Shown here one piece after another: positions 1-64,000 of a stretch of 64,000 nt of DNA. Within the stretch, counting starts at the first letter, position 1; the number at the start of each line of letters is the position of its first letter. Origin of the DNA: Sphingorhabdus sp. YGSMI21. Its GTDB lineage: Bacteria; Pseudomonadota; Alphaproteobacteria; Sphingomonadales; Sphingomonadaceae. The position numbers and the translations under genes were made by a program. Below the pieces are notes generated by a model. That model saw only the letters and a list, made by a program, of their open reading frames with translations, was not told where the DNA came from and searched no databases. The DNA is taken from contig NZ_CP022548.1 of the NCBI RefSeq assembly GCF_002776575.1, forward strand, positions 2,495,001-2,559,000. The letters run 5' to 3'.

Positions 1-171
1 GAGATCAAGCACCGGGAATTTCCCGATTGGCGCATGGCGGGAATCATGGTCGGCCAGGACCGTCAGCATGGCAAGGCCCAGCTCGATGAAATTCTGTCCG
101 CTGCGGAGATTGCACCGGAGACGAGGAAGCATTTCGAAAGTTTCCAGTCTTTCGGGACGCCAGCGCAATAA
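1..171 (+). CDS. C-terminal part of a BLUF-domain blue-light sensor (partial)
   Basis: The open frame enters from outside the window and stops with TAA at 169-171, giving the last 56 residues. The stretch HREFPDWRMAG resembles the conserved end of the BLUF flavin-binding domain, where an R-x-F-x-x-W-x-M segment (the conserved Trp and Met near the flavin) is followed by a short helical tail. BLUF proteins bind FAD and switch partner proteins in response to blue light. The remaining tail (about 40 residues) is too short for an output domain, so this may be a stand-alone short BLUF protein. The N-terminal flavin-binding residues lie outside the window, so the call rests on this motif alone. Confidence 0.65.
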   Translation, partial: EIKHREFPDWRMAGIMVGQDRQHGKAQLDEILSAAEIAPETRKHFESFQSFGTPAQ

Positions 172-177
172 TCGGCG

Positions 178-202
178 GGCGGGATACGGCCGCTATCCCG
201 CC
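178..202. terminator. Hairpin between convergent genes
   Basis: A 9-bp perfect stem (GGCGGGATA at 178-186 pairs with TATCCCGCC at 194-202) with a 7-base loop lies just after the stop of the BLUF gene and before the end of the opposing MBL-rhodanese gene. Position and stem strength suggest a bidirectional terminator. There is no clear T-run on either side, so activity is inferred. Confidence 0.5.
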
Positions 203-221
203 TGACCGCTGACAAGATTTT

Positions 222-1580
222 CTAATTCTCTTCCTCGGCGGCTTTCCAGGCGCCCATCGAGCCAAGATAGATATCGAGCTTCTGAAATCCCCGACTGGCC
301 AGCCAGCCCGCGGCCACGGTTGCGCGCATGCCGCTGGCGCACATCAACGTATAGTGATGCGCCTTGTCGAGTTCCTTCCACCGTTCGTTCAGTTCGCCGA
401 CATAGATATGCTGCGAGCCGTCGATCGCGACTTCGCTCCGTTCATCCGCATCGCGCACGTCGAGCAAGGTCCAGTCGCTGCGATGCTCTTGCAGCCGCTT
501 CCTGACTTCCTCGGTCTCGATCATCGGGATTTGCTCCATGCTCTTCCCTGACGCCGCCGCCGGGACCACGCCACTATAGCCGCCAACGATATTGTCGAGC
601 GCGATCCGCACGAGATGCTCTGTTGCACTGGCAAGCTGGCTTTCGTCCGAACCGATCAGCAAAATGCTGTCTTCCTCGCCGATATACCAACCGGCAAATG
701 CCGATATCATGCCAACCGGCAGGCTCATAGATCCAGGAAAATGACCCGAGGCATAAGCCATCGGATCGCGCACATCTACCCAATGGGTGGCGTTGCAATT
801 GTCCAGTTCCGACAGCATCAGGTTTTTCGGCCTTGGCACCCGCGGAGCCGGATCGCCGCCTTTCAGATTGAGCCGTTCCATCAACCGGAAATAGGGTGGT
901 TGATAATGATTCTCGCTGATCTTGGCCTCGATAAACGCATCCCGGCTCCCGATTTGCAGCCGGGGATTGTTCTTGCGTTCATGGCCGACCGTCGAAAATT
1001 CCCGTTCCGCCATGCCCGATCCGCAAACCGATCCGGCCCCATGGGCGGGATAGATCATCGCCTGATCGCCGAGCGCCAGAATTTTCTGCAGGGAATCGAA
1101 CAAAAGCCCGGCAACTTCCCGTTTGCGATCCGGGTAGAAATCGGTCCGGCCGACGTCACCGACAAAGAGGGCATCACCCGTGAATACACCGACAGCGCCG
1201 TCCGGATATTCCGAGTCATAAAGCGCAAAGGCGATATGATCATCGGTATGGCCCGGGGTTTCGATGATCTCGACAGTGAGTTGTCCGATATCGAAGCGAT
1301 CGCCTTCACGGGCGGTCTTCGCATAAACAACGTCACCCGCCGGATTGGGACCATGATATACTGTGGCGCCTGTCATGCTTGCCAAGATCGGCGCGCCGGA
1401 GACCAGATCCTCGTTGCGATGGGTCTCGAAGATATGGGTGATTTCAAGGCCTTCGGCCCGCGCGGTCTCGAGATAGATATCGCAGTCCCGTCGCGGATCG
1501 ATCACGGCGGCCTTGCCGCCGGAACCGACCAGATAGGAAAGATGGGAGAGACCTGGTGTCTTGATTTTCCTGAGCAGCAT
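222..1580 (-). CDS. MBL-fold hydrolase with two rhodanese-like domains
   Basis: The 452-residue protein has an N-terminal metallo-beta-lactamase fold (about residues 1-240; later metal motifs TPGHTDDH, TGDALF and YPAHGAG are present) followed by two rhodanese-like domains. This is the architecture of bacterial persulfide dioxygenase-rhodanese proteins that act in sulfide/persulfide metabolism. The second rhodanese domain has an intact active-site loop CASGMR; the first has no cysteine at the matching place (LIGSDES) and looks catalytically dead. The canonical first metal motif HxHxDH reads HRNEDL here, losing two histidines; this variant is known to me from a subfamily with THRNED, so its substrate may differ from ETHE1. 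It converges on the BLUF gene. Confidence 0.8.
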   Translation of the reverse strand: MLLRKIKTPGLSHLSYLVGSGGKAAVIDPRRDCDIYLETARAEGLEITHIFETHRNEDLVSGAPILASMTGATVYHGPNPAGDVVYAKTAREGDRFDIGQLTVEIIETPGHTDDHIAFALYDSEYPDGAVGVFTGDALFVGDVGRTDFYPDRKREVAGLLFDSLQKILALGDQAMIYPAHGAGSVCGSGMAEREFSTVGHERKNNPRLQIGSRDAFIEAKISENHYQPPYFRLMERLNLKGGDPAPRVPRPKNLMLSELDNCNATHWVDVRDPMAYASGHFPGSMSLPVGMISAFAGWYIGEEDSILLIGSDESQLASATEHLVRIALDNIVGGYSGVVPAAASGKSMEQIPMIETEEVRKRLQEHRSDWTLLDVRDADERSEVAIDGSQHIYVGELNERWKELDKAHHYTLMCASGMRATVAAGWLASRGFQKLDIYLGSMGAWKAAEEEN

Positions 1581-1687
1581 ATTTCCTCCTCATGTTGACC
1601 AGATTACGCACGAACCCGGCTCGGGTTCCGCTCGATTACGGCCGATAGCAATGGCTTCGCTACCGGATTGCCGCTCCCGCTCTTCGA

Positions 1688-2596
1688 TCAGAACCAGAAC
1701 CGCAGCCCGATCACATAGCTGGTGACCTCCGGATCCTCACCGGCCAGTCGGGCAAAGTCTCGACTGCCACCCAGTTTCCATTCCTGCTCGACCCCGACAT
1801 AGGGCGCGAATTCCGGCACAATCTCGTAACGGAGCCGGAGACCAAGCTCGATATTGTCGATACCGGAACCGATTCCCAGTCGGGGAATCTCCTGAGCCGA
1901 GAGATTTATTTCTGCGCGCGGTTGCAGGATCAGGCGCTGGCTGATCCGCTGGTCATATTCCGCCTCGATCCGCGCGGTAAGGTCGCCCTTGTCGGAGAGG
2001 AAGGCGGCGGCATCGACCTCGAACATATAGGGCATCAGGCCCTGAACACCAATCACCGCGTGGCTGCGTCCGGAACCGGTCAGGTCCTGCCGGACGCCGG
2101 CCTGCAGATCAAAGAAGGGCGCGATGGCGCGGCTGTACAAAGCCTGCACTTCGGCGCTTTCCAGCGGTTCCCCGAAACTGCCTTCGCCTTCGCTCTTGAA
2201 CCAGAATTTGTCGAGGTCACCGCCATAATAGCCCTGCAGATCCCAGAGAAAACCGTCCTCGCCTTGGCGCGCGCGATATTCCAGCCGGTCGCCCTGGAAC
2301 CAGAATATCTGCATATTGCCATGGTCGTTATAGAGCGCTTCGCGTGCCGGACGCATGGCCTCCGCGCCCCAGATCGCGTCCGCCGCATTGGGCGGACCGG
2401 TCGGGCTGTTAGGCGGGGAGGCCGGCTTGCCATGCCCCATCGCGCCATGGTCCATCATTGAATGATCCACTTCGGGTCCGGTTTCCGGGGCAGCGGGCAT
2501 CGGATGCGCGCTGTGATCCATCTGGCTGTGATCCTGCGCCAGCGCCGGCGTGGCCGCTATGAGGGCCGCCAGGCTTGCGGCAAACAACCGCATCAC
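1688..2596 (-). CDS. copB: Copper resistance protein CopB (outer membrane)
   Basis: The 302-residue protein starts with a clear Sec signal peptide (cleavage after ATPALA, about residue 20) and a His/Met-rich segment with MDHS, MDHG and MGHG repeats that can bind copper. The rest is the CopB/PcoB beta-barrel region, ending in the aromatic residue typical of outer-membrane proteins (RFWF). CopB/PcoB proteins act with the periplasmic oxidase CopA in copper tolerance. Its ATG overlaps the TGA of copA (ATGA, 2593-2596), so it is translated as the second gene of a copA-copB operon. Confidence 0.92.
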   Translation of the reverse strand: MMRLFAASLAALIAATPALAQDHSQMDHSAHPMPAAPETGPEVDHSMMDHGAMGHGKPASPPNSPTGPPNAADAIWGAEAMRPAREALYNDHGNMQIFWFQGDRLEYRARQGEDGFLWDLQGYYGGDLDKFWFKSEGEGSFGEPLESAEVQALYSRAIAPFFDLQAGVRQDLTGSGRSHAVIGVQGLMPYMFEVDAAAFLSDKGDLTARIEAEYDQRISQRLILQPRAEINLSAQEIPRLGIGSGIDNIELGLRLRYEIVPEFAPYVGVEQEWKLGGSRDFARLAGEDPEVTSYVIGLRFWF

Positions 2597-4431
2597 GAGG
2601 CTCCTTCCGGAAAGGCGACACTGACCGTCTGCATCATCCCGGCGTGCATATGGTAGAGCAGATGGCAGTGGAAGGCCCAGTCGCCCGGTTCGTCGGTGGT
2701 TACGTCGAACGTCGCGCTGCTGCCCGGCTGGACAATCACAGTGTGCTTTTTCGGCTGGTGATGGCCCTGGCCGTTGACCAGTTCGAAAAACATCCCGTGC
2801 AGGTGGATCGGATGGGCCATCATCGTGTCGTTGACCAGCTTCACCCGAACCCGCTCGTCAAAGCCGAAGCGGATCGGATCATCGCCGACCGCGCTGAACT
2901 TCCTGCCGTCGAAGCTCCACATATAGCGTTCCATATTGCCGGTGAGATGCAATTCCATCTCGCGGTCCGGCGCACGCTTGTGATGATCCATCGCGAGCGA
3001 CTTCAGCAGGCGATAGTTGAGCACGCGGTGCGGCACGGTATCAAGGCCGAGGCCGGGATAGCCGGTGCGGTCCTGCGGGTTCATTGCCACCATGTCGATG
3101 CCGGGGCCGGTCTTGACCGTATCGGGCAGCAGCGCCGTGTCCCGCATATCCATGCCGCCGCTCATATCCATCGCTGCCATGTCATGGCCGCTATGCGCGT
3201 CGACAGGCGCGGCTACGGGCATTGCGTGTCCCATGGCCGCATGATCCATCTTGCTGTGGTCCATCGGCGCGGCTGGCCCAGCACCATCGCTGCCGTGATC
3301 CATGCTCCCATGGCCCATACCCCCATGCCCCATGTCGACCATCGACAGCAGAGGCGGTTCGCGCAGGGCAGGGAAGGCGGCCTTGCGTCCGGGCTGGGAG
3401 GTCAGCACCGCCTGCGCCATGCCGCTCCGGTCCATGCTCTCGGCGGCAATCGCAAAAGCACCGGCTGCGCTCGGCGTGACAATCACATCATAAGTCTCGG
3501 CCACTCCAATCTGCAGCTCGTCGACTTCGACCGGTTGCACATTCTGGCCGTCCGCCTGCACGATGGTCATCGGCAGCCCCGGCAGACGCATGTTGAAGAA
3601 GGTCATCGCGCTGCCATTGATGATCCGCAGCCGCACCCGTTCGCCGGGACTATAGGCAAGCTCCAGCCCGTCCTCCGGTCCGTGGCCGTTGATCAGATAA
3701 CTGTAAGTTGGCGCCGAGACATCGGCGATATCGGTCGGCATCATCCGCATCCGCCCCCACATCCTTCTTTGTGCGCCGGAAAAATCATAATCATCGGTCG
3801 CGGTGGTTTTCTGGCGGCTGAAATAGCCTTCCGATACCTTGAGCTTTTTCATGATGGCATGCGGGTGCATCGGCGTGAATTCGCTCAGCAGGATGATATG
3901 CTCGCGGTCATATTGCACCGGATCGGGGCCGGCGGGATCGATGATGATCGGGCCATAATGACCGACCTGTTCCTGCAGCCCGCTATGGCTGTGCCACCAG
4001 TAGGTGCCCGACTGGCGCGGGGTCAGCGGCACATCAAAGCGCGCACCGGGCCTGATCCCCGGAAAGCTGATCCCCGGCACGCCGTCAAACTGGAATGGCA
4101 GCAGCAGGCCATGCCAGTGCACCGAACTGTCGACATCGAGCATATTGTGCACCGACAGGATCGTCTGCTCGCCCTCCTTCAGCCGGATCAGCGGCCCCGG
4201 CACCGTGCCGTTGACTGCAATCGCATGGCCGGACCGGCCGCCGGTGGCAAAGCGGCCATCGGCAATATGCAGATCGATCTTCGCACCGGAAAGCTCATGA
4301 ATACCCTTGCGCACCGGGCCGCCCATCTGGCCCATCGACCAGGCGGGCATGGGCAGGGCTACGGCACTACTCAAGGCGGCCAGAGAGCCGATCATCCGGC
4401 GGCGGGAAAGGAGAAGATTGCTTTTTGTCAT
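2593..4431 (-). CDS. copA: Multicopper oxidase CopA (copper resistance, Tat-exported)
   Basis: The 612-residue protein begins with a twin-arginine signal (SRRRMIGS, then a hydrophobic stretch), as expected for a folded multicopper oxidase exported to the periplasm. All copper-ligand motifs are visible: HWHG and WWHSHS in the first cupredoxin domain, HPIHLHG and HCHLLYHMHAGM in the last. A Met/His-rich insert (around residues 370-430, with MGHG, MDHS and MDMSGGMDM repeats) marks it as the CopA/PcoA/CueO type that oxidises Cu(I). It leads the operon with copB. The divergent promoter region at 4432-4603 holds a CsoR-type operator. Confidence 0.95.
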   Translation of the reverse strand: MTKSNLLLSRRRMIGSLAALSSAVALPMPAWSMGQMGGPVRKGIHELSGAKIDLHIADGRFATGGRSGHAIAVNGTVPGPLIRLKEGEQTILSVHNMLDVDSSVHWHGLLLPFQFDGVPGISFPGIRPGARFDVPLTPRQSGTYWWHSHSGLQEQVGHYGPIIIDPAGPDPVQYDREHIILLSEFTPMHPHAIMKKLKVSEGYFSRQKTTATDDYDFSGAQRRMWGRMRMMPTDIADVSAPTYSYLINGHGPEDGLELAYSPGERVRLRIINGSAMTFFNMRLPGLPMTIVQADGQNVQPVEVDELQIGVAETYDVIVTPSAAGAFAIAAESMDRSGMAQAVLTSQPGRKAAFPALREPPLLSMVDMGHGGMGHGSMDHGSDGAGPAAPMDHSKMDHAAMGHAMPVAAPVDAHSGHDMAAMDMSGGMDMRDTALLPDTVKTGPGIDMVAMNPQDRTGYPGLGLDTVPHRVLNYRLLKSLAMDHHKRAPDREMELHLTGNMERYMWSFDGRKFSAVGDDPIRFGFDERVRVKLVNDTMMAHPIHLHGMFFELVNGQGHHQPKKHTVIVQPGSSATFDVTTDEPGDWAFHCHLLYHMHAGMMQTVSVAFPEGAS

Positions 4432-4442
4432 GCTCGAAACTA

Positions 4443-4461
4443 TATACCCCCCATAGGTATA
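4443..4461. promoter_or_regulatory. Candidate CsoR operator between copA and the DUF305 gene
   Basis: TATACC at 4443-4448 and GGTATA at 4456-4461 form a 6-bp inverted repeat around a C-rich centre (CCCCATA). This resembles the A/T-flanked, G/C-run operators of the CsoR/RcnR family. It lies 12 bp upstream of the copA start, and a CsoR-family gene closes the divergent operon, so autoregulation and copper induction of both directions is a reasonable inference. Confidence 0.55.
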
Positions 4462-4603
4462 TTACAAGCGTCGATGCCGCGGCTTGATGCCGGGCAGGGG
4501 CAGCCCGCGCGACGAGCAGGGTGACAGGTTGCCCGGAACACCCCTTCGGCTCGTGCGTCATTGTAACAACCGCTTATGCAGGAAGGAAAGGAACGCGCTG
4601 ACG

Positions 4604-5116
4604 ATGTCAAAATATACAAGATTTATCGTGATGATCGCCACCTCGACGCTGGTGATGTTCGGCCTGATGTATCTCAACACCTACGCGCTCGACCATGTCC
4701 AGTTCAGTGAAACGCGGACCTGGATGGCGCTCTATATGGGCGGGGCCATGGCCATCGTCATGCTGCTGTTCATGCTCGGCATGTACGATGACAGACGGAA
4801 GAACGCGCTGATCCTCGGCGGGGCTGCCCTGCTGTTCGCCGGCTCGCTCTATCTGGTCCGGTCGCAGGACACGATCTCCGATCTGGCCTGGCAGAAAGCC
4901 ATGATCCCCCATCACAGCATCGCCATCCTGACCAGCGAGCGCGCCCATATCGAGGACCGGCGCGTGCGGGATCTGGCCGACAATATCATCAAGGCCCAGC
5001 GCCGCGAGATCAGGGAGATGCAATGGCTGATCGAGGATATCCGGGCCAACGGCAAGGCCGTGACCGAAGCCGATGCCACCGCACGGCCGGTGCCGGATTT
5101 CGAGGGTGAATTATGA
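4604..5116 (+). CDS. DUF305 family membrane protein
   Basis: The ATG at 4604 is preceded at suitable spacing by GGAAGGAAAGG, and the encoded 170 residues fit the family; an upstream in-frame ATG at 4484 would add 40 unlikely residues. Three hydrophobic segments (about residues 8-27, 42-60 and 67-82) are followed by a soluble helical part with the DUF305 signature MIPHHSIAI and a second helix (DLADNIIKAQRREI). DUF305 proteins are found in metal-handling loci and are thought to bind metal through the paired histidines. The gene overlaps the next by ATGA and faces copAB, which suggests a role in copper handling in the periplasm. Confidence 0.85.
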   Translation: MSKYTRFIVMIATSTLVMFGLMYLNTYALDHVQFSETRTWMALYMGGAMAIVMLLFMLGMYDDRRKNALILGGAALLFAGSLYLVRSQDTISDLAWQKAMIPHHSIAILTSERAHIEDRRVRDLADNIIKAQRREIREMQWLIEDIRANGKAVTEADATARPVPDFEGEL

Positions 5117-5868
5117 GCAATATCAAAACCGCAAAACTCTACCGCATGGTGATGGAGCAGCATGTCTGTCCCTATGGGCTGAAATCGAAAGACCTGCTGG
5201 AGCGGCAGGGCTTCACGGTCGAGGATCATCATCTGACCACGCGGGCGGAGACCGATGCGTTCAAGGCGGAGCATGATGTGGAAACGACGCCGCAGACCTT
5301 CATCGATGGGAAGCGGATCGGCGGCTATGACGAACTGCGGGTCGCTCTTGGCAAGGACAAGCCGAAGGACGAGCGCAGCGATACCAGCTACCAGCCGGTC
5401 ATCGCCCTGTTCACGATGACTTTCCTGATGGCGCTGGCCGCGGCCTTTGTCGCCACCGGTGCCTGGTTCTCGATATTGACCGCCGAATGGTTCGTCGCTT
5501 TTTCGATGTGCGGTCTCGCCTATCTGAAGCTGCGCGATATCGAGAGTTTCTCGACCATGTTCCTCAACTATGATCTGCTCGCCAAGCGCTGGGTCCGCTA
5601 TTCCTATCTCTACCCGTTCGGCGAGGGGCTGGCCGGTGTGCTGATGATTGCCGGCGTCGCGATGTGGCTGGCTATTCCGGTGGCCTTGTTCATCGGTACG
5701 ATCGGCGCGGTCTCGGTCTTCTACGCCGTCTATATCCAGAAGCGCGAGCTTAAATGTGCCTGCGTCGGCGGCGACAGCAATGTGCCGCTCGGCTTCATCT
5801 CGCTGACCGAGAATATTTTCATGATCGGCATGGCGCTGTGGATGAGTTACAAGCTGTTGGCCGCGTGA
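5113..5868 (+). CDS. Glutaredoxin fused to a MauE/DoxX-like redox membrane domain
   Basis: The 251-residue protein has an N-terminal glutaredoxin domain (about residues 5-80) with a monothiol CPYG centre (Cys19) and a TTPQTFIDGKRIGGYDEL segment that forms the glutathione site. It is followed by a membrane domain with four or five helices containing RYSYLYPFGEGLAGV and a C-terminal CAC motif in KCACVGGDSNVPLG. This is the MauE-like fold linked to disulfide transfer across membranes. The start overlaps the DUF305 stop by 4 bp, so the two are translationally coupled. In this copper context it may keep exported thiols or metal sites reduced; that role is inferred. Confidence 0.85.
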   Translation: MSNIKTAKLYRMVMEQHVCPYGLKSKDLLERQGFTVEDHHLTTRAETDAFKAEHDVETTPQTFIDGKRIGGYDELRVALGKDKPKDERSDTSYQPVIALFTMTFLMALAAAFVATGAWFSILTAEWFVAFSMCGLAYLKLRDIESFSTMFLNYDLLAKRWVRYSYLYPFGEGLAGVLMIAGVAMWLAIPVALFIGTIGAVSVFYAVYIQKRELKCACVGGDSNVPLGFISLTENIFMIGMALWMSYKLLAA

Positions 5869-5881
5869 TAAGGACGGGATC

Positions 5882-6157
5882 ATGACAAAAGACAATATCA
5901 GCGCGAAACTCAACCGGCTGAAGCGCATCGAGGGGCAGGTGCGCGGCATCGCGAAAATGGTCGAGGAAGACCGCTATTGCATGGATATCCTCCACCAGAT
6001 GCAGGCGGTGAAATCGGCGCTAGCCAAGGTCGAGAGCCAGATCCTCAAGGATCACGCCGCCTGCTGCGTCAGCGAGGCGATTGCCACCGGCGACCCCGAA
6101 GAACAGCGCGAGAAATTCGACGAGCTGGTCGACCTGTTCGAGAAGATGAAGCGCTAG
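5882..6157 (+). CDS. csoR: CsoR/RcnR/FrmR-family metal-sensing repressor
   Basis: The 91-residue all-helical protein has the family start (LNRLKRIEGQVRGIAKM) and the Cu(I) ligand set Cys33, His58 and Cys62. The spacing (25 and 4) is the same as Cys36-His61-Cys65 of mycobacterial CsoR. An extra Cys61 sits next to Cys62. FrmR formaldehyde sensors lack this exact set, so copper sensing is the best call. It is the last gene of the DUF305 / glutaredoxin operon, and a candidate operator is at 4443-4461. The 13-bp gap to the previous gene contains a GGACGG ribosome-binding site. Confidence 0.88.
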   Translation: MTKDNISAKLNRLKRIEGQVRGIAKMVEEDRYCMDILHQMQAVKSALAKVESQILKDHAACCVSEAIATGDPEEQREKFDELVDLFEKMKR

Positions 6158-6193
6158 CAGCCGGGCCAGGACGCGCCACGCCGGCTTGTCGGA

Positions 6194-7444
6194 TCAATCC
6201 GCTAGAGCCGGCTTGGTCCGGTAGATTACGGTATCCCCGACGCCTTTCAGCGCGATGGTCTCGGGCGGATCAAATTCATGCGCGCCGGTACATTGATAAT
6301 AAGTGGCGGCGGACACGGCAATCCCGTTCGGCTCCGCCGCACCCTCGATCCGGCTGGCGATATTCATCGTGTCGCCCCAATAATCATAGGCCAGCCGGCT
6401 GGTGCCGACGACGCCGCCGACCACAGGGCCGCTATGGATGCCGACCCGCAGCTGGATATCGATCCCGCTTGCTGTCGCGCGGCTCTGCATTTCTGCGATC
6501 ACGTCCTTGGCAAAGCTGACTGCATCTTTCGCGCCGGGTCCGGTCGACGCGGTGCCGCCCGATACCGCGAGATAGCAATCGCCAATGGTTTTCACTTTCT
6601 CGATACCATAGCGGCTGGCGCATTGGTCGGCGATCAGGAAAAAGCCGTTCAGCTGCTCGACCAGATGGCCCGGCGACAGCTGTTTGGAGAGTTTCGAGAA
6701 ACCGACAATATCGATGAAAACCACCGAGATATCGGAAAAGGAATCGGCCACCACTTCGCCGGCGCGCAGCCGCTTGGCGACCGCTTGCGGCAGGACATTG
6801 TAGAGCAGCTTCTCGGTCTTCTTGCGCTCCCGGTTGAGCTCCAGCCGCGCCACATACATCGCCCGCGCCCGGCGATCGGCTTCCCAGTTGGTGAAGATCG
6901 CAAACAGCAGGAAGAAGCTGATGTTGACGATGGTGTGATACATTTCGTCGACGTCGATACCGTGGATGTCCATATAGACGACGAACACGCCCAGCGTAGC
7001 GATCGCCCAGACCAGGAACAGCTTCACATTGGCGACAAAGGCGACGCTGGCGATGAAATAGATCAGGCCGAAGAAGACCACGGAAATCTTGGTGATATCC
7101 AGATCATTGGCGGCGGTGGTGCGCAACAATACCGCCATCAGCACAGCCGCGGCGATGGTCATGGCAATGAAGGGCAACATGTCGAGCCAGCGCCATTCGA
7201 TATAATGGCGGTTGGTCGTTGCAAAAATCGCCAGCGCAAAAAAGCCGACGATCGCCACCGTGGTGATATTGAAGGTCGCAAAGGCCTCGTTCGACGAGAA
7301 AACCGGGGTCAGCATGAAGAAGCCGAGGAAGATCAGCGGCCCGAGAATGATGATCGCCCGCGTCGCCTTGAGCCGCGACGCGCGCTCGTCCTGCACATAT
7401 GCCCGCTCGTCATCGGCCTCGGCAAAATGATTGATAAATGCCAT
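6194..7444 (-). CDS. Membrane-bound class III adenylate cyclase
   Basis: The ATG at 7444 is preceded by a GGGGGG ribosome-binding run; a longer in-frame start at 7522 would prefix 26 unlikely residues. The 416-residue protein has about six membrane helices in the first 200 residues, a short charged linker (ELNRERKKTEKLLYNVLP) and a C-terminal class III cyclase domain. Metal-binding aspartates are in VVFIDIVGFS and KTIGD, the adenine-contacting pair is Lys in EKVKTIGD and Asp in YDYWGDTMN, and the transition-state pair is NxxxR in NIASR. The K/D pair points to ATP rather than GTP. It makes cAMP in response to an unknown membrane signal. Confidence 0.9.
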   Translation of the reverse strand: MAFINHFAEADDERAYVQDERASRLKATRAIIILGPLIFLGFFMLTPVFSSNEAFATFNITTVAIVGFFALAIFATTNRHYIEWRWLDMLPFIAMTIAAAVLMAVLLRTTAANDLDITKISVVFFGLIYFIASVAFVANVKLFLVWAIATLGVFVVYMDIHGIDVDEMYHTIVNISFFLLFAIFTNWEADRRARAMYVARLELNRERKKTEKLLYNVLPQAVAKRLRAGEVVADSFSDISVVFIDIVGFSKLSKQLSPGHLVEQLNGFFLIADQCASRYGIEKVKTIGDCYLAVSGGTASTGPGAKDAVSFAKDVIAEMQSRATASGIDIQLRVGIHSGPVVGGVVGTSRLAYDYWGDTMNIASRIEGAAEPNGIAVSAATYYQCTGAHEFDPPETIALKGVGDTVIYRTKPALAD

Positions 7445-7615
7445 TATATATCCCCCCGGATGAAACGGTCGCTGGCCGGAAAACCGTGCGGCGCGAATGC
7501 TGTAATCCGGCCCTTCTATCACAGGGTTGTAGGGTGCGACTATTAACTAGAGGTTTTTTTGGATGAATTGTTGTGGCGGGGGGCTGACAAACGGGGCTCG
7601 GAGAAGGGAAATTGA

Positions 7616-10375
7616 TTGACCCTGGTACCCGTATCAAAGATCAGTAACGACATGCTAACTCTCATGCAGTTTCAGGGCCAATGGCGTGACTATCAAAAAC
7701 GCGTTCTGGATGAGCTTCAGGAGCATTTGGAAGACAGAAAGCTGCACATCATCGCTGCCCCGGGTTCGGGGAAAACCGTGCTCGGGTTGGAGGTCATGCG
7801 TGAACTGGCACAGCCGGGACTTATCCTTTCACCAACTTTGACGATACGGAATCAATGGTCCGAACGGCTGCTCGAGCTGTTCCTACCTCAACTAGAGACC
7901 GATCATGATAACCTGTCATATGATCTTAAAAATCCGCGGATTATAACCAGTGTTACCTATCAGGCACTGCATGCGCTCTGGAAAATAGAAAGCCAGGGCG
8001 AAGGCGAAAAACGCAGTCGCCCGGAATTCGAGCGGTTGATAACATTGTTAAAAGCCAATGCAGGGATAACCATCATCGTCGATGAGGCACATCATCTTCG
8101 CCGCGAGTGGTGGCGAGCGCTTGATGCCTTGGTTGCAGCCCTTCCCAATGCGACGTTGGTAGCATTGACCGCCACACCTCCCTATGATGCGAGCTACGCC
8201 GAGTGGTCGCGATACGACAATCTGTGTGGCGTTGTCGATGCCGAAATTTCAGTTCCGGAACTGGTCCGCAACGGCGACCTCTGTCCGCATCAGGATTTTG
8301 TACATTTCTCGCTGCCGCAACAAAGCGAAATGGATCTTTTGCAGGAACGACGGCGAGGTATAGCCGATTTGATATCTGACCTGCTTTCCGATGGGGAAGT
8401 CGTTCCGGCACTCGCCTCACACTCATGGATGACCGATCCTGAATTTCATGAAGAAGAGATATTGGATCATCCCGAGTTTCTATCATCTATGTTGATAATG
8501 ATGGCGGCGGCCGAGTTTGAACTACCGAGAAAGCCGCTGGAACTGCTGGGCATAAAGAAGGAGAATATTCCGCTTCTTACGCCATTCTGGCTACAGATTT
8601 TCTTGAATGGCCTTCTGTTTGACCAAAGTGATCTGTTGGGCAAAGTCGGAGAAGCAAGAAAGCTGATTGAAAGACGGTTGCGCAAACTGGGGCTTGTTGA
8701 AGGCAATCGGGTTAAGCTGCTCGAGAGTCGAGCCGTCATCAAGGCGGTTGCAGGCAGCTTGGCCAAGTTGGATTCTATCATTGAAATTGCCAAAGCAGAG
8801 CAGCAAAACCTTGCTGACAAGCTGCGAATGGTGGTTTTGACTGATCACGTCAGAGCATCAGATTTGCCACGGAAAGAGGATCAGCCATTCACGCCCGCAA
8901 AGCTGGGCGTTGTCCCGATATTCGAGACATTGCGTCGAGCGAAACTCCAGGAATCCCGGATTGCTGTTCTCACCGGAACGCTTGTGATCATTCCGGACAC
9001 GGCGCGATCCAGCTTGTCCGAAGCTGCGAAAGCGGCGCATATCCCTGGAAAAGAGATTAAGATCAGAACGCTTGATGGGTGCCCCGGCTATAGTCAGCTG
9101 CAACTAGCAGGCAGTGGTAATCAAAAAACTGTCCGATTGATCACGCATCTATTCAATCTGGGCGAAATCCGTATTCTTGTCGGCACGCAGGCATTGCTAG
9201 GAGAGGGCTGGGATGCGCCCACCATCAACACGCTCGTTCTGGCAAGCAATGTCGGTTCCTATATGCTCTCCAACCAGATGCGGGGGCGCGCTATTCGCAT
9301 TGATCGAGCCGACCGGGAAAAGGTTGCCAATATATGGCATCTGGCGACGGTAGAACCGCAGGTTGGCGGACTATGGCCGACCTCGACATCACGTTTTATC
9401 TGGAATGCTGCCGTTGGGTTCAATGCAGTTGATCTGCCGACACTGGGTAGTGACATGCGCTTGCTATCCCAGCGATTTCAAATGTTCGAAGGCATTTCTA
9501 ACGGGACGTCAGACCATATCAGCAACGGTATCGATCGGCTTGGTATATCTGCAAATCATGGTCGGGGAGATAAAATCTCGAGCAACAACGAATATATGTT
9601 CCAGGTCGCCAGTCGGCGCCAGCAAATTGCAAGAAAATGGACAGCTTCTTTAGGCGATTCACAGCAAAGGTCGCATGTGCACAAGATTGCCGAAGTCAAT
9701 TATGCACCCCGCGGCGGTTCCTATGATCAAACACTTCAATTCCTCTCAATAAACGCTGTAACAGGCGGGTTCATTGCTGCTGCCGCCGCATTGCGGCAGT
9801 TTCAGTCAGTCCGGGAAATTGCTACATTGCTCCTTGTCCTGAGCGGCCTGACTCTGGTTTATTCCATGCCCAAACTATTTGTATCCATCCGTCTATTCGT
9901 CAAAAATGGAACACTCGAAAAAAGCCTGCAACAGGTCTGTGATGTGTTGCTGCAGGCTTTGCATCATGTATCCGCACTCAGAAGTCATCCGAGCATCTAT
10001 ACCGTTGAGATCGAACCCAGCATTCGCGGCCACCACAATATCATTCTTCACGGCGCTTCGCGTGCGGAGGAACGAATATTCCTCGATGCTTTGTCCGAAA
10101 TATTGGGTCCGATAGGGAATCCTCGCTACATTCTTGTCAGGAAAACTCTGCTGGGCTGGATTAATCGTACCGACTATCATGCTGTGCCGACGATATTGGG
10201 GACTCACAAAGACGACGCAGAATATTTTACCGAGTGCTGGAACAGGCAGATTGGGCCGGTGAAGAAAGTCTTCACCCGGCAAATGCAAGGTCGAAAGCTT
10301 CTTTTGCGCGCAAGAGCCAGTTCGATGGCTGCGGGCTTTCAGCGGTTGGTAGATCGAAGATCGCAGTGGAGATAG
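7616..10375 (+). CDS. SF2 DEAD/DEAH helicase with C-terminal membrane segments
   Basis: The 919-residue protein is read from a TTG at 7616, six bases after AAGGGA; ATG 7652 is an alternative. Superfamily 2 motifs are clear: Walker A APGSGKT (about residue 50), DEAHHL (about 156), LTATPP (about 184), GEGWDAP (about 529) and the arginine-finger motif MRGRAIRID (about 556). Between the two RecA folds is a long helical insert. The C-terminal third is unlike common helicases and includes two hydrophobic stretches at about residues 712-760 that look like membrane helices, then an unrecognised domain. The gene is visibly AT-richer than its neighbours and stands alone, which suggests horizontal acquisition. 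A defence or DNA-uptake role is possible but unproven. Confidence 0.85.
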   Translation: MTLVPVSKISNDMLTLMQFQGQWRDYQKRVLDELQEHLEDRKLHIIAAPGSGKTVLGLEVMRELAQPGLILSPTLTIRNQWSERLLELFLPQLETDHDNLSYDLKNPRIITSVTYQALHALWKIESQGEGEKRSRPEFERLITLLKANAGITIIVDEAHHLRREWWRALDALVAALPNATLVALTATPPYDASYAEWSRYDNLCGVVDAEISVPELVRNGDLCPHQDFVHFSLPQQSEMDLLQERRRGIADLISDLLSDGEVVPALASHSWMTDPEFHEEEILDHPEFLSSMLIMMAAAEFELPRKPLELLGIKKENIPLLTPFWLQIFLNGLLFDQSDLLGKVGEARKLIERRLRKLGLVEGNRVKLLESRAVIKAVAGSLAKLDSIIEIAKAEQQNLADKLRMVVLTDHVRASDLPRKEDQPFTPAKLGVVPIFETLRRAKLQESRIAVLTGTLVIIPDTARSSLSEAAKAAHIPGKEIKIRTLDGCPGYSQLQLAGSGNQKTVRLITHLFNLGEIRILVGTQALLGEGWDAPTINTLVLASNVGSYMLSNQMRGRAIRIDRADREKVANIWHLATVEPQVGGLWPTSTSRFIWNAAVGFNAVDLPTLGSDMRLLSQRFQMFEGISNGTSDHISNGIDRLGISANHGRGDKISSNNEYMFQVASRRQQIARKWTASLGDSQQRSHVHKIAEVNYAPRGGSYDQTLQFLSINAVTGGFIAAAAALRQFQSVREIATLLLVLSGLTLVYSMPKLFVSIRLFVKNGTLEKSLQQVCDVLLQALHHVSALRSHPSIYTVEIEPSIRGHHNIILHGASRAEERIFLDALSEILGPIGNPRYILVRKTLLGWINRTDYHAVPTILGTHKDDAEYFTECWNRQIGPVKKVFTRQMQGRKLLLRARASSMAAGFQRLVDRRSQWR

Positions 10376-10702
10376 GGCAGGGCTGGGGAGAACTGCTTTC
10401 GAGCGACGCTGCCCAGGATAGGGCTTGCCAATTTTTTATGGTCTTTCCTACACCGGGCCCCATCGCTTATCTTCACTTTGGCTCTTTGAAAATCTGGAAA
10501 AGATGTCGGCGATAGCGCTCGCCCAACTGAAACGATCGCACTCGATTGTCCGCCGCGTTTGAAAGGTCACACTCGCCGCTATGGTGGCAGAGAGAAAAGA
10601 CCGGAAAACTGCGACTTCAGGGTAAAGGTCGCGGAAAACAAATGGGTGTGTTTGTGTAAAGTTTAATTGTGGCGCGCTAGTGGGTTCGCGTGGCCATCGC
10701 AT
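10376..10702. other. Gene-free stretch after the helicase
   Basis: No open frame here looks real on either strand, and no repeat of the families seen elsewhere is present. It is probably the remnant 3' flank of the acquired helicase segment. I see no integrase or tRNA remnant. Confidence 0.4.
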
Positions 10703-11062
10703 CCTTCGACAGGCTCAGGGCGAACGGGGTTTCCTTGATGGGCTCGCACGAAGACACGAAGCCACAAAGGGGGTTAGAAATGCGTACCAAGTCTTTGTGA
10801 CTTTGTGGCTTTGTGCGAGAATGATGGCTCGCGATGCCGGTGGTGAGAAACCGTTCCTGGCCCCAAGTTTGACAAACTTTGGGATCGCTGAGGGCAAAAA
10901 TCCGTTCGCTTCGAGCGTAGTCGAGAAGCCTTGCGCGATGTGTCTCGACTACGCTCGACACGAACGGATCAGGGGGGCACCCGTCATCCTGAAACAAGTT
11001 CAGGATGACGATGCTGTCCAGCTTGCTCGCAAAAAGCCCTTCGACAGGCTCAGTGCGAATGG
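10703..11062. repeat. Cluster of intergenic hairpin repeats
   Basis: Several repeat types lie side by side: a CCTTCGACAGGCTCAGGGCG unit (10703-10727) that recurs at 11036-11062; an inverted pair of CACGAAG...CACAAAG and its complement (10747-10816); a long inverted pair CCGTTCGCTTCGAGCG / CGCTCGACACGAACGG (10901-10969); and a 12-bp perfect stem CGTCATCCTGAA / TTCAGGATGACG (10982-11010). None encodes a credible protein. They fill the space between the helicase and the amidohydrolase and could act as transcription terminators or mRNA 3' stabilisers. Confidence 0.8.
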
Positions 11063-11076
11063 TGTTTGCAGACGGA

Positions 11077-12816
11077 CTATTCCGCCGGGAACCAGCGCCC
11101 CTCGAATATCACGCCCTTGATCCCGACCTCCTGCAGCTTCGCCGCGCCGCCGGCATAGGGATCGCGGTCGAGCACAGTGAAATCGGCTTTCTTGCCGGTG
11201 GCGATACTGCCGACCATCGCATCGAGGCCAATCACCTGCGCCGCCTCGACGGTGATTGCGCGCAGCGCCTTGTCGAGCGAGAGCCGCTCCTTCGGTGCTT
11301 TCACATTGCCGTCGAGGGTGATCCGGTTGCTCGCCACCCAGGCGAGATAGAGCGGGTCGATCGGCGCCATGTTGAAGTCGCTGTGCAGGCCGAGCGGCAC
11401 GCCCTTGCGCTCGAGTGAACCGAGCCGGCTCATCTGCGCGGCACGGTCGGGGCCCATGCCGGTCTTCGCATAGGCATCGCCGAGGATGCGGATATAATTG
11501 GGCTGGGCGGAGACATAGAGGCCCATCTCGCCGATCCTCCGGTTCTGCGCCTCGGTCGAATAGCCGAGATGCTCCATGATGATATGCTGGCCGTTGCGCA
11601 GGGCGAGCTTTTCGGTGATGTCGAGCACCACATCGAGGCCACGATCGCCGTTGACATGGGTGTGCAGGTTCCAGCCGGCGTCCCAGAAACGCTCGGTCTG
11701 CTTGAGCAACTCTTCCGGTTCGGTCAGCCACTTGCCCTCGTGGCCGTCGCTGTAGCCGGGCGGGTTCATCTGCATATATTGGGCGAAAAAGGCGCCGTCG
11801 GCGAACAGCTTCACCCGGTTGGAGAAGAAGAATTTGGGGCTGTCATATCTGGCTTTCATATCCTTGAGCCAGACATTGGGATCGCCGGTCACCAGCGGCG
11901 CAACGGGGATGGCGAGAATTCGCGAAGGCGTGGTCGGCTGATCGTAGAGGCTCTTGAACAGAGCCGACTCCATCGCCGGTCCGCCAAAGCCACCAAATGC
12001 CAGATCGGCGCTCGTGGTGACGCCATTTTCCAGCATCATCTGGCGCATGTCGGCCAGACCCTGCTGCACCTTGGCGGGCGAGAAGAGATAGGGGCGGAGC
12101 ATTTCGATGCCGTTGAACAAGGCGGTTTCGTGGATGATGCCGCTGGCATAGTCGGCATGGCCGGGGTCAATATTGGGCTTGCTGAACGCGGCGGTGAACG
12201 CCGCTTCGTCGCCGATGCCGAGCAGGGTCAGCGCCTTGCTGTTGGCGATGATCTCGTGGAAGCTGCGCTGCCAGATCACCACCGGCCGGTCGGGCGCGAT
12301 GCGGTCGAGTTCGGCGCGGTCCATGTCGCCGTGGAACAGCTTGTGATGGCCCCAGGTGATGAACAGGGCGTCGTCGCTCTTGGCCAATTCCGCGCGCAGC
12401 CGCTCTTCATATTGCGCCTTGCCGCGGGCCGCCGGATAGGTCTTGCCGGGGAGCTTCCACTCCTCGGGACTGATGAACGGCATCGGCAGCATCATGATCG
12501 TCTGCATCGGATGGACATGCGGCTCGATGAAGCCGGGCATCAGGATCTGCCTGGCAAACTGCCGGTCGACGGTGACCTCCCGGTCCCTCGTCCATGCTTC
12601 CAGATCTTCCAATGTCTGGCCAAGCCCGAGGATGATGCCGTCAGCGGTGGCGACATAGCGGGCCTCGGGATAGCCCGGCTCCATGGTGATGATCTTGGCG
12701 GCTTCGAACACCGTCACTTCGGGATAGGGGAGGGTAGCGGGGGCCTCTTCGGCCTGCGCGCCACTGGCCAACAGCAGCGCCAGCGCGGCCCCGATGGACG
12801 ATATGAATTTCAGCAT
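11077..12816 (-). CDS. Secreted metal-dependent amidohydrolase (YtcJ-like)
   Basis: The ATG at 12816 follows a GGGAGAGAGAC ribosome-binding region and gives 579 residues with a signal peptide (hydrophobic run, cleavage near SGAQA). The body matches the Amidohydro_3 / YtcJ family: MPGFIEPHVHPMQ carries the first metal histidines, THVNGDRGLDVVL contains a later one, and GLHSDFNMAPIDPL ends the active site. Members hydrolyse imides, N-formyl or other amide bonds; the substrate is not deducible. The DMT-family exporter gene ends 25 bp upstream on the same strand, so the two are probably one operon, perhaps pairing export with breakdown. Confidence 0.85.
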   Translation of the reverse strand: MLKFISSIGAALALLLASGAQAEEAPATLPYPEVTVFEAAKIITMEPGYPEARYVATADGIILGLGQTLEDLEAWTRDREVTVDRQFARQILMPGFIEPHVHPMQTIMMLPMPFISPEEWKLPGKTYPAARGKAQYEERLRAELAKSDDALFITWGHHKLFHGDMDRAELDRIAPDRPVVIWQRSFHEIIANSKALTLLGIGDEAAFTAAFSKPNIDPGHADYASGIIHETALFNGIEMLRPYLFSPAKVQQGLADMRQMMLENGVTTSADLAFGGFGGPAMESALFKSLYDQPTTPSRILAIPVAPLVTGDPNVWLKDMKARYDSPKFFFSNRVKLFADGAFFAQYMQMNPPGYSDGHEGKWLTEPEELLKQTERFWDAGWNLHTHVNGDRGLDVVLDITEKLALRNGQHIIMEHLGYSTEAQNRRIGEMGLYVSAQPNYIRILGDAYAKTGMGPDRAAQMSRLGSLERKGVPLGLHSDFNMAPIDPLYLAWVASNRITLDGNVKAPKERLSLDKALRAITVEAAQVIGLDAMVGSIATGKKADFTVLDRDPYAGGAAKLQEVGIKGVIFEGRWFPAE

Positions 12817-12841
12817 GTCTCTCTCCCTGTTGCGGGAGTGA

Positions 12842-13765
12842 TTATGCGCTCGGCGCTGCCTTGGCAACCGTCAGCTTGCTCGCCTTGACATGTTCGCGCC
12901 AGGCGATGAACAGGCCCGAGCCGATGATAACCGGTGCGCCGAGCCAGATCGACAGGCCGGGATATTGGTCGAAGATGACGATGCCGAAGAAGCTTGCCCA
13001 GATCAGCGCGCTATAGTCCATCGGCACAATCGTCGAGACCGGCGCGTAGCGCAGCGACTGGGTGATGCACAGCTGCCCCAGTGCGCCGAATATGCCGATG
13101 CCGAGCAAATAGCCCCAGGTCTTGGCGTCATGGCCGCCGCCGTAGATGAAGGCGCAGACGGTGAGCGCGGGCAGGGTGTAGACCGAGAACCAGAAGATTG
13201 TGACGACGCTGGTCTCTGTGCGGCCGAGCATGCGGATGACCATGGTGACCGCCGCCGTGACCAGCGCGCCGCCAAGCGCCACCGCTGCGCCGAAGGCGGG
13301 GATCAGCGATCCGCCCGGCTGGACCACGATCAGCACACCGACAAAGCCGATCAGGATCGCCGACCAGCGCCTGATGCCCACCTTTTCCCGCAGGAACATC
13401 GCGGCGAACAGGGTCGCGAAAATGGGCACGGTGAAGCTGATCGTCGTGGCGTCGGCGAGGGGCAGCAGGGTCATCGCCCAGAAGTTTAGACCCATTGCGA
13501 AAATGCCGAGAGCCGAGCGCAGGATATGGAGCTTGTGCTTGTTCGAGACGATCGACGGCCAGCCCTCCCGGCTCCGCATGATCAGAAAGCAGATCAGCGG
13601 CATGGCGATCAGCTGGCGGTAAAACAGGCTTTCGGTGACATGCACGCCCTGTTCGCCGGCCAGTTTGACGAAGGCGAACATGACCGCAAGCGAGAGCATC
13701 GCGGCCAGACGCGTGAGAATTCCTGCCATCGGCCGGTTCTGTCCGGCGGCACCGTCATTGCTCAT
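12842..13765 (-). CDS. DMT-superfamily transporter (two EamA domains)
   Basis: The 307-residue protein (ATG at 13765) is almost wholly hydrophobic with about ten membrane helices in two EamA repeats. Conserved features include ADATTISFTVPIFATLFA in the first half and the PVSTIVPMDYSALIWA segment in the second, typical of S-adenosylmethionine / metabolite exporters of the DMT group. Substrate is unknown. It precedes the amidohydrolase gene in the same orientation. Confidence 0.85.
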   Translation of the reverse strand: MSNDGAAGQNRPMAGILTRLAAMLSLAVMFAFVKLAGEQGVHVTESLFYRQLIAMPLICFLIMRSREGWPSIVSNKHKLHILRSALGIFAMGLNFWAMTLLPLADATTISFTVPIFATLFAAMFLREKVGIRRWSAILIGFVGVLIVVQPGGSLIPAFGAAVALGGALVTAAVTMVIRMLGRTETSVVTIFWFSVYTLPALTVCAFIYGGGHDAKTWGYLLGIGIFGALGQLCITQSLRYAPVSTIVPMDYSALIWASFFGIVIFDQYPGLSIWLGAPVIIGSGLFIAWREHVKASKLTVAKAAPSA

Positions 13766-13855
13766 GCAATATTGCCACAAAAGATAGGGAAAGAGCGGTT
13801 GTGCATTGGTCCGGTAAATAGCATATAGCCCGCAAAAGCAATCAGGAGTCTTTCA

Positions 13856-15358
13856 ATGCGCACTGTTACCCATGTCTTGGCTTCCGGAGGAACCGCAGCA
13901 GCGGCCCGCCAGAGCGATATTTTCGATCCCAATAATGGCGGTATCCAGGGCAAGGTCGATCTCGGCGATGCGGCGGTGCTCGACAAGGCGGTGGAGGCGG
14001 CGCTCGCGGCTCAACCGGCCTGGGCGGCCACCAACCCGCAGCGGCGCGCACGGGTGATGTTCAAGTTCAAGGAACTGGTCGAGGCCAATATGGACGAGCT
14101 CGCCCATATGCTATCGATCGAACATGGCAAGGTAATCGCGGATTCCAAGGGCGATATCCAGCGCGGCCTGGAAGTGATCGAATTCTGCTGCGGTATTCCG
14201 CACGTTTTGAAGGGCGAATATACCCAGGGTGCAGGCCCCGGCATTGACGTCTACTCGATGCGCCAGCCGATTGGCATCGGCGCCGGCATCACCCCGTTCA
14301 ACTTCCCGGCGATGATCCCGATGTGGATGTTCGGCCCGGCGATCGCGACCGGCAATGCCTTCATCCTGAAACCATCCGAACGCGATCCTTCGGTGCCGGT
14401 GCGGCTGACCGAACTGATGCTCGAAGCGGGTCTCCCCGAAGGCATTTTGCAATGTCTGCATGGTGACAAGGAAATGGTCGATGCCATTCTTGATCATCCT
14501 GCCATTGGCGGCATCAGCTTCGTCGGTTCCTCCGATATCGCCCATTACGTCTATCAGCGCGGTGTCGCTGCCGGCAAGCGGGTGCAGGCCATGGGTGGCG
14601 CGAAAAACCATGGTATTGTTCTTCCCGATGCCGATCTTGACCAGGTCGTCAACGATCTGTCGGGCGCGGCTTTCGGATCGGCCGGCGAACGCTGCATGGC
14701 GCTGCCTGTGGTTGTACCGGTGGGCGAAGACACCGCAGACCGTCTGCGCGAGAAAATGATTCCGGCGATGGAAGCGCTTCGGGTCGGCATTTCGACCGAC
14801 GAGGAAGCCCATTATGGTCCCGTCGTCAATCCGGCGCACAAGCAGCGGGTCGAAAACTGGATCCAGACCGGGGTCGACGAAGGTGCGGAACTGGTTGTCG
14901 ACGGCCGCGGCTTCTCGCTGCAGGGCCATGAGGACGGCTGCTTCATCGGGCCATCCCTGTTTGACCATGTCAAACCGGAGATGGAAAGCTACAAGGAAGA
15001 GATTTTCGGCCCCGTGCTGCAGATCGTCCGCGCCAAGAATTTCGAGGAAGCGCTCGCGCTGCCGAGCCACCATCAATATGGCAATGGCGTCGCGATCTTC
15101 ACCCGCAACGGCCATGCGGCCCGCGAATTTGCCAGCCGCGTCAATGTCGGCATGGTCGGCATCAACGTACCGATTCCTGTACCGGTCGCCTATCACAGCT
15201 TTGGCGGCTGGAAGCGTAGCGCCTTCGGCGACACCAACCAGCACGGCATGGAAGGCGTGAAATTCTGGACCAAGGTCAAGACCATCACCCAGCGCTGGCC
15301 CGACGGCACAGCCGACGGCGGCAACAAGGATGCCTTTGTCATTCCGACCATGGGGTAA
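13856..15358 (+). CDS. mmsA: Methylmalonate-semialdehyde dehydrogenase (CoA-acylating)
   Basis: The 500-residue aldehyde dehydrogenase has the acylating-type features of MmsA: ITPFNFPAMIPMWMFGPA for NAD binding, the GERCMALPV catalytic site with Cys280, and the C-terminal FGGWKRSAFGD. It converts (methyl)malonate semialdehyde to propionyl-CoA or acetyl-CoA, the last step of valine breakdown. The rest of the pathway lies just downstream (16652-20756), separated by the polysaccharide deacetylase gene, so mmsA is probably transcribed on its own but for the same pathway. Confidence 0.93.
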   Translation: MRTVTHVLASGGTAAAARQSDIFDPNNGGIQGKVDLGDAAVLDKAVEAALAAQPAWAATNPQRRARVMFKFKELVEANMDELAHMLSIEHGKVIADSKGDIQRGLEVIEFCCGIPHVLKGEYTQGAGPGIDVYSMRQPIGIGAGITPFNFPAMIPMWMFGPAIATGNAFILKPSERDPSVPVRLTELMLEAGLPEGILQCLHGDKEMVDAILDHPAIGGISFVGSSDIAHYVYQRGVAAGKRVQAMGGAKNHGIVLPDADLDQVVNDLSGAAFGSAGERCMALPVVVPVGEDTADRLREKMIPAMEALRVGISTDEEAHYGPVVNPAHKQRVENWIQTGVDEGAELVVDGRGFSLQGHEDGCFIGPSLFDHVKPEMESYKEEIFGPVLQIVRAKNFEEALALPSHHQYGNGVAIFTRNGHAAREFASRVNVGMVGINVPIPVPVAYHSFGGWKRSAFGDTNQHGMEGVKFWTKVKTITQRWPDGTADGGNKDAFVIPTMG

Positions 15359-15405
15359 ACGCTCGGTAAGGCTTGCAAGCCGCAGAGTTCCAAATCAGGA
15401 CAAGC

Positions 15406-15441
15406 CGCCCGAAATGCTGGAAATTCCGGTCTTTCGGGCGG
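15406..15441 (+). terminator. Hairpin after mmsA
   Basis: A 10-bp perfect stem, CCGCCCGAAA (15406-15415) with TTTCGGGCGG (15432-15441), and a 16-base loop lies 47 bp after the mmsA stop. The position suggests a transcription terminator separating mmsA from the next gene; no strong T-run follows. Confidence 0.55.
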
Positions 15442-15487
15442 AAATGGTCATCATGGCTACCCACTCGAAATTGATCCCGGTGCCGCG

Positions 15488-16468
15488 TTGCTAGCGCTGT
15501 CGCCTCGGCTGGCATTGCCATCGGTCTTGCTGGCGATCGCTCTGTTCGCCTTCTGGCGTCCGGACCATGGTGCAAGCGAGACTATGGCGCTGCCCGCGCC
15601 GGTTGCCATGTCCGACAAGCGCATCGCCTTCAGTTTCGACGATGCGCCGCGCGGCAAGGGCGCTTTCTTGGAACCGGACGAGCGCCCGAAGCTTTTGATC
15701 GAGGCTCTGAAAACAGCGGGCATCGAACAAGCCGCCTTCTTCATCAACACCGGTCGGATTACCCCCCATGACAATGACGCCGCCGATATCGCGGCTTATG
15801 CGGCGGCCGGCCATGTTCTCGCGAACCACACGGCCAATCACAGCAAACTGTCGTCGGTTTCGGTCGAAACATTTCTCGCTGATATTGATGCGGCGGAAGT
15901 CTGGCTGAAAGACAAGCCCAATTACCGCCCCTGGTTCCGCTTCCCGTTTCTCGACGAAGGGAGGACAAACCGGGCCAAGCGCGACGCGGTGCGCACCGGT
16001 CTGAAAAAGCGCGGGTTGATGAACGGCTATGTGACGGTCGACGCCTCGGACTGGTATCTGGAGAATATGGCGATCTCGGCGGCCAGAGCAGGAAAGATCA
16101 TGGACTGGAACGCTCTGCGAGACCTCTTCGTCGAATCCTATACGCAATCGGCCAATCTCTCTGATGATCTGGCACGCCGAACGCTGGATCGGGCGCCGGT
16201 GCAGATGATATTGCTGCACGAAACCGATCTGTCCGCGATGTTCGTCGATGATCTGGCGGCAGCGCTCAAGGCGGACGGCTGGACGATTGTCACCGCCGAC
16301 GAGGCCTATCGCGATCCGATCGCCTATATGGAGCCGGATGTCGATTTTGCCGACGGCACCCGCACCCAGATGCTGGCCGCCGAGCGCAATATCGGCAACC
16401 GCTGGTATGAGCGCAATGAACAAAAAGTAGCAAAAAAGCTATTTGCCGAGCGGGTCTTGCGCGACTAG
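15488..16468 (+). CDS. Polysaccharide deacetylase-family protein (NodB fold), exported
   Basis: No ATG is in frame at the right place; the TTG at 15488 opens a signal-anchor-like hydrophobic N-terminus and gives 326 residues. NodB motifs are present: SFDDAP (metal Asp pair), the zinc motif NHTANH (H-x3-H), RFPFLDEG, and a C-terminal LLHETD. These enzymes remove acetyl groups from peptidoglycan, chitin-like or exopolysaccharide chains in the periplasm. The substrate here is unknown. It sits between mmsA and the acyl-CoA dehydrogenase without an obvious link to valine metabolism. Confidence 0.8.
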   Translation: MLALSPRLALPSVLLAIALFAFWRPDHGASETMALPAPVAMSDKRIAFSFDDAPRGKGAFLEPDERPKLLIEALKTAGIEQAAFFINTGRITPHDNDAADIAAYAAAGHVLANHTANHSKLSSVSVETFLADIDAAEVWLKDKPNYRPWFRFPFLDEGRTNRAKRDAVRTGLKKRGLMNGYVTVDASDWYLENMAISAARAGKIMDWNALRDLFVESYTQSANLSDDLARRTLDRAPVQMILLHETDLSAMFVDDLAAALKADGWTIVTADEAYRDPIAYMEPDVDFADGTRTQMLAAERNIGNRWYERNEQKVAKKLFAERVLRD

Positions 16469-16651
16469 ACCCCGGTGCATGAAAGCAACCCGTTCCCCAT
16501 GTGATATCCTCGGGTCTACCGTCCTGTCGACAACAGTATCGCCTGTGGCACGACGTCCCGACCTTGCAAATATCGCCTACAGCAACATATTGCTGGTATA
16601 GCGGGACACAGAATCAACCGCCGCCGACGTGGCAACGAACAAGAAACAGAT

Positions 16652-17794
16652 ATGACCCAATTTTCCCTGACCGAAGACCAGCTTGCCATTCAGGAAATGG
16701 CGCAGAAATTCACCGCTGATGCGATAACGCCGCACGCGGCTGAGTGGGATGAAAAGCATGTCTTCCCGCGCGACACGATCAAGCAGGCGGCCGAACTGGG
16801 CTTTGGCGGGATCTATGTCTCCGAGGAATCCGGCGGCATCGGGCTTGGGCGGCTGGAATCGGCGATCATCATGGAAGCCATGGCCTATGGCTGCCCCTCG
16901 ACCAGCGCTTTCATCTCGATCCACAATATGGCAGCCTGGATGATCGATACATTCGGTGCTCAGGCGGTGAAGGACAAATATCTGCCTTATCTGGTGCCGA
17001 TGGAAAAAATCGCCAGCTACTGCCTGACCGAAGCAGGGGCGGGATCCGACGCGGCCTCGCTGAAGACCAAGGCGGTGCGCGATGGCGATGATTATATCGT
17101 CAACGGCTCGAAACAGTTTATCTCCGGCGGCGGCGAGAACGAGATCTATGTCACGATGACGCGCACCTCCGATGACGGCGCAAAAGGCGTGACTTGCCTC
17201 GTCATCGAAAAGGACATGGAGGGCGTCAGCTTTGGCGCGCAGGAGAAGAAGCTTGGCTGGCACTCGCAACCCACCGCCCAGGTCAATTTTGACAATGTCC
17301 GGGTTCCCGTCGAAAACCGCGTCGGTGATGAGGGCGAGGGCTTTCGCATCGCGATGGCGGGCCTGGATGGCGGACGGCTGAACATCGGCGCCTGTTCGCT
17401 CGGTGGCGCCCAGCGCTGTCTTGATGAAGCTGTCGCCTATACCAAGGAGCGCAAGCAATTCGGCAAGGCGATCAGCGATTTCCAGAACACCCAGTTCACC
17501 CTCGCCGATATGGCAACCGATCTGGAAGCGTCGCGGGCGCTGCTTTATCTCGCTGCGGCGAAGGTGACCGAAGGCGCGCCGGACAAGACGAAATTCGCGG
17601 CCATGGCCAAACGGCTGGCGACGGACAATGGCAGCAAGATTGTTAATGATGCGCTGCAACTTTTTGGCGGCTATGGCTATTTGCAGGACTATCCGATCGA
17701 ACGCTTCTGGCGCGATCTGCGGGTACACAGTATTTTGGAAGGTACCAACCAGGTTATGCGGATGATCGTTTCGCGTGAACTGCTGCGGCAATAG
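16652..17794 (+). CDS. Acyl-CoA dehydrogenase, probably isobutyryl-CoA dehydrogenase
   Basis: The 380-residue FAD enzyme has the family signatures YCLTEAGAGSDAASL and the C-terminal RDLRVHSILEGTNQVMR, in which the Glu of LEGTNQ lies in the substrate-binding end. Acyl-CoA dehydrogenases transfer electrons to ETF. Context assigns the substrate: it leads a run containing 3-hydroxyisobutyryl-CoA hydrolase, enoyl-CoA hydratase and 3-hydroxyisobutyrate dehydrogenase, which together are the valine route from isobutyryl-CoA. The following gene begins 8 bp after its stop. Confidence 0.9.
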   Translation: MTQFSLTEDQLAIQEMAQKFTADAITPHAAEWDEKHVFPRDTIKQAAELGFGGIYVSEESGGIGLGRLESAIIMEAMAYGCPSTSAFISIHNMAAWMIDTFGAQAVKDKYLPYLVPMEKIASYCLTEAGAGSDAASLKTKAVRDGDDYIVNGSKQFISGGGENEIYVTMTRTSDDGAKGVTCLVIEKDMEGVSFGAQEKKLGWHSQPTAQVNFDNVRVPVENRVGDEGEGFRIAMAGLDGGRLNIGACSLGGAQRCLDEAVAYTKERKQFGKAISDFQNTQFTLADMATDLEASRALLYLAAAKVTEGAPDKTKFAAMAKRLATDNGSKIVNDALQLFGGYGYLQDYPIERFWRDLRVHSILEGTNQVMRMIVSRELLRQ

Positions 17795-17801
17795 GAATAA
17801 T

Positions 17802-18845
17802 ATGACAGAAGATCTGATTATCAAGAAAACCGGGCGGGTTGGCCATATCAGCCTGAACCGGCCCAAAGTCATCCACTCGCTTAACCTCGACATGTGTCTG
17901 GGAATGATCGACGCGCTGCAGGCATGGCGCGACGATGATGAAGTCGAAGCGGTGATCATCGACCATAGCGAGGGCCGGGGCTTCTGCGCCGGCGGCGACA
18001 TCGCCATGCTGCGCGCGTCCGGTATGAAGGACGGCAAGGAAGGGCGGGAATTTTTCTACAAGGAATATCAGCTCAACCATCTGATGTTCGAATATCCCAA
18101 GCCGATCGTCGCCTTCATGAACGGCATCACCATGGGTGGCGGTGTCGGCATCTCGCAACCGGCGAAATATCGCGTTGCGACCGAATATACGCGTTTTGCC
18201 ATGCCGGAAACGGGTATCGGACTGTTCCCCGATGTCGGTGGCGGCTGGTATCTGTCGCGGCTCGTCGGACGGCTGGGCCAGTTTCTTGCGCTCACCGGCG
18301 CGCGGCTCGACGGCGCCGAGTGCAAGGAAATCGGCCTCGCGACCCATTATCTGGAATCGGACGTGCTGGAAGAGGCCAAGCAGCGGATTTCCGAAAAGCC
18401 GGACCGGATCGAGGGTATATTGGGGCAGCTGTCGGGCAATATTCCCGAAGCCCGGATCGCCAAAAACCTCGACAAGATCGACAAGTTTTTCGCCTCCGAT
18501 AGATTTGAGGACATTTTGGCGGCGCTCGAAGCCGATGACAGCGAATGGGCCGCCAAGGAGCGCGATACGCTCGGCACCAAAAGCCCGCAGACCTGCAAGG
18601 TGGCCCTGCGCCAACTCAAGGAAGGCGCGGCGATGGACAGCTTTGCCGACGAAATGCGCAACGAATATCGCATCGGCTATCATGTGCTGGTGATGCATGA
18701 TTTCCTTGAAGGCGTCCGCGCATTGATTGTCGACAAGGACAATGATCCGAAATGGAATCCGGCGACGCCAGAGGAAGTGACCGACGAGTGGATTGATGCG
18801 ATTTTCGCGCCCCTGCCTGCCAATGAAGAATGGAAGCCCCTATGA
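17802..18845 (+). CDS. 3-hydroxyisobutyryl-CoA hydrolase
   Basis: Read from the ATG at 17802 (after TAGGAATAA), the 347-residue crotonase-fold protein has [14 protein letters not shown] and [17 protein letters not shown] for the oxyanion hole, [18 protein letters not shown], and the long C-terminal extension (about 100 residues) that separates HIBCH hydrolases from enoyl-CoA hydratases. The catalytic Glu/Asp pair is in [13 protein letters not shown]. It frees 3-hydroxyisobutyrate for MmsB. Its TGA overlaps the next ATG (ATGA at 18842-18845). Confidence 0.9.
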
Positions 18846-19624
18846 CTTACGAAACAATTCTTACCGAGAAAAAGGGTGCCGTCACCCTGATCACGCTCAA
18901 TCGTCCCAAGTCGCTGAATGCGCTGAACAGCCAGGTGCTGGACGAACTGATCGACGCTTTTGCCGCGTTTCAGGCCGACGAGACGCAAAATTGCGCCGTC
19001 CTGACCGGTTCGGGCGACAAGGCTTTTGCCGCCGGTGCCGACATCAAGGAAATGTACGACAAGTCCGCGGCCGATTTCTATCTGGAGGATTTCTTCGCCA
19101 AATGGACCAGCCATATCGTAAAAGCGACCCGCAAGCCGTGGATCGCCGCGGTCAACGGTTTCGCTCTGGGTGGTGGCTGTGAACTGGCGATGATGGCGGA
19201 TATCATCATTGCCAGCGACAAGGCGAAATTCGGCCAGCCGGAAATCAAGCTCGGCGTGGCTCCCGGAATGGGTGGCTCCCAGCGTCTGACCCGCGCGGTC
19301 GGCAAAGCCAAATCGATGGACATGTGCCTGACCGGCCGGATGATGGACGCCGAGGAAGCCGAGCGCTCCGGTCTGGTGGCCCGCGTTGTGCCGCATGACG
19401 AATTGCTCGACGAGGCGCTCAAGTCCGCTGCGATCATTGCATCGATGCCGCCAATGGCGATTCAGGTGAACAAGGAAATGGTCAATGCGGCGTTCGAGAA
19501 TAATCTCGAACAGGGCCTGGTCCACGAGCGCCGCCTCTTCCAGATCCTGACCGCCACCGAAGACAAGAAAGAGGGCATGGCTGCCTTTATCGAAAAGCGT
19601 GAAGGCCAGTGGAAGGGGCGGTAG
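18842..19624 (+). CDS. Enoyl-CoA hydratase
   Basis: The 260-residue crotonase has [26 protein letters not shown] and the two catalytic glutamates in the CELAMMADI and [13 protein letters not shown] regions. In this operon it most likely hydrates methacrylyl-CoA to 3-hydroxyisobutyryl-CoA. Translation is coupled to the hydrolase gene by a 4-bp overlap, and its last 16 bases overlap the start of a small membrane-protein gene. Confidence 0.92.
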
Positions 19625-19878
19625 TCTTTGGCTTTGGATTATTTGCGTTGGGCCTCTTTTTCGGCTGGTTAGCGTTGCGGTTATGGCGCTATCGCGATGA
19701 AGGCTCAATTAGCATCCTTGAAGCGGCGTTACTGAAAACGACTGGCGAGGAGCCGCAGCCCCGGACGAAACTGGACCATTGGCTTCACTATTTTCAAATG
19801 GTGATGGCTTTTATTTTCGCGACGCTTTTGGTGAGCGTCAGTATTTACGGACTTTTGGAAGAAGCAGGTGTTTTATGA
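19609..19878 (+). CDS. Small two-helix membrane protein of the valine operon
   Basis: The 89-residue protein is read from a GTG at 19609 inside the 3' end of the enoyl-CoA hydratase gene (preceded by AAGGCCA) and ends in a TGA that overlaps the mmsB ATG (19875-19878). It has two hydrophobic helices (about residues 4-24 and 62-83) joined by a polar loop with [22 protein letters not shown]. The double overlap argues that it is translated as part of the operon. I do not recognise a family; it could be a membrane tether or an accessory of the ETF/dehydrogenase system. Confidence 0.65.
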
Positions 19879-20756
19879 AAATCGGATTTATCGGCCTTGG
19901 CAATATGGGCGGCGGCATGGCTGCCAATCTCGCAAAAGCGGGGCATGAGGTCCACGCCTTTGATCTGTCCGGGGAAGCGCTGGCAAAGGCGGGCGAGTCC
20001 GGTTGTCATCCGGTCAGCGATGCTGCTCAGGCGGTCCAGAATATGGAAGCCGTCGTGACCATGCTCCCGGCCGGCACCCATGTCCGCAAGGTCTATGAAT
20101 ATGAAATCATCATCAACGCCAATCCCGGCACTTTGGTGATCGATTGCTCCACCATCGACGTCGACAGCGCGCGGGACGTTGCCACGATGGCGGAAGCCAA
20201 AGGCCTTGTGCCCGTGGACGCTCCGGTGTCCGGCGGGATCGCAGCGGCCAATGGCGGCACGCTCACCTTCATGGTCGGCGGCAGCGACGAAGGTTTCAAG
20301 CGGGCCGAACCGATCCTGTCCGATATGGGCAAGGCGGTGATCCACGCCGGCGGCAATGGTGCCGGACAGGCGGCGAAAATCTGCAACAATATGTTGCTCG
20401 GCGCGTCGATGATCGCGACTTGCGAGACGTTCAAGATGGCTGAGAAGCTCGGCCTCGATCTGCAGAATTTCTATGATATTTCTTCCAAGGCTTCAGGTCA
20501 AAACTGGTCGATGACCAGCTATTGCCCGGTACCTGGCGTTGGACCGCAGAGCCCGGCCGACAATGGCTATGAAGGTGGCTTCGCGGCTGCGCTGATGCTC
20601 AAGGATTTGCGTCTGGCGATGGAAGCGGCACAAAGCGCCGGCGCGGATGTGCCAATGGGCGCAGAAGCCGCGAAACTCTACGAGAAATATGCCGAGGAAC
20701 AGGGGCAGGGTGGTAAGGATTTCTCGGGCATCATCAATATGATAGACAAAGGCTAA
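19875..20756 (+). CDS. mmsB: 3-hydroxyisobutyrate dehydrogenase
   Basis: Read from the ATG at 19875, the 293-residue protein has the Rossmann start [15 protein letters not shown], the substrate-binding DAPVSGGIAAANGGTL and the catalytic lysine in GAGQAAKICNNM. It oxidises 3-hydroxyisobutyrate to methylmalonate semialdehyde with NAD+, feeding MmsA. Its start is embedded in the stop of the small membrane-protein gene. Confidence 0.94.
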   Translation: MKIGFIGLGNMGGGMAANLAKAGHEVHAFDLSGEALAKAGESGCHPVSDAAQAVQNMEAVVTMLPAGTHVRKVYEYEIIINANPGTLVIDCSTIDVDSARDVATMAEAKGLVPVDAPVSGGIAAANGGTLTFMVGGSDEGFKRAEPILSDMGKAVIHAGGNGAGQAAKICNNMLLGASMIATCETFKMAEKLGLDLQNFYDISSKASGQNWSMTSYCPVPGVGPQSPADNGYEGGFAAALMLKDLRLAMEAAQSAGADVPMGAEAAKLYEKYAEEQGQGGKDFSGIINMIDKG

Positions 20757-20762
20757 GCATAT

Positions 20763-20960
20763 ATGCCGCCGCTGTGGATGATGATCTGCGGGCTGTCGGG
20801 TACGGTTGCCCTGATCTCGGAGATCGGCAACCGGCGGCGCAGCAATCGTCGTGATATTGAAGATGTCGGCTTCATGCCGTGGTCAACCATCACCGCTCTG
20901 GCGTTGCTGACCTTCGGCATCTCGATTGCCTTCGGACTGGGAATACTCTCGACCGAGTGA
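20763..20960 (+). CDS. Small membrane protein, end of the valine operon
   Basis: The 65-residue frame begins 6 bp after the mmsB stop and ends 8 bp before the convergent cpaF stop. It has two hydrophobic stretches (about residues 3-18 and 40-60) around a basic loop (GNRRRSNRRD), consistent with a small inner-membrane protein. No family is recognised, and the ribosome-binding site is weak, so it may be a conserved sphingomonad hypothetical protein. Confidence 0.5.
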   Translation: MPPLWMMICGLSGTVALISEIGNRRRSNRRDIEDVGFMPWSTITALALLTFGISIAFGLGILSTE

Positions 20961-20968
20961 GCGGCTGA

Positions 20969-22498
<1,530 letters not shown>

Positions 22499-22670
22499 TC
22501 TGTTCTGTCCGATATGTCTAATGTCACACGATCAAGGCCCTCTTTCCCCGAAAATGGTTAATAAACTGGTAAATCAGTATGATTGCAGCGTGATGATTGC
22601 TCCTGCAATTTTGTGACTTGTGCCACGCAGAGCAGCGGCTAAGCCGTCCATATGGGCAAGGAACGAAATT

Positions 22671-23591
22671 TTGACTGCTGACCATTCTCGCGAACGGACG
22701 GCAGCAGCAGGGGGCATCACGCTCGCGCTGGTGGCCTTTGCCGGTTTCCCGATCGGCGATGCGCTGATCAAGTCGATGGCCGGTGATTGGCCCGCGCCCG
22801 CCGTAGCGGCGCTTCGCTTCTCAATTGGTGCGATGGCACTGGCGGTGATATTGTTCCTGCGCGAAGGCCGACGCGGCTTTCAGGTCAACCGGCCGTGGCT
22901 CCATGTGGCGCGCGGATTTGCGCTATTTGTCGGAACGATCAGCTTTTTTTCCGCCATCTATATCATGCCGCTGGCTGATGCGGTGGCGATATCCTTCGTC
23001 AATCCGATCCTTACCGCATTATTCTCCGGCTGGTTCCTTAAAGAGAAAATGCCGCCCCGGACTTGGGTTGCAACGATCGTCGCTTTTGCCGGGGTGCTGA
23101 TCATGCTCCGTCCCAATGTGGCCGCCTTCGGCTGGGTGGCCATATTGCCGCTGATTTCCGCCTTCGCCATGTCGACGATGCTGATCCTCAACCGCATGGT
23201 ATCTACCCAGCGGTCGATATTCGCGGCGCAATTTTATATCGCTTTCTGGGCAGCGGTTTTCCTGATTCTCGCTTCGCTGCTTGGCCACTGGCTGGTTCCC
23301 GTCATGGCCGTCCCGGGTCCACCGGACTGGGATGTGGTCCTGCGCTGCCTGTTGGTCGCCCTGACGGCGACGGGCTGCCATTTTCTGCTGTTCATGGCAA
23401 CGATGCGTACGACGGCCGCAGCCATTGCCCCGATCGTCTATATCCAGCTGCTGATCGCGACAGCCATCAGTGTCTTTGTCTTTGATGATCCGATTGACCG
23501 GACCGCGATGTTCGGGGGCTTGCTGATAATATTCAGCGGCTTGCTGCTCTGGCGCAGTTCCCGGAAGGCGACGACGGTGCTGGAAGCCTAG
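22671..23591 (+). CDS. DMT-superfamily transporter (EamA)
   Basis: The 306-residue protein is best started at TTG 22671, eight bases after AAGGA; a GTG at 22620 would add 17 residues without membrane character. About ten helices in two EamA halves are visible, with IMPLADAVAISFVNPILTAL and the second-half TTAAAIAPIVYIQLLIA. It is distantly similar in plan to the transporter at 12842-13765. Substrate unknown. Confidence 0.82.
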   Translation: MTADHSRERTAAAGGITLALVAFAGFPIGDALIKSMAGDWPAPAVAALRFSIGAMALAVILFLREGRRGFQVNRPWLHVARGFALFVGTISFFSAIYIMPLADAVAISFVNPILTALFSGWFLKEKMPPRTWVATIVAFAGVLIMLRPNVAAFGWVAILPLISAFAMSTMLILNRMVSTQRSIFAAQFYIAFWAAVFLILASLLGHWLVPVMAVPGPPDWDVVLRCLLVALTATGCHFLLFMATMRTTAAAIAPIVYIQLLIATAISVFVFDDPIDRTAMFGGLLIIFSGLLLWRSSRKATTVLEA

Positions 23592-23674
23592 GCGAATGGC
23601 ATGATCCGGCGAGAAATCGCGCCGGTCAGTTTTCGGCTTAGCCGGGGCAGTCTGCGGTTCGTGACCGTGTTTCT

Positions 23675-24808
23675 CTAGTCGCGCAGAGTCCTGCCGTGTC
23701 GATAATAGTCCACAATTGCGTCTGCCGCATATTCGGCTCCGTCCCGGATATCATCGCCCAGTGCGTCGCTGGTCAGTTTCTTCTGGATCTCGATATATTG
23801 CGGGTGAAGATCGCGCGCGCGCGCCACGGCGGCGAATATCTCGGCCGGGTCCTCGATGACCTCTCCCATTTGCCAGAACAGGTAATTGGGGTTGTCGCGC
23901 CAGTCGATCTTGTTGAAATTGAGGAATACACATGGTCTGGGCCGGGCGGTAAATTCATAGACCTGACTGCTGACATCCCCGATATATATATCAGCCGCGA
24001 CCGTATAGCTGTTATCAAGCAGCCGGTCGGAGCAGGTGTCGATGAGTATTGAATCTGTGCTGCGGTTTTCCCATCGCTGCCGGGCACTGGCAGACCGCCT
24101 GCGGAACATTTTCACGTGCGGCGCCACAATCAGATTGAAGATATCCTGACCGGCGAACTGGTCCAGCATGGGTTCGATCGCCTGCCGCCAGGAAGACTGT
24201 TTCCGGTCCTTGTGCGGATTGTAGATGACGGTCGGCCGGGCGGTATCGAACAGGGCCTGTTGGCCCTCGCGCAGCCGTTCCGTGACGTCGGTTTTCAGAT
24301 AGCCGGTCGTCCTGATCGCGGCGGGCTGGCCCAGTCCCTGTTCGACATATCTCTCCGCCGTTTTGGTACCGTGCGGTAGCAGCAGGTCGAACTCCGCGAT
24401 GCGGGGATGCCAGGCGACGTCCCGGTCGCCCGCGCCATGGCTCTTGAATACGAAAAGCGGACGGTCCGATTTGCGCCTCTTGGCAAGCCAGGCGACCGTA
24501 TTTTCAACCGAGACGATGACGTCATAGGACAGGAGCTCCCGCATATTCGCGCGCATCACCTGGTTTTTTGCCATGCCGAGAATCCGGATCGACTGGATAA
24601 GCCAGCCCAGGAAACCCCGTTTCAGGCGCTTCGCCGGCACCGGGGTAACGCCATTTGCAGCGGCTATCCGCTCCAGATGCTCCGGCACAGTCGGGTCATT
24701 ATAATAGGCGACGACATCGCATCCCTCTCGCTTGGCAAGCGCCAGAGCTATGGTGTAGCCGTGATAAGTTTGATACGCTTCTGCAATGAACAGGAAGGCA
24801 ATTTTCAT
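23675..24808 (-). CDS. CDP-glycerol glycerophosphotransferase-like glycosyltransferase
   Basis: The 377-residue cytoplasmic protein has two Rossmann-like halves. The second carries the family hallmarks: VIYNPHKDRKQSSWR, a mid-region with IVAPHVKMF, and the C-terminal IGDVSSQVYEFTARPRPCVFLN, which matches the nucleotide-binding motif of teichoic-acid and capsule glycerophosphotransferases. It probably adds a sugar or glycerol phosphate to a surface polysaccharide. The divergent gene 15 bp away is a polysaccharide flippase, which supports a role in cell-surface glycan assembly. Confidence 0.75.
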   Translation of the reverse strand: MKIAFLFIAEAYQTYHGYTIALALAKREGCDVVAYYNDPTVPEHLERIAAANGVTPVPAKRLKRGFLGWLIQSIRILGMAKNQVMRANMRELLSYDVIVSVENTVAWLAKRRKSDRPLFVFKSHGAGDRDVAWHPRIAEFDLLLPHGTKTAERYVEQGLGQPAAIRTTGYLKTDVTERLREGQQALFDTARPTVIYNPHKDRKQSSWRQAIEPMLDQFAGQDIFNLIVAPHVKMFRRRSASARQRWENRSTDSILIDTCSDRLLDNSYTVAADIYIGDVSSQVYEFTARPRPCVFLNFNKIDWRDNPNYLFWQMGEVIEDPAEIFAAVARARDLHPQYIEIQKKLTSDALGDDIRDGAEYAADAIVDYYRHGRTLRD

Positions 24809-24823
24809 AGAAATGGGTCCATT

Positions 24824-26200
24824 ATGTCCGGCGGGTTTCGCCGGACAAGATTTTCTGTTGGTCGGATTGCAGGTGTACTGTTGAATAACAAGATTATTAT
24901 CGGGGTTCGATCTTTTTTCGAGTCCAACAGTTCGCTTAGCCGCGTTGTCAGGAATCTTGGCTGGTTGCTGGCCGGAAAGGGCTTCGGTGCAGTTCTCAGC
25001 CTGTTCTATCTGGCATTGGCCACGCGGCTGCTCGAACCGGCCGGGTTCGGATATTTCACGCTGATCCTGGTGACGGCGCAGGTGGCTTCAGCCTTTGTTT
25101 CCTTTGAAAGCTGGCAACTGGTCATCCGCTTCGGAAGCCAGCTTCAGGCCGGGAAGGCGGATGGCGACGTCAACCGGCTTGCCGCATTCTGCCTGTTGCT
25201 GGATATCGGTTCCGCGCTGCTCGGCATATTGCTGGTTACGGGTTTGATATTGATATTCGCGGATCAGTTCGGCTGGCAGGATGACATGATCGGCATGGCG
25301 ATTCTGTTCGCGATAGTCAGCCTGCTCAGCGTACGGTCCTCGGCAATCGGCATATTGCGCCTGTTCGACCGTTTCCGGGACGGCGCACTGGCCGCTGCCA
25401 TGACGCCACTGGCGCGATTTGGCGGCGCCCTGCTGGCCTGGACTTTCTCGCCCGATATCAAGGGCTTCCTGATTGCCTGGGCAGCGGCGGAAATTCTTAC
25501 CTGTGTGGCTTATTGGGTTACGGTCCGGCTGGTCACGCCCGTCCGTTTTACCGGTCTCCGCCTTTCCGAAATCGTTGCGATACCGAAAAGCTTCTCGCAA
25601 TTTTTCAGCTTTCTCTGGATCACCAATCTCGGCACGACCGTCAGATCCATCGCGCAGCAGGTGCCCTTGCTGGTCGTCGGCTTCTTTGTCGGGCCTGCCG
25701 CTGCCGGCCTGTTCCGGTTGGCCTATCAGCTGAAAGACGCGGTTGCGCGGCTCGCCGATATGCTCGGTCGGGCGGTTTATGCCGAACTGAGCGCGGTGGA
25801 CTCGCACGAGGGCGGTGATGCCCGCAAAACGCTGTTCGCGCAGACCAGCCGCATATCCGCCATTGGTTCGCTGTTGCTGGTAGTGATTGCGCTGCTGCTC
25901 GGAAAACCGGCCTTGCAACTGATTGCCGGAGAAGCGTTCCTGCCGGCCTATCCGATATTGCTGGTATTGTCTTTGGCCGCCGCGGTCGAACTGTGGGGCG
26001 TCAACTTCGAACCCAATCTGATGGCATCTGGCCGCCCAAAGGCCATTCTCTGGATCCGTACAGGTGCTGTGACGGTTTTGCTGGGCCTGATGGCAGTTCT
26101 GATACCGGGGCAGGGCGGTCTCGGCGCGGCCTATGCGATATTGGCATATAGCCTATTGGCCAATCTGGCATTGTGGATGTTCACCCGCTATTCCGACTGA
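24824..26200 (+). CDS. Wzx-like polysaccharide flippase (MOP family)
   Basis: Read from the ATG at 24824, this 458-residue protein has about 12-14 membrane helices. The opening GWLLAGKGFGAVLSLFYLALA and the arginine-containing LATRLLEPAGFGYF are typical of oligosaccharide-lipid flippases. A TTG near 24879 is an alternative start. It likely moves lipid-linked glycan across the inner membrane, together with the product of the divergent glycosyltransferase gene. Confidence 0.8.
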   Translation: MSGGFRRTRFSVGRIAGVLLNNKIIIGVRSFFESNSSLSRVVRNLGWLLAGKGFGAVLSLFYLALATRLLEPAGFGYFTLILVTAQVASAFVSFESWQLVIRFGSQLQAGKADGDVNRLAAFCLLLDIGSALLGILLVTGLILIFADQFGWQDDMIGMAILFAIVSLLSVRSSAIGILRLFDRFRDGALAAAMTPLARFGGALLAWTFSPDIKGFLIAWAAAEILTCVAYWVTVRLVTPVRFTGLRLSEIVAIPKSFSQFFSFLWITNLGTTVRSIAQQVPLLVVGFFVGPAAAGLFRLAYQLKDAVARLADMLGRAVYAELSAVDSHEGGDARKTLFAQTSRISAIGSLLLVVIALLLGKPALQLIAGEAFLPAYPILLVLSLAAAVELWGVNFEPNLMASGRPKAILWIRTGAVTVLLGLMAVLIPGQGGLGAAYAILAYSLLANLALWMFTRYSD

Positions 26201-26209
26201 TAGCGGGTG
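26182..26209. terminator. Hairpin between convergent flippase and atpC
   Basis: CACCCGCTA (26182-26190) pairs perfectly with TAGCGGGTG (26201-26209); the flippase stop codon lies in the 10-base loop. Its place between two converging transcripts suggests a shared terminator, including for the ATP synthase operon. Confidence 0.55.
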
Positions 26210-26222
26210 ACTGGATATTGGT

Positions 26223-26480
26223 TTAGCTGACCGCTTCGGCCAGAACCGTCAGGCCCTTCTCGTCAACCTGGGCAAAGCCGCCCTGCACGGAAATCGTTTC
26301 CGGCGTAGCGCCTTCGCTGGCGTAGACGAGCAGGTCGGCATCACGGACCGTCGACATGACGGGGGCATGATCGGCCAATACGCCAAAATCACCCTCGGTA
26401 CCGGGCACAACCACCATGAATACATCTTCCGACCGGACGAGTTTCTCTGGGGTTACGAGTTCGAAATGCAGGTTTGCCAT
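26223..26480 (-). CDS. atpC: F1 ATP synthase epsilon subunit, short form
   Basis: The 85 residues match the N-terminal beta-sandwich of epsilon ([45 protein letters not shown]). The protein stops where the C-terminal pair of helices, usually about 45 residues and responsible for inhibition of ATP hydrolysis in E. coli, would begin. There is no room for a lost second domain before the terminator hairpin, so the truncation is genuine. It is the last gene of the operon, 50 bp after atpD, with a repeat hairpin in the gap. Confidence 0.93.
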
Positions 26481-26498
26481 GTCTTTTCAATTCCTAAG

Positions 26499-26520
26499 CC
26501 CTCTCCCGTGAGGGAGAGGG
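26499..26520. repeat. Solo hairpin repeat inside the ATP synthase operon
   Basis: CCCTCTCCC (26499-26507) and GGGAGAGGG (26512-26520) form a 9-bp perfect stem with loop GTGA. It is the outer hairpin of the long repeat elements at 58937, 60093 and 62320. It lies in the 50-bp gap between atpD and atpC and will be present in the operon mRNA. Confidence 0.8.
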
Positions 26521-26530
26521 ATATAATGGA

Positions 26531-28877
<2,347 letters not shown>

Positions 28878-28947
28878 ATTGGCTCCTTAATTCGTCCTGC
28901 CGGACAGCTCCGGCATCCCATCACTTCTGTTTTGGCAACAGGAGCGA

Positions 28948-30489
<1,542 letters not shown>

Positions 30490-31044
30490 TTAGCCCTTCA
30501 TGGCCTGCGATAGGGTGTTCAAACGGGTTTTAATCGAGCTGTCGATCATCTGGCTGCCGATCTTCACGACCAGCCCGCCCAAAATGGACGGATCGACGGC
30601 GGTGGAAACGCTAACATCGCTTCCCACACGTTTCTTGAGCTGCGCCTTGAGCGCATCAATCTGTTTGTCATCCAGCGGATGGGCCGAGGTCACTTCGGCG
30701 GTAATTTCGCCGCGATAGCCAGAAGCCAGCGTCGAAAAGGCGCGAATGACTGCGGGGATCTGGTCCAGCCGGCGATTGGCAGCCAGCACGCCAAGTACAT
30801 TGGTCGTCAGCTTGTCGAGGCCGAGGCTCTTCGCGATTGCAGCGATTGCCTTGCTGGCGTCGTCACGCGACAGGACCGGACTTTTCGTCAGTTCCTTCAG
30901 GTCGTCCGATTCGGCGAGGGCTTCGCTCAACGTGTTGAGGCTGGCCTGCACCGCGTCGATGCTATTCGTTTCTTGTGCGAGAGCGAACAGAGCAGTGGCG
31001 TAACGCCCCGCTAAACTCGCTCTGATGCCGCTGGATTGATCCAC
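30490..31044 (-). CDS. atpH: F1 ATP synthase delta subunit
   Basis: The 184-residue protein has the OSCP/delta features: [16 protein letters not shown] at the N-terminus, and the C-terminal [26 protein letters not shown]. It connects F1 to the peripheral stalk. It is the first gene of the operon; the F0 genes are not in the window, as is usual in alphaproteobacteria, where F0 forms a separate operon. The promoter should lie in the gene-free stretch 31045-31332. Confidence 0.96.
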
Positions 31045-31332
31045 GCGTTTGCTACTCCCTGACCGTTTATATGGTCTGAAAACCGTTCATGAAATGGTCC
31101 GCTTTCTGGCCGGAAATCCTGCGATTCCGCCCACGGATGCGCGGCGTCTAGCAACCATTTTGCTGCGAGGCAAGACGGCTTTGGGAATCATTTTCGCGGA
31201 AAGCCGAACCGGCAGTTTTTTGCGACTTTCATTGTTGCGCGCATAATATTTGGCTTTGAACGCAAGATACGGGAAGCCGCATGGGGCAGGGTGATTTAAA
31301 TTCGGACCGATAGCAAGAACGGGAGTATTTCC

Positions 31333-31500
31333 ATGACCTGTAAGATGACCGGATTGAACCTGCATATTGCCAGATCCTTGCCCGGCGAGGCGGATCGCGC
31401 GATCCGTCAGCTGTTTGAACTGGACGAGCTTGCCTATATAGACGTGCATAACGCAACCTATGGATGTTTCGTCGCGCGGGTGGAGAGGTTTGAATCGTGA
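31333..31500 (+). CDS. Small ORF translationally coupled to ada
   Basis: The ATG at 31333, seven bases after CGGGAG, opens a 55-residue frame with a helical middle (GEADRAIRQLFELDELAY) and two later segments that look like beta strands (YIDVHNA, CFVARVERF). Its TGA overlaps the GTG start of ada (GTGA, 31497-31500), a typical coupling arrangement. No family is recognised. It may be a genuine small protein or a leader peptide controlling ada. The 288 bases before it, back to atpH, hold no other gene that I can support. Confidence 0.55.
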   Translation: MTCKMTGLNLHIARSLPGEADRAIRQLFELDELAYIDVHNATYGCFVARVERFES

Positions 31501-32522
31501 ACCAGAAGATTGTGGATGATGCCCGGGCGTGGGCGGCGATGCAGGCCCGTGATCGCAGCTTCGACGGAAAATTCGTCACCGGCGTGCTGAGCACCGGCAT
31601 CTATTGCCGCCCCTCCTGCGCCGCGCGCCATCCCAAACGGGAAAATGTGCGCTTCTTTGCCAGAGCGGAGCAGGCAGAGGCGGCGGGGCTCAGGGCCTGC
31701 CTGAGATGCCGTCCCAATGATATTGCCAGGGACGAAGCCGCGGTCAAGCTGGTGATCGATGCCATTCGCGCTGCGGAAACCGCGCCCAGGCTGGACGACC
31801 TGGCGGACCTGACGGGCTATTCGCCGACCCATCTCCAGCGGATTTTCAAACGCGAAACCGGATTGTCGCCCGCCGCTTACGCACGGGCCTTGCGGTCCGA
31901 GCGAGTCAAACATGCGCTGGACAGCGGCGCGACGGTAACCGATGCGATTTACGATGCCGGTTACGGCTCGGCTTCACGATTTTACGAGGAACGCAAAATG
32001 GGCATGAAACCGGGCGTCTGGAAAAATGGCGGGGCAGGGGTGACGGTGCACTGGTCCGTCATCGACACCTCGCTCGGCGCGATGATGGTGGCCGCGACCG
32101 ACAAGGGCGTCTGCTGCCTGTCCTTCAACGAGGACGAGGATGCATTGCGCAAACGTTTTCCGAAAGCGGACTTGCAGCAAGGCGGTGCCGCGTTCGCAGC
32201 CTTGTTCGAGCAGGTGGTGGCGCAGGTCGAAACGCCCGGTCGCCCGCATAATATTCCGCTCGACGTTCAGGGGACCGCCTTTCAGGAAGCGGTCTGGCAG
32301 GAATTGCGCAAGATACCCGAAGGCGAAACCCGCAGCTACGCCGATATCGCGGCTGCCATCGGCAAGCCGAAAGCGGTGCGCGCTGTGGGCAGCGCCAATG
32401 GCGCAAACCATGTCGCCGTCCTGATCCCCTGCCACCGGGTGGTGCGTAGCGACGGCACGATGGGCGGCTATGCCTACGGGCTGGAGATCAAGCAAATGCT
32501 GCTGGAAAAAGAGCGCGACTGA
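31497..32522 (+). CDS. ada: Bifunctional Ada: DNA alkylation sensor/regulator and methyltransferase
   Basis: The 341-residue protein starts at GTG 31497. The N-terminal Ada zinc domain has Cys37, Cys41, Cys68 and Cys71, equal to the E. coli zinc ligands, of which the first accepts methyl from phosphotriesters. An AraC-type helix-turn-helix follows (DDLADLTGYSPTHLQRIFKR; EERKMGMKPG). The C-terminal O6-methylguanine transferase domain has IPCHRVVRSDG with acceptor Cys312. Once methylated, such proteins activate their own gene. The gene is coupled to a 55-residue ORF upstream. Confidence 0.95.
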   Translation: MNQKIVDDARAWAAMQARDRSFDGKFVTGVLSTGIYCRPSCAARHPKRENVRFFARAEQAEAAGLRACLRCRPNDIARDEAAVKLVIDAIRAAETAPRLDDLADLTGYSPTHLQRIFKRETGLSPAAYARALRSERVKHALDSGATVTDAIYDAGYGSASRFYEERKMGMKPGVWKNGGAGVTVHWSVIDTSLGAMMVAATDKGVCCLSFNEDEDALRKRFPKADLQQGGAAFAALFEQVVAQVETPGRPHNIPLDVQGTAFQEAVWQELRKIPEGETRSYADIAAAIGKPKAVRAVGSANGANHVAVLIPCHRVVRSDGTMGGYAYGLEIKQMLLEKERD

Positions 32523-32949
32523 GGATTCCGGCACCGGACTGTATCAAAATCCGATATGATCTGGTGCGGCAGACTTCGGTTTTTCGGCGTGCATCTGCGA
32601 GCGGCATGACCTGCCGGCGGCGGATTTTCTGCAACAACTGATGAACGCATATCTCAGTCCGAAGCGTTTCCGGAGCGCGGCGAATGAATCTATATGGGTA
32701 AATCAGTTCTGGCCAATTGGCCTTAATTATTATCGCATTTGCCGTAACCAAATCCAGATGACCTAATATCAGCGGACCAACGGTTTGAGCCAGTCAACCG
32801 AAAAATGACGAAGGAATGGCAGTTTAATGGGCAATTGCAGCATTCAAGACGTTGGACCGTTATTCAGGTCATTATCGTTCTGAGAATTGGGAGTGGAGCG
32901 GCTTTTGCTTTGCAAAGCCTGTTTCTACTAAGAATAGATCGGTGACCAG
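32523..32949. other. Long regulatory gap before the sensor kinase
   Basis: The 427 bases contain no credible gene. A perfect 12-bp palindrome, GGCCAATTGGCC, lies at 32711-32722 inside an AT-rich stretch (TTAATTATTATCGCATTT follows). It is a candidate operator or promoter region for the kinase gene, but no regulator can be assigned from sequence. Confidence 0.4.
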
Positions 32950-35900
32950 ATGAATAATCAAGACACTTTGCCAGCTTCTTTTGCCAGGCGCATGTCCATC
33001 TTCGCTGGGATTACGGCGGCCTATGGCCTCCTTTCCGTCGCCGGGATCATGTTGAGCCGCGGAGAATCCGACTTTTCGGCATTGTGGATCTCCAACGGTT
33101 TTCTGGTTGCCGCCCTTTTGCGCTATAAGGGCGGTATTTCCGTCCCGCATATTCTTTCATGCGTGGCCATGGGATGCGCGGTATCGATCGCCACCGGTGA
33201 TAGCTGGCCGAAGGCGTCGTCGATGGCTGTTGTCAACGGGATTGAAGTCGCCATTGCGATCTATCTCGTCCGCCGAAAATGCGGGACCAATCCCAATTTC
33301 GTCAATTTCGGCAGCCTGATCTGGTTTGCGGTTCTTGGCGGGCTTGTCGCACCGCTGATCGCCGGCGGGATTGTTATGCTCCTGTTCTCCCTGTCCGGAG
33401 AAAATGTCTCGCTGCTAGGATGGCTTGACTGGATGACAGCGCACAGCCTCGGCATGTGGATATTCGCCCCGATTTTCTCGATCATACTCGGCAATCACAA
33501 CGGCATCCATCAATGGAACAGAAAGATGGACCTCGAATATCTCGCCATTTTCGGGACAGGCAGCCTGCTGACGGTTCTGGTTTTCAGCCAGTCATCCTAC
33601 CCGTTTCTGTTCATGGTAACCCTGTTTGTGCTGGTTGCGGCCGTCCGCAAGGGCATTGTCGGCGCTTCGCTGTCCGTCGTGGTTGTCGCGATCGTTGCGA
33701 TCATAGGGACCTACAACGGTTCCGGCCCGGCCCAGCTGATTGATGGCAATCTTCACGACAATATATTCGTCGTGCAGGTCTTCCTTTTGTTCACGCTGGC
33801 AAGTTCGCTGCCGGTCGCCAGCATATTGGAAGCGCAAATCATGTTGCAGCGCGAATTGCGGCTCAGTCGTGACCAGACCCAGTCGATTTTCGACAATATG
33901 CGGGACATTGTCTTCCGGACTGACAAGCTGGGCTGCTGGCTGTTGCTGAACCCGGCATGGGAGACGATCACCGGTTATTCTGTCAAGGAAACGCTCGGCT
34001 GGCCTGTAACGAAATTATTGACCAAGGATTCCCTGCAAAAGGCCGAAATCGAATATCTCAGGCTCGCCAGCGGGGAATTGAACACGCTCACGTTGAACCA
34101 GACCTTCATTCGTGCTGACGGCAAGGAACGGCAGGTTGAGGTGTTTCTCGAAGCGGTCCGCGACGAGAAAGGGCATTTTGACGGAGCGACCGGCAATATT
34201 CGCGATATAACCGATGCCCGTGCGGCTTCCCACGCGCTGAAAAAGAGTGAAGAGCGGTTCCGCAGGCTCGCCGAGTCCGCTCCGGTCGGCTTTTTTCAGG
34301 CCGACGCCGAGGGCAAGGTTTATTATGTAAGCAAGGCCTGGCGCGAACGGGTTGGTCTGACCGAGGAAGAGGTCAAGGGCGACGGATGGATGCGGGCGCT
34401 GACCGACAAGACATCCCACGAGATGGACGAGGCCTTCACCGGCTTCGAAAAGCCGGGCGATAGATGCGAGCGGGAAGCCTGTCACACGACCAAGGATGGC
34501 GAGGAAATCTGGGTCCGCACCGTCAACCAGGCGGAATTCGACATGGATAATAATATCATCGGCTATGTCGGTGTCATCGTGGAGATAACCGAACAGCGCA
34601 AGGCGATTGCAGAGTTGCGCCAGCGGCAGAGCGAATTGCGGGAAGCGCGCGATATTGCCGAAGCGGCCACCGAAGCCAAGGCATCGTTTCTAGCCAATAT
34701 GAGCCATGAAATCCGCACGCCAATGAACGGGGTTCTCGGTTTTGCAGAAATGCTCAGCCAATCGGATCTGGACGAACAGCAGGCCGGATATGTCGCTCTG
34801 ATCGAGGAATCCGGCAAGATCATGATGGCATTGCTGAACGATATTCTGGATATTTCCAAGATCGACGCCGGACTGCTGATATTGTCGCCGGAACCCTTCG
34901 AACTGGCGCATTTGCTCAAGAGTACGTGCAACATGATGCTGACGGCGGCGGGTAATCACCGGCTTGCTCTAAAACTGGACTATGCCGACGATCTGCCGAA
35001 ATTCATCGAGCATGACAAGCTGCGGCTCCGCCAGATTCTGACCAATTTGATCGGCAACGCCATCAAATTTACCGATTCAGGATCGGTAACCGTCAAGGCC
35101 GAATTGTCGGGTGATGACAATGGCACGTTCAGAATTAGCGTGATCGACACCGGCATAGGCATCGCCGAAGAGCGGCAGCAATCGATATTCGATGAGTTCG
35201 TGCAGGCCGAGCATGATACGGACCGTTCCTACGGCGGCACGGGTCTTGGCCTCGCCATTTCCCGCAAGCTGGTCCAGATGATGGGGGGCAATATCAGTCT
35301 GGAGAGCAAGTTCGGCTCGGGCTCGACCTTCTGTATCGAGATACCCCTGAACGAGTGCGTCGATCCCCGCGGAGATGAAACCAAACGCGCCAATGAAGAC
35401 AACGGGCTGACGACATTGCCCGCTATCAACCGCACCATATTGCTGGTCGAGGATCATGAGATCAACCGGATGCTCGCAACCGCGATGCTCGAGCGCATGG
35501 GCTGCACCGTCATATCGGCCGAAAACGGTTCGCAAGCAGTAGAAATCCTCACGAAAAACGAAGGGGCCGCATCGGATTTCGGCCTTGTCCTGATGGATAT
35601 GCAGATGCCGATCATGGACGGGATCGAAAGTACCCGGAGGATCCGCCAGGCCGGTATCACCGCAGAACAGCTTCCGATCGTTGCGCTGACCGCCAATGCC
35701 TTTACCGAAGACCGCGATGCCTGCAAGGCAGCCGGCATGCAGGACCATGTCTCCAAACCGATCCAGTTCAACGATCTCTACAAAGCCGTGTGTGACTGGT
35801 ATTTTGATCCAAGTTCGAAAGAACCGGATCCGGTGATCGAAGTGGTGGCGGAAGACCCGACCATTGCCCTGCTGCGCCCGAAATATGCAAAATTCCGGAC

Positions 35901-36159
35901 CGAGACTCTGGATAGGCTCACGGTCGGCATGGCCACGATCGGCGACTGGCCGCAGGCGCAAAGCGATGACATCGCCATCATGTTGCACAAGCTTGCCGGA
36001 TCCGCGGGATCGTTCGGCGAGAAAGAAATGGCAAGCGTGGCAAAGCAGCTGGAAGACGCCATCAAGCAGGAAAAACCGGTCGAAGTGCTGATGTCGATAG
36101 CCGAGGATCTGCTGGCCTATCGGTATCAGCACAACGAACCACGGGCCAAGCAGGCCTGA
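32950..36159 (+). CDS. Hybrid sensor histidine kinase (MASE1-PAS-PAS-HisKA-HATPase-REC-Hpt)
   Basis: The 1069-residue protein has an N-terminal membrane domain of about eight helices resembling MASE1 (residues about 12-290), two PAS/PAC modules (about 310-430 and 435-555), a short coiled coil, the HisKA phosphoacceptor His586 in MSHEIRTPMNG, a HATPase domain (N-box LIGNAIKFT, GTGLGLAISRKL), a receiver with Asp883 in LVLMDMQMP, and a C-terminal Hpt domain with His1013 in LHKLAGSAGSFG. It is a complete internal phosphorelay. No response regulator gene is adjacent, so its final target lies elsewhere. The start follows CGGTGACCAG at modest spacing. Confidence 0.93.
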   Translation: MNNQDTLPASFARRMSIFAGITAAYGLLSVAGIMLSRGESDFSALWISNGFLVAALLRYKGGISVPHILSCVAMGCAVSIATGDSWPKASSMAVVNGIEVAIAIYLVRRKCGTNPNFVNFGSLIWFAVLGGLVAPLIAGGIVMLLFSLSGENVSLLGWLDWMTAHSLGMWIFAPIFSIILGNHNGIHQWNRKMDLEYLAIFGTGSLLTVLVFSQSSYPFLFMVTLFVLVAAVRKGIVGASLSVVVVAIVAIIGTYNGSGPAQLIDGNLHDNIFVVQVFLLFTLASSLPVASILEAQIMLQRELRLSRDQTQSIFDNMRDIVFRTDKLGCWLLLNPAWETITGYSVKETLGWPVTKLLTKDSLQKAEIEYLRLASGELNTLTLNQTFIRADGKERQVEVFLEAVRDEKGHFDGATGNIRDITDARAASHALKKSEERFRRLAESAPVGFFQADAEGKVYYVSKAWRERVGLTEEEVKGDGWMRALTDKTSHEMDEAFTGFEKPGDRCEREACHTTKDGEEIWVRTVNQAEFDMDNNIIGYVGVIVEITEQRKAIAELRQRQSELREARDIAEAATEAKASFLANMSHEIRTPMNGVLGFAEMLSQSDLDEQQAGYVALIEESGKIMMALLNDILDISKIDAGLLILSPEPFELAHLLKSTCNMMLTAAGNHRLALKLDYADDLPKFIEHDKLRLRQILTNLIGNAIKFTDSGSVTVKAELSGDDNGTFRISVIDTGIGIAEERQQSIFDEFVQAEHDTDRSYGGTGLGLAISRKLVQMMGGNISLESKFGSGSTFCIEIPLNECVDPRGDETKRANEDNGLTTLPAINRTILLVEDHEINRMLATAMLERMGCTVISAENGSQAVEILTKNEGAASDFGLVLMDMQMPIMDGIESTRRIRQAGITAEQLPIVALTANAFTEDRDACKAAGMQDHVSKPIQFNDLYKAVCDWYFDPSSKEPDPVIEVVAEDPTIALLRPKYAKFRTETLDRLTVGMATIGDWPQAQSDDIAIMLHKLAGSAGSFGEKEMASVAKQLEDAIKQEKPVEVLMSIAEDLLAYRYQHNEPRAKQA

Positions 36160-36179
36160 ACGTCATAACGGTTTTAAAT

Positions 36180-36214
36180 GCTTCGGGGCGGCTTGTCCTG
36201 CGCGTCCCCGAAGC
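36180..36214. terminator. Hairpin between convergent kinase and reductase genes
   Basis: GCTTCGGGG (36180-36188) pairs perfectly with CCCCGAAGC (36206-36214). It lies between the stop codons of two converging genes, so it probably terminates both. Confidence 0.6.
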
Positions 36215-36242
36215 CCGGGACCAGGTTGCGCCCGAGCCGCGC

Positions 36243-36986
36243 TCAGCGATATTCGGGATTGGGATGGTTATAGCGCGTACCGTCATCCCAGGCTTCGCGC
36301 GAATTGCCATAATCCGGAATGCCGCCGGCCTGTTTTAGCATATGGGCCGTGTGCATCAGGTTCCAGGCCAGAAATGTCGCGTTGCGCTGGGTGAAATCGC
36401 TGTCGAAACCGACGCGGGAGCCATCCTCTTTCTCGTCGCCATAAGAAGGGCCGGGACCGATCGGACCGATCCAGCCGGCATCGGCCTGGGGCGGTATCAT
36501 ATAGCCGATATGGCCGAGCGAATAGAGCGTGCTCATGGCGCAATGTTTGACACCGTCTTCATTGCCGGTGACCACAACGCCGCCAGCCTTTCCGTAAAAG
36601 ATATATTGCCCCTTGTCGTTGGTTTCGCCGGAATGGGCGTAGAGCCGCTCGATGATCTTGCGACATTCCGAGGATACGTCCCCCAGCCAGATCGGCGTGC
36701 CGATGACCAGAATCTCGGCTTCCATCACTTTTTTCGAGATTGTGGGCCATTCATCCGTCGCGAAACCGTGCTCCGTCATGTCCGGGTAGACGCCCGGAGC
36801 AATATCATGATCAACACTGCGGAAAGTCTGAACCGATACGCCTGCATCTTTCATGATCTTGCGGACGACATCCATCAGGCATTCCGTGTGGCTGAACGCC
36901 GGTGACGGTGTCAAAGTGCAATTGATGAAAACGGCCTTCATGCCCGAATAATTGGGTTTTTTGATGTTGTCGCTATCGCTGCTCAT
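36243..36986 (-). CDS. NAD(P)H-dependent FMN reductase / flavodoxin-fold protein
   Basis: The ATG at 36986 follows AGAGGGATTAGCC and gives 247 residues. The flavodoxin-like fold is shown by KAVFINCTLTPSP (phosphate loop side), EILVIGTPIWLGDVSS and GKAGGVVVTGNEDGVKH, which contact FMN in WrbA/NQO-type reductases. The substrate is not clear. The protein is larger than simple flavodoxins because of a C-terminal segment rich in Gly and Trp. It lies 17 bp downstream of the protease gene on the same strand and may be co-transcribed. Confidence 0.8.
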   Translation of the reverse strand: MSSDSDNIKKPNYSGMKAVFINCTLTPSPAFSHTECLMDVVRKIMKDAGVSVQTFRSVDHDIAPGVYPDMTEHGFATDEWPTISKKVMEAEILVIGTPIWLGDVSSECRKIIERLYAHSGETNDKGQYIFYGKAGGVVVTGNEDGVKHCAMSTLYSLGHIGYMIPPQADAGWIGPIGPGPSYGDEKEDGSRVGFDSDFTQRNATFLAWNLMHTAHMLKQAGGIPDYGNSREAWDDGTRYNHPNPEYR

Positions 36987-37003
36987 GGCTAATCCCTCTC
37001 GCG

Positions 37004-38557
37004 CTAGTCGGCTTTCCTGCACTCGTACACCAGCCGCTCGTTCGCCTGCATCGGCAATTCGGCCCTGATCGCCTTCACCATATCCTCGATATCGGCCAAG
37101 GCCTTGACGTCGGTGGTGCAGGCCCTGTTGCCATATTCTGCCCTGATCGCCCGCGCTTTGGTCATTGCGTCCAGTCCCATCAGATAGCGTTCCTCGGTAA
37201 ATTCGCTGCGATCTGGCTGGAAGCTGCTGATCGTTACCGTCTGCTCTTCATTGGGAACGAAGATACGGGACCATTTGGCGCCGTCGCGGCCATATTGTGT
37301 GCGACTGTTGACGCAGCCTCCGTCTGCCCAGTCGAAGAGCAGCTCATTCTCCTGAGATACGGTGATCCGGCTGCGCTGCGGATTGATCGTGCATTGATAT
37401 TTGCCTGCTGTCGCGATGCCGGGCTGCTGCGGCTCCTTCTCGGCAGCATTCTCCTGCATCGCTGCGGCGACGCGATCATCGATTTCGCTGAAGTCCGGGC
37501 GCGCCAGGAATATGATGACGGCACCAAGCAACAGGACCGCCGCTCCTCCCGCTGTGGCGATGCCCGGGTTGCGCTTGCCCTGTAATAGCAGGATCCCCGC
37601 ACCGCCGGCAGCAAGCAGCGAAAGCGCCAGCATCAGTGCCGCTAGCGCGATCCTGTTTTCCCGTTCGGCGATAATGTCCTGCGTGATGCCGGTGCGCAAT
37701 TGGGCCTCTTCCCGTTCGCGCTTTTCGGCCTCTGCCGCCTTGGCCGCAGCCACCTGCGCGCGGGCGGCCGCCTCGCGCTGGCGTTCCCGCTCGCTGATCT
37801 CGGCGGCAGAGCGGCAGGGCGTTGCGGTGGAGCCAGCCTTGAGATTGGTCTGGCGCAGGAAGTTCAGGATTTCGCGCGCCGAAACGGCAAAGCCGAATTC
37901 CGCGTCATTGCCCTCGCTGATCGATCCGAAGCTGTTGACCCCTAGCACCCTTCCGCAATTGTCGATCAGCGGCCCGCCACTGTTGCCGGATGCAATCGGC
38001 GCGGTATGCAGGATCGTGTCGAATTGCTTTGTTGTCCGGCCGCCGGATACGGTGCCCGTGGTCTTGACCGGCGACATCGGGTTGATCAGATCGTCCAGGT
38101 CAAGCCCCTGGGCGCGGTCGACCGAGCCAGGATAGCCGATCGCCACCACATCCGCGCCGTCGGCAACCGGTCCGCCGAAAATGGTCATCGGCGGCAAGCG
38201 CCCGCCATCCAGGACCTGGATCAGGGCCAGATCATTGCCGGGCGAATAAGCGATGATTTTTCCGCCATAGCTGGTCCCCCCCTGCGAGGGAATGATGCCG
38301 ATGACGACCGAGCTTTCCTGCCGCGCAATCTCGACGACATGGGCGTTGGTTACAATTTTGTCCGGTGCCACCGCGAAACCGCTGCCATGGCCGACAAAGG
38401 CAACTTTGCTGCCGTCTTTCGCCGCCAGCACCACGCGGACCACCGATCGGCTGGCGGCGCTGATATCGGCCGGATCGGCCTGGGCCGGGCCGGTGAGCAG
38501 CGTGGCGGTAAGGATGGAGAGCAGGAGTGTCAGTTTTTTAATCATGGATTGGTTCAT
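37004..38557 (-). CDS. Exported trypsin-like (HtrA-type) serine protease with membrane anchor
   Basis: The 517-residue protein has a signal peptide (cleavage near GPAQA) and a chymotrypsin-fold protease domain with the triad His73 (TNAHVV), Asp109 (GNDLALIQV) and Ser193 (GNSGGPL). No PDZ domain follows. Instead there is an Arg/Glu/Ala coiled coil (about residues 245-290), two hydrophobic segments (about 305-355) and a C-terminal globular domain of about 130 residues that I do not recognise. It is probably a membrane-tethered periplasmic protease. A start at the second Met (38545) is equally possible. Confidence 0.85.
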   Translation of the reverse strand: MNQSMIKKLTLLLSILTATLLTGPAQADPADISAASRSVVRVVLAAKDGSKVAFVGHGSGFAVAPDKIVTNAHVVEIARQESSVVIGIIPSQGGTSYGGKIIAYSPGNDLALIQVLDGGRLPPMTIFGGPVADGADVVAIGYPGSVDRAQGLDLDDLINPMSPVKTTGTVSGGRTTKQFDTILHTAPIASGNSGGPLIDNCGRVLGVNSFGSISEGNDAEFGFAVSAREILNFLRQTNLKAGSTATPCRSAAEISERERQREAAARAQVAAAKAAEAEKREREEAQLRTGITQDIIAERENRIALAALMLALSLLAAGGAGILLLQGKRNPGIATAGGAAVLLLGAVIIFLARPDFSEIDDRVAAAMQENAAEKEPQQPGIATAGKYQCTINPQRSRITVSQENELLFDWADGGCVNSRTQYGRDGAKWSRIFVPNEEQTVTISSFQPDRSEFTEERYLMGLDAMTKARAIRAEYGNRACTTDVKALADIEDMVKAIRAELPMQANERLVYECRKAD

Positions 38558-38601
38558 GCTTCAAATAGGTGCAACATTCAAAGGACTTTTGCACTTCTGT
38601 C

Positions 38602-38623
38602 GCCCCTCCTTTTCAAAGGAGGG
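38602..38623. terminator. Perfect hairpin downstream of priA
   Basis: CCCCTCCTTT (38602-38611) pairs with AAAGGAGGGG (38614-38623) around a 2-base loop. It lies between the end of priA and the start of the protease gene and continues into a GGGGTTGGGGTGGTTG tract, a common proteobacterial intergenic repeat. It probably terminates the priA transcript. Confidence 0.55.
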
Positions 38624-38668
38624 GTTGGGGTGGTTGCGAGCGTAAGCGAGCCTGCGCGACATCAAGGA

Positions 38669-40840
38669 TCAAACAAAGCTATAGGGATCAACATCCACCC
38701 CAACCCGCACCGCGCGCGGCCACTCCAGCTGTTCCAGCCATTCGCGCATGATATTCTGCAGGTCGACCGACCGCAGCGCATGAACCAGCAACCTGTGCCG
38801 GTGCCGGCCGCGCAGCATCGCCAGCGGAGCGGGGGCAGGGCCGAAGACAGAAAATCCGTCCAGCTTGGGCGCGGTCTGGCCAATCAGGCGGGCGGTCTCC
38901 ATCGCTTCTTTATTATCTTCGGACGACACTATGATTGCGGCCCAGCGGGCAAAGGGCGGGGCCAGCGCCTGACGCCGGGATTCGATCTCGGCAGCATAAA
39001 AGCCCTCCCGGTCATTCTCGATCAGCGCCTGGATCACGGGCGCATTCGGCATGCGGGTCTGGACATAGACCCGGCCCGGCTTTTCCGCCCGTCCGGCCCG
39101 TCCCGCGACCTGGGCAATCTGCTGAAAACTGCGCTCGGCGGCGCGCAGATCGCCGCCTTCCAGCCCGATATCCGCATCGACCACACCGACCAAAGTCAGA
39201 TTGGGAAAATGATAGCCCTTGGTCACCAGCTGAGTGCCGACGACGATATCGATTGCGCCCGCCTCCATCTGCTGGACGAAATCGGCGGCTTTCTGTGGCG
39301 ACCAGATCGTGTCCGAGGTGACAATTGCAGTCCGCGCCTGCGGGAACAGCATTTTGACCTCGTCGCAAATCCGTTCGACGCCGGGTCCGCAGGCGACCAG
39401 ACTGTCTTCGTCGCCGCATTCGGGACATTTTTCCGGAATCGGCATGACATGGCCGCAATGGTGGCAGGCGAGGCGGCGGGTCAGGCGATGTTCGACCATC
39501 CAGGCGGTGCAATTGGGGCAGGCGATCCGGTGGCCACAGGTGCGGCACAGGGTCAGCGGCGCAAAGCCGCGACGATTGAGAAACAGCAGCGATTGCTCGC
39601 CGCGCTCGAGATTTTCCTCCAGCGCGTGGACCAGCGTCGGGGCCAGCCAGTTGCCGCGCGGCGGCACGTCTTGGGTCAGATCCAGCGCCTCGATGTCGGG
39701 CATCGTCGCGCCGCCAAAACGCGCCGGCAGATCGAGCAGTTCATAATTGCCCTGTTCGACCTGATGGCGGGTCTCGATCGCCGGCGTGGCCGAGGCCAAT
39801 ATCACCGGGATCTGCTCGTAAAGCCCGCGCATCACCGCGACGTCGCGCGCATGATAGCGGACGCCGTCTTCCTGCTTGAAGCTGGTCTCGTGCGCTTCGT
39901 CGACAATGATCAGGCCGAGATTGGCATAAGGCAGGAACAGGGCGGAGCGCGCGCCGACGATGACCTTGGCATTGCCTTCGGCCAAGGCCCGCCAGTTCCG
40001 CTTGCGTTCCGACTGTTTCATGCCGCTGTGCCAGGCCAGCGGCTCGGCCCCGAAACGCGCTTCGAAACGGTTGAGAAACGGCTCGGTCAGCGCGATTTCG
40101 GGCAGCAGCACCAGCACTTGCCGGTCCTGCCGCAAGGCTTCGGCGACCGCCTCGAAATAGACTTCGGTCTTGCCCGAACCGGTCACACCGTCGAGCAGAA
40201 AGGGTTTGAACTGTGAGGCGCGCACAGCCTCGATCAATATGTTGCTGACGTCCTTTTGGTCCTCGCTGAGATCCACCGTGTCGAAATCGGGCAAAGGCTT
40301 GGCGCTGGTGGCGAAGGGAGAGACTTCCTCCCGATCGAACACGCCCAGCTTTTCCAGCCCTCGGATCACCGCGATCGATACGCCGGCCTTGTTGGCCAGT
40401 TCGCTGATCGTACCCTGAACGCCTTCAAGTTTTTCCAGCGCCTGCTGCCGTTGCGGGGTGATCCGGTCGGGCACATTGCCGTTCAGGCGATATTCGCTGA
40501 TCGGGCGATTGTCGGCAAAGGCAGCGCCGCTCGACAGGACCATGCGCAGCACCGATGCCGGCGAGGCGAAATAATAAGCGGCGGTCCATTCGATCAGCCG
40601 CCGCAGCGGCGCGGGCAGCGGCGGTACATCGCGGACCTCGAGCAGCGGGCGCAATTTTTTCGGATCGATTTCCTCGACCGGAAAGCTGTCCGCTTCCCAT
40701 ACCACGCCGGGCAGTTTGCGCGGACCCAGCGGCGCCATCACGATCGAACCCGGCTCTACCCGCATGCCGTCGGGCACACGATAATCGAGCGGACCGAGGG
40801 CGGCATTAAGCAGGAGTACACGAACGCGATTCATATTCAT
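38669..40840 (-). CDS. priA: Primosomal helicase PriA
   Basis: The 723-residue protein has the N-terminal 3'-DNA-binding domain (VRVLLLNAALGPLDYRVP), the helicase core with DGVTGSGKTEVY (Walker A), IIVDEAHETSFKQ (DEAH) and ILASATPAIE, and the eight-cysteine zinc-binding insert (CRTCGHRIACPNC; CHHCGHVMPIPEKCPECG) unique to PriA. It restarts stalled replication forks. The start may be the first or third codon of ATGAATATG; no strong ribosome-binding site distinguishes them. Confidence 0.96.
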   Translation of the reverse strand: MNMNRVRVLLLNAALGPLDYRVPDGMRVEPGSIVMAPLGPRKLPGVVWEADSFPVEEIDPKKLRPLLEVRDVPPLPAPLRRLIEWTAAYYFASPASVLRMVLSSGAAFADNRPISEYRLNGNVPDRITPQRQQALEKLEGVQGTISELANKAGVSIAVIRGLEKLGVFDREEVSPFATSAKPLPDFDTVDLSEDQKDVSNILIEAVRASQFKPFLLDGVTGSGKTEVYFEAVAEALRQDRQVLVLLPEIALTEPFLNRFEARFGAEPLAWHSGMKQSERKRNWRALAEGNAKVIVGARSALFLPYANLGLIIVDEAHETSFKQEDGVRYHARDVAVMRGLYEQIPVILASATPAIETRHQVEQGNYELLDLPARFGGATMPDIEALDLTQDVPPRGNWLAPTLVHALEENLERGEQSLLFLNRRGFAPLTLCRTCGHRIACPNCTAWMVEHRLTRRLACHHCGHVMPIPEKCPECGDEDSLVACGPGVERICDEVKMLFPQARTAIVTSDTIWSPQKAADFVQQMEAGAIDIVVGTQLVTKGYHFPNLTLVGVVDADIGLEGGDLRAAERSFQQIAQVAGRAGRAEKPGRVYVQTRMPNAPVIQALIENDREGFYAAEIESRRQALAPPFARWAAIIVSSEDNKEAMETARLIGQTAPKLDGFSVFGPAPAPLAMLRGRHRHRLLVHALRSVDLQNIMREWLEQLEWPRAVRVGVDVDPYSFV

Positions 40841-40910
40841 GCTATAGGCAGCTTATCATCATCCGTCATTCCCGCTTTGACGAATGCTGGGACGAATATA
40901 GGAGACTATC

Positions 40911-41591
40911 ATGCACTATCATCGCAGATCGGTTCTGGGCTTTGGCGCTGCCGCCGGATTGCTGGCGCTTCCCGGCTGTTCCAGCCTGCCGGGCCTGAGC
41001 CTGACCGAAGCCGTCAAGCGGCTGCTGACCCTGTCGTCGCAGAATGCCTTTGCCGAACTGATGGAGCCGAACGGTTTCTTCGACAGCCAGGTGGCGCGGA
41101 TTTCGGTACCCGATTCCCTGGGTGGTTCGCGGGCAACAAGCATCGCCACGGCTCTGCTGCGGTCCAAGCCGATCCAGGATCGCTTGCTGATGCAGGTCAA
41201 TCGCGCGGCCGAAAAGGGCGCCGAACTGGCCGCTCCGATCGTCGCGGAAACCATCCGCAATATGAGTATCGCCGACGCGGCCGCGATCATCAACGGCGGG
41301 CCGCGCGCGGCCACCAGCCTGCTGCAGGGGCAATTGGGAAACACGCTCGTCGAGCGGATGCTGCCCGGCATCGCGGGCGGGCTGAGACTGTTCGACAACG
41401 AGATTATCAATCTGGTGCTCTCGCAAGCCACCAATGTCGATTTTTCCAGCATCAGCCGCGATGTGACCGACAAGGTCGGCGACGCCATCTACCGTTCGAT
41501 TGGCGCGCAGGAGGAGGCCATACGCGCCAATCCGCGGGCCACCAACGATCCGCTGCTGATGGCGGTCCTGGGTGTCGGGAAAGCCTTTTAG
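40911..41591 (+). CDS. DUF4197 domain lipoprotein
   Basis: The 226-residue protein begins with a twin-arginine-like start (MHYHRRSVLGFGAAAG) and a lipobox LPGC at about residue 22-25, so it is probably exported and lipid-modified. The mature part matches DUF4197: ALKELL-like start, NGFFDSQVARISVPDSL, and the C-terminal DVTDKVGDAIYRSIGAQEEA. The function of the family is unknown. It is divergent from priA with a 70-bp gap. Confidence 0.85.
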   Translation: MHYHRRSVLGFGAAAGLLALPGCSSLPGLSLTEAVKRLLTLSSQNAFAELMEPNGFFDSQVARISVPDSLGGSRATSIATALLRSKPIQDRLLMQVNRAAEKGAELAAPIVAETIRNMSIADAAAIINGGPRAATSLLQGQLGNTLVERMLPGIAGGLRLFDNEIINLVLSQATNVDFSSISRDVTDKVGDAIYRSIGAQEEAIRANPRATNDPLLMAVLGVGKAF

Positions 41592-41730
41592 AGCTGATTT
41601 ATCCCGTAATCTTCCCCCAATCTATCCACAGCTTTTTGCCGGACGGAAGGGGGCAACAGTTCCCCGACCTGTGGAAAGCGGATAGGCAAACGGCAATAGT
41701 GCCTTTTTCCTGTATTCTGGAGCCAGACCC

Positions 41731-42384
41731 ATGAAATTTTTCGTAGATACCGCCGATACCGCGGAAATTGCCGACCTCGCAGCGACCGGCATGGTCGATG
41801 GCGTCACCACCAACCCGTCGCTGATCAAGAAATCCGGTCGCGATATCATGGAAGTGACCAAGGAAATCTGCGGCCTGACCGATGGTCCGGTGTCCGCCGA
41901 GGTCGTCGCGCTCGATCATGATGCGATGATGAAAGAAGCCGAAGTGCTGCGCAAGATCGCCGACAATGTCTGCATCAAGGTGCCACTGACCGTGGACGGA
42001 CTGAAAACCTGCAAGGCGCTGACCAGCGAGGGCACGATGGTCAATGTGACTCTCTGCTTCTCCGCCAATCAGGCGCTGCTCGCGGCCAAGGCTGGCGCCA
42101 GCTTCATCTCGCCCTTCGTCGGACGGCATGACGACAATGGTCTCGACGGCATGACGCTGATCGAGGATATCCGGCTGATCTACGACAATTACGCGTTCGA
42201 GACCGAAATTCTCGTCGCCTCGATCCGCCACCCGATCCACGTGCTGGAATCCGCCCGCATCGGTGCCGATGTCGGCACCATGCCGCCCAATGTCATCCGT
42301 GGCCTGTTCAAACATGTGCTGACCGACAAGGGCCTCGAAGGCTTTCTGAAGGACTGGAAAGAGACTGGCCAGAATATCGGTTGA
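41731..42384 (+). CDS. fsa: Transaldolase-like fructose-6-phosphate aldolase
   Basis: The 217-residue protein is a short-form transaldolase with [32 protein letters not shown] and the Schiff-base Lys83 in [20 protein letters not shown] and [20 protein letters not shown] complete the family pattern. Members act either as transaldolase in the pentose phosphate pathway or as fructose-6-phosphate aldolase, and sequence alone does not settle which. The 139-base gap before it, after the DUF4197 gene, shows no other feature. Confidence 0.9.
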
Positions 42385-42402
42385 GTCTGATGGGGGACGG
42401 GG

Positions 42403-43356
42403 GTGTTTGGATTTTTCAAACGTAAATCGCTGAAATCGCCGGTATGCGGAAATTGCGGTGAACCTCGCCCGCTCGTCCACACCGGAGAGGCCGGTGCGGA
42501 CGATCTCTTGAAAAATTCGAAACTGTCGCGCGGTGACTATAGCGTGATTTGTCAGAAATGTGCGTCCTCGATCGACGCGCGCTATGATTATCAGCCGGAC
42601 TATTCGAGAGTCAGCGTGTCGCCCGGACGCGACAGTCTTTCAACCGGCGAACGGGACGATCCGGCCGAAGCGCCACCCGGGGCAATCTCGGCGGAAAACC
42701 ATGAACCCGATGCCGGCTATCATGCGGATGCGGAGGACAATTTTTATCGAGACGACGCGGTGCAGAGCAACGATCCCGATGCGCTCTATGAACCGGGCAA
42801 TGGATATCACACGGACGACGAGATCAGGGAAGATGAGCAACGGGCCGGAGAACTGTCGACCTTTCTGCCTGATCCTTCCGGAGACCTTCCTCGCCCGCTT
42901 CGAAAGACGCTTGTCAATTTAGCCGCATTTATTGGCATTTGCCTGGTCGTTTGGTTCTGGACGGATCAACCGCCCGAACAGGACCCCCCAGCGCAATATG
43001 ATGCGCCTGCGACTTCACCCCTTCGGTCTCTGGATGGCAGCGGTTCTGCACTTCGCAGCGGGGCGGTCATTCCCTCGGTGCCTGCCGGAAATCCGGGAGG
43101 CTGGATCTCGTCCGGCGATTATCCGGTCGCCGCTTTGCGAGAGGAGCGAAGCGGTGCTGTCGAATTTCAACTGCGGATCAGCGAGAGTGGCGAAGTTACC
43201 GCCTGCGATATATTGGCATCAAGCGGCCATGCGGATCTCGATACGGCATCCTGCCGCGCATTAATGCGCCGCGCCCGGTTCAGCCCTGCCAGAAATGCCA
43301 GCGGTCAGGCGGTCAGCTCGTCCTACACCAACACGGTGCGCTGGCAGCTACCGTAA
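42403..43356 (+). CDS. Zinc-ribbon protein with a TonB C-terminal domain
   Basis: Read from a GTG at 42403 (18 bp after fsa), the 317-residue protein has an unusual order: a cytoplasmic zinc ribbon (Cys15, Cys18, Cys50, Cys53), an acidic low-complexity linker of about 100 residues, one membrane helix (about 168-187, LVNLAAFIGICLVVWFW), a periplasmic proline-rich part and a TonB C-terminal domain (GGWISSGDYPVAALREERSG; LRISESGEVTACDILASSG). TonB normally has its helix at the very N-terminus. The order suggests regulation or docking on the cytoplasmic side. The gene ends 9 bp before the convergent lipoprotein gene. Confidence 0.82.
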   Translation: MFGFFKRKSLKSPVCGNCGEPRPLVHTGEAGADDLLKNSKLSRGDYSVICQKCASSIDARYDYQPDYSRVSVSPGRDSLSTGERDDPAEAPPGAISAENHEPDAGYHADAEDNFYRDDAVQSNDPDALYEPGNGYHTDDEIREDEQRAGELSTFLPDPSGDLPRPLRKTLVNLAAFIGICLVVWFWTDQPPEQDPPAQYDAPATSPLRSLDGSGSALRSGAVIPSVPAGNPGGWISSGDYPVAALREERSGAVEFQLRISESGEVTACDILASSGHADLDTASCRALMRRARFSPARNASGQAVSSSYTNTVRWQLP

Positions 43357-43365
43357 TGACAGCGA

Positions 43366-44559
43366 TCAAAACCCTCTGGGCGCCGGATCGACCACGGTGA
43401 AGCTGCCGTTGCCGATTTCCTGGACTTCCAGGGCCCGTTCCGAAACCCCGTCGGCCTTGAACCGGAAAACACCGTCCAGTCCGATGAAGCCGCCCTTGTC
43501 GGTCAGCTGATTGATCGGGAAGGGCTCCCCGACTTTCCAGTTGCGGGCAACCTTGACGGTCAGCAGCACTGAATCATAGCCGAGGCTCGACAGGCGAAAC
43601 GGGGCCTTGCCATAGCGGGCGCGATATTTGTCGGCATATTGCTTGTAGAGGCCGTCGGACACGCTGGCGAACCAGGCGCCGCGCATGGATGGTGCGCCGG
43701 CCAGATTGCTGCTGGTATTCCAGAGGTCGGTGCCGAGGATTTTCGCCGTGCCGCTGGCATTTTTGCGAATATAGGGCGCGGCCTTGATCGCCATGTCGCC
43801 ATTGTCGGCAAGCAGCACCGCTTCGAAATCACCATTTTCGGCAAGTTTCTTGGTCGCCGCCTCGATCGACTGGGAATCGCGGTTGAACGTCTGGATCGAA
43901 ACCACGGTGCCGCCGGCGTCTTTCACGCTGCGCAGCAGGGTCGAGGATGCCCGCTGGCCATAGACGCCGTTGGGGACCAGCGCGGCAAAGCGGTTCATGC
44001 CTTTCGATCTGGCATAGGTGACGACCCGGTTGATCGATTGCGAGGGGATATGACCCAATATGAAGACATTATTGCCGGCGGCGCCGCTGTCGTTGGAGAA
44101 ACTCAGGATCGGTACGCCGGCTGGCCGTGCGATATTGGCGGTCGCTACGACATTGTCGCTGAGCAGCGGGCCGATGATCAGCTTGTTACCGTCGCGAATG
44201 GCGCTCTGCGCCGCCAATGCAGCGCCCTTGGCCGTGTCATAGCTGGTCATGCGGATATTGTCCGCCTGAGTGTCAAGCAGCGCCATGGTTGTGGCATTGG
44301 CCAGCGACTGGCCGATACCGGCATTCTTGCCGGACAGCGGCACCAGCAAGGCTATGCGGTGATGTTTCTGGTCGTCGGGCAGACCTGCGGTCACTGGCGG
44401 CGGTGCTGGCGCGTCGGTCCGCACCGGCTCTGCGCCACGCGGGACTACGGTCGAACAGCCGGCCAGCATCGCAATGGCGGAGAGGCCCGCCCACTTCAAA
44501 ATGCCGCGTCGTCTGCTTTGATCTTGTCCTAGATGTACCTTGTCTGCCATGACCGTCAT
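43366..44559 (-). CDS. LpoA-like periplasmic-binding lipoprotein (penicillin-binding protein activator)
   Basis: The ATG at 44559 has AGGAG eight bases upstream; the 397-residue protein has a lipoprotein signal (AGLSAIAMLAGC) and a type 1 periplasmic-binding fold (HHRIALLVPLSGKNAGIGQSL; IGPLLSDNVVATANI; GYDSVLLTVKVARNW). In enterobacteria the neighbour of rsmI is lpoA, which activates PBP1a. The N-terminal TPR domain of E. coli LpoA is absent here, so it matches only the C-terminal part. It starts back to back with rsmI (CATATG, 44557-44562). Confidence 0.8.
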   Translation of the reverse strand: MTVMADKVHLGQDQSRRRGILKWAGLSAIAMLAGCSTVVPRGAEPVRTDAPAPPPVTAGLPDDQKHHRIALLVPLSGKNAGIGQSLANATTMALLDTQADNIRMTSYDTAKGAALAAQSAIRDGNKLIIGPLLSDNVVATANIARPAGVPILSFSNDSGAAGNNVFILGHIPSQSINRVVTYARSKGMNRFAALVPNGVYGQRASSTLLRSVKDAGGTVVSIQTFNRDSQSIEAATKKLAENGDFEAVLLADNGDMAIKAAPYIRKNASGTAKILGTDLWNTSSNLAGAPSMRGAWFASVSDGLYKQYADKYRARYGKAPFRLSSLGYDSVLLTVKVARNWKVGEPFPINQLTDKGGFIGLDGVFRFKADGVSERALEVQEIGNGSFTVVDPAPRGF

Positions 44560-45399
44560 ATGTCTGCTCCTGCCCAATCCGGTCTCTATATCGTCGCCAC
44601 CCCGATCGGCAACCTCGGAGATTTGTCGCGCCGCGCCGAAGCAACGCTCGCTGCCGCCGATATCATCCTGGTCGAAGATACAAGAGTGACGGGCAAGCTA
44701 TTGAATCATATCGGCAAAAAGTCAAAGATGATGGTCTATAACGACCATAAGTCTGCGGCCGACCGGGATGCGATTTTGGACGCGGTGCGATGTAAAATTG
44801 TCGCACTGGTCAGCGATGCGGGAACGCCCCTGATTTCCGATCCCGGCTACAAGCTGGTTCGCGATGCGCAGGCGGCGGGCCTCTATGTTACCACGATCCC
44901 CGGCCCAAGCGCAGCGATCGCCGCGCTGACCCTGTCCGGACTGCCCAGCGACCGCTTTCTTTTCGAAGGATTTCTGCCGAGCAAGACCAAGGCGCGGAGC
45001 GAATCGCTCGCGGCTTTAAAGACACTCAACGCCAGTCTGATCTTTTACGAAAATGGCTCGCGGCTGGGGGCGATGCTGGCCGACTCGCTGGCTGTGCTGG
45101 GGGACCGCAAGGCGGCGGTTATTCGCGAGATTACCAAGCGTTTCGAGGAAGCTGTGGCCGGTTCCCTGAGCGAACTGGCCGAGCGCTACGGTTCGGAAAA
45201 ACCGAAGGGCGAGATTGTCGTAATTATCGGCCCGCCCGTCGCACCAGAAGCGGCCAGCGAAGCAGATATCGAGGCGGCGTTACGCGAAGCGCTGGAGCGC
45301 TTGCCGGCATCGAAAGCGGCTGGCGAGGTGGCCAAGGCCTTCAACACTGACCGCAAGGCGCTTTACGAACTGGCCAACCGATGGAAATCGGGAAAATGA
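44560..45399 (+). CDS. rsmI: 16S rRNA C1402 ribose 2'-O-methyltransferase
   Basis: The 279-residue SAM-dependent methyltransferase has LYIVATPIGNLGDLS, LVEDTRVTGKLLNHIG, VSDAGTPLISDPGY and TIPGPSAAIAALTLSGLP, the complete RsmI signature of the tetrapyrrole-methylase fold. It modifies C1402 in the decoding centre. The start at 44560 abuts the start codon of the divergent lipoprotein gene, and no clear ribosome-binding site precedes it; an upstream in-frame ATG (44533) also lacks one. Confidence 0.95.
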   Translation: MSAPAQSGLYIVATPIGNLGDLSRRAEATLAAADIILVEDTRVTGKLLNHIGKKSKMMVYNDHKSAADRDAILDAVRCKIVALVSDAGTPLISDPGYKLVRDAQAAGLYVTTIPGPSAAIAALTLSGLPSDRFLFEGFLPSKTKARSESLAALKTLNASLIFYENGSRLGAMLADSLAVLGDRKAAVIREITKRFEEAVAGSLSELAERYGSEKPKGEIVVIIGPPVAPEAASEADIEAALREALERLPASKAAGEVAKAFNTDRKALYELANRWKSGK

Positions 45400-45417
45400 G
45401 CGCTTGTCCGCCTCGCA

Positions 45418-45504
45418 CCGTTCGCCCTGAGCCTGTCGAAGGGCCTCTATCGGTCCTGCGGTGCCTTGGCGATCCAGATGCTTCGACAGGCTCAGCACGA
45501 ACGG
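45418..45504. repeat. Inverted pair of CCTTCGACAGGCTCAG-type repeats before yraN
   Basis: CCGTTCGCCCTGAGCCTGTC (from 45418) and its near complement CTTCGACAGGCTCAGCACGA (45480-45504) flank about 35 bases. The same unit occurs at 10703, 11036, 45905, 46017, 46061 and 59097. It fills most of the rsmI-yraN gap. Confidence 0.8.
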
Positions 45505-45535
45505 CAGTGCTAAAATCACCTATGGTATCCAGAAG

Positions 45536-45889
45536 TTGAAGCGCGAGGCTGCGGAGAAACGCGGCCGCCAGGCCGAAAAGACCGCAGCCCGCTTCCTGCG
45601 CCTGAAAGGCTGGCGGATATTGGACGAACGGGTGCGGACGCCCCGCGGCGAGGTCGATCTGGTGGCCAAACGCGGCGGACTGGTTGCCTTTGTCGAGGTG
45701 AAGGCGCGCACGAAGCTGGAGGATCTGGAACAGGCGATCGACCTGAAACGGTTGCAGCGCGTCGCCGATGCCGTAGAAATACTCTATCCGCAATATTGCA
45801 CCAAGGGTGAAGATGCGCGGATCGATGTAATACTGGTCGCGCCAAGACGTCTACCGGTCCATTTGACTAATGTATGGCATGGATTCTAG
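45536..45889 (+). CDS. yraN: UPF0102 family protein YraN (endonuclease-like fold)
   Basis: No ATG is available in frame; the TTG at 45536, just after a repeat, starts a 117-residue protein of family length: KREAAEKRGRQAEKTAARFL, then GEVDLVAKRGGLVAFVEVKAR, which has the D...E-x-K pattern of the restriction-endonuclease-like fold, and AVEILYPQY. The biochemical role of the family is unknown. It lies in the conserved rsmI-yraN-gshB order. Confidence 0.85.
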   Translation: MKREAAEKRGRQAEKTAARFLRLKGWRILDERVRTPRGEVDLVAKRGGLVAFVEVKARTKLEDLEQAIDLKRLQRVADAVEILYPQYCTKGEDARIDVILVAPRRLPVHLTNVWHGF

Positions 45890-45904
45890 AATCCGGGCAT
45901 TGTG

Positions 45905-46134
45905 CCGTTCGTCCTGAGCCTGTCGAAGGACGCCTGCCGTCGATGAGCGTAGTTCGTCGGCCTCAGGAATAACGGAGAACGGATCGAACTTTTCCTTTCC
46001 AGCGCTAAACAAAAAGGCCCTTCGACAAGCTCAGGACGAACGGTTAGAACCGCCTATCCCCCGTTCGTCTCGAGCGAAGTCGAGAGACGACTGCCGCTAT
46101 GCCGATGTGTCTCGACTAGGCTCAACACGAACGG
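45905..46134. repeat. Three further repeat copies before gshB
   Basis: Single copies at 45905-45930 (CCGTTCGTCCTGAGCCTGTC) and 46017-46043 (opposite orientation), and an inverted pair at 46061-46134 with CCGTTCGTCTCGAGCGAAGT and its partner ending CTCAACACGAACGG. No gene is present in this gap. Confidence 0.8.
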
Positions 46135-46166
46135 TAAGCGGGTTCGAAAATGACTAAGGAATGCAA

Positions 46167-47123
46167 ATGACCCTGAAAATCGCCGTACAGATGGATCCGA
46201 TGGAAAGCGTAAACATCGCGGGCGACAGCAGCTTCGCGCTGATGCTCTGCGCCCAGAAGCGCGGGCATCAGATTTTCCATTATGACGTCAAGGGCCTGAC
46301 CCTGCAGGCCAATGGCCGCCTGACCACACCGGCTCATCCGGTGACCGTGCGGCCAGTGAAGGGCGACCATTTCACCTTCGGCGAGTCCGTAAAACTCGAC
46401 CTCGGCAGCGATGTCGACGTCGTGCTGATGCGTCAGGACCCGCCGTTTCACGTCGGCTATATCACCGCGACGCATTTGCTCGAGCGGATCGAGGGCGAGA
46501 CACTGGTGGTCAACAACCCCGTCTCCGTCCGCAACGCGCCGGAGAAAGTCTATGTGCTTGACTATGCCCAGTTCATGCCGCCGACCCTGATCACCCGCGA
46601 CCTCGACGAAGTGCGCGCCTTCCAGAAGGAACATGGCGGCGTGGTGGTCAAGCCGCTGCACGGCAATGGTGGCAAGGCGATCTTCCTGGTGCCGGAAGAC
46701 GGCAGCAATCTCAGCGCATTGTTCGAGGTGTTTAACCAGACCTGGCCAGAACCGCATATGGTCCAGCCCTTCCTTCCCGAAGTGCATCAGGGCGACAAGC
46801 GCATTGTGCTGGTCGACGGCGAAGTTGCCGGTGCGATCAACCGCAAGCCGGGCGAAGGCGAATTCCGCAGCAACCTCGCGCAGGGCGGCTATGCCGAAGC
46901 GGCGGAGCTGACCGACCGCGAGAAAGAAATCTGCGCGGCCATGGGACCGGATCTGAAACGGCTCGGGCTGATCTTCGTCGGCATCGATGTCATCGGCGGC
47001 AAGTGGCTGACCGAGATCAACGTGACCTCGCCGACCGGCATTGTCGCAATCGACAATTTCAACGGCACCGATACGGCGGGCATGATCTGGGACGCAATCG
47101 AGCGGCGAATTGCCGAACAATAG
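46167..47123 (+). CDS. gshB: Glutathione synthetase
   Basis: The ATG at 46167 lies six bases after TAAGGA and gives 318 residues; the ATG at 46161 is too close to it. The ATP-grasp enzyme has KIAVQMDPMESVNIAGDSSF, VLMRQDPPFHVGYI, GVVVKPLHGNGGKAIFLV, and the C-terminal GIDVIGGKWLTEINVTSPTG. It joins gamma-glutamylcysteine and glycine to make glutathione. Next to yraN and rsmI, as in many proteobacteria. Confidence 0.95.
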   Translation: MTLKIAVQMDPMESVNIAGDSSFALMLCAQKRGHQIFHYDVKGLTLQANGRLTTPAHPVTVRPVKGDHFTFGESVKLDLGSDVDVVLMRQDPPFHVGYITATHLLERIEGETLVVNNPVSVRNAPEKVYVLDYAQFMPPTLITRDLDEVRAFQKEHGGVVVKPLHGNGGKAIFLVPEDGSNLSALFEVFNQTWPEPHMVQPFLPEVHQGDKRIVLVDGEVAGAINRKPGEGEFRSNLAQGGYAEAAELTDREKEICAAMGPDLKRLGLIFVGIDVIGGKWLTEINVTSPTGIVAIDNFNGTDTAGMIWDAIERRIAEQ

Positions 47124-47144
47124 TAAGGCAGCAGACCGCGCGCG

Positions 47145-47747
47145 ATGAGCAACTGGGTAACCGACCTGATCGAACAGGGTGGCTATTGGGCCATTGCGCT
47201 GCTCATGGCACTGGAAAATATCTTCCCGCCAATCCCGTCCGAGCTGATCATGGGGCTCGGCGGCGTCGGCGTGGGGCAGGGGACATTCCACCCGGCCTGG
47301 CTGGTGCTGGTTGGCACTATCGGGTCGCTGGCCGGCAATTATGTCTGGTTCATGATCGGGCGCCATTGGAACGAGGATGATCTGCGCGCTTTCGTCCGCA
47401 AACACGGCCGCTGGCTGACACTCGACGTCGAGACGGTCAACCGGATCGACCGGATTTTCGACAATCATGGCCAGTGGGTGGTCTTTGTCGCCCGCTTCAT
47501 CCCCAATATAAGGACGATGATTTCCGTGCCCGCCGGCCTGTTCGGCATGTCGCACAAACGCTTCATCCTCGCGACCAGCGCCGGCGCCGCCGTCTGGAAC
47601 AGCGCTCTGGTCTATGCTGGCTATACGTTGCAGCAGAATGTCGAGAATATCGGGCAATATCTCGGACCGGTGTCGCTCGGCGTGATCGGGTTGCTTGTCG
47701 TCATCTATGTCTGGCGAATTATTTTCTGGCGGCCGAAGGAGGGGTGA
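47145..47747 (+). CDS. DedA family membrane protein
   Basis: The 200-residue integral membrane protein has the DedA motifs LENIFPPIPSELIMGLGG, GSLAGNYVWFMIGR and FVARFIPNIRTMISVPAGL, with conserved Gly/Arg/Pro residues. DedA proteins are needed for membrane homeostasis and several flip phospholipids or undecaprenyl phosphate. It begins 21 bp after gshB and is likely in the same transcript. Confidence 0.92.
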   Translation: MSNWVTDLIEQGGYWAIALLMALENIFPPIPSELIMGLGGVGVGQGTFHPAWLVLVGTIGSLAGNYVWFMIGRHWNEDDLRAFVRKHGRWLTLDVETVNRIDRIFDNHGQWVVFVARFIPNIRTMISVPAGLFGMSHKRFILATSAGAAVWNSALVYAGYTLQQNVENIGQYLGPVSLGVIGLLVVIYVWRIIFWRPKEG

Positions 47748-47820
47748 GGCACATAATAGCGTTTATATTCCGAGGATGATCCGGGATGCGGTCGGGGCGA
47801 GAGCGGGGTGAGATGTCAAT

Positions 47821-49263
47821 ATGAAAAAATTGGACATTGCCTTCGAAAAACCAGCATTAATCAGCGTCTTGGCTTTCTCGCTCTCTTTGCAGGGGTGCGT
47901 GAAAATTCAGGATAATGACGAAGCCACTTTCGCTCAAGCTGATATCGAAATGCCGGAAACAGCTAAATCCCTCCAATGGGCGCGCAACAGCTGTTCCAAA
48001 GATGACGATATCCCGTCAGAAATTATTGATGCGAGTCAGCTGCGAGGTGCATCCGCACTTGTTGCCAAAATTGAAACGATAGGCGAAGCAGATCCTATCA
48101 TTGTACATGGTTCGTTTGTCGGTGAGGATTTTAGCGCTTTAAGTGATGGGCCTGCAGCAATTTGTTTCGTAGGAACGGACCTACAAAATACCAAATGGGA
48201 TAAGGTGAATCTAACAAAGTTGCGGTTTATTGATGTCAACCTCAGCTCGGCGTCGTTCTATGAAGCGGTGCTCCCGGACATTTATTTTCACAATGTGAAC
48301 CTCACCGAGGCTAGCTTCGGATCATCAAAACTGAAGAATGGAATCTTTGTCGGTGGTTGGCGCAATAGGCTCGGTGATACGAGCTTCCGCAATGCCGATC
48401 TCTCTGGCTTCACATTCTATTGTGGCCTGACAATGAACTCCAGATGCAGCAGCACAGGTGGAGTGGTGAATATGAGTGGTACCAACCTGACCGATAGCAA
48501 CTTGTCATCATTCCCGAGCTTCGGTGCGGTCAAATATGATGGTGCTTTGGTCAACCGGACCAAACTCTCGCCCAGGGACATTCCATATTTCGAAAAGGCT
48601 CGGACCAACGGTCCAGTGATTCTTGAGAATGTGCATCCCAGAGCAGAGGTGCAAGCGCGGTTAACAGCAAGCGAATTTCGGCAGCTAATCGTCGAATCTG
48701 TCGAAGCCCGGATGGATTCCGAAGCAAGTGCCGTTCCCGGCTCAGACTGCAGCGAGGCTGCTAATTGCGTGATCGACGGATATCGAACACGAGCAAGCGA
48801 AGTGACTGGCTCATCAGGCGATCCGTTAAAATTGCAAGCAGGTGAAAGCATGGAATTCTATGAGGAGGTGCTGCCCTTGTCTGGCAAATTTCGACATTCG
48901 GATGTCTACCGTCGCATTCTTCCTGTACTCAAATCAGCGGCGTTTCAAAATGCTAAAATAACCAAGAATGAAGACGGCACGTACAGAGTCAGAGGTAACG
49001 CTGTCGGCGGGAACGGTCACCTGTGCGGCCTTATCGCCCATAGTCTGAAATTTGATCCCGGCTCGGGTTGGTTTTCTGGTCCACCCTATAACCCGGAAAT
49101 TAACACTGATCAGGATTATTCTGTTCCGGTTCTGGGAATTGTCGGAAACTCTATGATCTTCCCATATTCGGGCAATGTCGCCCAAACGCCGGAACCCGCG
49201 CTAGATTATTACTGGTGCGGCGCTCGAGCAGGATTTAATACAATGAAGCGATTAGATCCTTAA
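47821..49263 (+). CDS. Lipoprotein with pentapeptide-like repeats
   Basis: The 480-residue protein has a lipoprotein signal with lipobox LQGC (Cys26). Residues about 100-240 carry pentapeptide-like A(N/D)L-x-x repeats (for example FVGTDLQNTKWDKVNLTKLR, VNLSSASFYEAVLP, VNLTEASFGSSKL, FRNADLSGF), which fold into a right-handed beta helix. The C-terminal half has paired cysteines and is not recognised. Base composition is visibly AT-richer than the adjacent genes, so it may be acquired. The function is unknown; an envelope location is inferred. Confidence 0.75.
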   Translation: MKKLDIAFEKPALISVLAFSLSLQGCVKIQDNDEATFAQADIEMPETAKSLQWARNSCSKDDDIPSEIIDASQLRGASALVAKIETIGEADPIIVHGSFVGEDFSALSDGPAAICFVGTDLQNTKWDKVNLTKLRFIDVNLSSASFYEAVLPDIYFHNVNLTEASFGSSKLKNGIFVGGWRNRLGDTSFRNADLSGFTFYCGLTMNSRCSSTGGVVNMSGTNLTDSNLSSFPSFGAVKYDGALVNRTKLSPRDIPYFEKARTNGPVILENVHPRAEVQARLTASEFRQLIVESVEARMDSEASAVPGSDCSEAANCVIDGYRTRASEVTGSSGDPLKLQAGESMEFYEEVLPLSGKFRHSDVYRRILPVLKSAAFQNAKITKNEDGTYRVRGNAVGGNGHLCGLIAHSLKFDPGSGWFSGPPYNPEINTDQDYSVPVLGIVGNSMIFPYSGNVAQTPEPALDYYWCGARAGFNTMKRLDP

Positions 49264-49310
49264 GGTCGAGGATGTGCATGCCGATACATATCCTGAAAAT
49301 CCAGGAATTC

Positions 49311-49400
49311 CCTCTCCCATAGGAAGAGGACGAATTCCCACGTTTCCAATCTCTTCATTGCGAGTGCAGCGCAGCGATCAAGAGCGGCTCGGGCTTTAAG
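49311..49400. repeat. Two partial intergenic repeats
   Basis: An imperfect CCTCTCCCATAGGAAGAGG outer hairpin (49311-49329) is followed by half of a CATTGCGAG...GCAGCGATC element (49353-49400), which is complete at 54171-54255 and 59993-60079. Between two converging genes; no protein encoded. Confidence 0.65.
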
Positions 49401-49489
49401 TCGCGGATAACCGACTCACTGCGGGTATCAGCATCAGGCCGGACAGCAGTTTCTGGACCGGCCTGACGCGATCAACGGGAGAGTGTTGA

Positions 49490-52006
49490 TCAAAATTTGA
49501 AAGCGGCTTCCACGAACAATTGCCGGCCGCGGTTCTGGGTGATCACCCGGTCATCGCCACCCGGTGGCAAGAAAGGGCGGTCGCCGGCGGTGTTGGCCCA
49601 GATTTCATCGGTCAGATTGACGCCGATCAGCGACAATTTCCATTTGTCATCCGGAGCACCGATCGAGACCGCAGCATCCAGCGTTACATAGCTGTCCTGG
49701 ACATAATCGGTGAAATTATTGTTGCCGGCGAAATAGGACGAACTGTAGGCGGCATTGCCGTTCAGCCCGAGCTCGATCGCATCGCCCATCGGCACGGTCC
49801 AGTCAAAAGCGATATTGCCCGACCATTTCGGTGCGCGCGCGGCGGTCCGGCCGTTTATGTCAACGTCATCGGCATTGCCTGGGATACCATCCGGATCCTG
49901 CGAGATGAACGTGTCGGTGAACTTGGCATCGGTATAGCCGATTGCGCCGGAGAGGTTCAGTCCCTCGACCGGGGTGCGCCAGGACCAGTCGATATCGAAG
50001 CCCTTTGTGGTCAGCTCACCGGCGTTGATGGTCAGGAAACGCACCGCAGCACCGTCGAAATTCTGCACCTGCAGATCGTCGAAGACGAAATAGAAGGCTG
50101 CTGTATTGATCCGGAACGCACCGCCTGCCAGCAGGGCCTTCACCCCGACCTCGCCGCCCTTGGCTGTTTCGGAATCGTAGATGAGCGAATCCAGCGCCGC
50201 TTGCCGCGCAGCCTCGGGATCCGGATAGAGGGCGGGGAACATCTCGGCAAAGCCGGGCACCACCAGCTGGATCGATGCCGTCGGCAGGCTGCTGTTGTCG
50301 ACCCCGCCCGACTTGAAGCCCGTCTTGTAGGAGGCATAGAGGTTGAGATCAGGGGTTGCCTGATATTTCAGCGTCACTTCCGGCGAGACATTGCTGTCGG
50401 AAAATTTGATTGCGCCGGTCTGGAAGCCTTCCGGGACGACAAAGCCGATCCCGCCGACGATACCGTTCAGAAAGGACAGGGCGTTGTGCAGAACCGGAAA
50501 GGAGGTTCTGTGAGTCTTTTGCTCGTCGGTCCAGCGAACGCCGCCGGACAGTTCCAGCTGGTCAGTGAGGTCCAGATTGACGCTGCCGAAAAAGGACAGG
50601 GCTTCGCTCTTGGTCGTGCGGTCCGCCACCCAGTCATAGGTAATCCCTCTGGAATCCGGGAATATGAACGAACCGATGAAGGCATTTTGCGATGTCTGCA
50701 AAGGCTGGCTGCGGCTTTCCCAGAAACCACCGACCATGAAGTTGAACATGCCGTCAAAATCGCTGGTCAGCCGGATTTCCTGGGTATGCTGTGTCAGCGC
50801 GTCGGAAAAGGGAGCGGGCAAGCCGGCGGGGTCGCCGTTCGGCAGAATGCCGACATAGCTGAAATGATCGAGATGTTCATTTTCCAGGTCGAGAAAACCA
50901 CTCACCGTGGACAGGGTGAGCGTGTCGCTCAGCTCCAGATCCATCGCCAGGCGCACGAAGATGGTATCCGTTTCGTTATAGGATTGCCCGGTGTAGCGAT
51001 CGGCCCCGGTAGTGCCGGGCGCTATCACCTGCAGCGCGGGATGACCGTCGGGATGGGGATAGAGACCGTCCTGGATGTCACAAGTCGCATTCGAGGCGAT
51101 CGATACGCCCGGCAGCGCGAGGAACACATCATCGGCCACGCCATTGGCGCCGCAACTGATATCGGAATGGCCGAGCAGGCTGTCGCCCTCATTGCGGTTG
51201 TAATTGACCTTCAGATTGGCGGAAAAATTGTCGCTGGGATCCCATTGCAGGGTGACCCGGCCGACGAAATTCTTCAGGCCCTTGCCGGAGTCTGCGAAAA
51301 CCGAAGGCGTCCCGGCTTCCAGTTCGACATATTTGTCGATATCCTGATATTGCGCGGCGACGCGAATACCCAGTGTGTTGCTGACCGGACCGGAAATATA
51401 GCCGCCCACCGTATAGCCTTGCTCCTCGAATTCATAGGAAGCCTTGCCACCAATCTCCCAGTCGGTGGTCGGATTGGCCGAGCGGACCGAGAATACACCC
51501 GCCGAGGCGCTTTTGCCGAAGAAGAGGGATTGCGGGCCTTTCAGAACATCGATTTGTTCAACATCGAAAAAGGATGCCTGGACCAGCCGCATGGTGCTGA
51601 TCGACACGCCATCGAAATCAAAGGCGACAGCAGAATCGAAAGCGGCAGAAATATTGGTCGTGCCGACGCCGCGCAGACTGATCTGGCCGCCGGCACCGGA
51701 ACCGCCGACCTGGACGTTCAGCGCCGGGATGCGACTGACCACATCGGCGACTTCGTTGACCTGGAATTTGTCGAGGGTTTCGCCGCCGATGGACGTTACC
51801 GTGACCGGTGTTTCCTGCAGCGTTTCATTCTGCTTGCGCGCGGTAACGATAATGATGTTGCTGCCGCTTTCTTCCGCGGTCAGATCCTGTGCCAGCGCTG
51901 GTGCACCATAGCCGGCCGTACCGATGGCAACCGCCGAACTCATCAGCGCGGTCATGATGGATTTGCGTGTAAAAAATAATCTGTTGTACCTTGATTCCTT
52001 CTTCAT
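49490..52006 (-). CDS. TonB-dependent outer-membrane receptor
   Basis: Starting at ATG 52006 (GAGGAG eight bases upstream), the 838-residue protein has a signal peptide (cleavage near PALAQ), a TonB-box-like segment (NIIIVTARKQ), a plug domain (VSRIPALNVQVGGSGAGGQI, FDVEQIDVLKGPQSLFFGKS) and a long beta barrel ending in FVEAAFKF. Such receptors import siderophores, glycans or other large compounds in sphingomonads. The ligand cannot be told. There is no linked hydrolase or ABC gene; the small winged-helix gene at 52419 is divergent. Confidence 0.93.
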   Translation of the reverse strand: MKKESRYNRLFFTRKSIMTALMSSAVAIGTAGYGAPALAQDLTAEESGSNIIIVTARKQNETLQETPVTVTSIGGETLDKFQVNEVADVVSRIPALNVQVGGSGAGGQISLRGVGTTNISAAFDSAVAFDFDGVSISTMRLVQASFFDVEQIDVLKGPQSLFFGKSASAGVFSVRSANPTTDWEIGGKASYEFEEQGYTVGGYISGPVSNTLGIRVAAQYQDIDKYVELEAGTPSVFADSGKGLKNFVGRVTLQWDPSDNFSANLKVNYNRNEGDSLLGHSDISCGANGVADDVFLALPGVSIASNATCDIQDGLYPHPDGHPALQVIAPGTTGADRYTGQSYNETDTIFVRLAMDLELSDTLTLSTVSGFLDLENEHLDHFSYVGILPNGDPAGLPAPFSDALTQHTQEIRLTSDFDGMFNFMVGGFWESRSQPLQTSQNAFIGSFIFPDSRGITYDWVADRTTKSEALSFFGSVNLDLTDQLELSGGVRWTDEQKTHRTSFPVLHNALSFLNGIVGGIGFVVPEGFQTGAIKFSDSNVSPEVTLKYQATPDLNLYASYKTGFKSGGVDNSSLPTASIQLVVPGFAEMFPALYPDPEAARQAALDSLIYDSETAKGGEVGVKALLAGGAFRINTAAFYFVFDDLQVQNFDGAAVRFLTINAGELTTKGFDIDWSWRTPVEGLNLSGAIGYTDAKFTDTFISQDPDGIPGNADDVDINGRTAARAPKWSGNIAFDWTVPMGDAIELGLNGNAAYSSSYFAGNNNFTDYVQDSYVTLDAAVSIGAPDDKWKLSLIGVNLTDEIWANTAGDRPFLPPGGDDRVITQNRGRQLFVEAAFKF

Positions 52007-52418
52007 TTTCAGACTCCTCACCTGGTGCAGATAAAATAGTCCTCGTTGCCGTTCGCATATTCTCTTTTAATTTGGAATTGTGGGACCTCTTCTGCCCTTC
52101 GATAATGGGTGACGCTACGGAATAGGCTACTGGCTAAAGAATTAGGCCTTCGCGCGAAGTGGCATTCAGCGGTGATTTTGCGTCGATAAACCGGACAGGA
52201 GAGAGGGGCAATTACCGGCTTGTCCGGTCGGCTCCGCACCTGGAAAAGAGCGACGATCGGCCTCGCAAGGCCCGCCGACTCCATGGCATCACCGCAGGGC
52301 CACCCTGTCCCTTGGTACAGATTGTTCTCCTTGCCGGTCCGTTTTAGTGAAACAGGCTAGCGGAACGTCCCGGTTGGCTGAAAAGCCCGGAATCGTTCCA
52401 TCACGGAATGGGGGGCAT
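52007..52418. other. Divergent intergenic region, receptor / regulator
   Basis: These 412 bases between two divergent genes contain no credible ORF. They must hold both promoters. I see no clear operator palindrome or riboswitch-like fold. Confidence 0.4.
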
Positions 52419-52793
52419 ATGCACTTTACCGATATAGCGAACAATCTTCTGGCAATCGCCGCAAAGCGGAACCAGATATTTGGCGACGAAATCTCCGATC
52501 TCGGTGAAGATACCTGGCTGGTGCTGCTGAAATTATATGCCTGTCGGGATGCGGTTCCCCTTGTCCGGGAATCCTCGCTGGTGGAAGTGATGCGCTTTCC
52601 GACCAATCTCGACCGCATTCTTTCGGTACTGGCGCGGCAGGATCTGGTAACCGGAAATATCTCCGAGACCGGGGTGGACCGCAGCTTCAAGATAACCGGC
52701 AAGGCCGTGTCGACCATCGAAATGGTGCTGGATGTCGCGGCTGAACCGGCCGGCGCGACCGCCGAATATGAGGCCAGCGGCAAGAGAGCCTGA
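52419..52793 (+). CDS. Small winged-helix (MarR-like) protein
   Basis: The ATG at 52419 follows GGAATGGGGGGC and gives 124 residues. A helical opening (DIANNLLAIAAKRNQIFGDE) is followed by a winged-helix pattern: WLVLLKLYACRD, SSLVEVMRFPTNLDRILSVL (recognition helix region), then a wing (DLVTGNISETGVDRSFKITG) and a closing helix. It resembles the DNA-binding part of MarR regulators in sphingomonads. It may control the divergent TonB-dependent receptor; this is inferred from position only. Confidence 0.65.
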   Translation: MHFTDIANNLLAIAAKRNQIFGDEISDLGEDTWLVLLKLYACRDAVPLVRESSLVEVMRFPTNLDRILSVLARQDLVTGNISETGVDRSFKITGKAVSTIEMVLDVAAEPAGATAEYEASGKRA

Positions 52794-52948
52794 AATCGCG
52801 TTCCCGGAATTTGTCTTTAGTTTTCCAGTATATCACAAGTAAATTTTGACTTTTTGCTCCCGAAGGCTCACTATGCTCCGGGTTTTCGATGACGTGATAT
52901 TGAAAGTCGTCACCATTGATATTTGTATCAATTGCAAAAGTGTTCAGG

Positions 52949-53110
52949 ATGAAAAACGAAGATCAATTGTCCGGGTTCATCCAGGTGCTTCGCGATCTGC
53001 TGGTGCAACTGGACGAGCTTCAGTTGAGCGTTCCCGCGGTAAAGGTTGCCGAGGCCATCGATATTCTGACTCATTCCAGCCAGCAGAATATGTCCGACGA
53101 CGCAGGCTGA
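52949..53110 (+). CDS. Small helical hypothetical protein
   Basis: A 53-residue frame starting at ATG 52949 with a strongly amphipathic helical pattern (LSGFIQVLRDLLVQLDELQL; AVKVAEAIDILTHSSQQ). The last 47 bp before the convergent xerC are free of genes. The ribosome-binding site is poor (AGG directly at the ATG), so it may instead start at 52916. No family is recognised. Confidence 0.4.
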   Translation: MKNEDQLSGFIQVLRDLLVQLDELQLSVPAVKVAEAIDILTHSSQQNMSDDAG

Positions 53111-53157
53111 CGGGCTTCCTGTTCCCGCTCCCGGGACACCGTCACCGGATCGGGAAA

Positions 53158-54090
53158 TCACCCCGCCCGGGGATGGGCATTCTGATAGACATCGAGCAAA
53201 TGCGCGGCATCGACCGCGGTATAGACTTGCGTCGAGCTGAGGCTCGCGTGACCCAGCAATTCCTGCAGGCTGCGCAGGTCTGCGCCGCCTGCCAGAAGAT
53301 GGGTGGCGAAACTGTGGCGCAGGGCGTGCGGCGTGGTGGTGTCGGCTATGCCGAGCCGGGTCCGCGCCTGCTGCACGACGCGGCGGATCATATTGGGCGA
53401 TAGTGGCCCGCCGCGCTTGCCGCGGAATAGAGGTGATCCACTGATATCATCATGTTTGCAGCGCGCTATATCGGCAGCAATCGGATAGGGGCACAGGTCG
53501 ACATAATGTTCGATCGCTTCGCGCACCTTGGGGAGCAGCGGCACGATCCTGGTCTTGCCGCGCTTGCCGGTGACCCTGAGCGTGTCGGACAGGGGCAGCG
53601 TGTCGCCGGTCAGACCGAGTGCCTCGCTAATCCGCAGGCCCGAACCGTAAAGCAGCAGCAACACCGCCCAGTCGCGCGCGCCGATCCAGTCCTCGCTGGC
53701 ACTGTCCTGCGCGTCGCCGGCCAGGGCCAATATATCATCGGGCGAAGCCGGACGCGGGACGCCGCGCCTGACCTTGGGGCCTTTGATCTTCGGGATCTGT
53801 GCCTCGTCGCCGCCAACATGTTTCAGGAACGCGCGCAAGGCCGACAATTCCCGCGCCGCGCTGTTGTTGGTCAGGCCGTCTCCTCTGCGATAGGCGAGAT
53901 AGGCGCGGATATCGGCCTGTGTCACCGCCTTGATTTCGTCCGCTGCGACACCGCCGCCAATATGCTCCATCAGGAACGCACAAAAGCGCTCCGCGGTGAT
54001 CACATAAGCGCGCACCGTATGCGGCGACCGCCGCCGGTCATCGCGAAGATGGGCGGAGAAGGCGTTGATTATGTTGGTGGCGCTATCCAT
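53158..54090 (-). CDS. xerC: Tyrosine recombinase XerC
   Basis: The 310-residue protein has the N-terminal SAM-like core-binding domain and the catalytic domain with Arg in GSGLRISEALGL, Lys in GKRGKTRIVPL, HALRHSFATHLL (His-x-x-Arg), the second His in LLGHASLSSTQ and nucleophile Tyr in TQVYT. Length and motifs fit the XerC of chromosome dimer resolution rather than a phage integrase, although only context supports that choice. No att-like repeats are beside it. Confidence 0.9.
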   Translation of the reverse strand: MDSATNIINAFSAHLRDDRRRSPHTVRAYVITAERFCAFLMEHIGGGVAADEIKAVTQADIRAYLAYRRGDGLTNNSAARELSALRAFLKHVGGDEAQIPKIKGPKVRRGVPRPASPDDILALAGDAQDSASEDWIGARDWAVLLLLYGSGLRISEALGLTGDTLPLSDTLRVTGKRGKTRIVPLLPKVREAIEHYVDLCPYPIAADIARCKHDDISGSPLFRGKRGGPLSPNMIRRVVQQARTRLGIADTTTPHALRHSFATHLLAGGADLRSLQELLGHASLSSTQVYTAVDAAHLLDVYQNAHPRAG

Positions 54091-54129
54091 GGGGGGAATC
54101 TAGCAGACCCGGAATCAATCTCCAAACAT

Positions 54130-54493
54130 CCTCTCCCATAGGGAGAATTTTGGCACGCCCAATTCAGTTTCCGTCATTGCGAGCGCAGCGAAGCAATCCA
54201 GAGCGGTGCGCGCCGCTCTGGATTGCTTCGTCGCATCCGCTCCTCGCAATGACGGCGAGGTCGGAGGCAGACATTTTCAAATGATTGTCCTGATTCGTAT
54301 CCCTGCGCAGGCAGGGATCCATCTCCCGGATGATGATCTTGGCGCGAGCTGGAGATGGACCCCTGCCTGCGCAGGGGCACCAGACATCCTCTCCCTATGG
54401 GAGAGAATGAACGCAATGTGCTCCGCACTCGATGCGGAGCTCTGACGGCAAGAATTTGCACCGCCGAAATACTCCGCATCAAGTGCGGAGCAC
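54130..54493. repeat. Tandem assembly of five different hairpin repeats
   Basis: In about 360 bases between xerC and the acyl-CoA ligase are: a CCTCTCCCATAGGGAGA hairpin (54130-54146); a long stem-loop of CGTCATTGCGAG type (54171-54255, with AAGCAATCCAGAGCGG pairing with CCGCTCTGGATTGCTT); a pair of CCCTGCGCAGGCAGGGATCC units (54301-54379); a second CCTCTCCCTATGGGAGAG hairpin (54388-54405); and an inverted pair of GTGCTCCGCACTCGATGCGG type (54418-54493). No gene is present. Confidence 0.85.
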
Positions 54494-54498
54494 GCGCT

Positions 54499-56286
54499 TT
54501 ACAACCGATATTCACCCGACAGGATCTTCGCATGTTCCGCCTTGGTCAGCGCGGCATAGCCCTCCACATCCGGCTTGCAGAACCAGATCGGGTCGGTGAT
54601 CGCGTTGACGTCAAAACCTTCCTTGACCAGCTCGACCTTGCGATATTTGAACGTGCCGGTGGTCTGCGCCTCCGGCTCGATCCGGATGAACAGGGGTACC
54701 GCATAAGGCGGCATTTCCGCGGCCAGAAAGGCGCGCAGTCCGGATATGTCGAAATCATCCGCCACGGTCAGCGAGGCCATGCCGGCGCGGCCGTCGGTGC
54801 CGGGGACTTCGACACCATAGACATTTGCGGTTCTGATCCCGGGATATTGCGAGAGGATTTCGGAGACTTCATTGGTCGCGACATTTTCGCCTTTCCAGCG
54901 GAACGTGTCGCCGATCCGGTCCTTGAAATAGATATAGCCGGAGCGGTCGCGGCTCATCAGGTCGCCGGAGCGGAACCAAGCGTCGCCCTTTTCGAACACG
55001 TCGCGCAGGATTTTCTTCTCGGTCGCTTCCTTGTCCTGATAGCCGGAAAAATCGGACGGGCTGTCCTTGAAAATGCGCCCGATCAGCTCGCCCGCCTCAT
55101 CCCAGTCCGCCTTGATGCAGAAGCCGTCCTCGCCACGTATCGGCTGTTCTTCGGCGATATCGAATTTCACGATCCTGGTGTCGCCGAACTGTTTCTCCAG
55201 ATATTTCGGTATCCGGCCGACCGCGCCGATCTTGCCGTCAAAGTTCATCAGGAAGATATTGCCCTCGGTCGAACCATAGATTTCGAGCAGCTTGGGCACC
55301 TGGAAACGGTCGACAAATTGCTGCCAGATATCGGCGCGCAGGCCATTGCCGATGCCGACCCGGACCTTGTGCGCGCTTTGCTTGGGATGGTCGGGCTGGT
55401 TCAGCAGATAGCGGCACAGCTCGCCAATATAGACGACCACCGTCGCGCCATAATCGGCGGCGTCGTCCCAATATTGCGAGGCGGAGAATTTGCGCCGCAA
55501 GATCGCCGACGCGCCGCTCAGCAAGGCACCGCCCATGCCGATAAAGCCGCCGGTCACATGATAGAGCGGCAGGGTGATATAGATGCGGTCCTCGGGCGTC
55601 AGCGGGCAGGTCGAGATGGCAATGCGGAAGCTGCGCCGGGCGCGGGCATGGGAAATGCGCGCTGCCTTGGGCAGGCCGGTGGTGCCCGATGTATAGACAT
55701 AGAGGAACAGGTCCCTGCCGGTCATATCGGCGCGGTGGCTCTGGTCCGGGCGATTATCGGGCAGGGCGGCCAACGCGCTGTTGAGGTCCTCACCAACCTC
55801 GCCGTCCCAGTCCCACAGCGCCGGTGCGCCTTCCAGTTGGTCCGCAATATACGACACCCGCGGCGCCAGATCGGCGGTGGTGATCACTGCTTTCGTGTCG
55901 ACGATGTTCAGGCAGTGGGCGAGGCCGGCGCCCTCCAGATTGCTGTTGATCAGCGCGGTGACGATCCCCACCTTCGACAGGCCGAACCAGGTGGCGACAA
56001 AATCGGGCGCGTTTTCCATGAACAGGGCGACCGTGTCACCCGCCTTATAACCCTGCGCCAGCGCCCAGTGCGCGATCCGGTTGGCGCGTGCCTCAAACTC
56101 CGCATAGGTCACCGTGTCGCCTTCGAAATGAAAGGCGATATTGTCCGGATAGCGGTCGATCGTGGCCTCGATATCGTCCGTGATCAATAGGGGGGCGTCG
56201 GCGTCAATATCCTTGACCTGCGCCATCACATTTTTGAGCGACCGCGTGAAATGGACCTCGCGCTTGATGACGCTGAATATTCCCAT
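54499..56286 (-). CDS. Long-chain / very-long-chain acyl-CoA synthetase
   Basis: The 595-residue adenylate-forming enzyme has YTSGTTGLPKAARISHAR (P-loop), EIYGSTEGNIFLMNFDG, RSGDLMSRDRSGYIYFKDR with the hinge Asp, and a C-terminal GTFKYRKVELVKEGFD with the catalytic Lys. The N-terminal region and STEGN motif match the FATP/FadD6 class (very-long-chain and bile-acid-like substrates) rather than FadD. It activates fatty or other hydrophobic acids with ATP and CoA. It is monocistronic. Confidence 0.88.
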   Translation of the reverse strand: MGIFSVIKREVHFTRSLKNVMAQVKDIDADAPLLITDDIEATIDRYPDNIAFHFEGDTVTYAEFEARANRIAHWALAQGYKAGDTVALFMENAPDFVATWFGLSKVGIVTALINSNLEGAGLAHCLNIVDTKAVITTADLAPRVSYIADQLEGAPALWDWDGEVGEDLNSALAALPDNRPDQSHRADMTGRDLFLYVYTSGTTGLPKAARISHARARRSFRIAISTCPLTPEDRIYITLPLYHVTGGFIGMGGALLSGASAILRRKFSASQYWDDAADYGATVVVYIGELCRYLLNQPDHPKQSAHKVRVGIGNGLRADIWQQFVDRFQVPKLLEIYGSTEGNIFLMNFDGKIGAVGRIPKYLEKQFGDTRIVKFDIAEEQPIRGEDGFCIKADWDEAGELIGRIFKDSPSDFSGYQDKEATEKKILRDVFEKGDAWFRSGDLMSRDRSGYIYFKDRIGDTFRWKGENVATNEVSEILSQYPGIRTANVYGVEVPGTDGRAGMASLTVADDFDISGLRAFLAAEMPPYAVPLFIRIEPEAQTTGTFKYRKVELVKEGFDVNAITDPIWFCKPDVEGYAALTKAEHAKILSGEYRL

Positions 56287-56375
56287 GGCTTCTCTCTCCT
56301 CAGACCTGAAGCGAGTGTGACAGCTAAGCCGATAGATTTCAACGCCCCTTGAGCGATAGAAAATCGCGGATGATG

Positions 56376-57563
56376 TCAGATATCTGCGATGATCTTTGGC
56401 AGCAGCGCATCGAGCAGCGGCATGCCCCTGGGCGAGATTGTCAGCCGTCCCTGGTCCGCGTCGAGCAGACCCAATTGACCGAGGTGATCTACGGCTTTCT
56501 GGTCAACCATCTGCGCCGCCGCCAGTCCGGTCTTCCCTGCCAGCGCGTCCAAATCCACGCCCTCCGCCAGCCGAAGCCCCATCATCAGCGCTTCCATCGC
56601 CCGCGTCTCGGGCGACAGGGGCTGCTCGACCTTCAGCCCGTTGCCGTTGCGCTCTACCGCCGAGAGAAAATTCTCCGGCTTCTTGTGCCGCTCGGTCACT
56701 TGTTCAAGCCGCCGACCGTGCGCGCCGGGGCCGATGCCGACATAGTCTTCATAGCGCCAGTAGGTCAGATTGTGACGGCTTTCCTGACCGGTCTTGGCGT
56801 GATTGCTGATCTCGTAGGCGGGCAGGCCGGCTGCCGTCATAATGCTGCGGTTGAGTTCGAACAGATCGGCGCAATGGTCATCGTCGGCCGGGACCAGCTT
56901 GCCGGTCCGCACCAGCGTCTCGAACCGCGTGCCCGGCTCGATGGTCAGCTGATAAAGCGAGAGATGGCCGGTGCCGAAGCTTAGCGCGCGCTCCAGTTCT
57001 GTCTGCCAGTCGTCCAGGGACTGACCGGGACGGGCATAGATCAGATCAAAACTGACCCGGTCAAAAGCCTTTTGCGCGGTATCCAGTGCGGCGAGACCCT
57101 CGTCGACATCATGCGCGCGGCCGAGAAACTCAAGCGTCTGGTCGTCGAGCGACTGCAGACCGAGCGATACCCGGTTGACGCCGGCCTTGGCCAGATCGTG
57201 GAAATTTGCCGCCTCGACCGAGGACGGATTGGCTTCCAGTGTGATCTCGATATCGTCGGCAAAGCCCCAATGGCGTTCCGCCGCGGCGATCAGCGTCTCG
57301 ACCAGCGCGGTCGGCATCAGCGAAGGCGTGCCGCCACCAAAGAAGATGCTCGACAGCATGCGTCCGGGCGTCAGCGCCGCTTCATGCGCCATATCGGCGA
57401 GCAGCGCGGCCTGCCAGACGGCTATATCCACCCGCTCGCGGACATGGCTGTTGAAGTCGCAATAGGGGCATTTGGAGACGCAGAACGGCCAGTGGATGTA
57501 GAGCGCCAGCGGTCCCGTAACGGACTTGTTAACCTCTGGCTTTCTATGGTCGGGATCATGCAT
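56376..57563 (-). CDS. hemW: Radical SAM protein HemW
   Basis: The 395-residue protein has the radical SAM cluster motif CVSKCPYC (Cys28, Cys32, Cys35), FFGGGTPSLMP and EITLEANPSSVE, and the HemW C-terminal domain. It lacks the extra N-terminal segment of HemN, so the heme-chaperone HemW is the better call than coproporphyrinogen dehydrogenase. Its start codon is half of an ATGCAT palindrome shared with the divergent CAP-domain gene. Confidence 0.9.
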   Translation of the reverse strand: MHDPDHRKPEVNKSVTGPLALYIHWPFCVSKCPYCDFNSHVRERVDIAVWQAALLADMAHEAALTPGRMLSSIFFGGGTPSLMPTALVETLIAAAERHWGFADDIEITLEANPSSVEAANFHDLAKAGVNRVSLGLQSLDDQTLEFLGRAHDVDEGLAALDTAQKAFDRVSFDLIYARPGQSLDDWQTELERALSFGTGHLSLYQLTIEPGTRFETLVRTGKLVPADDDHCADLFELNRSIMTAAGLPAYEISNHAKTGQESRHNLTYWRYEDYVGIGPGAHGRRLEQVTERHKKPENFLSAVERNGNGLKVEQPLSPETRAMEALMMGLRLAEGVDLDALAGKTGLAAAQMVDQKAVDHLGQLGLLDADQGRLTISPRGMPLLDALLPKIIADI

Positions 57564-58193
57564 AAGTTCCGCGCCCTTAGCCCTATCTTCGCGATCGCGC
57601 CACTATTAGCGGCCTGTTCCGTCATGCCGCCGCAGATTCCCTATCAGGACACGGCGGTCGAACGGTCCGTCCCGCCGCCGCCCGCACCGCGCGTCGCGGA
57701 AAACCGCGCGCCCCGCGCCGTGCCCGTTCCTGCGCCGCAAACCGCCAGCCCCCTGCAGCAGGTGATGATGCGCGCGCATAACCAGACCCGTGCCCGGGTC
57801 GGCGCGCCGGACCTGCAGTGGAGCGACCAGCTGGCCATGGATGCCGCCCTATATGCGCGATCCATGGCCCGGACCGGCAGATTCGGACATGACAGCCAGT
57901 CGGGGCGCAGTGAGCGACAGGGGGAAAATCTCTGGATGGGCACGCGCAACGCCTATGACCACAGGGCCATGATCAGCTCGTGGGTCGAGGAAGACCGCTA
58001 TTTCAAGCCCGGCCGCTTCCCCGAGAACAGCACCACCGGCAACTGGAGCGACATCGGCCATTATACCCAGATCATCTGGCCGACGACCCGGCGCGTCGGC
58101 TGCGCCATGGCGAGCAGCGCGCATTGGGACTATCTGGTCTGTCGCTATAGCCCGGCGGGTAATGTCATGGGCAGGGATCCGTTGCGGGGGTAG
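57558..58193 (+). CDS. CAP-domain (SCP/PR1-like) lipoprotein
   Basis: The ATG at 57558 (or 57546) gives a 211-residue protein with a lipoprotein signal (FAIAPLLAACS, lipobox LAAC), a Pro/Ala-rich linker and a CAP domain: HNQTRARVGAPDLQWSDQLA, GRFGHDSQ, RQGENLWMGTRN, GHYTQIIWPTTRRVGCAM and the C-terminal YLVCRYSPAGNVMG. Bacterial CAP proteins act outside the cytoplasm; the activity is unknown. The start overlaps that of hemW. Confidence 0.88.
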   Translation: MHKFRALSPIFAIAPLLAACSVMPPQIPYQDTAVERSVPPPPAPRVAENRAPRAVPVPAPQTASPLQQVMMRAHNQTRARVGAPDLQWSDQLAMDAALYARSMARTGRFGHDSQSGRSERQGENLWMGTRNAYDHRAMISSWVEEDRYFKPGRFPENSTTGNWSDIGHYTQIIWPTTRRVGCAMASSAHWDYLVCRYSPAGNVMGRDPLRG

Positions 58194-58200
58194 GTTAACC

Positions 58201-58285
58201 CGTCATGCCAGCGAAGGCTGGCACCCAACCCGCCTATGTGAGTCTCACAACCCCTGGTTTAGGCCCCAGCCTTCGCTGGGGTGAC
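58201..58285. repeat. 85-bp intergenic repeat, family B
   Basis: A unit beginning CGTCATGCCAGCGAAGGCTG and ending CCAGCCTTCGCTGGGGTGAC, with CCCGCCTATG in the middle. Near-identical copies are at 62125-62210 and 63660-63745. The ends pair (CCAGCGAAGGCTGG with CCAGCCTTCGCTGG), so the RNA would fold into a long stem. It lies between the converging CAP and rdgB genes. Confidence 0.85.
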
Positions 58286-58288
58286 AAG

Positions 58289-58915
58289 TCAAAAACAGCT
58301 CTCGACCAGTTTCCGGAACGCATCGGCCCGGTGGCTCATCGCCTGTTTCTGCGCCGGATCGAGTTCTGCAAATGTCTCGGTAAAACCAATCGGCTGGAAC
58401 ACCGGATCATAGCCGAAACCCAAAGTCCCGCGCGGTGGCCAGACGAGATTGCCCTGAACACGGCCCTCGAACACTTCCGAATGGCCATCCGGCCATGCCA
58501 GCGCCAATGTGCAGGCAAAATAGGCGCTGCGGTCGACGTCGGGGCCTTGCTCGGCCAGTTTTCCCTCGACCTTGCCCATCGCCATATACCAGTCGCGGCC
58601 GGGCTCGCCTTCAAACCATTGCCGTTCGGCCCAGTCGGCGGTGTAGACCCCCGGCTTGCCGTCCAGCGCCGCCACGCACAATCCGCTGTCATCGGCCAGC
58701 GCCACGCAACCCGAACCCTCTGCACTCGCGCGTGCCTTGAGCAGCGCGTTTTCGGCGAAGGTCGTCCCGGTTTCCTCCGGCTCGGGCAGATCGAGGTCAC
58801 CCGCCGACACCGGTTCGATCCCGAAAGGTTCCAGCAACGCCCGAATTTCGCGGACCTTGCCCTGATTATGGCTGGCGATCACGAGGCGTCCGGGGGTGAG
58901 TTTGCGGTGGGTCAT
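58289..58915 (-). CDS. rdgB: Non-canonical purine NTP pyrophosphatase (RdgB/HAM1)
   Basis: Started at ATG 58915 (or 58921, GGAAAG upstream), the protein has about 208 residues, the normal length. [42 protein letters not shown] and [11 protein letters not shown] are family motifs; the Asp of ADDSGL and Glu of FAEN bind Mg2+ and substrate. It hydrolyses ITP, dITP and XTP. A much longer frame starting at 59080 is rejected because it reads through a repeat element. Confidence 0.93.
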
Positions 58916-58936
58916 GGGCATTCGCTTTCCAGTCAT

Positions 58937-59088
58937 CCTCTCCCATAGGGAGAGGCAAGTGAAACTTGCGAGCTTGCTCGCTAGTGGAACTCGGTGAGGG
59001 GCTGGAAACCTCGAAGGGATTAACCCCTCACCGACTGCGCCTAAGGCAATGAATTGCCAAGGCTTGTTGCCTCTCCCCATGGGAGAGG
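58937..59088. repeat. Long repeat element, family A, copy 1 (two inverted half-units)
   Basis: Outer hairpins CCTCTCCCATAGGGAGAGG (58937-58955) and CCTCTCCCCATGGGAGAGG (59070-59088) bracket two inverted half-units. The inner ends are TCGGTGAGGGG (58991-59001) and CCCCTCACCGA (59024-59034), leaving 22 bp between. Each half has an internal hairpin: GCGAGCTTGCTCGC on the left, GGCAATTCATTGCC (read on the minus strand) on the right. No gene is carried. Confidence 0.85.
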
Positions 59089-59096
59089 ATCATATT

Positions 59097-59165
59097 CCGT
59101 TCGTGCTGAGCTTGTCGAAGCACCTCTCGAGGAGAAGTGCCCTTCGACAGGCTCAGGGCGAACGG
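59097..59165. repeat. Inverted pair of CCTTCGACAGGCTCAG repeats
   Basis: CCGTTCGTGCTGAGCTTGTC and its inverted partner CCTTCGACAGGCTCAGGGCG with a short spacer, the same family as at 10703 and 45418. It lies between rdgB and rph. Confidence 0.8.
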
Positions 59166-59184
59166 TGGTTCTTGTAGTCAAATC

Positions 59185-59898
59185 CTAACCGACCGCCTTG
59201 TCCTGCGCCTCGAAAATCTGGCCGCAGCCGATTTTCGCCAGCCGCATCAGCCGCATAAGGCCTTCGTCGTCAAAGGTCTGACCCTCGGCAGTCGCCTGCG
59301 CCTCGGCGATATTGCCGTCGCCGGTCAGCACGAAATTGGCGTCGGCGCCGGCGTTGCTGTCCTCGTCATAGTCGAGGTCGAGAACCGGCGTGCCGTCAAA
59401 GATACCGCAGCTGATCGCCGCGATCTTCTGCTGGATCGGGTCTTCCTTGAGCACTTTCTGGTCGAGCAATCCGTTGACCGCCAGCCGCAGCGCCACCCAG
59501 GCGCCGCTGATCGAAGCGGTCCGCGTGCCGCCATCGGCCTGGATCACGTCACAATCGAGCGTGATCTGCCGCTCGCCGAGCTTCTTCAGATCGACGACGC
59601 TGCGTAAAGAGCGTCCGATAAGCCGCTGGATTTCCTGCGTTCTGCCCGACTGTTTGCCGCGCGCCGCTTCGCGCGATCCTCTTGTGTGGGTGGCGCGGGG
59701 CAGCATCGAATATTCGCCGGTAACCCAGCCGGTACCCTTGCCGCGCATCCATGGTGGCAGGCTCGTCTCGATGCTGGCGGTGCACAATACCCGCGTATCG
59801 CCAAAGCTGATCAGGCAGCTTCCTTCGGCATGTTTGGTAAATCCGGTTTCGATGGAAATGGCGCGCATTTCGTCCGGCGCACGGCCCGATGGTCGCAT
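59185..59898 (-). CDS. rph: Ribonuclease PH
   Basis: The 237-residue phosphorolytic exonuclease has [51 protein letters not shown], the [16 protein letters not shown] phosphate-site region and [19 protein letters not shown]. It trims the 3' ends of tRNA precursors. The rph / rdgB / hemW neighbourhood beside hrcA-grpE is typical of alphaproteobacteria. Confidence 0.96.
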
Positions 59899-59992
59899 GA
59901 TTGATTCTCCTGTGGCTTGGTTGAGGGTTGCTTAGAGAAAGACGCAAGCGGTTGCCACCCTATTCCTTTCCCGGAAAATGGTCATCATCCAG

Positions 59993-60079
59993 CCGTCATT
60001 GCGAGGAGCGAAGCGACGCGGCAATCCAGGGCGTTTGCGCGTGCCGCTCTGGATTGCTTCGCTCCGCTCGCAATGACGA
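59993..60079. repeat. CGTCATTGCGAG-type long stem-loop
   Basis: Inverted pair CCGTCATTGCGAGGAGCGAA / CGCTCGCAATGACGA with an inner stem (GGCAATCCAG region to CTGGATTGC). Related copy at 54171-54255. It lies upstream of rph and hrcA, which are divergent. Confidence 0.8.
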
Positions 60080-60092
60080 GTGAAATTGTCAT

Positions 60093-60252
60093 CCTCTCCC
60101 ATAGGGAGAGGCAAGCAAGACTTCCCCGGATGCAATCCGGGGTTGGTCGCGCTCGGTGAGGGGTTATGCCCTCTCGGCAATCCAAACCCCTCACCGACCT
60201 GCGCTAGTCATTAAAGATGCCAAGCTGCGGTTGCCTCTCCCTATGGGAGAGG
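60093..60252. repeat. Long repeat element, family A, copy 2
   Basis: Same plan as 58937-59088: outer hairpins at 60093-60111 and 60234-60252, inner ends TCGGTGAGGGG (60153-60163) and CCCCTCACCGA (60187-60197), 23 bp between. The left internal hairpin is CCCCGGATGCAATCCGGGG; the right one (read on the minus strand) is GGCATCTTTAATGAC, with one mismatch. No gene is carried. Confidence 0.85.
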
Positions 60253-60272
60253 GTGAGGATTGCGTGATTTAT

Positions 60273-60350
60273 GTGCTCCGCACTTGATGCGGAGCTCTGG
60301 CGGCTGGGAGCGCTATTCGCCGGACCAGCTCCGCATCAAGTGCGGAGCAC
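60273..60350. repeat. GTGCTCCGCACTTGATGCGG-type inverted repeat
   Basis: Units GTGCTCCGCACTTGATGCGG and CCGCATCAAGTGCGGAGCAC are inverted around about 38 bases. A close copy is at 54418-54493. It lies 54 bp upstream of hrcA, so it may separate or attenuate transcription there. Confidence 0.8.
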
Positions 60351-60404
60351 ACGACACTCAACTGCACGCTGGAAACATCGCTTTGGTTCACCTATCTATC
60401 ACCC

Positions 60405-61451
60405 ATGCCCAACACCCCGATCACCGAAATGACCACTCGCGCCCAGGACATTTTCCGCGTCATAGTCGAATCCTATCTCGACAGCGGCGCGCCTGTCGGG
60501 TCGCGGACCATTTCCAAGGCGCCGGGTCTGGAACTCTCGCCCGCCTCGATCCGCAATGTGATGCAGGATCTCGAAGAACTGGGCCTGCTCGCCGCGCCGC
60601 ATACCAGCGCCGGGCGGATGCCGACCGAACTCGGCCTGCGGCTGTTTGTCGACGGTATGATGCAGGCGGCGGCCCCGACGCAGCAGGAACGCGACGCGAT
60701 CGAGAGCCAGATTACCGAAAAGGGGCCGGTCGAGGATGCGCTGCGCGCGACGACCTCGATTCTGTCGGGCCTGTCCTCCTGCGCCGGTCTGGTGCTGGTG
60801 CCCAAGCGCGAGCCAAGGCTCAAACAGTTCAGTTTCGTCAAACTGTCCGAGGGGCAGGGGCTGGCGATCCTCGTGTCGCAGGATGGCGCTGTCGAAAACC
60901 GCGTGCTCGATCTGCCGCCGGGCGTGTCGGATTCCGCCTTGGTCGAGGCCGGCAACTATCTCACCGCGCGCTATGGCGGCATGACGCTCAGCCAGGCTCT
61001 CTCCACCGTCGACCGCGAGATCAGCGCCGGCGAGCTGGCGATCGACAAGGCTTCGGAAGATCTGGTCAAGGCCGGCATGGTCACCTGGAGCCGCGATCCG
61101 GCGGACCGGCCGGTGCTGATCGTGCGCGGTCAGGCGAACCTGCTGGAGGAAAGCAATCTGCAGGATCTCGACCGCGTACGGCGGCTGCTCGACGAGCTGG
61201 AGGGCAAGCAGGAAATCGCCCGCCTGCTTGACAATGCCCGCGACGCCGAGGCGGCGAAAATTTTTATCGGCGCGGAAAATAAATTATTCTCCCTTTCTGG
61301 TTCATCTGTGATAGCGGCGCCCTACAAAGACAGTGACGGACAGGTGGTCGGCGTGGTTGGCGTAATCGGCCCGACAAGGTTGAATTACGCGCGCGTCGTA
61401 CCCATGGTAGACTTTACCGCGCAGAGCCTGTCGCGTTTGTTGACCAAATGA
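60405..61451 (+). CDS. hrcA: Heat-inducible repressor HrcA
   Basis: The 348-residue protein has the N-terminal winged helix (AQDIFRVIVESYLDSGAPVG; SPASIRNVMQDLEELGLL) and the C-terminal GAF-like domain with GVVGVIGPTRLNYARVVP. HrcA binds CIRCE operators to repress chaperone genes. I see no CIRCE sequence (TTAGCACTC...GAGTGCTAA) in the preceding gap. grpE follows 23 bp downstream. Confidence 0.95.
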   Translation: MPNTPITEMTTRAQDIFRVIVESYLDSGAPVGSRTISKAPGLELSPASIRNVMQDLEELGLLAAPHTSAGRMPTELGLRLFVDGMMQAAAPTQQERDAIESQITEKGPVEDALRATTSILSGLSSCAGLVLVPKREPRLKQFSFVKLSEGQGLAILVSQDGAVENRVLDLPPGVSDSALVEAGNYLTARYGGMTLSQALSTVDREISAGELAIDKASEDLVKAGMVTWSRDPADRPVLIVRGQANLLEESNLQDLDRVRRLLDELEGKQEIARLLDNARDAEAAKIFIGAENKLFSLSGSSVIAAPYKDSDGQVVGVVGVIGPTRLNYARVVPMVDFTAQSLSRLLTK

Positions 61452-61474
61452 TAGAAATTAGAGTGATTTAGAAC

Positions 61475-62074
61475 ATGAGCGATACCAAGCAGAATCCCGG
61501 ACAAGACAATGGCGACGCCGCGGCCGCAGCCGAGCTGGATGGCGTGCCGGAGTCGATGAAAAGCGGCGGAGAAGGTGAATCTTCCCAGCCGGAAAATTCC
61601 GACAATCGGATCGAGGCGCTGGAGAATGAACTGGCCGAAGCCCAGCAGGCGGTTCTCTATGCCCAGGCCGAGACCCAGAATGTCCGCCGCCGCCTCGAAA
61701 AGGACGCGCAGGACGCCCGCGCTTATGCCGCTACCGGCTTTGCCCGCGACATGCTCTCGGTCATGGACAATATGAACCGCGCCCTCGAAGCCATTCCCGC
61801 CGAGGTCAAGGACGAGGAAAAGTGGAAGGGCCTGATCAACGGCATCGAAGCCACCGGCCGCGAGCTGCAATCCGTGTTCGAGAAAAACGGCATCAAGCGC
61901 GTCGCCTCGGTCGGCCTGCCGCTCGATCCCAACCAGCATCAGGCAATGGTCGAAATTCCCACCGCTGACAAAGAACCCGGCACGATCGTACAGGAAATGC
62001 AGGCCGGTTATATGATCAAGGATCGGCTGTTGCGGCCTGCGTTTGTGGGTGTGGCGAAGAAGCCGGAGGAATAG
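61475..62074 (+). CDS. grpE: DnaK nucleotide exchange factor GrpE
   Basis: The 199-residue protein has an acidic, disordered N-terminus (about 45 residues), a long coiled coil (RIEALENELAEAQQAVLYAQ), ATGFARDMLSVMDNMNRALE and the C-terminal beta domain with GLPLDPNQHQAMVEIPT and EMQAGYMIKDRLLRPAFVGV. It releases ADP from DnaK. It forms an operon with hrcA. Confidence 0.96.
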   Translation: MSDTKQNPGQDNGDAAAAAELDGVPESMKSGGEGESSQPENSDNRIEALENELAEAQQAVLYAQAETQNVRRRLEKDAQDARAYAATGFARDMLSVMDNMNRALEAIPAEVKDEEKWKGLINGIEATGRELQSVFEKNGIKRVASVGLPLDPNQHQAMVEIPTADKEPGTIVQEMQAGYMIKDRLLRPAFVGVAKKPEE

Positions 62075-62124
62075 GCTCTTTCGTCCGGATGGGTCGAGCC
62101 TTCGCAGAAGACCTGACCATATCC

Positions 62125-62210
62125 CGTCATGCCAGCGCAGGCTGGCATCCAGCCCGCCTATGCAAGTCTCGCCACCCTCGGTTGAGGCCCCAGCCTTCGC
62201 TGGGGTGACG
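62125..62210. repeat. Intergenic repeat, family B, copy 2
   Basis: Same unit as 58201-58285 with few substitutions (for example GCGCAGGCTGGCATCC for GCGAAGGCTGGCACCC). It lies 51 bp downstream of grpE and probably ends the hrcA-grpE transcript. Confidence 0.85.
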
Positions 62211-62363
62211 GTCGATTTAACGCACCTATTTAGACTCTGATAAAGCAGGCGGAATGACTTTTTCGGCTGAACATGCTATATTTCCATTTCGTTCCGTTGG
62301 CTGCCGCCAGCGTGATTTTCCTCTCCCGGAGGGAGAGGGCAACGAGACTTGGCAATTCATTGC

Positions 62364-62367
62364 CTAG
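62364..62367. repeat. Target-site copy CTAG, left
   Basis: CTAG at 62364-62367 and at 63201-63204 flank the IS. CTAG targets are typical of the IS427 group. The left copy also provides the stop codon of the transposase on the minus strand. Confidence 0.7.
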
Positions 62368-62806
62368 GTCGTGGACTCATAAAATCTTAGCCAGAGTCTG
62401 GTTGACGCGAGTGCGACGGTGGCGAGGAAGTTTCTGGCGAGCTTGTCGAAGCGGGTGGCACATCTTCGGAAGTGCTTGAGTTTACAGAAGTATCTTTCGA
62501 CCAGATTGCGCTGACGATATATGTTCGCGGCGACTGAGCGTTGTATCTTGCGATTGCGCTGGGTTGGGATATGGGCTGTGGCACCCATGGCCTCGACCTG
62601 TTCGACCAGGGCGCGGGCATCATAACCCCGGTCGGCGACGAGATGGCGTAGGCGTTTCAGGCTGGCGACCAGACCGGCGGCGGCCGCATGATCGGATATC
62701 TGGCCTTGCGACAGGGCGAGACGGATTGGCAAGCCCTCGGCATCGACCACGGCATGCAGCTTGGTACTCAGTCCCCCACGAGAGAGACCAATGGCGTGAT
62801 CCGGGC
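62364..62806 (-). CDS. IS transposase, second frame (DDE domain, C-terminal part)
   Basis: After the shift the protein continues PDHAIGLSRGGLSTKLHA and includes GQISDHAAAAGLVASLKRL, ADRGYDARALVE (second catalytic Asp) and the catalytic-Glu helix RNLVERYFCKLKHFRR. It has no start of its own in the right place; an internal frame from 62750 lacks the beginning. It is expressed by a -1 frameshift from the first frame and ends in TAG formed by the target duplication. Confidence 0.85.
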
Positions 62807-63200
62807 CCCCTTTTTACCACCGCTGGAATGCTGGTGAGCGCGAATGATGGAACTGTCGATAAATGCCATGGATTCTGGCGAACCTGCTGCCAAGGCATTG
62901 AATATATTAATCCAAACACCAGCCTTCGCCCATCGGTTGAAGCGATTGTAGACCGTCGTGTACGGGCCATAGCGTGCCGGAAGGTCCCGCCAGGGCGAGC
63001 CCGTGCGCAAAATGTAAAAAATACCGTTTAGTACCCGCCGGTCATCCACCCGCGCCACGCCGCGCGGCTTGTTGGGCAATAGCGGAGCGATAATCGACCA
63101 CTCCGCATCACTCAAATCAAATCGTGCCATGATACACCTCCTCTAAAGACAGTGAATCACATCTATTGCGCTATGGGAATCCCCTTTATGAGTACACAAC
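62368..63200 (-). mobile_element. IS5-family (IS427-type) insertion sequence
   Basis: The 833-bp element has 16-bp terminal inverted repeats, GTCGTGGACTCATAAA (62368-62383) and the complement of GTTGTGTACTCATAAA (63185-63200), with two mismatches. It is bounded by CTAG on each side and encodes a two-frame DDE transposase on the minus strand. Length, target and frameshift layout are all as expected for the IS427 group, so the element looks intact. Confidence 0.9.
62768..63130 (-). CDS. IS transposase, first frame
   Basis: The 120-residue product holds the DUF4096-type N-terminal domain (FDLSDAEWSIIAPLLPNK; GSPWRDLPARYGPYTTVYNR) and the first catalytic Asp (AFIDSSIIRAHQHSSGGKKG). The frame then ends 13 codons later. 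A run AAAAAGGGGG on the minus strand (62806-62815) is the likely slippage site; a -1 shift there joins it to the second frame. It follows AGGAGGTGTATC, a strong ribosome-binding site. Confidence 0.88.
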   Translation of the reverse strand: MARFDLSDAEWSIIAPLLPNKPRGVARVDDRRVLNGIFYILRTGSPWRDLPARYGPYTTVYNRFNRWAKAGVWINIFNALAAGSPESMAFIDSSIIRAHQHSSGGKKGARITPLVSLVGD

Positions 63201-63233
63201 CTAGTCGCAGTGGGTGAGGGGTTTAGACAGGCC

Positions 63234-63602
63234 ATGAAGAAGCGCCTGACTCCAGTCGCAAGAAAACTCCGAAGAAACAGAACCGATGCAGAAGCTTTGC
63301 TCTGGTCGCGCCTTCGCAATCGCCAGCTCGAAAATACGAAATTTCGGTTTCAGGCCCCCTTTGATGACTATATAGCTGACTTTCTATGTCATTCGGCCAG
63401 CCTCATAATTGAACTGGACGGGGGTCAGCATGTCGACAGCCCTGAAGACAAGAATCGCGATGCTGTCATGGAGATCGCGGGCTATCGGGTGATCCGATTC
63501 TGGAACAGCGAGGTGTTTGAGAACCTGGAGGGCGTCCTTGAGGAAATTCGGCTGGCAATACTGGAGGGCAAAGAAGATCAACCCCTCACCGAGCGCGACT
63601 AG
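63234..63602 (+). CDS. DUF559 endonuclease (Vsr-like PD-(D/E)XK fold)
   Basis: The ATG at 63234 gives 122 residues; a GTG at 63210 would start inside the inner repeat. The family pattern is complete: RKLRRNRTDAEALLWSRLRN, ADFLCHSASLIIELDGGQH with the catalytic Asp and E-L-D-G, and GYRVIRFWNSEVFENLEGVL. These proteins share the fold of the very-short-patch repair nuclease Vsr; their role is unknown. The gene lies exactly between the inner ends of the family A element, and its last codons (for P-L-T-E-R-D) are read from the right inner repeat. The full reading frame looks intact. Confidence 0.9.
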   Translation: MKKRLTPVARKLRRNRTDAEALLWSRLRNRQLENTKFRFQAPFDDYIADFLCHSASLIIELDGGQHVDSPEDKNRDAVMEIAGYRVIRFWNSEVFENLEGVLEEIRLAILEGKEDQPLTERD

Positions 63603-63659
63603 TTCGCTTCGCTCTCAAGTCTTGCTTGCCTCTCCCTCTGGGAGAGGATGAAATTATTC

Positions 63660-63745
63660 CGTCAGGCCGGCGCAGGCAGGCACCCAGTCCGCTTATGGGG
63701 ATCTCACCAACCTTGGATCAGACCCCGGCCTTCGCTGGGGTGACG
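63660..63745. repeat. Intergenic repeat, family B, copy 3
   Basis: More diverged copy of the 58201-58285 unit (CGTCAGGCCGGCGCAGGCAG start, CGGCCTTCGCTGGGGTGACG end). It overlaps the 3' end of the reading frame at 63718-64000. Confidence 0.8.
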
Positions 63746-64000
63746 GAGGTCTTCGCCGGCTGAGATGTGCAAGATGTTTTGGGGCTGATGTCCAGCATCG
63801 TCAGTTCGTTCTCCGCTTTTGCGATACCGATCCGAACATTTCTCAAGTCATCCATCGACATAGCCGTTATTTTTCGGACTGGAGGCTGGCAGATTTGAGC
63901 GGCATTTTCGAATAAGATAATGATTTCAGATCCCCGCGTTGCCCAACTCATCTCAGAGTGCGCAATGTCGGATCTAAACTGAGCGAACGGCCTGAATGCG
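63718..64000 (-). CDS. Partial protein of unknown function with repeat-derived C-terminus
   Basis: The frame is open from the right edge of the window to a stop at 63718 (93 residues visible). The part with AHSEMSWATRGSEIIILFEN and SMDDLRNVRIGIAKAENELT looks like real protein with alternating strand and helix character, but no family is recognised. The last residues (SVTPAKAGV) are read from the family B repeat, so the original end of the gene appears to have been replaced by the repeat. The true start is outside the window. Confidence 0.45.
   Translation of the reverse strand, partial: AFRPFAQFRSDIAHSEMSWATRGSEIIILFENAAQICQPPVRKITAMSMDDLRNVRIGIAKAENELTMLDISPKTSCTSQPAKTSVTPAKAGV

What the first reader, a model, noticed from the sequence alone, without database searches (positions are those of the whole stretch)
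62320..63647. A DUF559 nuclease gene sits precisely inside a gene-carrying version of a miniature repeat element
Three elements in the last 7 kb share one inverted two-half plan. Copies 1 (58937-59088) and 2 (60093-60252) have only about 22 bp between inner ends TCGGTGAGGGG and CCCCTCACCGA. In copy 3 the same inner ends (63211-63221 and 63582-63592) are separated by a complete DUF559 gene whose final codons come from the inner repeat itself. This is the relation between a miniature element and its gene-carrying parent, as with REP sequences and RAYT transposases, but the enzyme here belongs to the Vsr-like PD-(D/E)XK fold. I know of no described mobile system in which DUF559 acts on such repeats. 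Nuclease cutting or nicking of the hairpin, followed by repair, would be a way to spread; that is speculation.
Basis: partly seen in the sequence, partly recalled or inferred. Interest (0 to 1): 0.82.

Follow-up and report, generated by a model that had tools for sequence, protein, structure and literature searches.

The report
Nuclease genes bracketed by triplex repeats
A small bacterial DNA-cutting enzyme of unknown role (DUF559) sits, in this genome and in many unrelated bacteria, between inverted copies of short repeats built to fold into a DNA triple helix, which points to the missing enzyme partner of a widespread and unexplained repeat class.

Summary

It is not local. Among 77 named loci from many taxa, 65 DUF559 genes have at least one inward half-unit within 220 nt and 38 have one on each side; neighbouring genes outside that zone give 2 and 0 of 97. 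Half-units obey one rule: a pyrimidine/purine hairpin, then an inward tail mirroring the purine arm under the purine-motif triplex code (G on G, A or T on A). These match published intrastrand triplex motifs (23 copies in E. coli K-12), whose authors found no mobility gene; the E. coli DUF559 gene ycjD has such motifs at and near its 3' end. Genomes with DUF559 carry the motif more often.

DUF559 genes mostly stay at fixed sites; doublets are scattered. Best reading: a nuclease-repeat partnership that works like RAYT-REPIN, with an unrelated Vsr/homing-like nuclease and triplex ends. The coupling is shown. Cutting, copying and triplex folding in cells are inferred. Mobility evidence is thin: one clean insertion.

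The parts
58937..59001 (+). Copy 1, left half-unit: hairpin CCTCTCCC/GGGAGAGG, middle stem-loop, third-strand tail GGTGAGGGG
59024..59088 (-). Copy 1, right half-unit (inverted)
60093..60163 (+). Copy 2, left half-unit
60187..60252 (-). Copy 2, right half-unit (inverted)
62320..62367 (+). Copy 3 (gene-carrying), outer part of the left half-unit up to the insertion site CTAG
62368..63200 (-). IS5-family insertion sequence inside the left half-unit; transposase ORFs 62768-63130 and 62364-62750 (-); CTAG on both sides
63201..63221 (+). Copy 3, inner part of the left half-unit (CTAGTCGCAGT + tail GGGTGAGGGG)
63234..63602 (+). DUF559 (PF04480) nuclease gene, 122 aa; residues D49, E60, D62, H66, D72, R75, R88 invariant in an alignment of 28; last codons come from the right half-unit
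63582..63647 (-). Copy 3, right half-unit (inverted), overlapping the gene's 3' end
38603..38633 (+). Lone half-unit of another family (R arm GGAGGGG, tail GGGGTGG)

Best explanation
Copy 3 is the gene-carrying member of a repeat family whose ends are intrastrand triplex motifs, and the DUF559 protein is the cognate nuclease of that family. Each half-unit is a pyrimidine-purine hairpin followed inward, directly or across a variable stem-loop, by a G-rich tail that can lie in the hairpin's groove as a third strand. Two half-units in inverted orientation bracket the gene; when the gene is lost, the bracket remains as a short doublet (copies 1 and 2). Most likely mechanism: when the half-units become single-stranded, at the fork or in a bubble, they fold. 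The Vsr/homing-like nuclease recognises the fold of its own family and nicks or cuts at its foot. Repair or replication then copies, inverts or deletes the bracketed segment, so doublets are seeded and lost at low rate while the enzyme gene itself stays put and is inherited, as RAYT genes do. Shown: anatomy, coupling of gene clade to repeat family, triplex code, inverted bracketing in many phyla, co-occurrence, in-place flips and one internal deletion. Inferred: binding, cutting, copying, folding in cells.
For: Perfect inward half-unit within 220 nt on at least one / both sides: named loci 65 and 38 of 77, phylum sample 26 and 12 of 29, genus 46 and 36 of 61; random positions 7 of 313, 0 of 64, 4 of 222 with any and 0 with both. 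Neighbouring ORFs outside the DUF559 zone: 2 of 97 any, 0 of 97 both; ORFs whose flank touches the zone: 23 of 78 any. Tail-to-arm match under the triplex code 0.909 against 0.807 for permuted pairs (z 28), 186 of 313 perfect; exact mirror 44, A-to-A/C control 54, direct repeat 71. Repeat family follows DUF559 clade: 7 changes on the tree against at least 28 in 300 shuffles, 53 rows; clades found at more than one site (A, F2, F4, F5) keep their family. 150-genome co-occurrence p about 1e-9. E. coli: K-12 ycjD has a degenerate motif at its 3' end and one 167 nt further; in strain S1-SRB-02-B the terminal one fits with one mismatch. Motif places median 9 in 39 ycjD+ records, 2 in 21 ycjD-. Doublet loops match both inner ends of the gene-carrying element. 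F6 cassette inverted in place in 3 of 10 genomes. Putative catalytic residues invariant; fold closest to NGO0050 and the homing endonuclease I-Bth0305I. The E. coli motif forms this triplex as a single strand in vitro (PMC4666352, sections and passages).
Against: No biochemistry. Orientation is biased, not strict: outward half-units also occur (named loci, upstream 56 inward and 19 outward of 77; downstream 47 and 23). Gene-carrying copies hardly move. Only one clean doublet insertion was seen (copy 1 against G008, G016, G020, G007, by eye); 400 kb of G017 against G029 gave none of this kind, and the E. coli gabT-gabP doublet is part of a wholesale intergenic replacement. Families persist without their gene: G000 has 5 F3 and 11 F5 exact motif matches and no F3 or F5 DUF559; three genomes without DUF559 have 15, 22 and 39 copies, and 17 of 36 with DUF559 have fewer than five. 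12 of 77 named loci and clade H have no perfect half-unit. ycjD has motifs on its 3' side only. Clade-family coupling is partly shared descent of whole loci. E. coli counts are confounded by phylogroup, and two ycjD- records have 8 and 9 places. Holder et al. saw no stable triplex in vivo (PMC4666352).
Confidence: 0.55

Rival explanations
1. DUF559 is a homing-type selfish gene that lives inside the repeat: it cuts gene-less doublets at their centre, and repair from the occupied copy, using the two half-units as homology, copies the gene in. The repeats are its target, not its product.
For: Gene sits at the doublet centre; nearest solved relative with a known job is the homing endonuclease I-Bth0305I; two clades (A and G) occupy the same site in different species.
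Against: Genes stay on about 14 sites although exact motif copies away from the genes are common; doublet loops look like deletion remnants (G016), though a gene inserted into a doublet would leave the same ends; the family-specific triplex design is not needed for homing.
Confidence: 0.2
2. DUF559 is a host repair or genome-maintenance nuclease (Vsr-like) that removes or resolves these folded repeats; it stays near them because they are both its substrate and its own regulatory or protective DNA.
For: Vsr-like fold; Caulobacter VsrA (a DUF559 protein) is SOS-induced and linked to DNA damage when cytosine methylation is lost (PMC12907096, passages); vertical inheritance; in-place flips and internal deletions at such sites.
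Against: Genomes with DUF559 have more, not fewer, motifs; frequent absence of the gene in relatives; the bracket design in which the repeat supplies the gene's last codons.
Confidence: 0.15
3. The repeats are passive: common intergenic hairpins or terminators that happen to lie beside a small gene, with no functional link.
For: The motif is widespread and intergenic; many copies stand alone.
Against: Random positions and neighbour genes are almost never bracketed; the family changes with the DUF559 clade; earlier tests found no promoter or terminator activity of the motif (as cited in PMC4666352).
Confidence: 0.04
4. The G-rich tail and arm are a G-quadruplex rather than a triplex motif; coupling to DUF559 as in the best explanation (so not exclusive of it).
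For: Many half-units also fit a quadruplex pattern (my reading of the sequences, not counted).
Against: Arm-tail register and the A-to-A/T rule are not required by a quadruplex; NMR of the E. coli motif showed a triplex (PMC4666352, passage).
Confidence: 0.1

Closest known systems
REPIN-RAYT (REP sequences with REP-associated tyrosine transposases; REPtrons)
   Same: Short palindromic half-units, mostly in inverted doublets; a cognate enzyme gene flanked by the same repeats; family-specific pairing; enzyme gene vertically inherited at low copy (PMC8049555, PMC3733652, PMC3116915: passages)
   Different: Enzyme is a PD-(D/E)XK nuclease, not an HUH Y1 transposase; half-unit follows a triplex code, with GTAG in only 34 of 231 perfect half-units; no demonstrated cutting or transposition
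Bacterial intrastrand triplex motifs (TM, earlier PIT elements), Holder et al. 2015, PMC4666352
   Same: Same order: pyrimidine arm, purine arm, 3' reverse-Hoogsteen strand (class II); intergenic; inverted pairs; associated with local genome instability
I-Bth0305I, homing endonuclease (PDB 3r3p)
   Same: Related catalytic fold; gene in mobile DNA (entry name 'Mobile intron protein')
   Different: Intron-borne; no triplex repeats (recalled, not searched)
Vsr very-short-patch repair nuclease and Caulobacter VsrA
   Same: Fold family; a YcjD profile detected Vsr in 2005 (PMC1189080, passage)
   Different: Foldseek match to E. coli Vsr is weak (1cw0, E 0.4); Vsr acts on T:G mismatches in a fixed sequence (recalled)
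MITE and parent insertion sequence
   Same: Miniature copy keeps the ends of a gene-carrying copy
   Different: No DDE transposase in the unit apart from the later IS5 insertion; no target duplication recognisable at the one clean insertion

Membership tests
REPIN-RAYT | Enzyme is an HUH Y1 tyrosine transposase | tested here: not met
   PF04480 at E 2e-36; nuclease fold
REPIN-RAYT | GTAG-tagged palindrome | tested here: not met
   GTAG or CTAC within the unit +-8 nt in 34 of 231 perfect inward half-units, 12 of 126 with a short linker
REPIN-RAYT | Non-autonomous copies are inverted doublets, intergenic | tested here: met
   single half-units also occur
REPIN-RAYT | Enzyme gene flanked by its own repeat family | tested here: met
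REPIN-RAYT | Enzyme gene few-copy and vertically inherited | tested here: met
   61 genes on about 14 sites in the genus
REPIN-RAYT | Enzyme shown to cut or mobilise the repeat | not testable with these tools
   needs biochemistry
Intrastrand triplex motif (class II) | Y arm, R arm, then mirror tail with G on G and A or T on A | tested here: met
   186 of 313 perfect, z 28 against permuted pairs; with the register set by G positions alone, 1372 of 1475 letters opposite A are A or T, overlapping sub-hairpins counted more than once
Intrastrand triplex motif (class II) | Forms the triplex as a single strand | not testable with these tools
   shown for the E. coli motif by others (PMC4666352)
DUF559 / PD-(D/E)XK nuclease | Profile, fold and conserved active-site residues | tested here: met
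   activity not tested
Homing endonuclease | Gene interrupts its own cut site and copies itself into empty sites | tested here: inconclusive
   central position met; no spread into doublets seen in the genus; cutting not testable
IS / MITE (DDE) | DDE transposase and target duplication | tested here: not met
   no DDE gene in the unit apart from the later IS5 insertion; no duplication recognisable at copy 1, one site, by eye
Vsr mismatch repair | Linked to a cytosine methyltransferase, acts on T:G | not tested
   no biochemistry; no search for methyltransferase genes was made

The most novel reading that the evidence does not exclude
DUF559 proteins are the cognate enzymes of bacterial intrastrand-triplex repeats: structure-specific nucleases that read a family-specific DNA triplex (or its foot) and thereby copy, flip and delete the DNA between two such motifs. 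That would be a separate kind of mobile repeat system, unrelated to transposases, RAYTs and introns, present from Proteobacteria to Cyanobacteria, and the explanation of the instability reported around these motifs.
Probability: 0.5. Interest if true: 0.93.

Novelty: categorically new. Interest (0 to 1): 0.86.

Why it matters
Two orphans may explain each other. DUF559 is still 'protein of unknown function' in Pfam, and only 14 papers of the held library name it. [quoted passage not shown] its authors looked for mobility genes around the E. coli copies and found none. The link can be tested at once in E. coli K-12 with one gene (ycjD) and one 37-nt motif. If the nuclease reads the triplex, it would be, to my knowledge, the first genetic element whose ends are defined by triple-helix pairing; the arm-tail covariation is comparative-genomic evidence that selection maintains that pairing. 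The system-level parallel with REPIN-RAYT, built from unrelated parts, would show that this way of life evolved more than once. Why categorically new: the parts are known singly, but both defining parts of the nearest kind (HUH enzyme, GTAG-tagged REP) were tested and not met.

Tried and rejected
Chance or passive repeats: rejected by controls. Free transposition of the gene-carrying unit: rejected for this genus, because flank comparison puts 61 genes in 15 groups, about 14 sites. Clean recent insertions from a 400-kb syntenic pair: of the gaps inspected, those with a repeat belong to other repeat families, the rest are unique DNA. Orthologous sites at grpE, rph and ruvB: one clean insertion (copy 1); otherwise replacements, remnants or DNA I could not align by eye. 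E. coli gabT-gabP doublet: whole intergenic replaced, no clean empty site; one record has N bases there. The wzc-wcaA doublet matched only 5 genomes over 80% and was not usable. Strict dependence of repeats on the gene: rejected. G-quadruplex as the only reading: less good than the triplex code. Literature: (CC-licensed PMC only; mostly noise) listed no paper whose listing joins DUF559 with triplex or palindromic repeats. Of the 14 DUF559 papers I saw the listing and read two by passages; one of these, on Legionella, reports segments with a transposase and DUF559 as mutation and recombination hotspots. Rows dropped or kept: L178 and L192 (short flank) were dropped, and L181, an N artefact counted in the printed 56 of 78, is removed in my 55 of 77; it also remains among one search's 313 units. 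One search left out L181 and loci with flanks under 120 nt. In one search the broken hits L039, L040 and L071 were left out. In one search, 6 of 59 rows without a recognised family were left out. In one search, one place was subtracted for 8 ycjD+ records whose ycjD match carried no motif.
Full report
WHAT IS IN THE WINDOW. Three inverted two-half elements lie in the last 6 kb, as described. Copies 1 and 2 are doublets. Copy 3 carries an intact DUF559 gene (63234-63602; PF04480 E 2e-36) between the halves, and its last codons are read from the right half. In the relative G009 the same element, at the same place behind grpE, is whole.

THE SAME SITE IN RELATIVES. Behind grpE the element is whole with an intact gene in G009 and G021, frameshifted in G010, and reduced in G016 to two half-units with the first codons and the last bases of the gene, an in-place internal deletion. 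It is absent from the 520 nt read behind grpE in G002, G006, G008, G019 and G022 (downstream DNA of 15 of the 28 matched genomes was read, by eye). The genome with the window has three DUF559 genes, each beside inverted copies of a different repeat family.

THE GENUS. A search of 32 genomes found DUF559 in 29. Of 60 hits with full flanks, 54 have inverted flank matches against 14 of 2051 random positions. On a tree of 59 proteins the repeat family follows the clade: 7 changes of family for 53 labelled rows, never fewer than 28 in 300 shuffles. Part of this is shared descent: comparison of outer flanks puts 61 genes into 15 groups, about 14 sites. But clades A, F2, F4 and F5 occur at two or three sites each and keep their family. 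One small clade (L033, L054) has no such flanks. The F6 cassette lies inverted in G000, G009 and G019 relative to seven other genomes; for G000 and G019 I checked that the outer flanks are collinear and the breakpoints fall in the outer repeats.

BEYOND THE GENUS. In a 150-genome sample of the phylum, 49 genomes had a match; of the 29 fetched loci (the best match of each of 29 genomes) 21 have inverted flanks scoring >=30, with a control 95th percentile of 29 and 99th of 71 in these short loci. In 80 named loci, the best of one scan of genome contigs, 55 of 77 usable do, against 24 of 1971 random positions. Loci with half-units on both sides include Proteobacteria, Gastranaerophilales (Cyanobacteria), Nitrospira, a Spirochaete, Omnitrophota and Binatia. 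Many of these proteins end in tails such as PSPSRGEG, which look as if read from the repeat.

THE RULE. The half-units look unlike each other but obey one rule. A hairpin of a pyrimidine arm and a purine arm is followed inward by a G-rich tail that is the mirror of the purine arm, with G opposite G and A or T opposite A: GGGAGAGG then GGTGAGGG, GGGAGAAGG then GGATGAGGG, GGGAGGGG then GGGGTGGG, and so on. Over 313 hairpin units the mean match is 0.909 against 0.807 for permuted pairs (z 28). 186 are perfect, against 44 for an exact mirror, 54 for an A-to-A/C control, 71 for a direct repeat and 34 for Watson-Crick pairing with the arm. Setting the register by G positions alone, the letters opposite A are A or T in 1372 of 1475 cases (overlapping sub-hairpins are counted more than once). 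This is the purine-motif triplex code, in the order pyrimidine arm, purine arm, third strand. A perfect inward half-unit lies within 220 nt of 65 of 77 named DUF559 genes, on both sides of 38; neighbour ORFs outside the zone give 2 and 0 of 97. Outward half-units occur too, about a third to a half as often. In F1/F2-type half-units a stem-loop stands between arm and tail. Of 73 half-units matched by one such pattern (a few from other genera), 42 different stem sequences stand in a largely conserved frame, and 55 middle segments fold better than shuffles by more than 2 sd (the stem was chosen as the best in each sequence).

LINK TO KNOWN REPEATS. Holder et al. 2015 (PMC4666352; outline with abstract, sections 15, 18, 19 and the first part of 20 read, other passages found) described such motifs as intrastrand triplex motifs. 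There are 23 intergenic copies in E. coli MG1655, five inverted pairs that always join a type A and a type B motif, a triplex shown by NMR on the single strand, no stable triplex in vivo, and more variation around motifs than at controls. They report no mobility genes near the motifs and call the mechanism unclear; DUF559, ycjD and endonuclease do not occur in the held main text. E. coli K-12 has a DUF559 gene, ycjD (other DUF559 genes in K-12 were not searched for). A motif fitting the code with one mismatch lies 167 nt beyond its 3' end, and a degenerate one at its 3' end supplies its last codons. In strain S1-SRB-02-B the terminal motif also fits with one mismatch, points inward and overlaps the gene's end. 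No motif was found upstream, so the E. coli arrangement is one-sided.

CO-OCCURRENCE. In the 150-genome sample, one generic motif pattern has five or more copies in 19 of 36 genomes with DUF559 (best E <= 1e-10) and 6 of 114 without (p 1e-9); net of the reversed-pattern control 17 of 36 and 4 of 114. Exceptions are real: three genomes without DUF559 have 15, 22 and 39 copies, and G085's 43 are mostly simple repeats by the control. Relatedness was not corrected for. In E. coli the ycjD region is present (>=80% covered, megablast) in 3362 of 5426 genomes; a 2026 paper reports ycjD in phylogroups A, B1 and C and an efflux operon in its place in others (PMC12817139, passages). In 60 records taken evenly from the ranking, motif places number a median of 9 in 39 with ycjD and 2 in 21 without (a BLAST proxy, not a full motif count). 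Phylogroup confounds this, and two ycjD-less records have 8 and 9. In the genus, exact matches of the A-family motif outside the gene element occur in 6 of 9 genomes with clade-A DUF559 and 4 of 23 without (counted by hand); F3 and F5 motifs persist in genomes without their gene.

MINIATURE COPIES. The central loops of nine B-family doublets match the two inner ends of the gene-carrying element better than shuffled loops (summed score 60 against -13, sd 7.6; one of nine, L005, not by itself; the loops are related to each other), as expected if doublets are the element minus its gene, or the element a doublet plus a gene. Copy 1 is a clean insertion relative to G008, G016, G020 and G007, without recognisable target duplication (by eye). 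Next to ruvB, related species carry a B-family doublet, an A-family doublet, other repeats, a lone hairpin remnant or nothing.

THE ENZYME. The predicted structure is confident (pLDDT 88). Its best matches are NGO0050 of Neisseria gonorrhoeae (3hrl, E 2e-8) and the homing endonuclease I-Bth0305I (3r3p, E 5.5e-4); E. coli Vsr is far weaker (E 0.4). Sequence profiles give the same two first. Acidic and histidine residues at the likely active site are invariant in an alignment of 28.

MECHANISM. The anatomy fits a nuclease that reads its own family's folded end and acts there, with repair or replication doing the rest. Vertical inheritance of the enzyme gene, scattered doublets, family pairing and hairpin-forming inverted pairs are the features reported for REPIN-RAYT (PMC8049555, PMC3116915, PMC3733652; passages), but the enzyme class and the end structure differ (GTAG in 34 of 231 half-units), so this is a parallel and not a member. 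A homing reading and a repair reading remain open. One detail may point to the chemistry: under the variable stem of the F1/F2-type half-units the frame CTT[stem]TAG leaves a T opposite a T (my reading), which is suggestive for a Vsr-fold enzyme but untested and absent from families without the stem-loop.

CONFIDENCE. That DUF559 genes are specifically bracketed or bordered by triplex-code half-units: about 0.97. That the enzyme acts on them: about 0.75. That it spreads them: about 0.5.

Noticed in passing
window 58200-58285, 62120-62209, 63655-63744: A second intergenic repeat family (CCGTCATGCCAGCG...GGGGTGACGG) flanks the grpE element as direct repeats; G019 shows a single copy and no element in the DNA read, so recombination between them may have removed it.
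   Followed up: partly
window 60272-60351: Perfect 25-nt inverted repeat (TGTGCTCCGCACTTGATGCGGAGCT) with a 30-nt spacer, another doublet-like family also present at the same site in relatives.
   Followed up: no
L073, L066, L068 against L064, L067 and others: The F6 DUF559 cassette is inverted in place, between the same two flanking genes, in three genomes; the gene tree suggests more than one flip.
   Followed up: partly
L374-L403, DNA 3' of ruvB: One intergenic site holds different repeat families in different species, or lone hairpin remnants: a hotspot of repeat turnover (the gene name is my reading).
   Followed up: partly
L015, L041 (G004) and relatives: Two different DUF559 clades (A and G) occupy neighbouring or the same sites around one gene in different species.
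   Followed up: no
L050, L051: A DUF559 domain whose open frame runs on to 442 codons although the repeat follows the domain directly; possible read-through fusion with the next gene.
   Followed up: no
L033, L054: A DUF559 clade with no flanking repeats of this kind, possibly a domesticated branch.
   Followed up: no
E. coli fabI-sapF interval (L369, L371, L372): The three fetched records without ycjD have a TetR regulator and RND efflux genes beside fabI; a 2026 paper describes this exchange.
   Followed up: partly
G082:C10: Two DUF559 matches within 2 kb on one contig, a possible local duplication.
   Followed up: no
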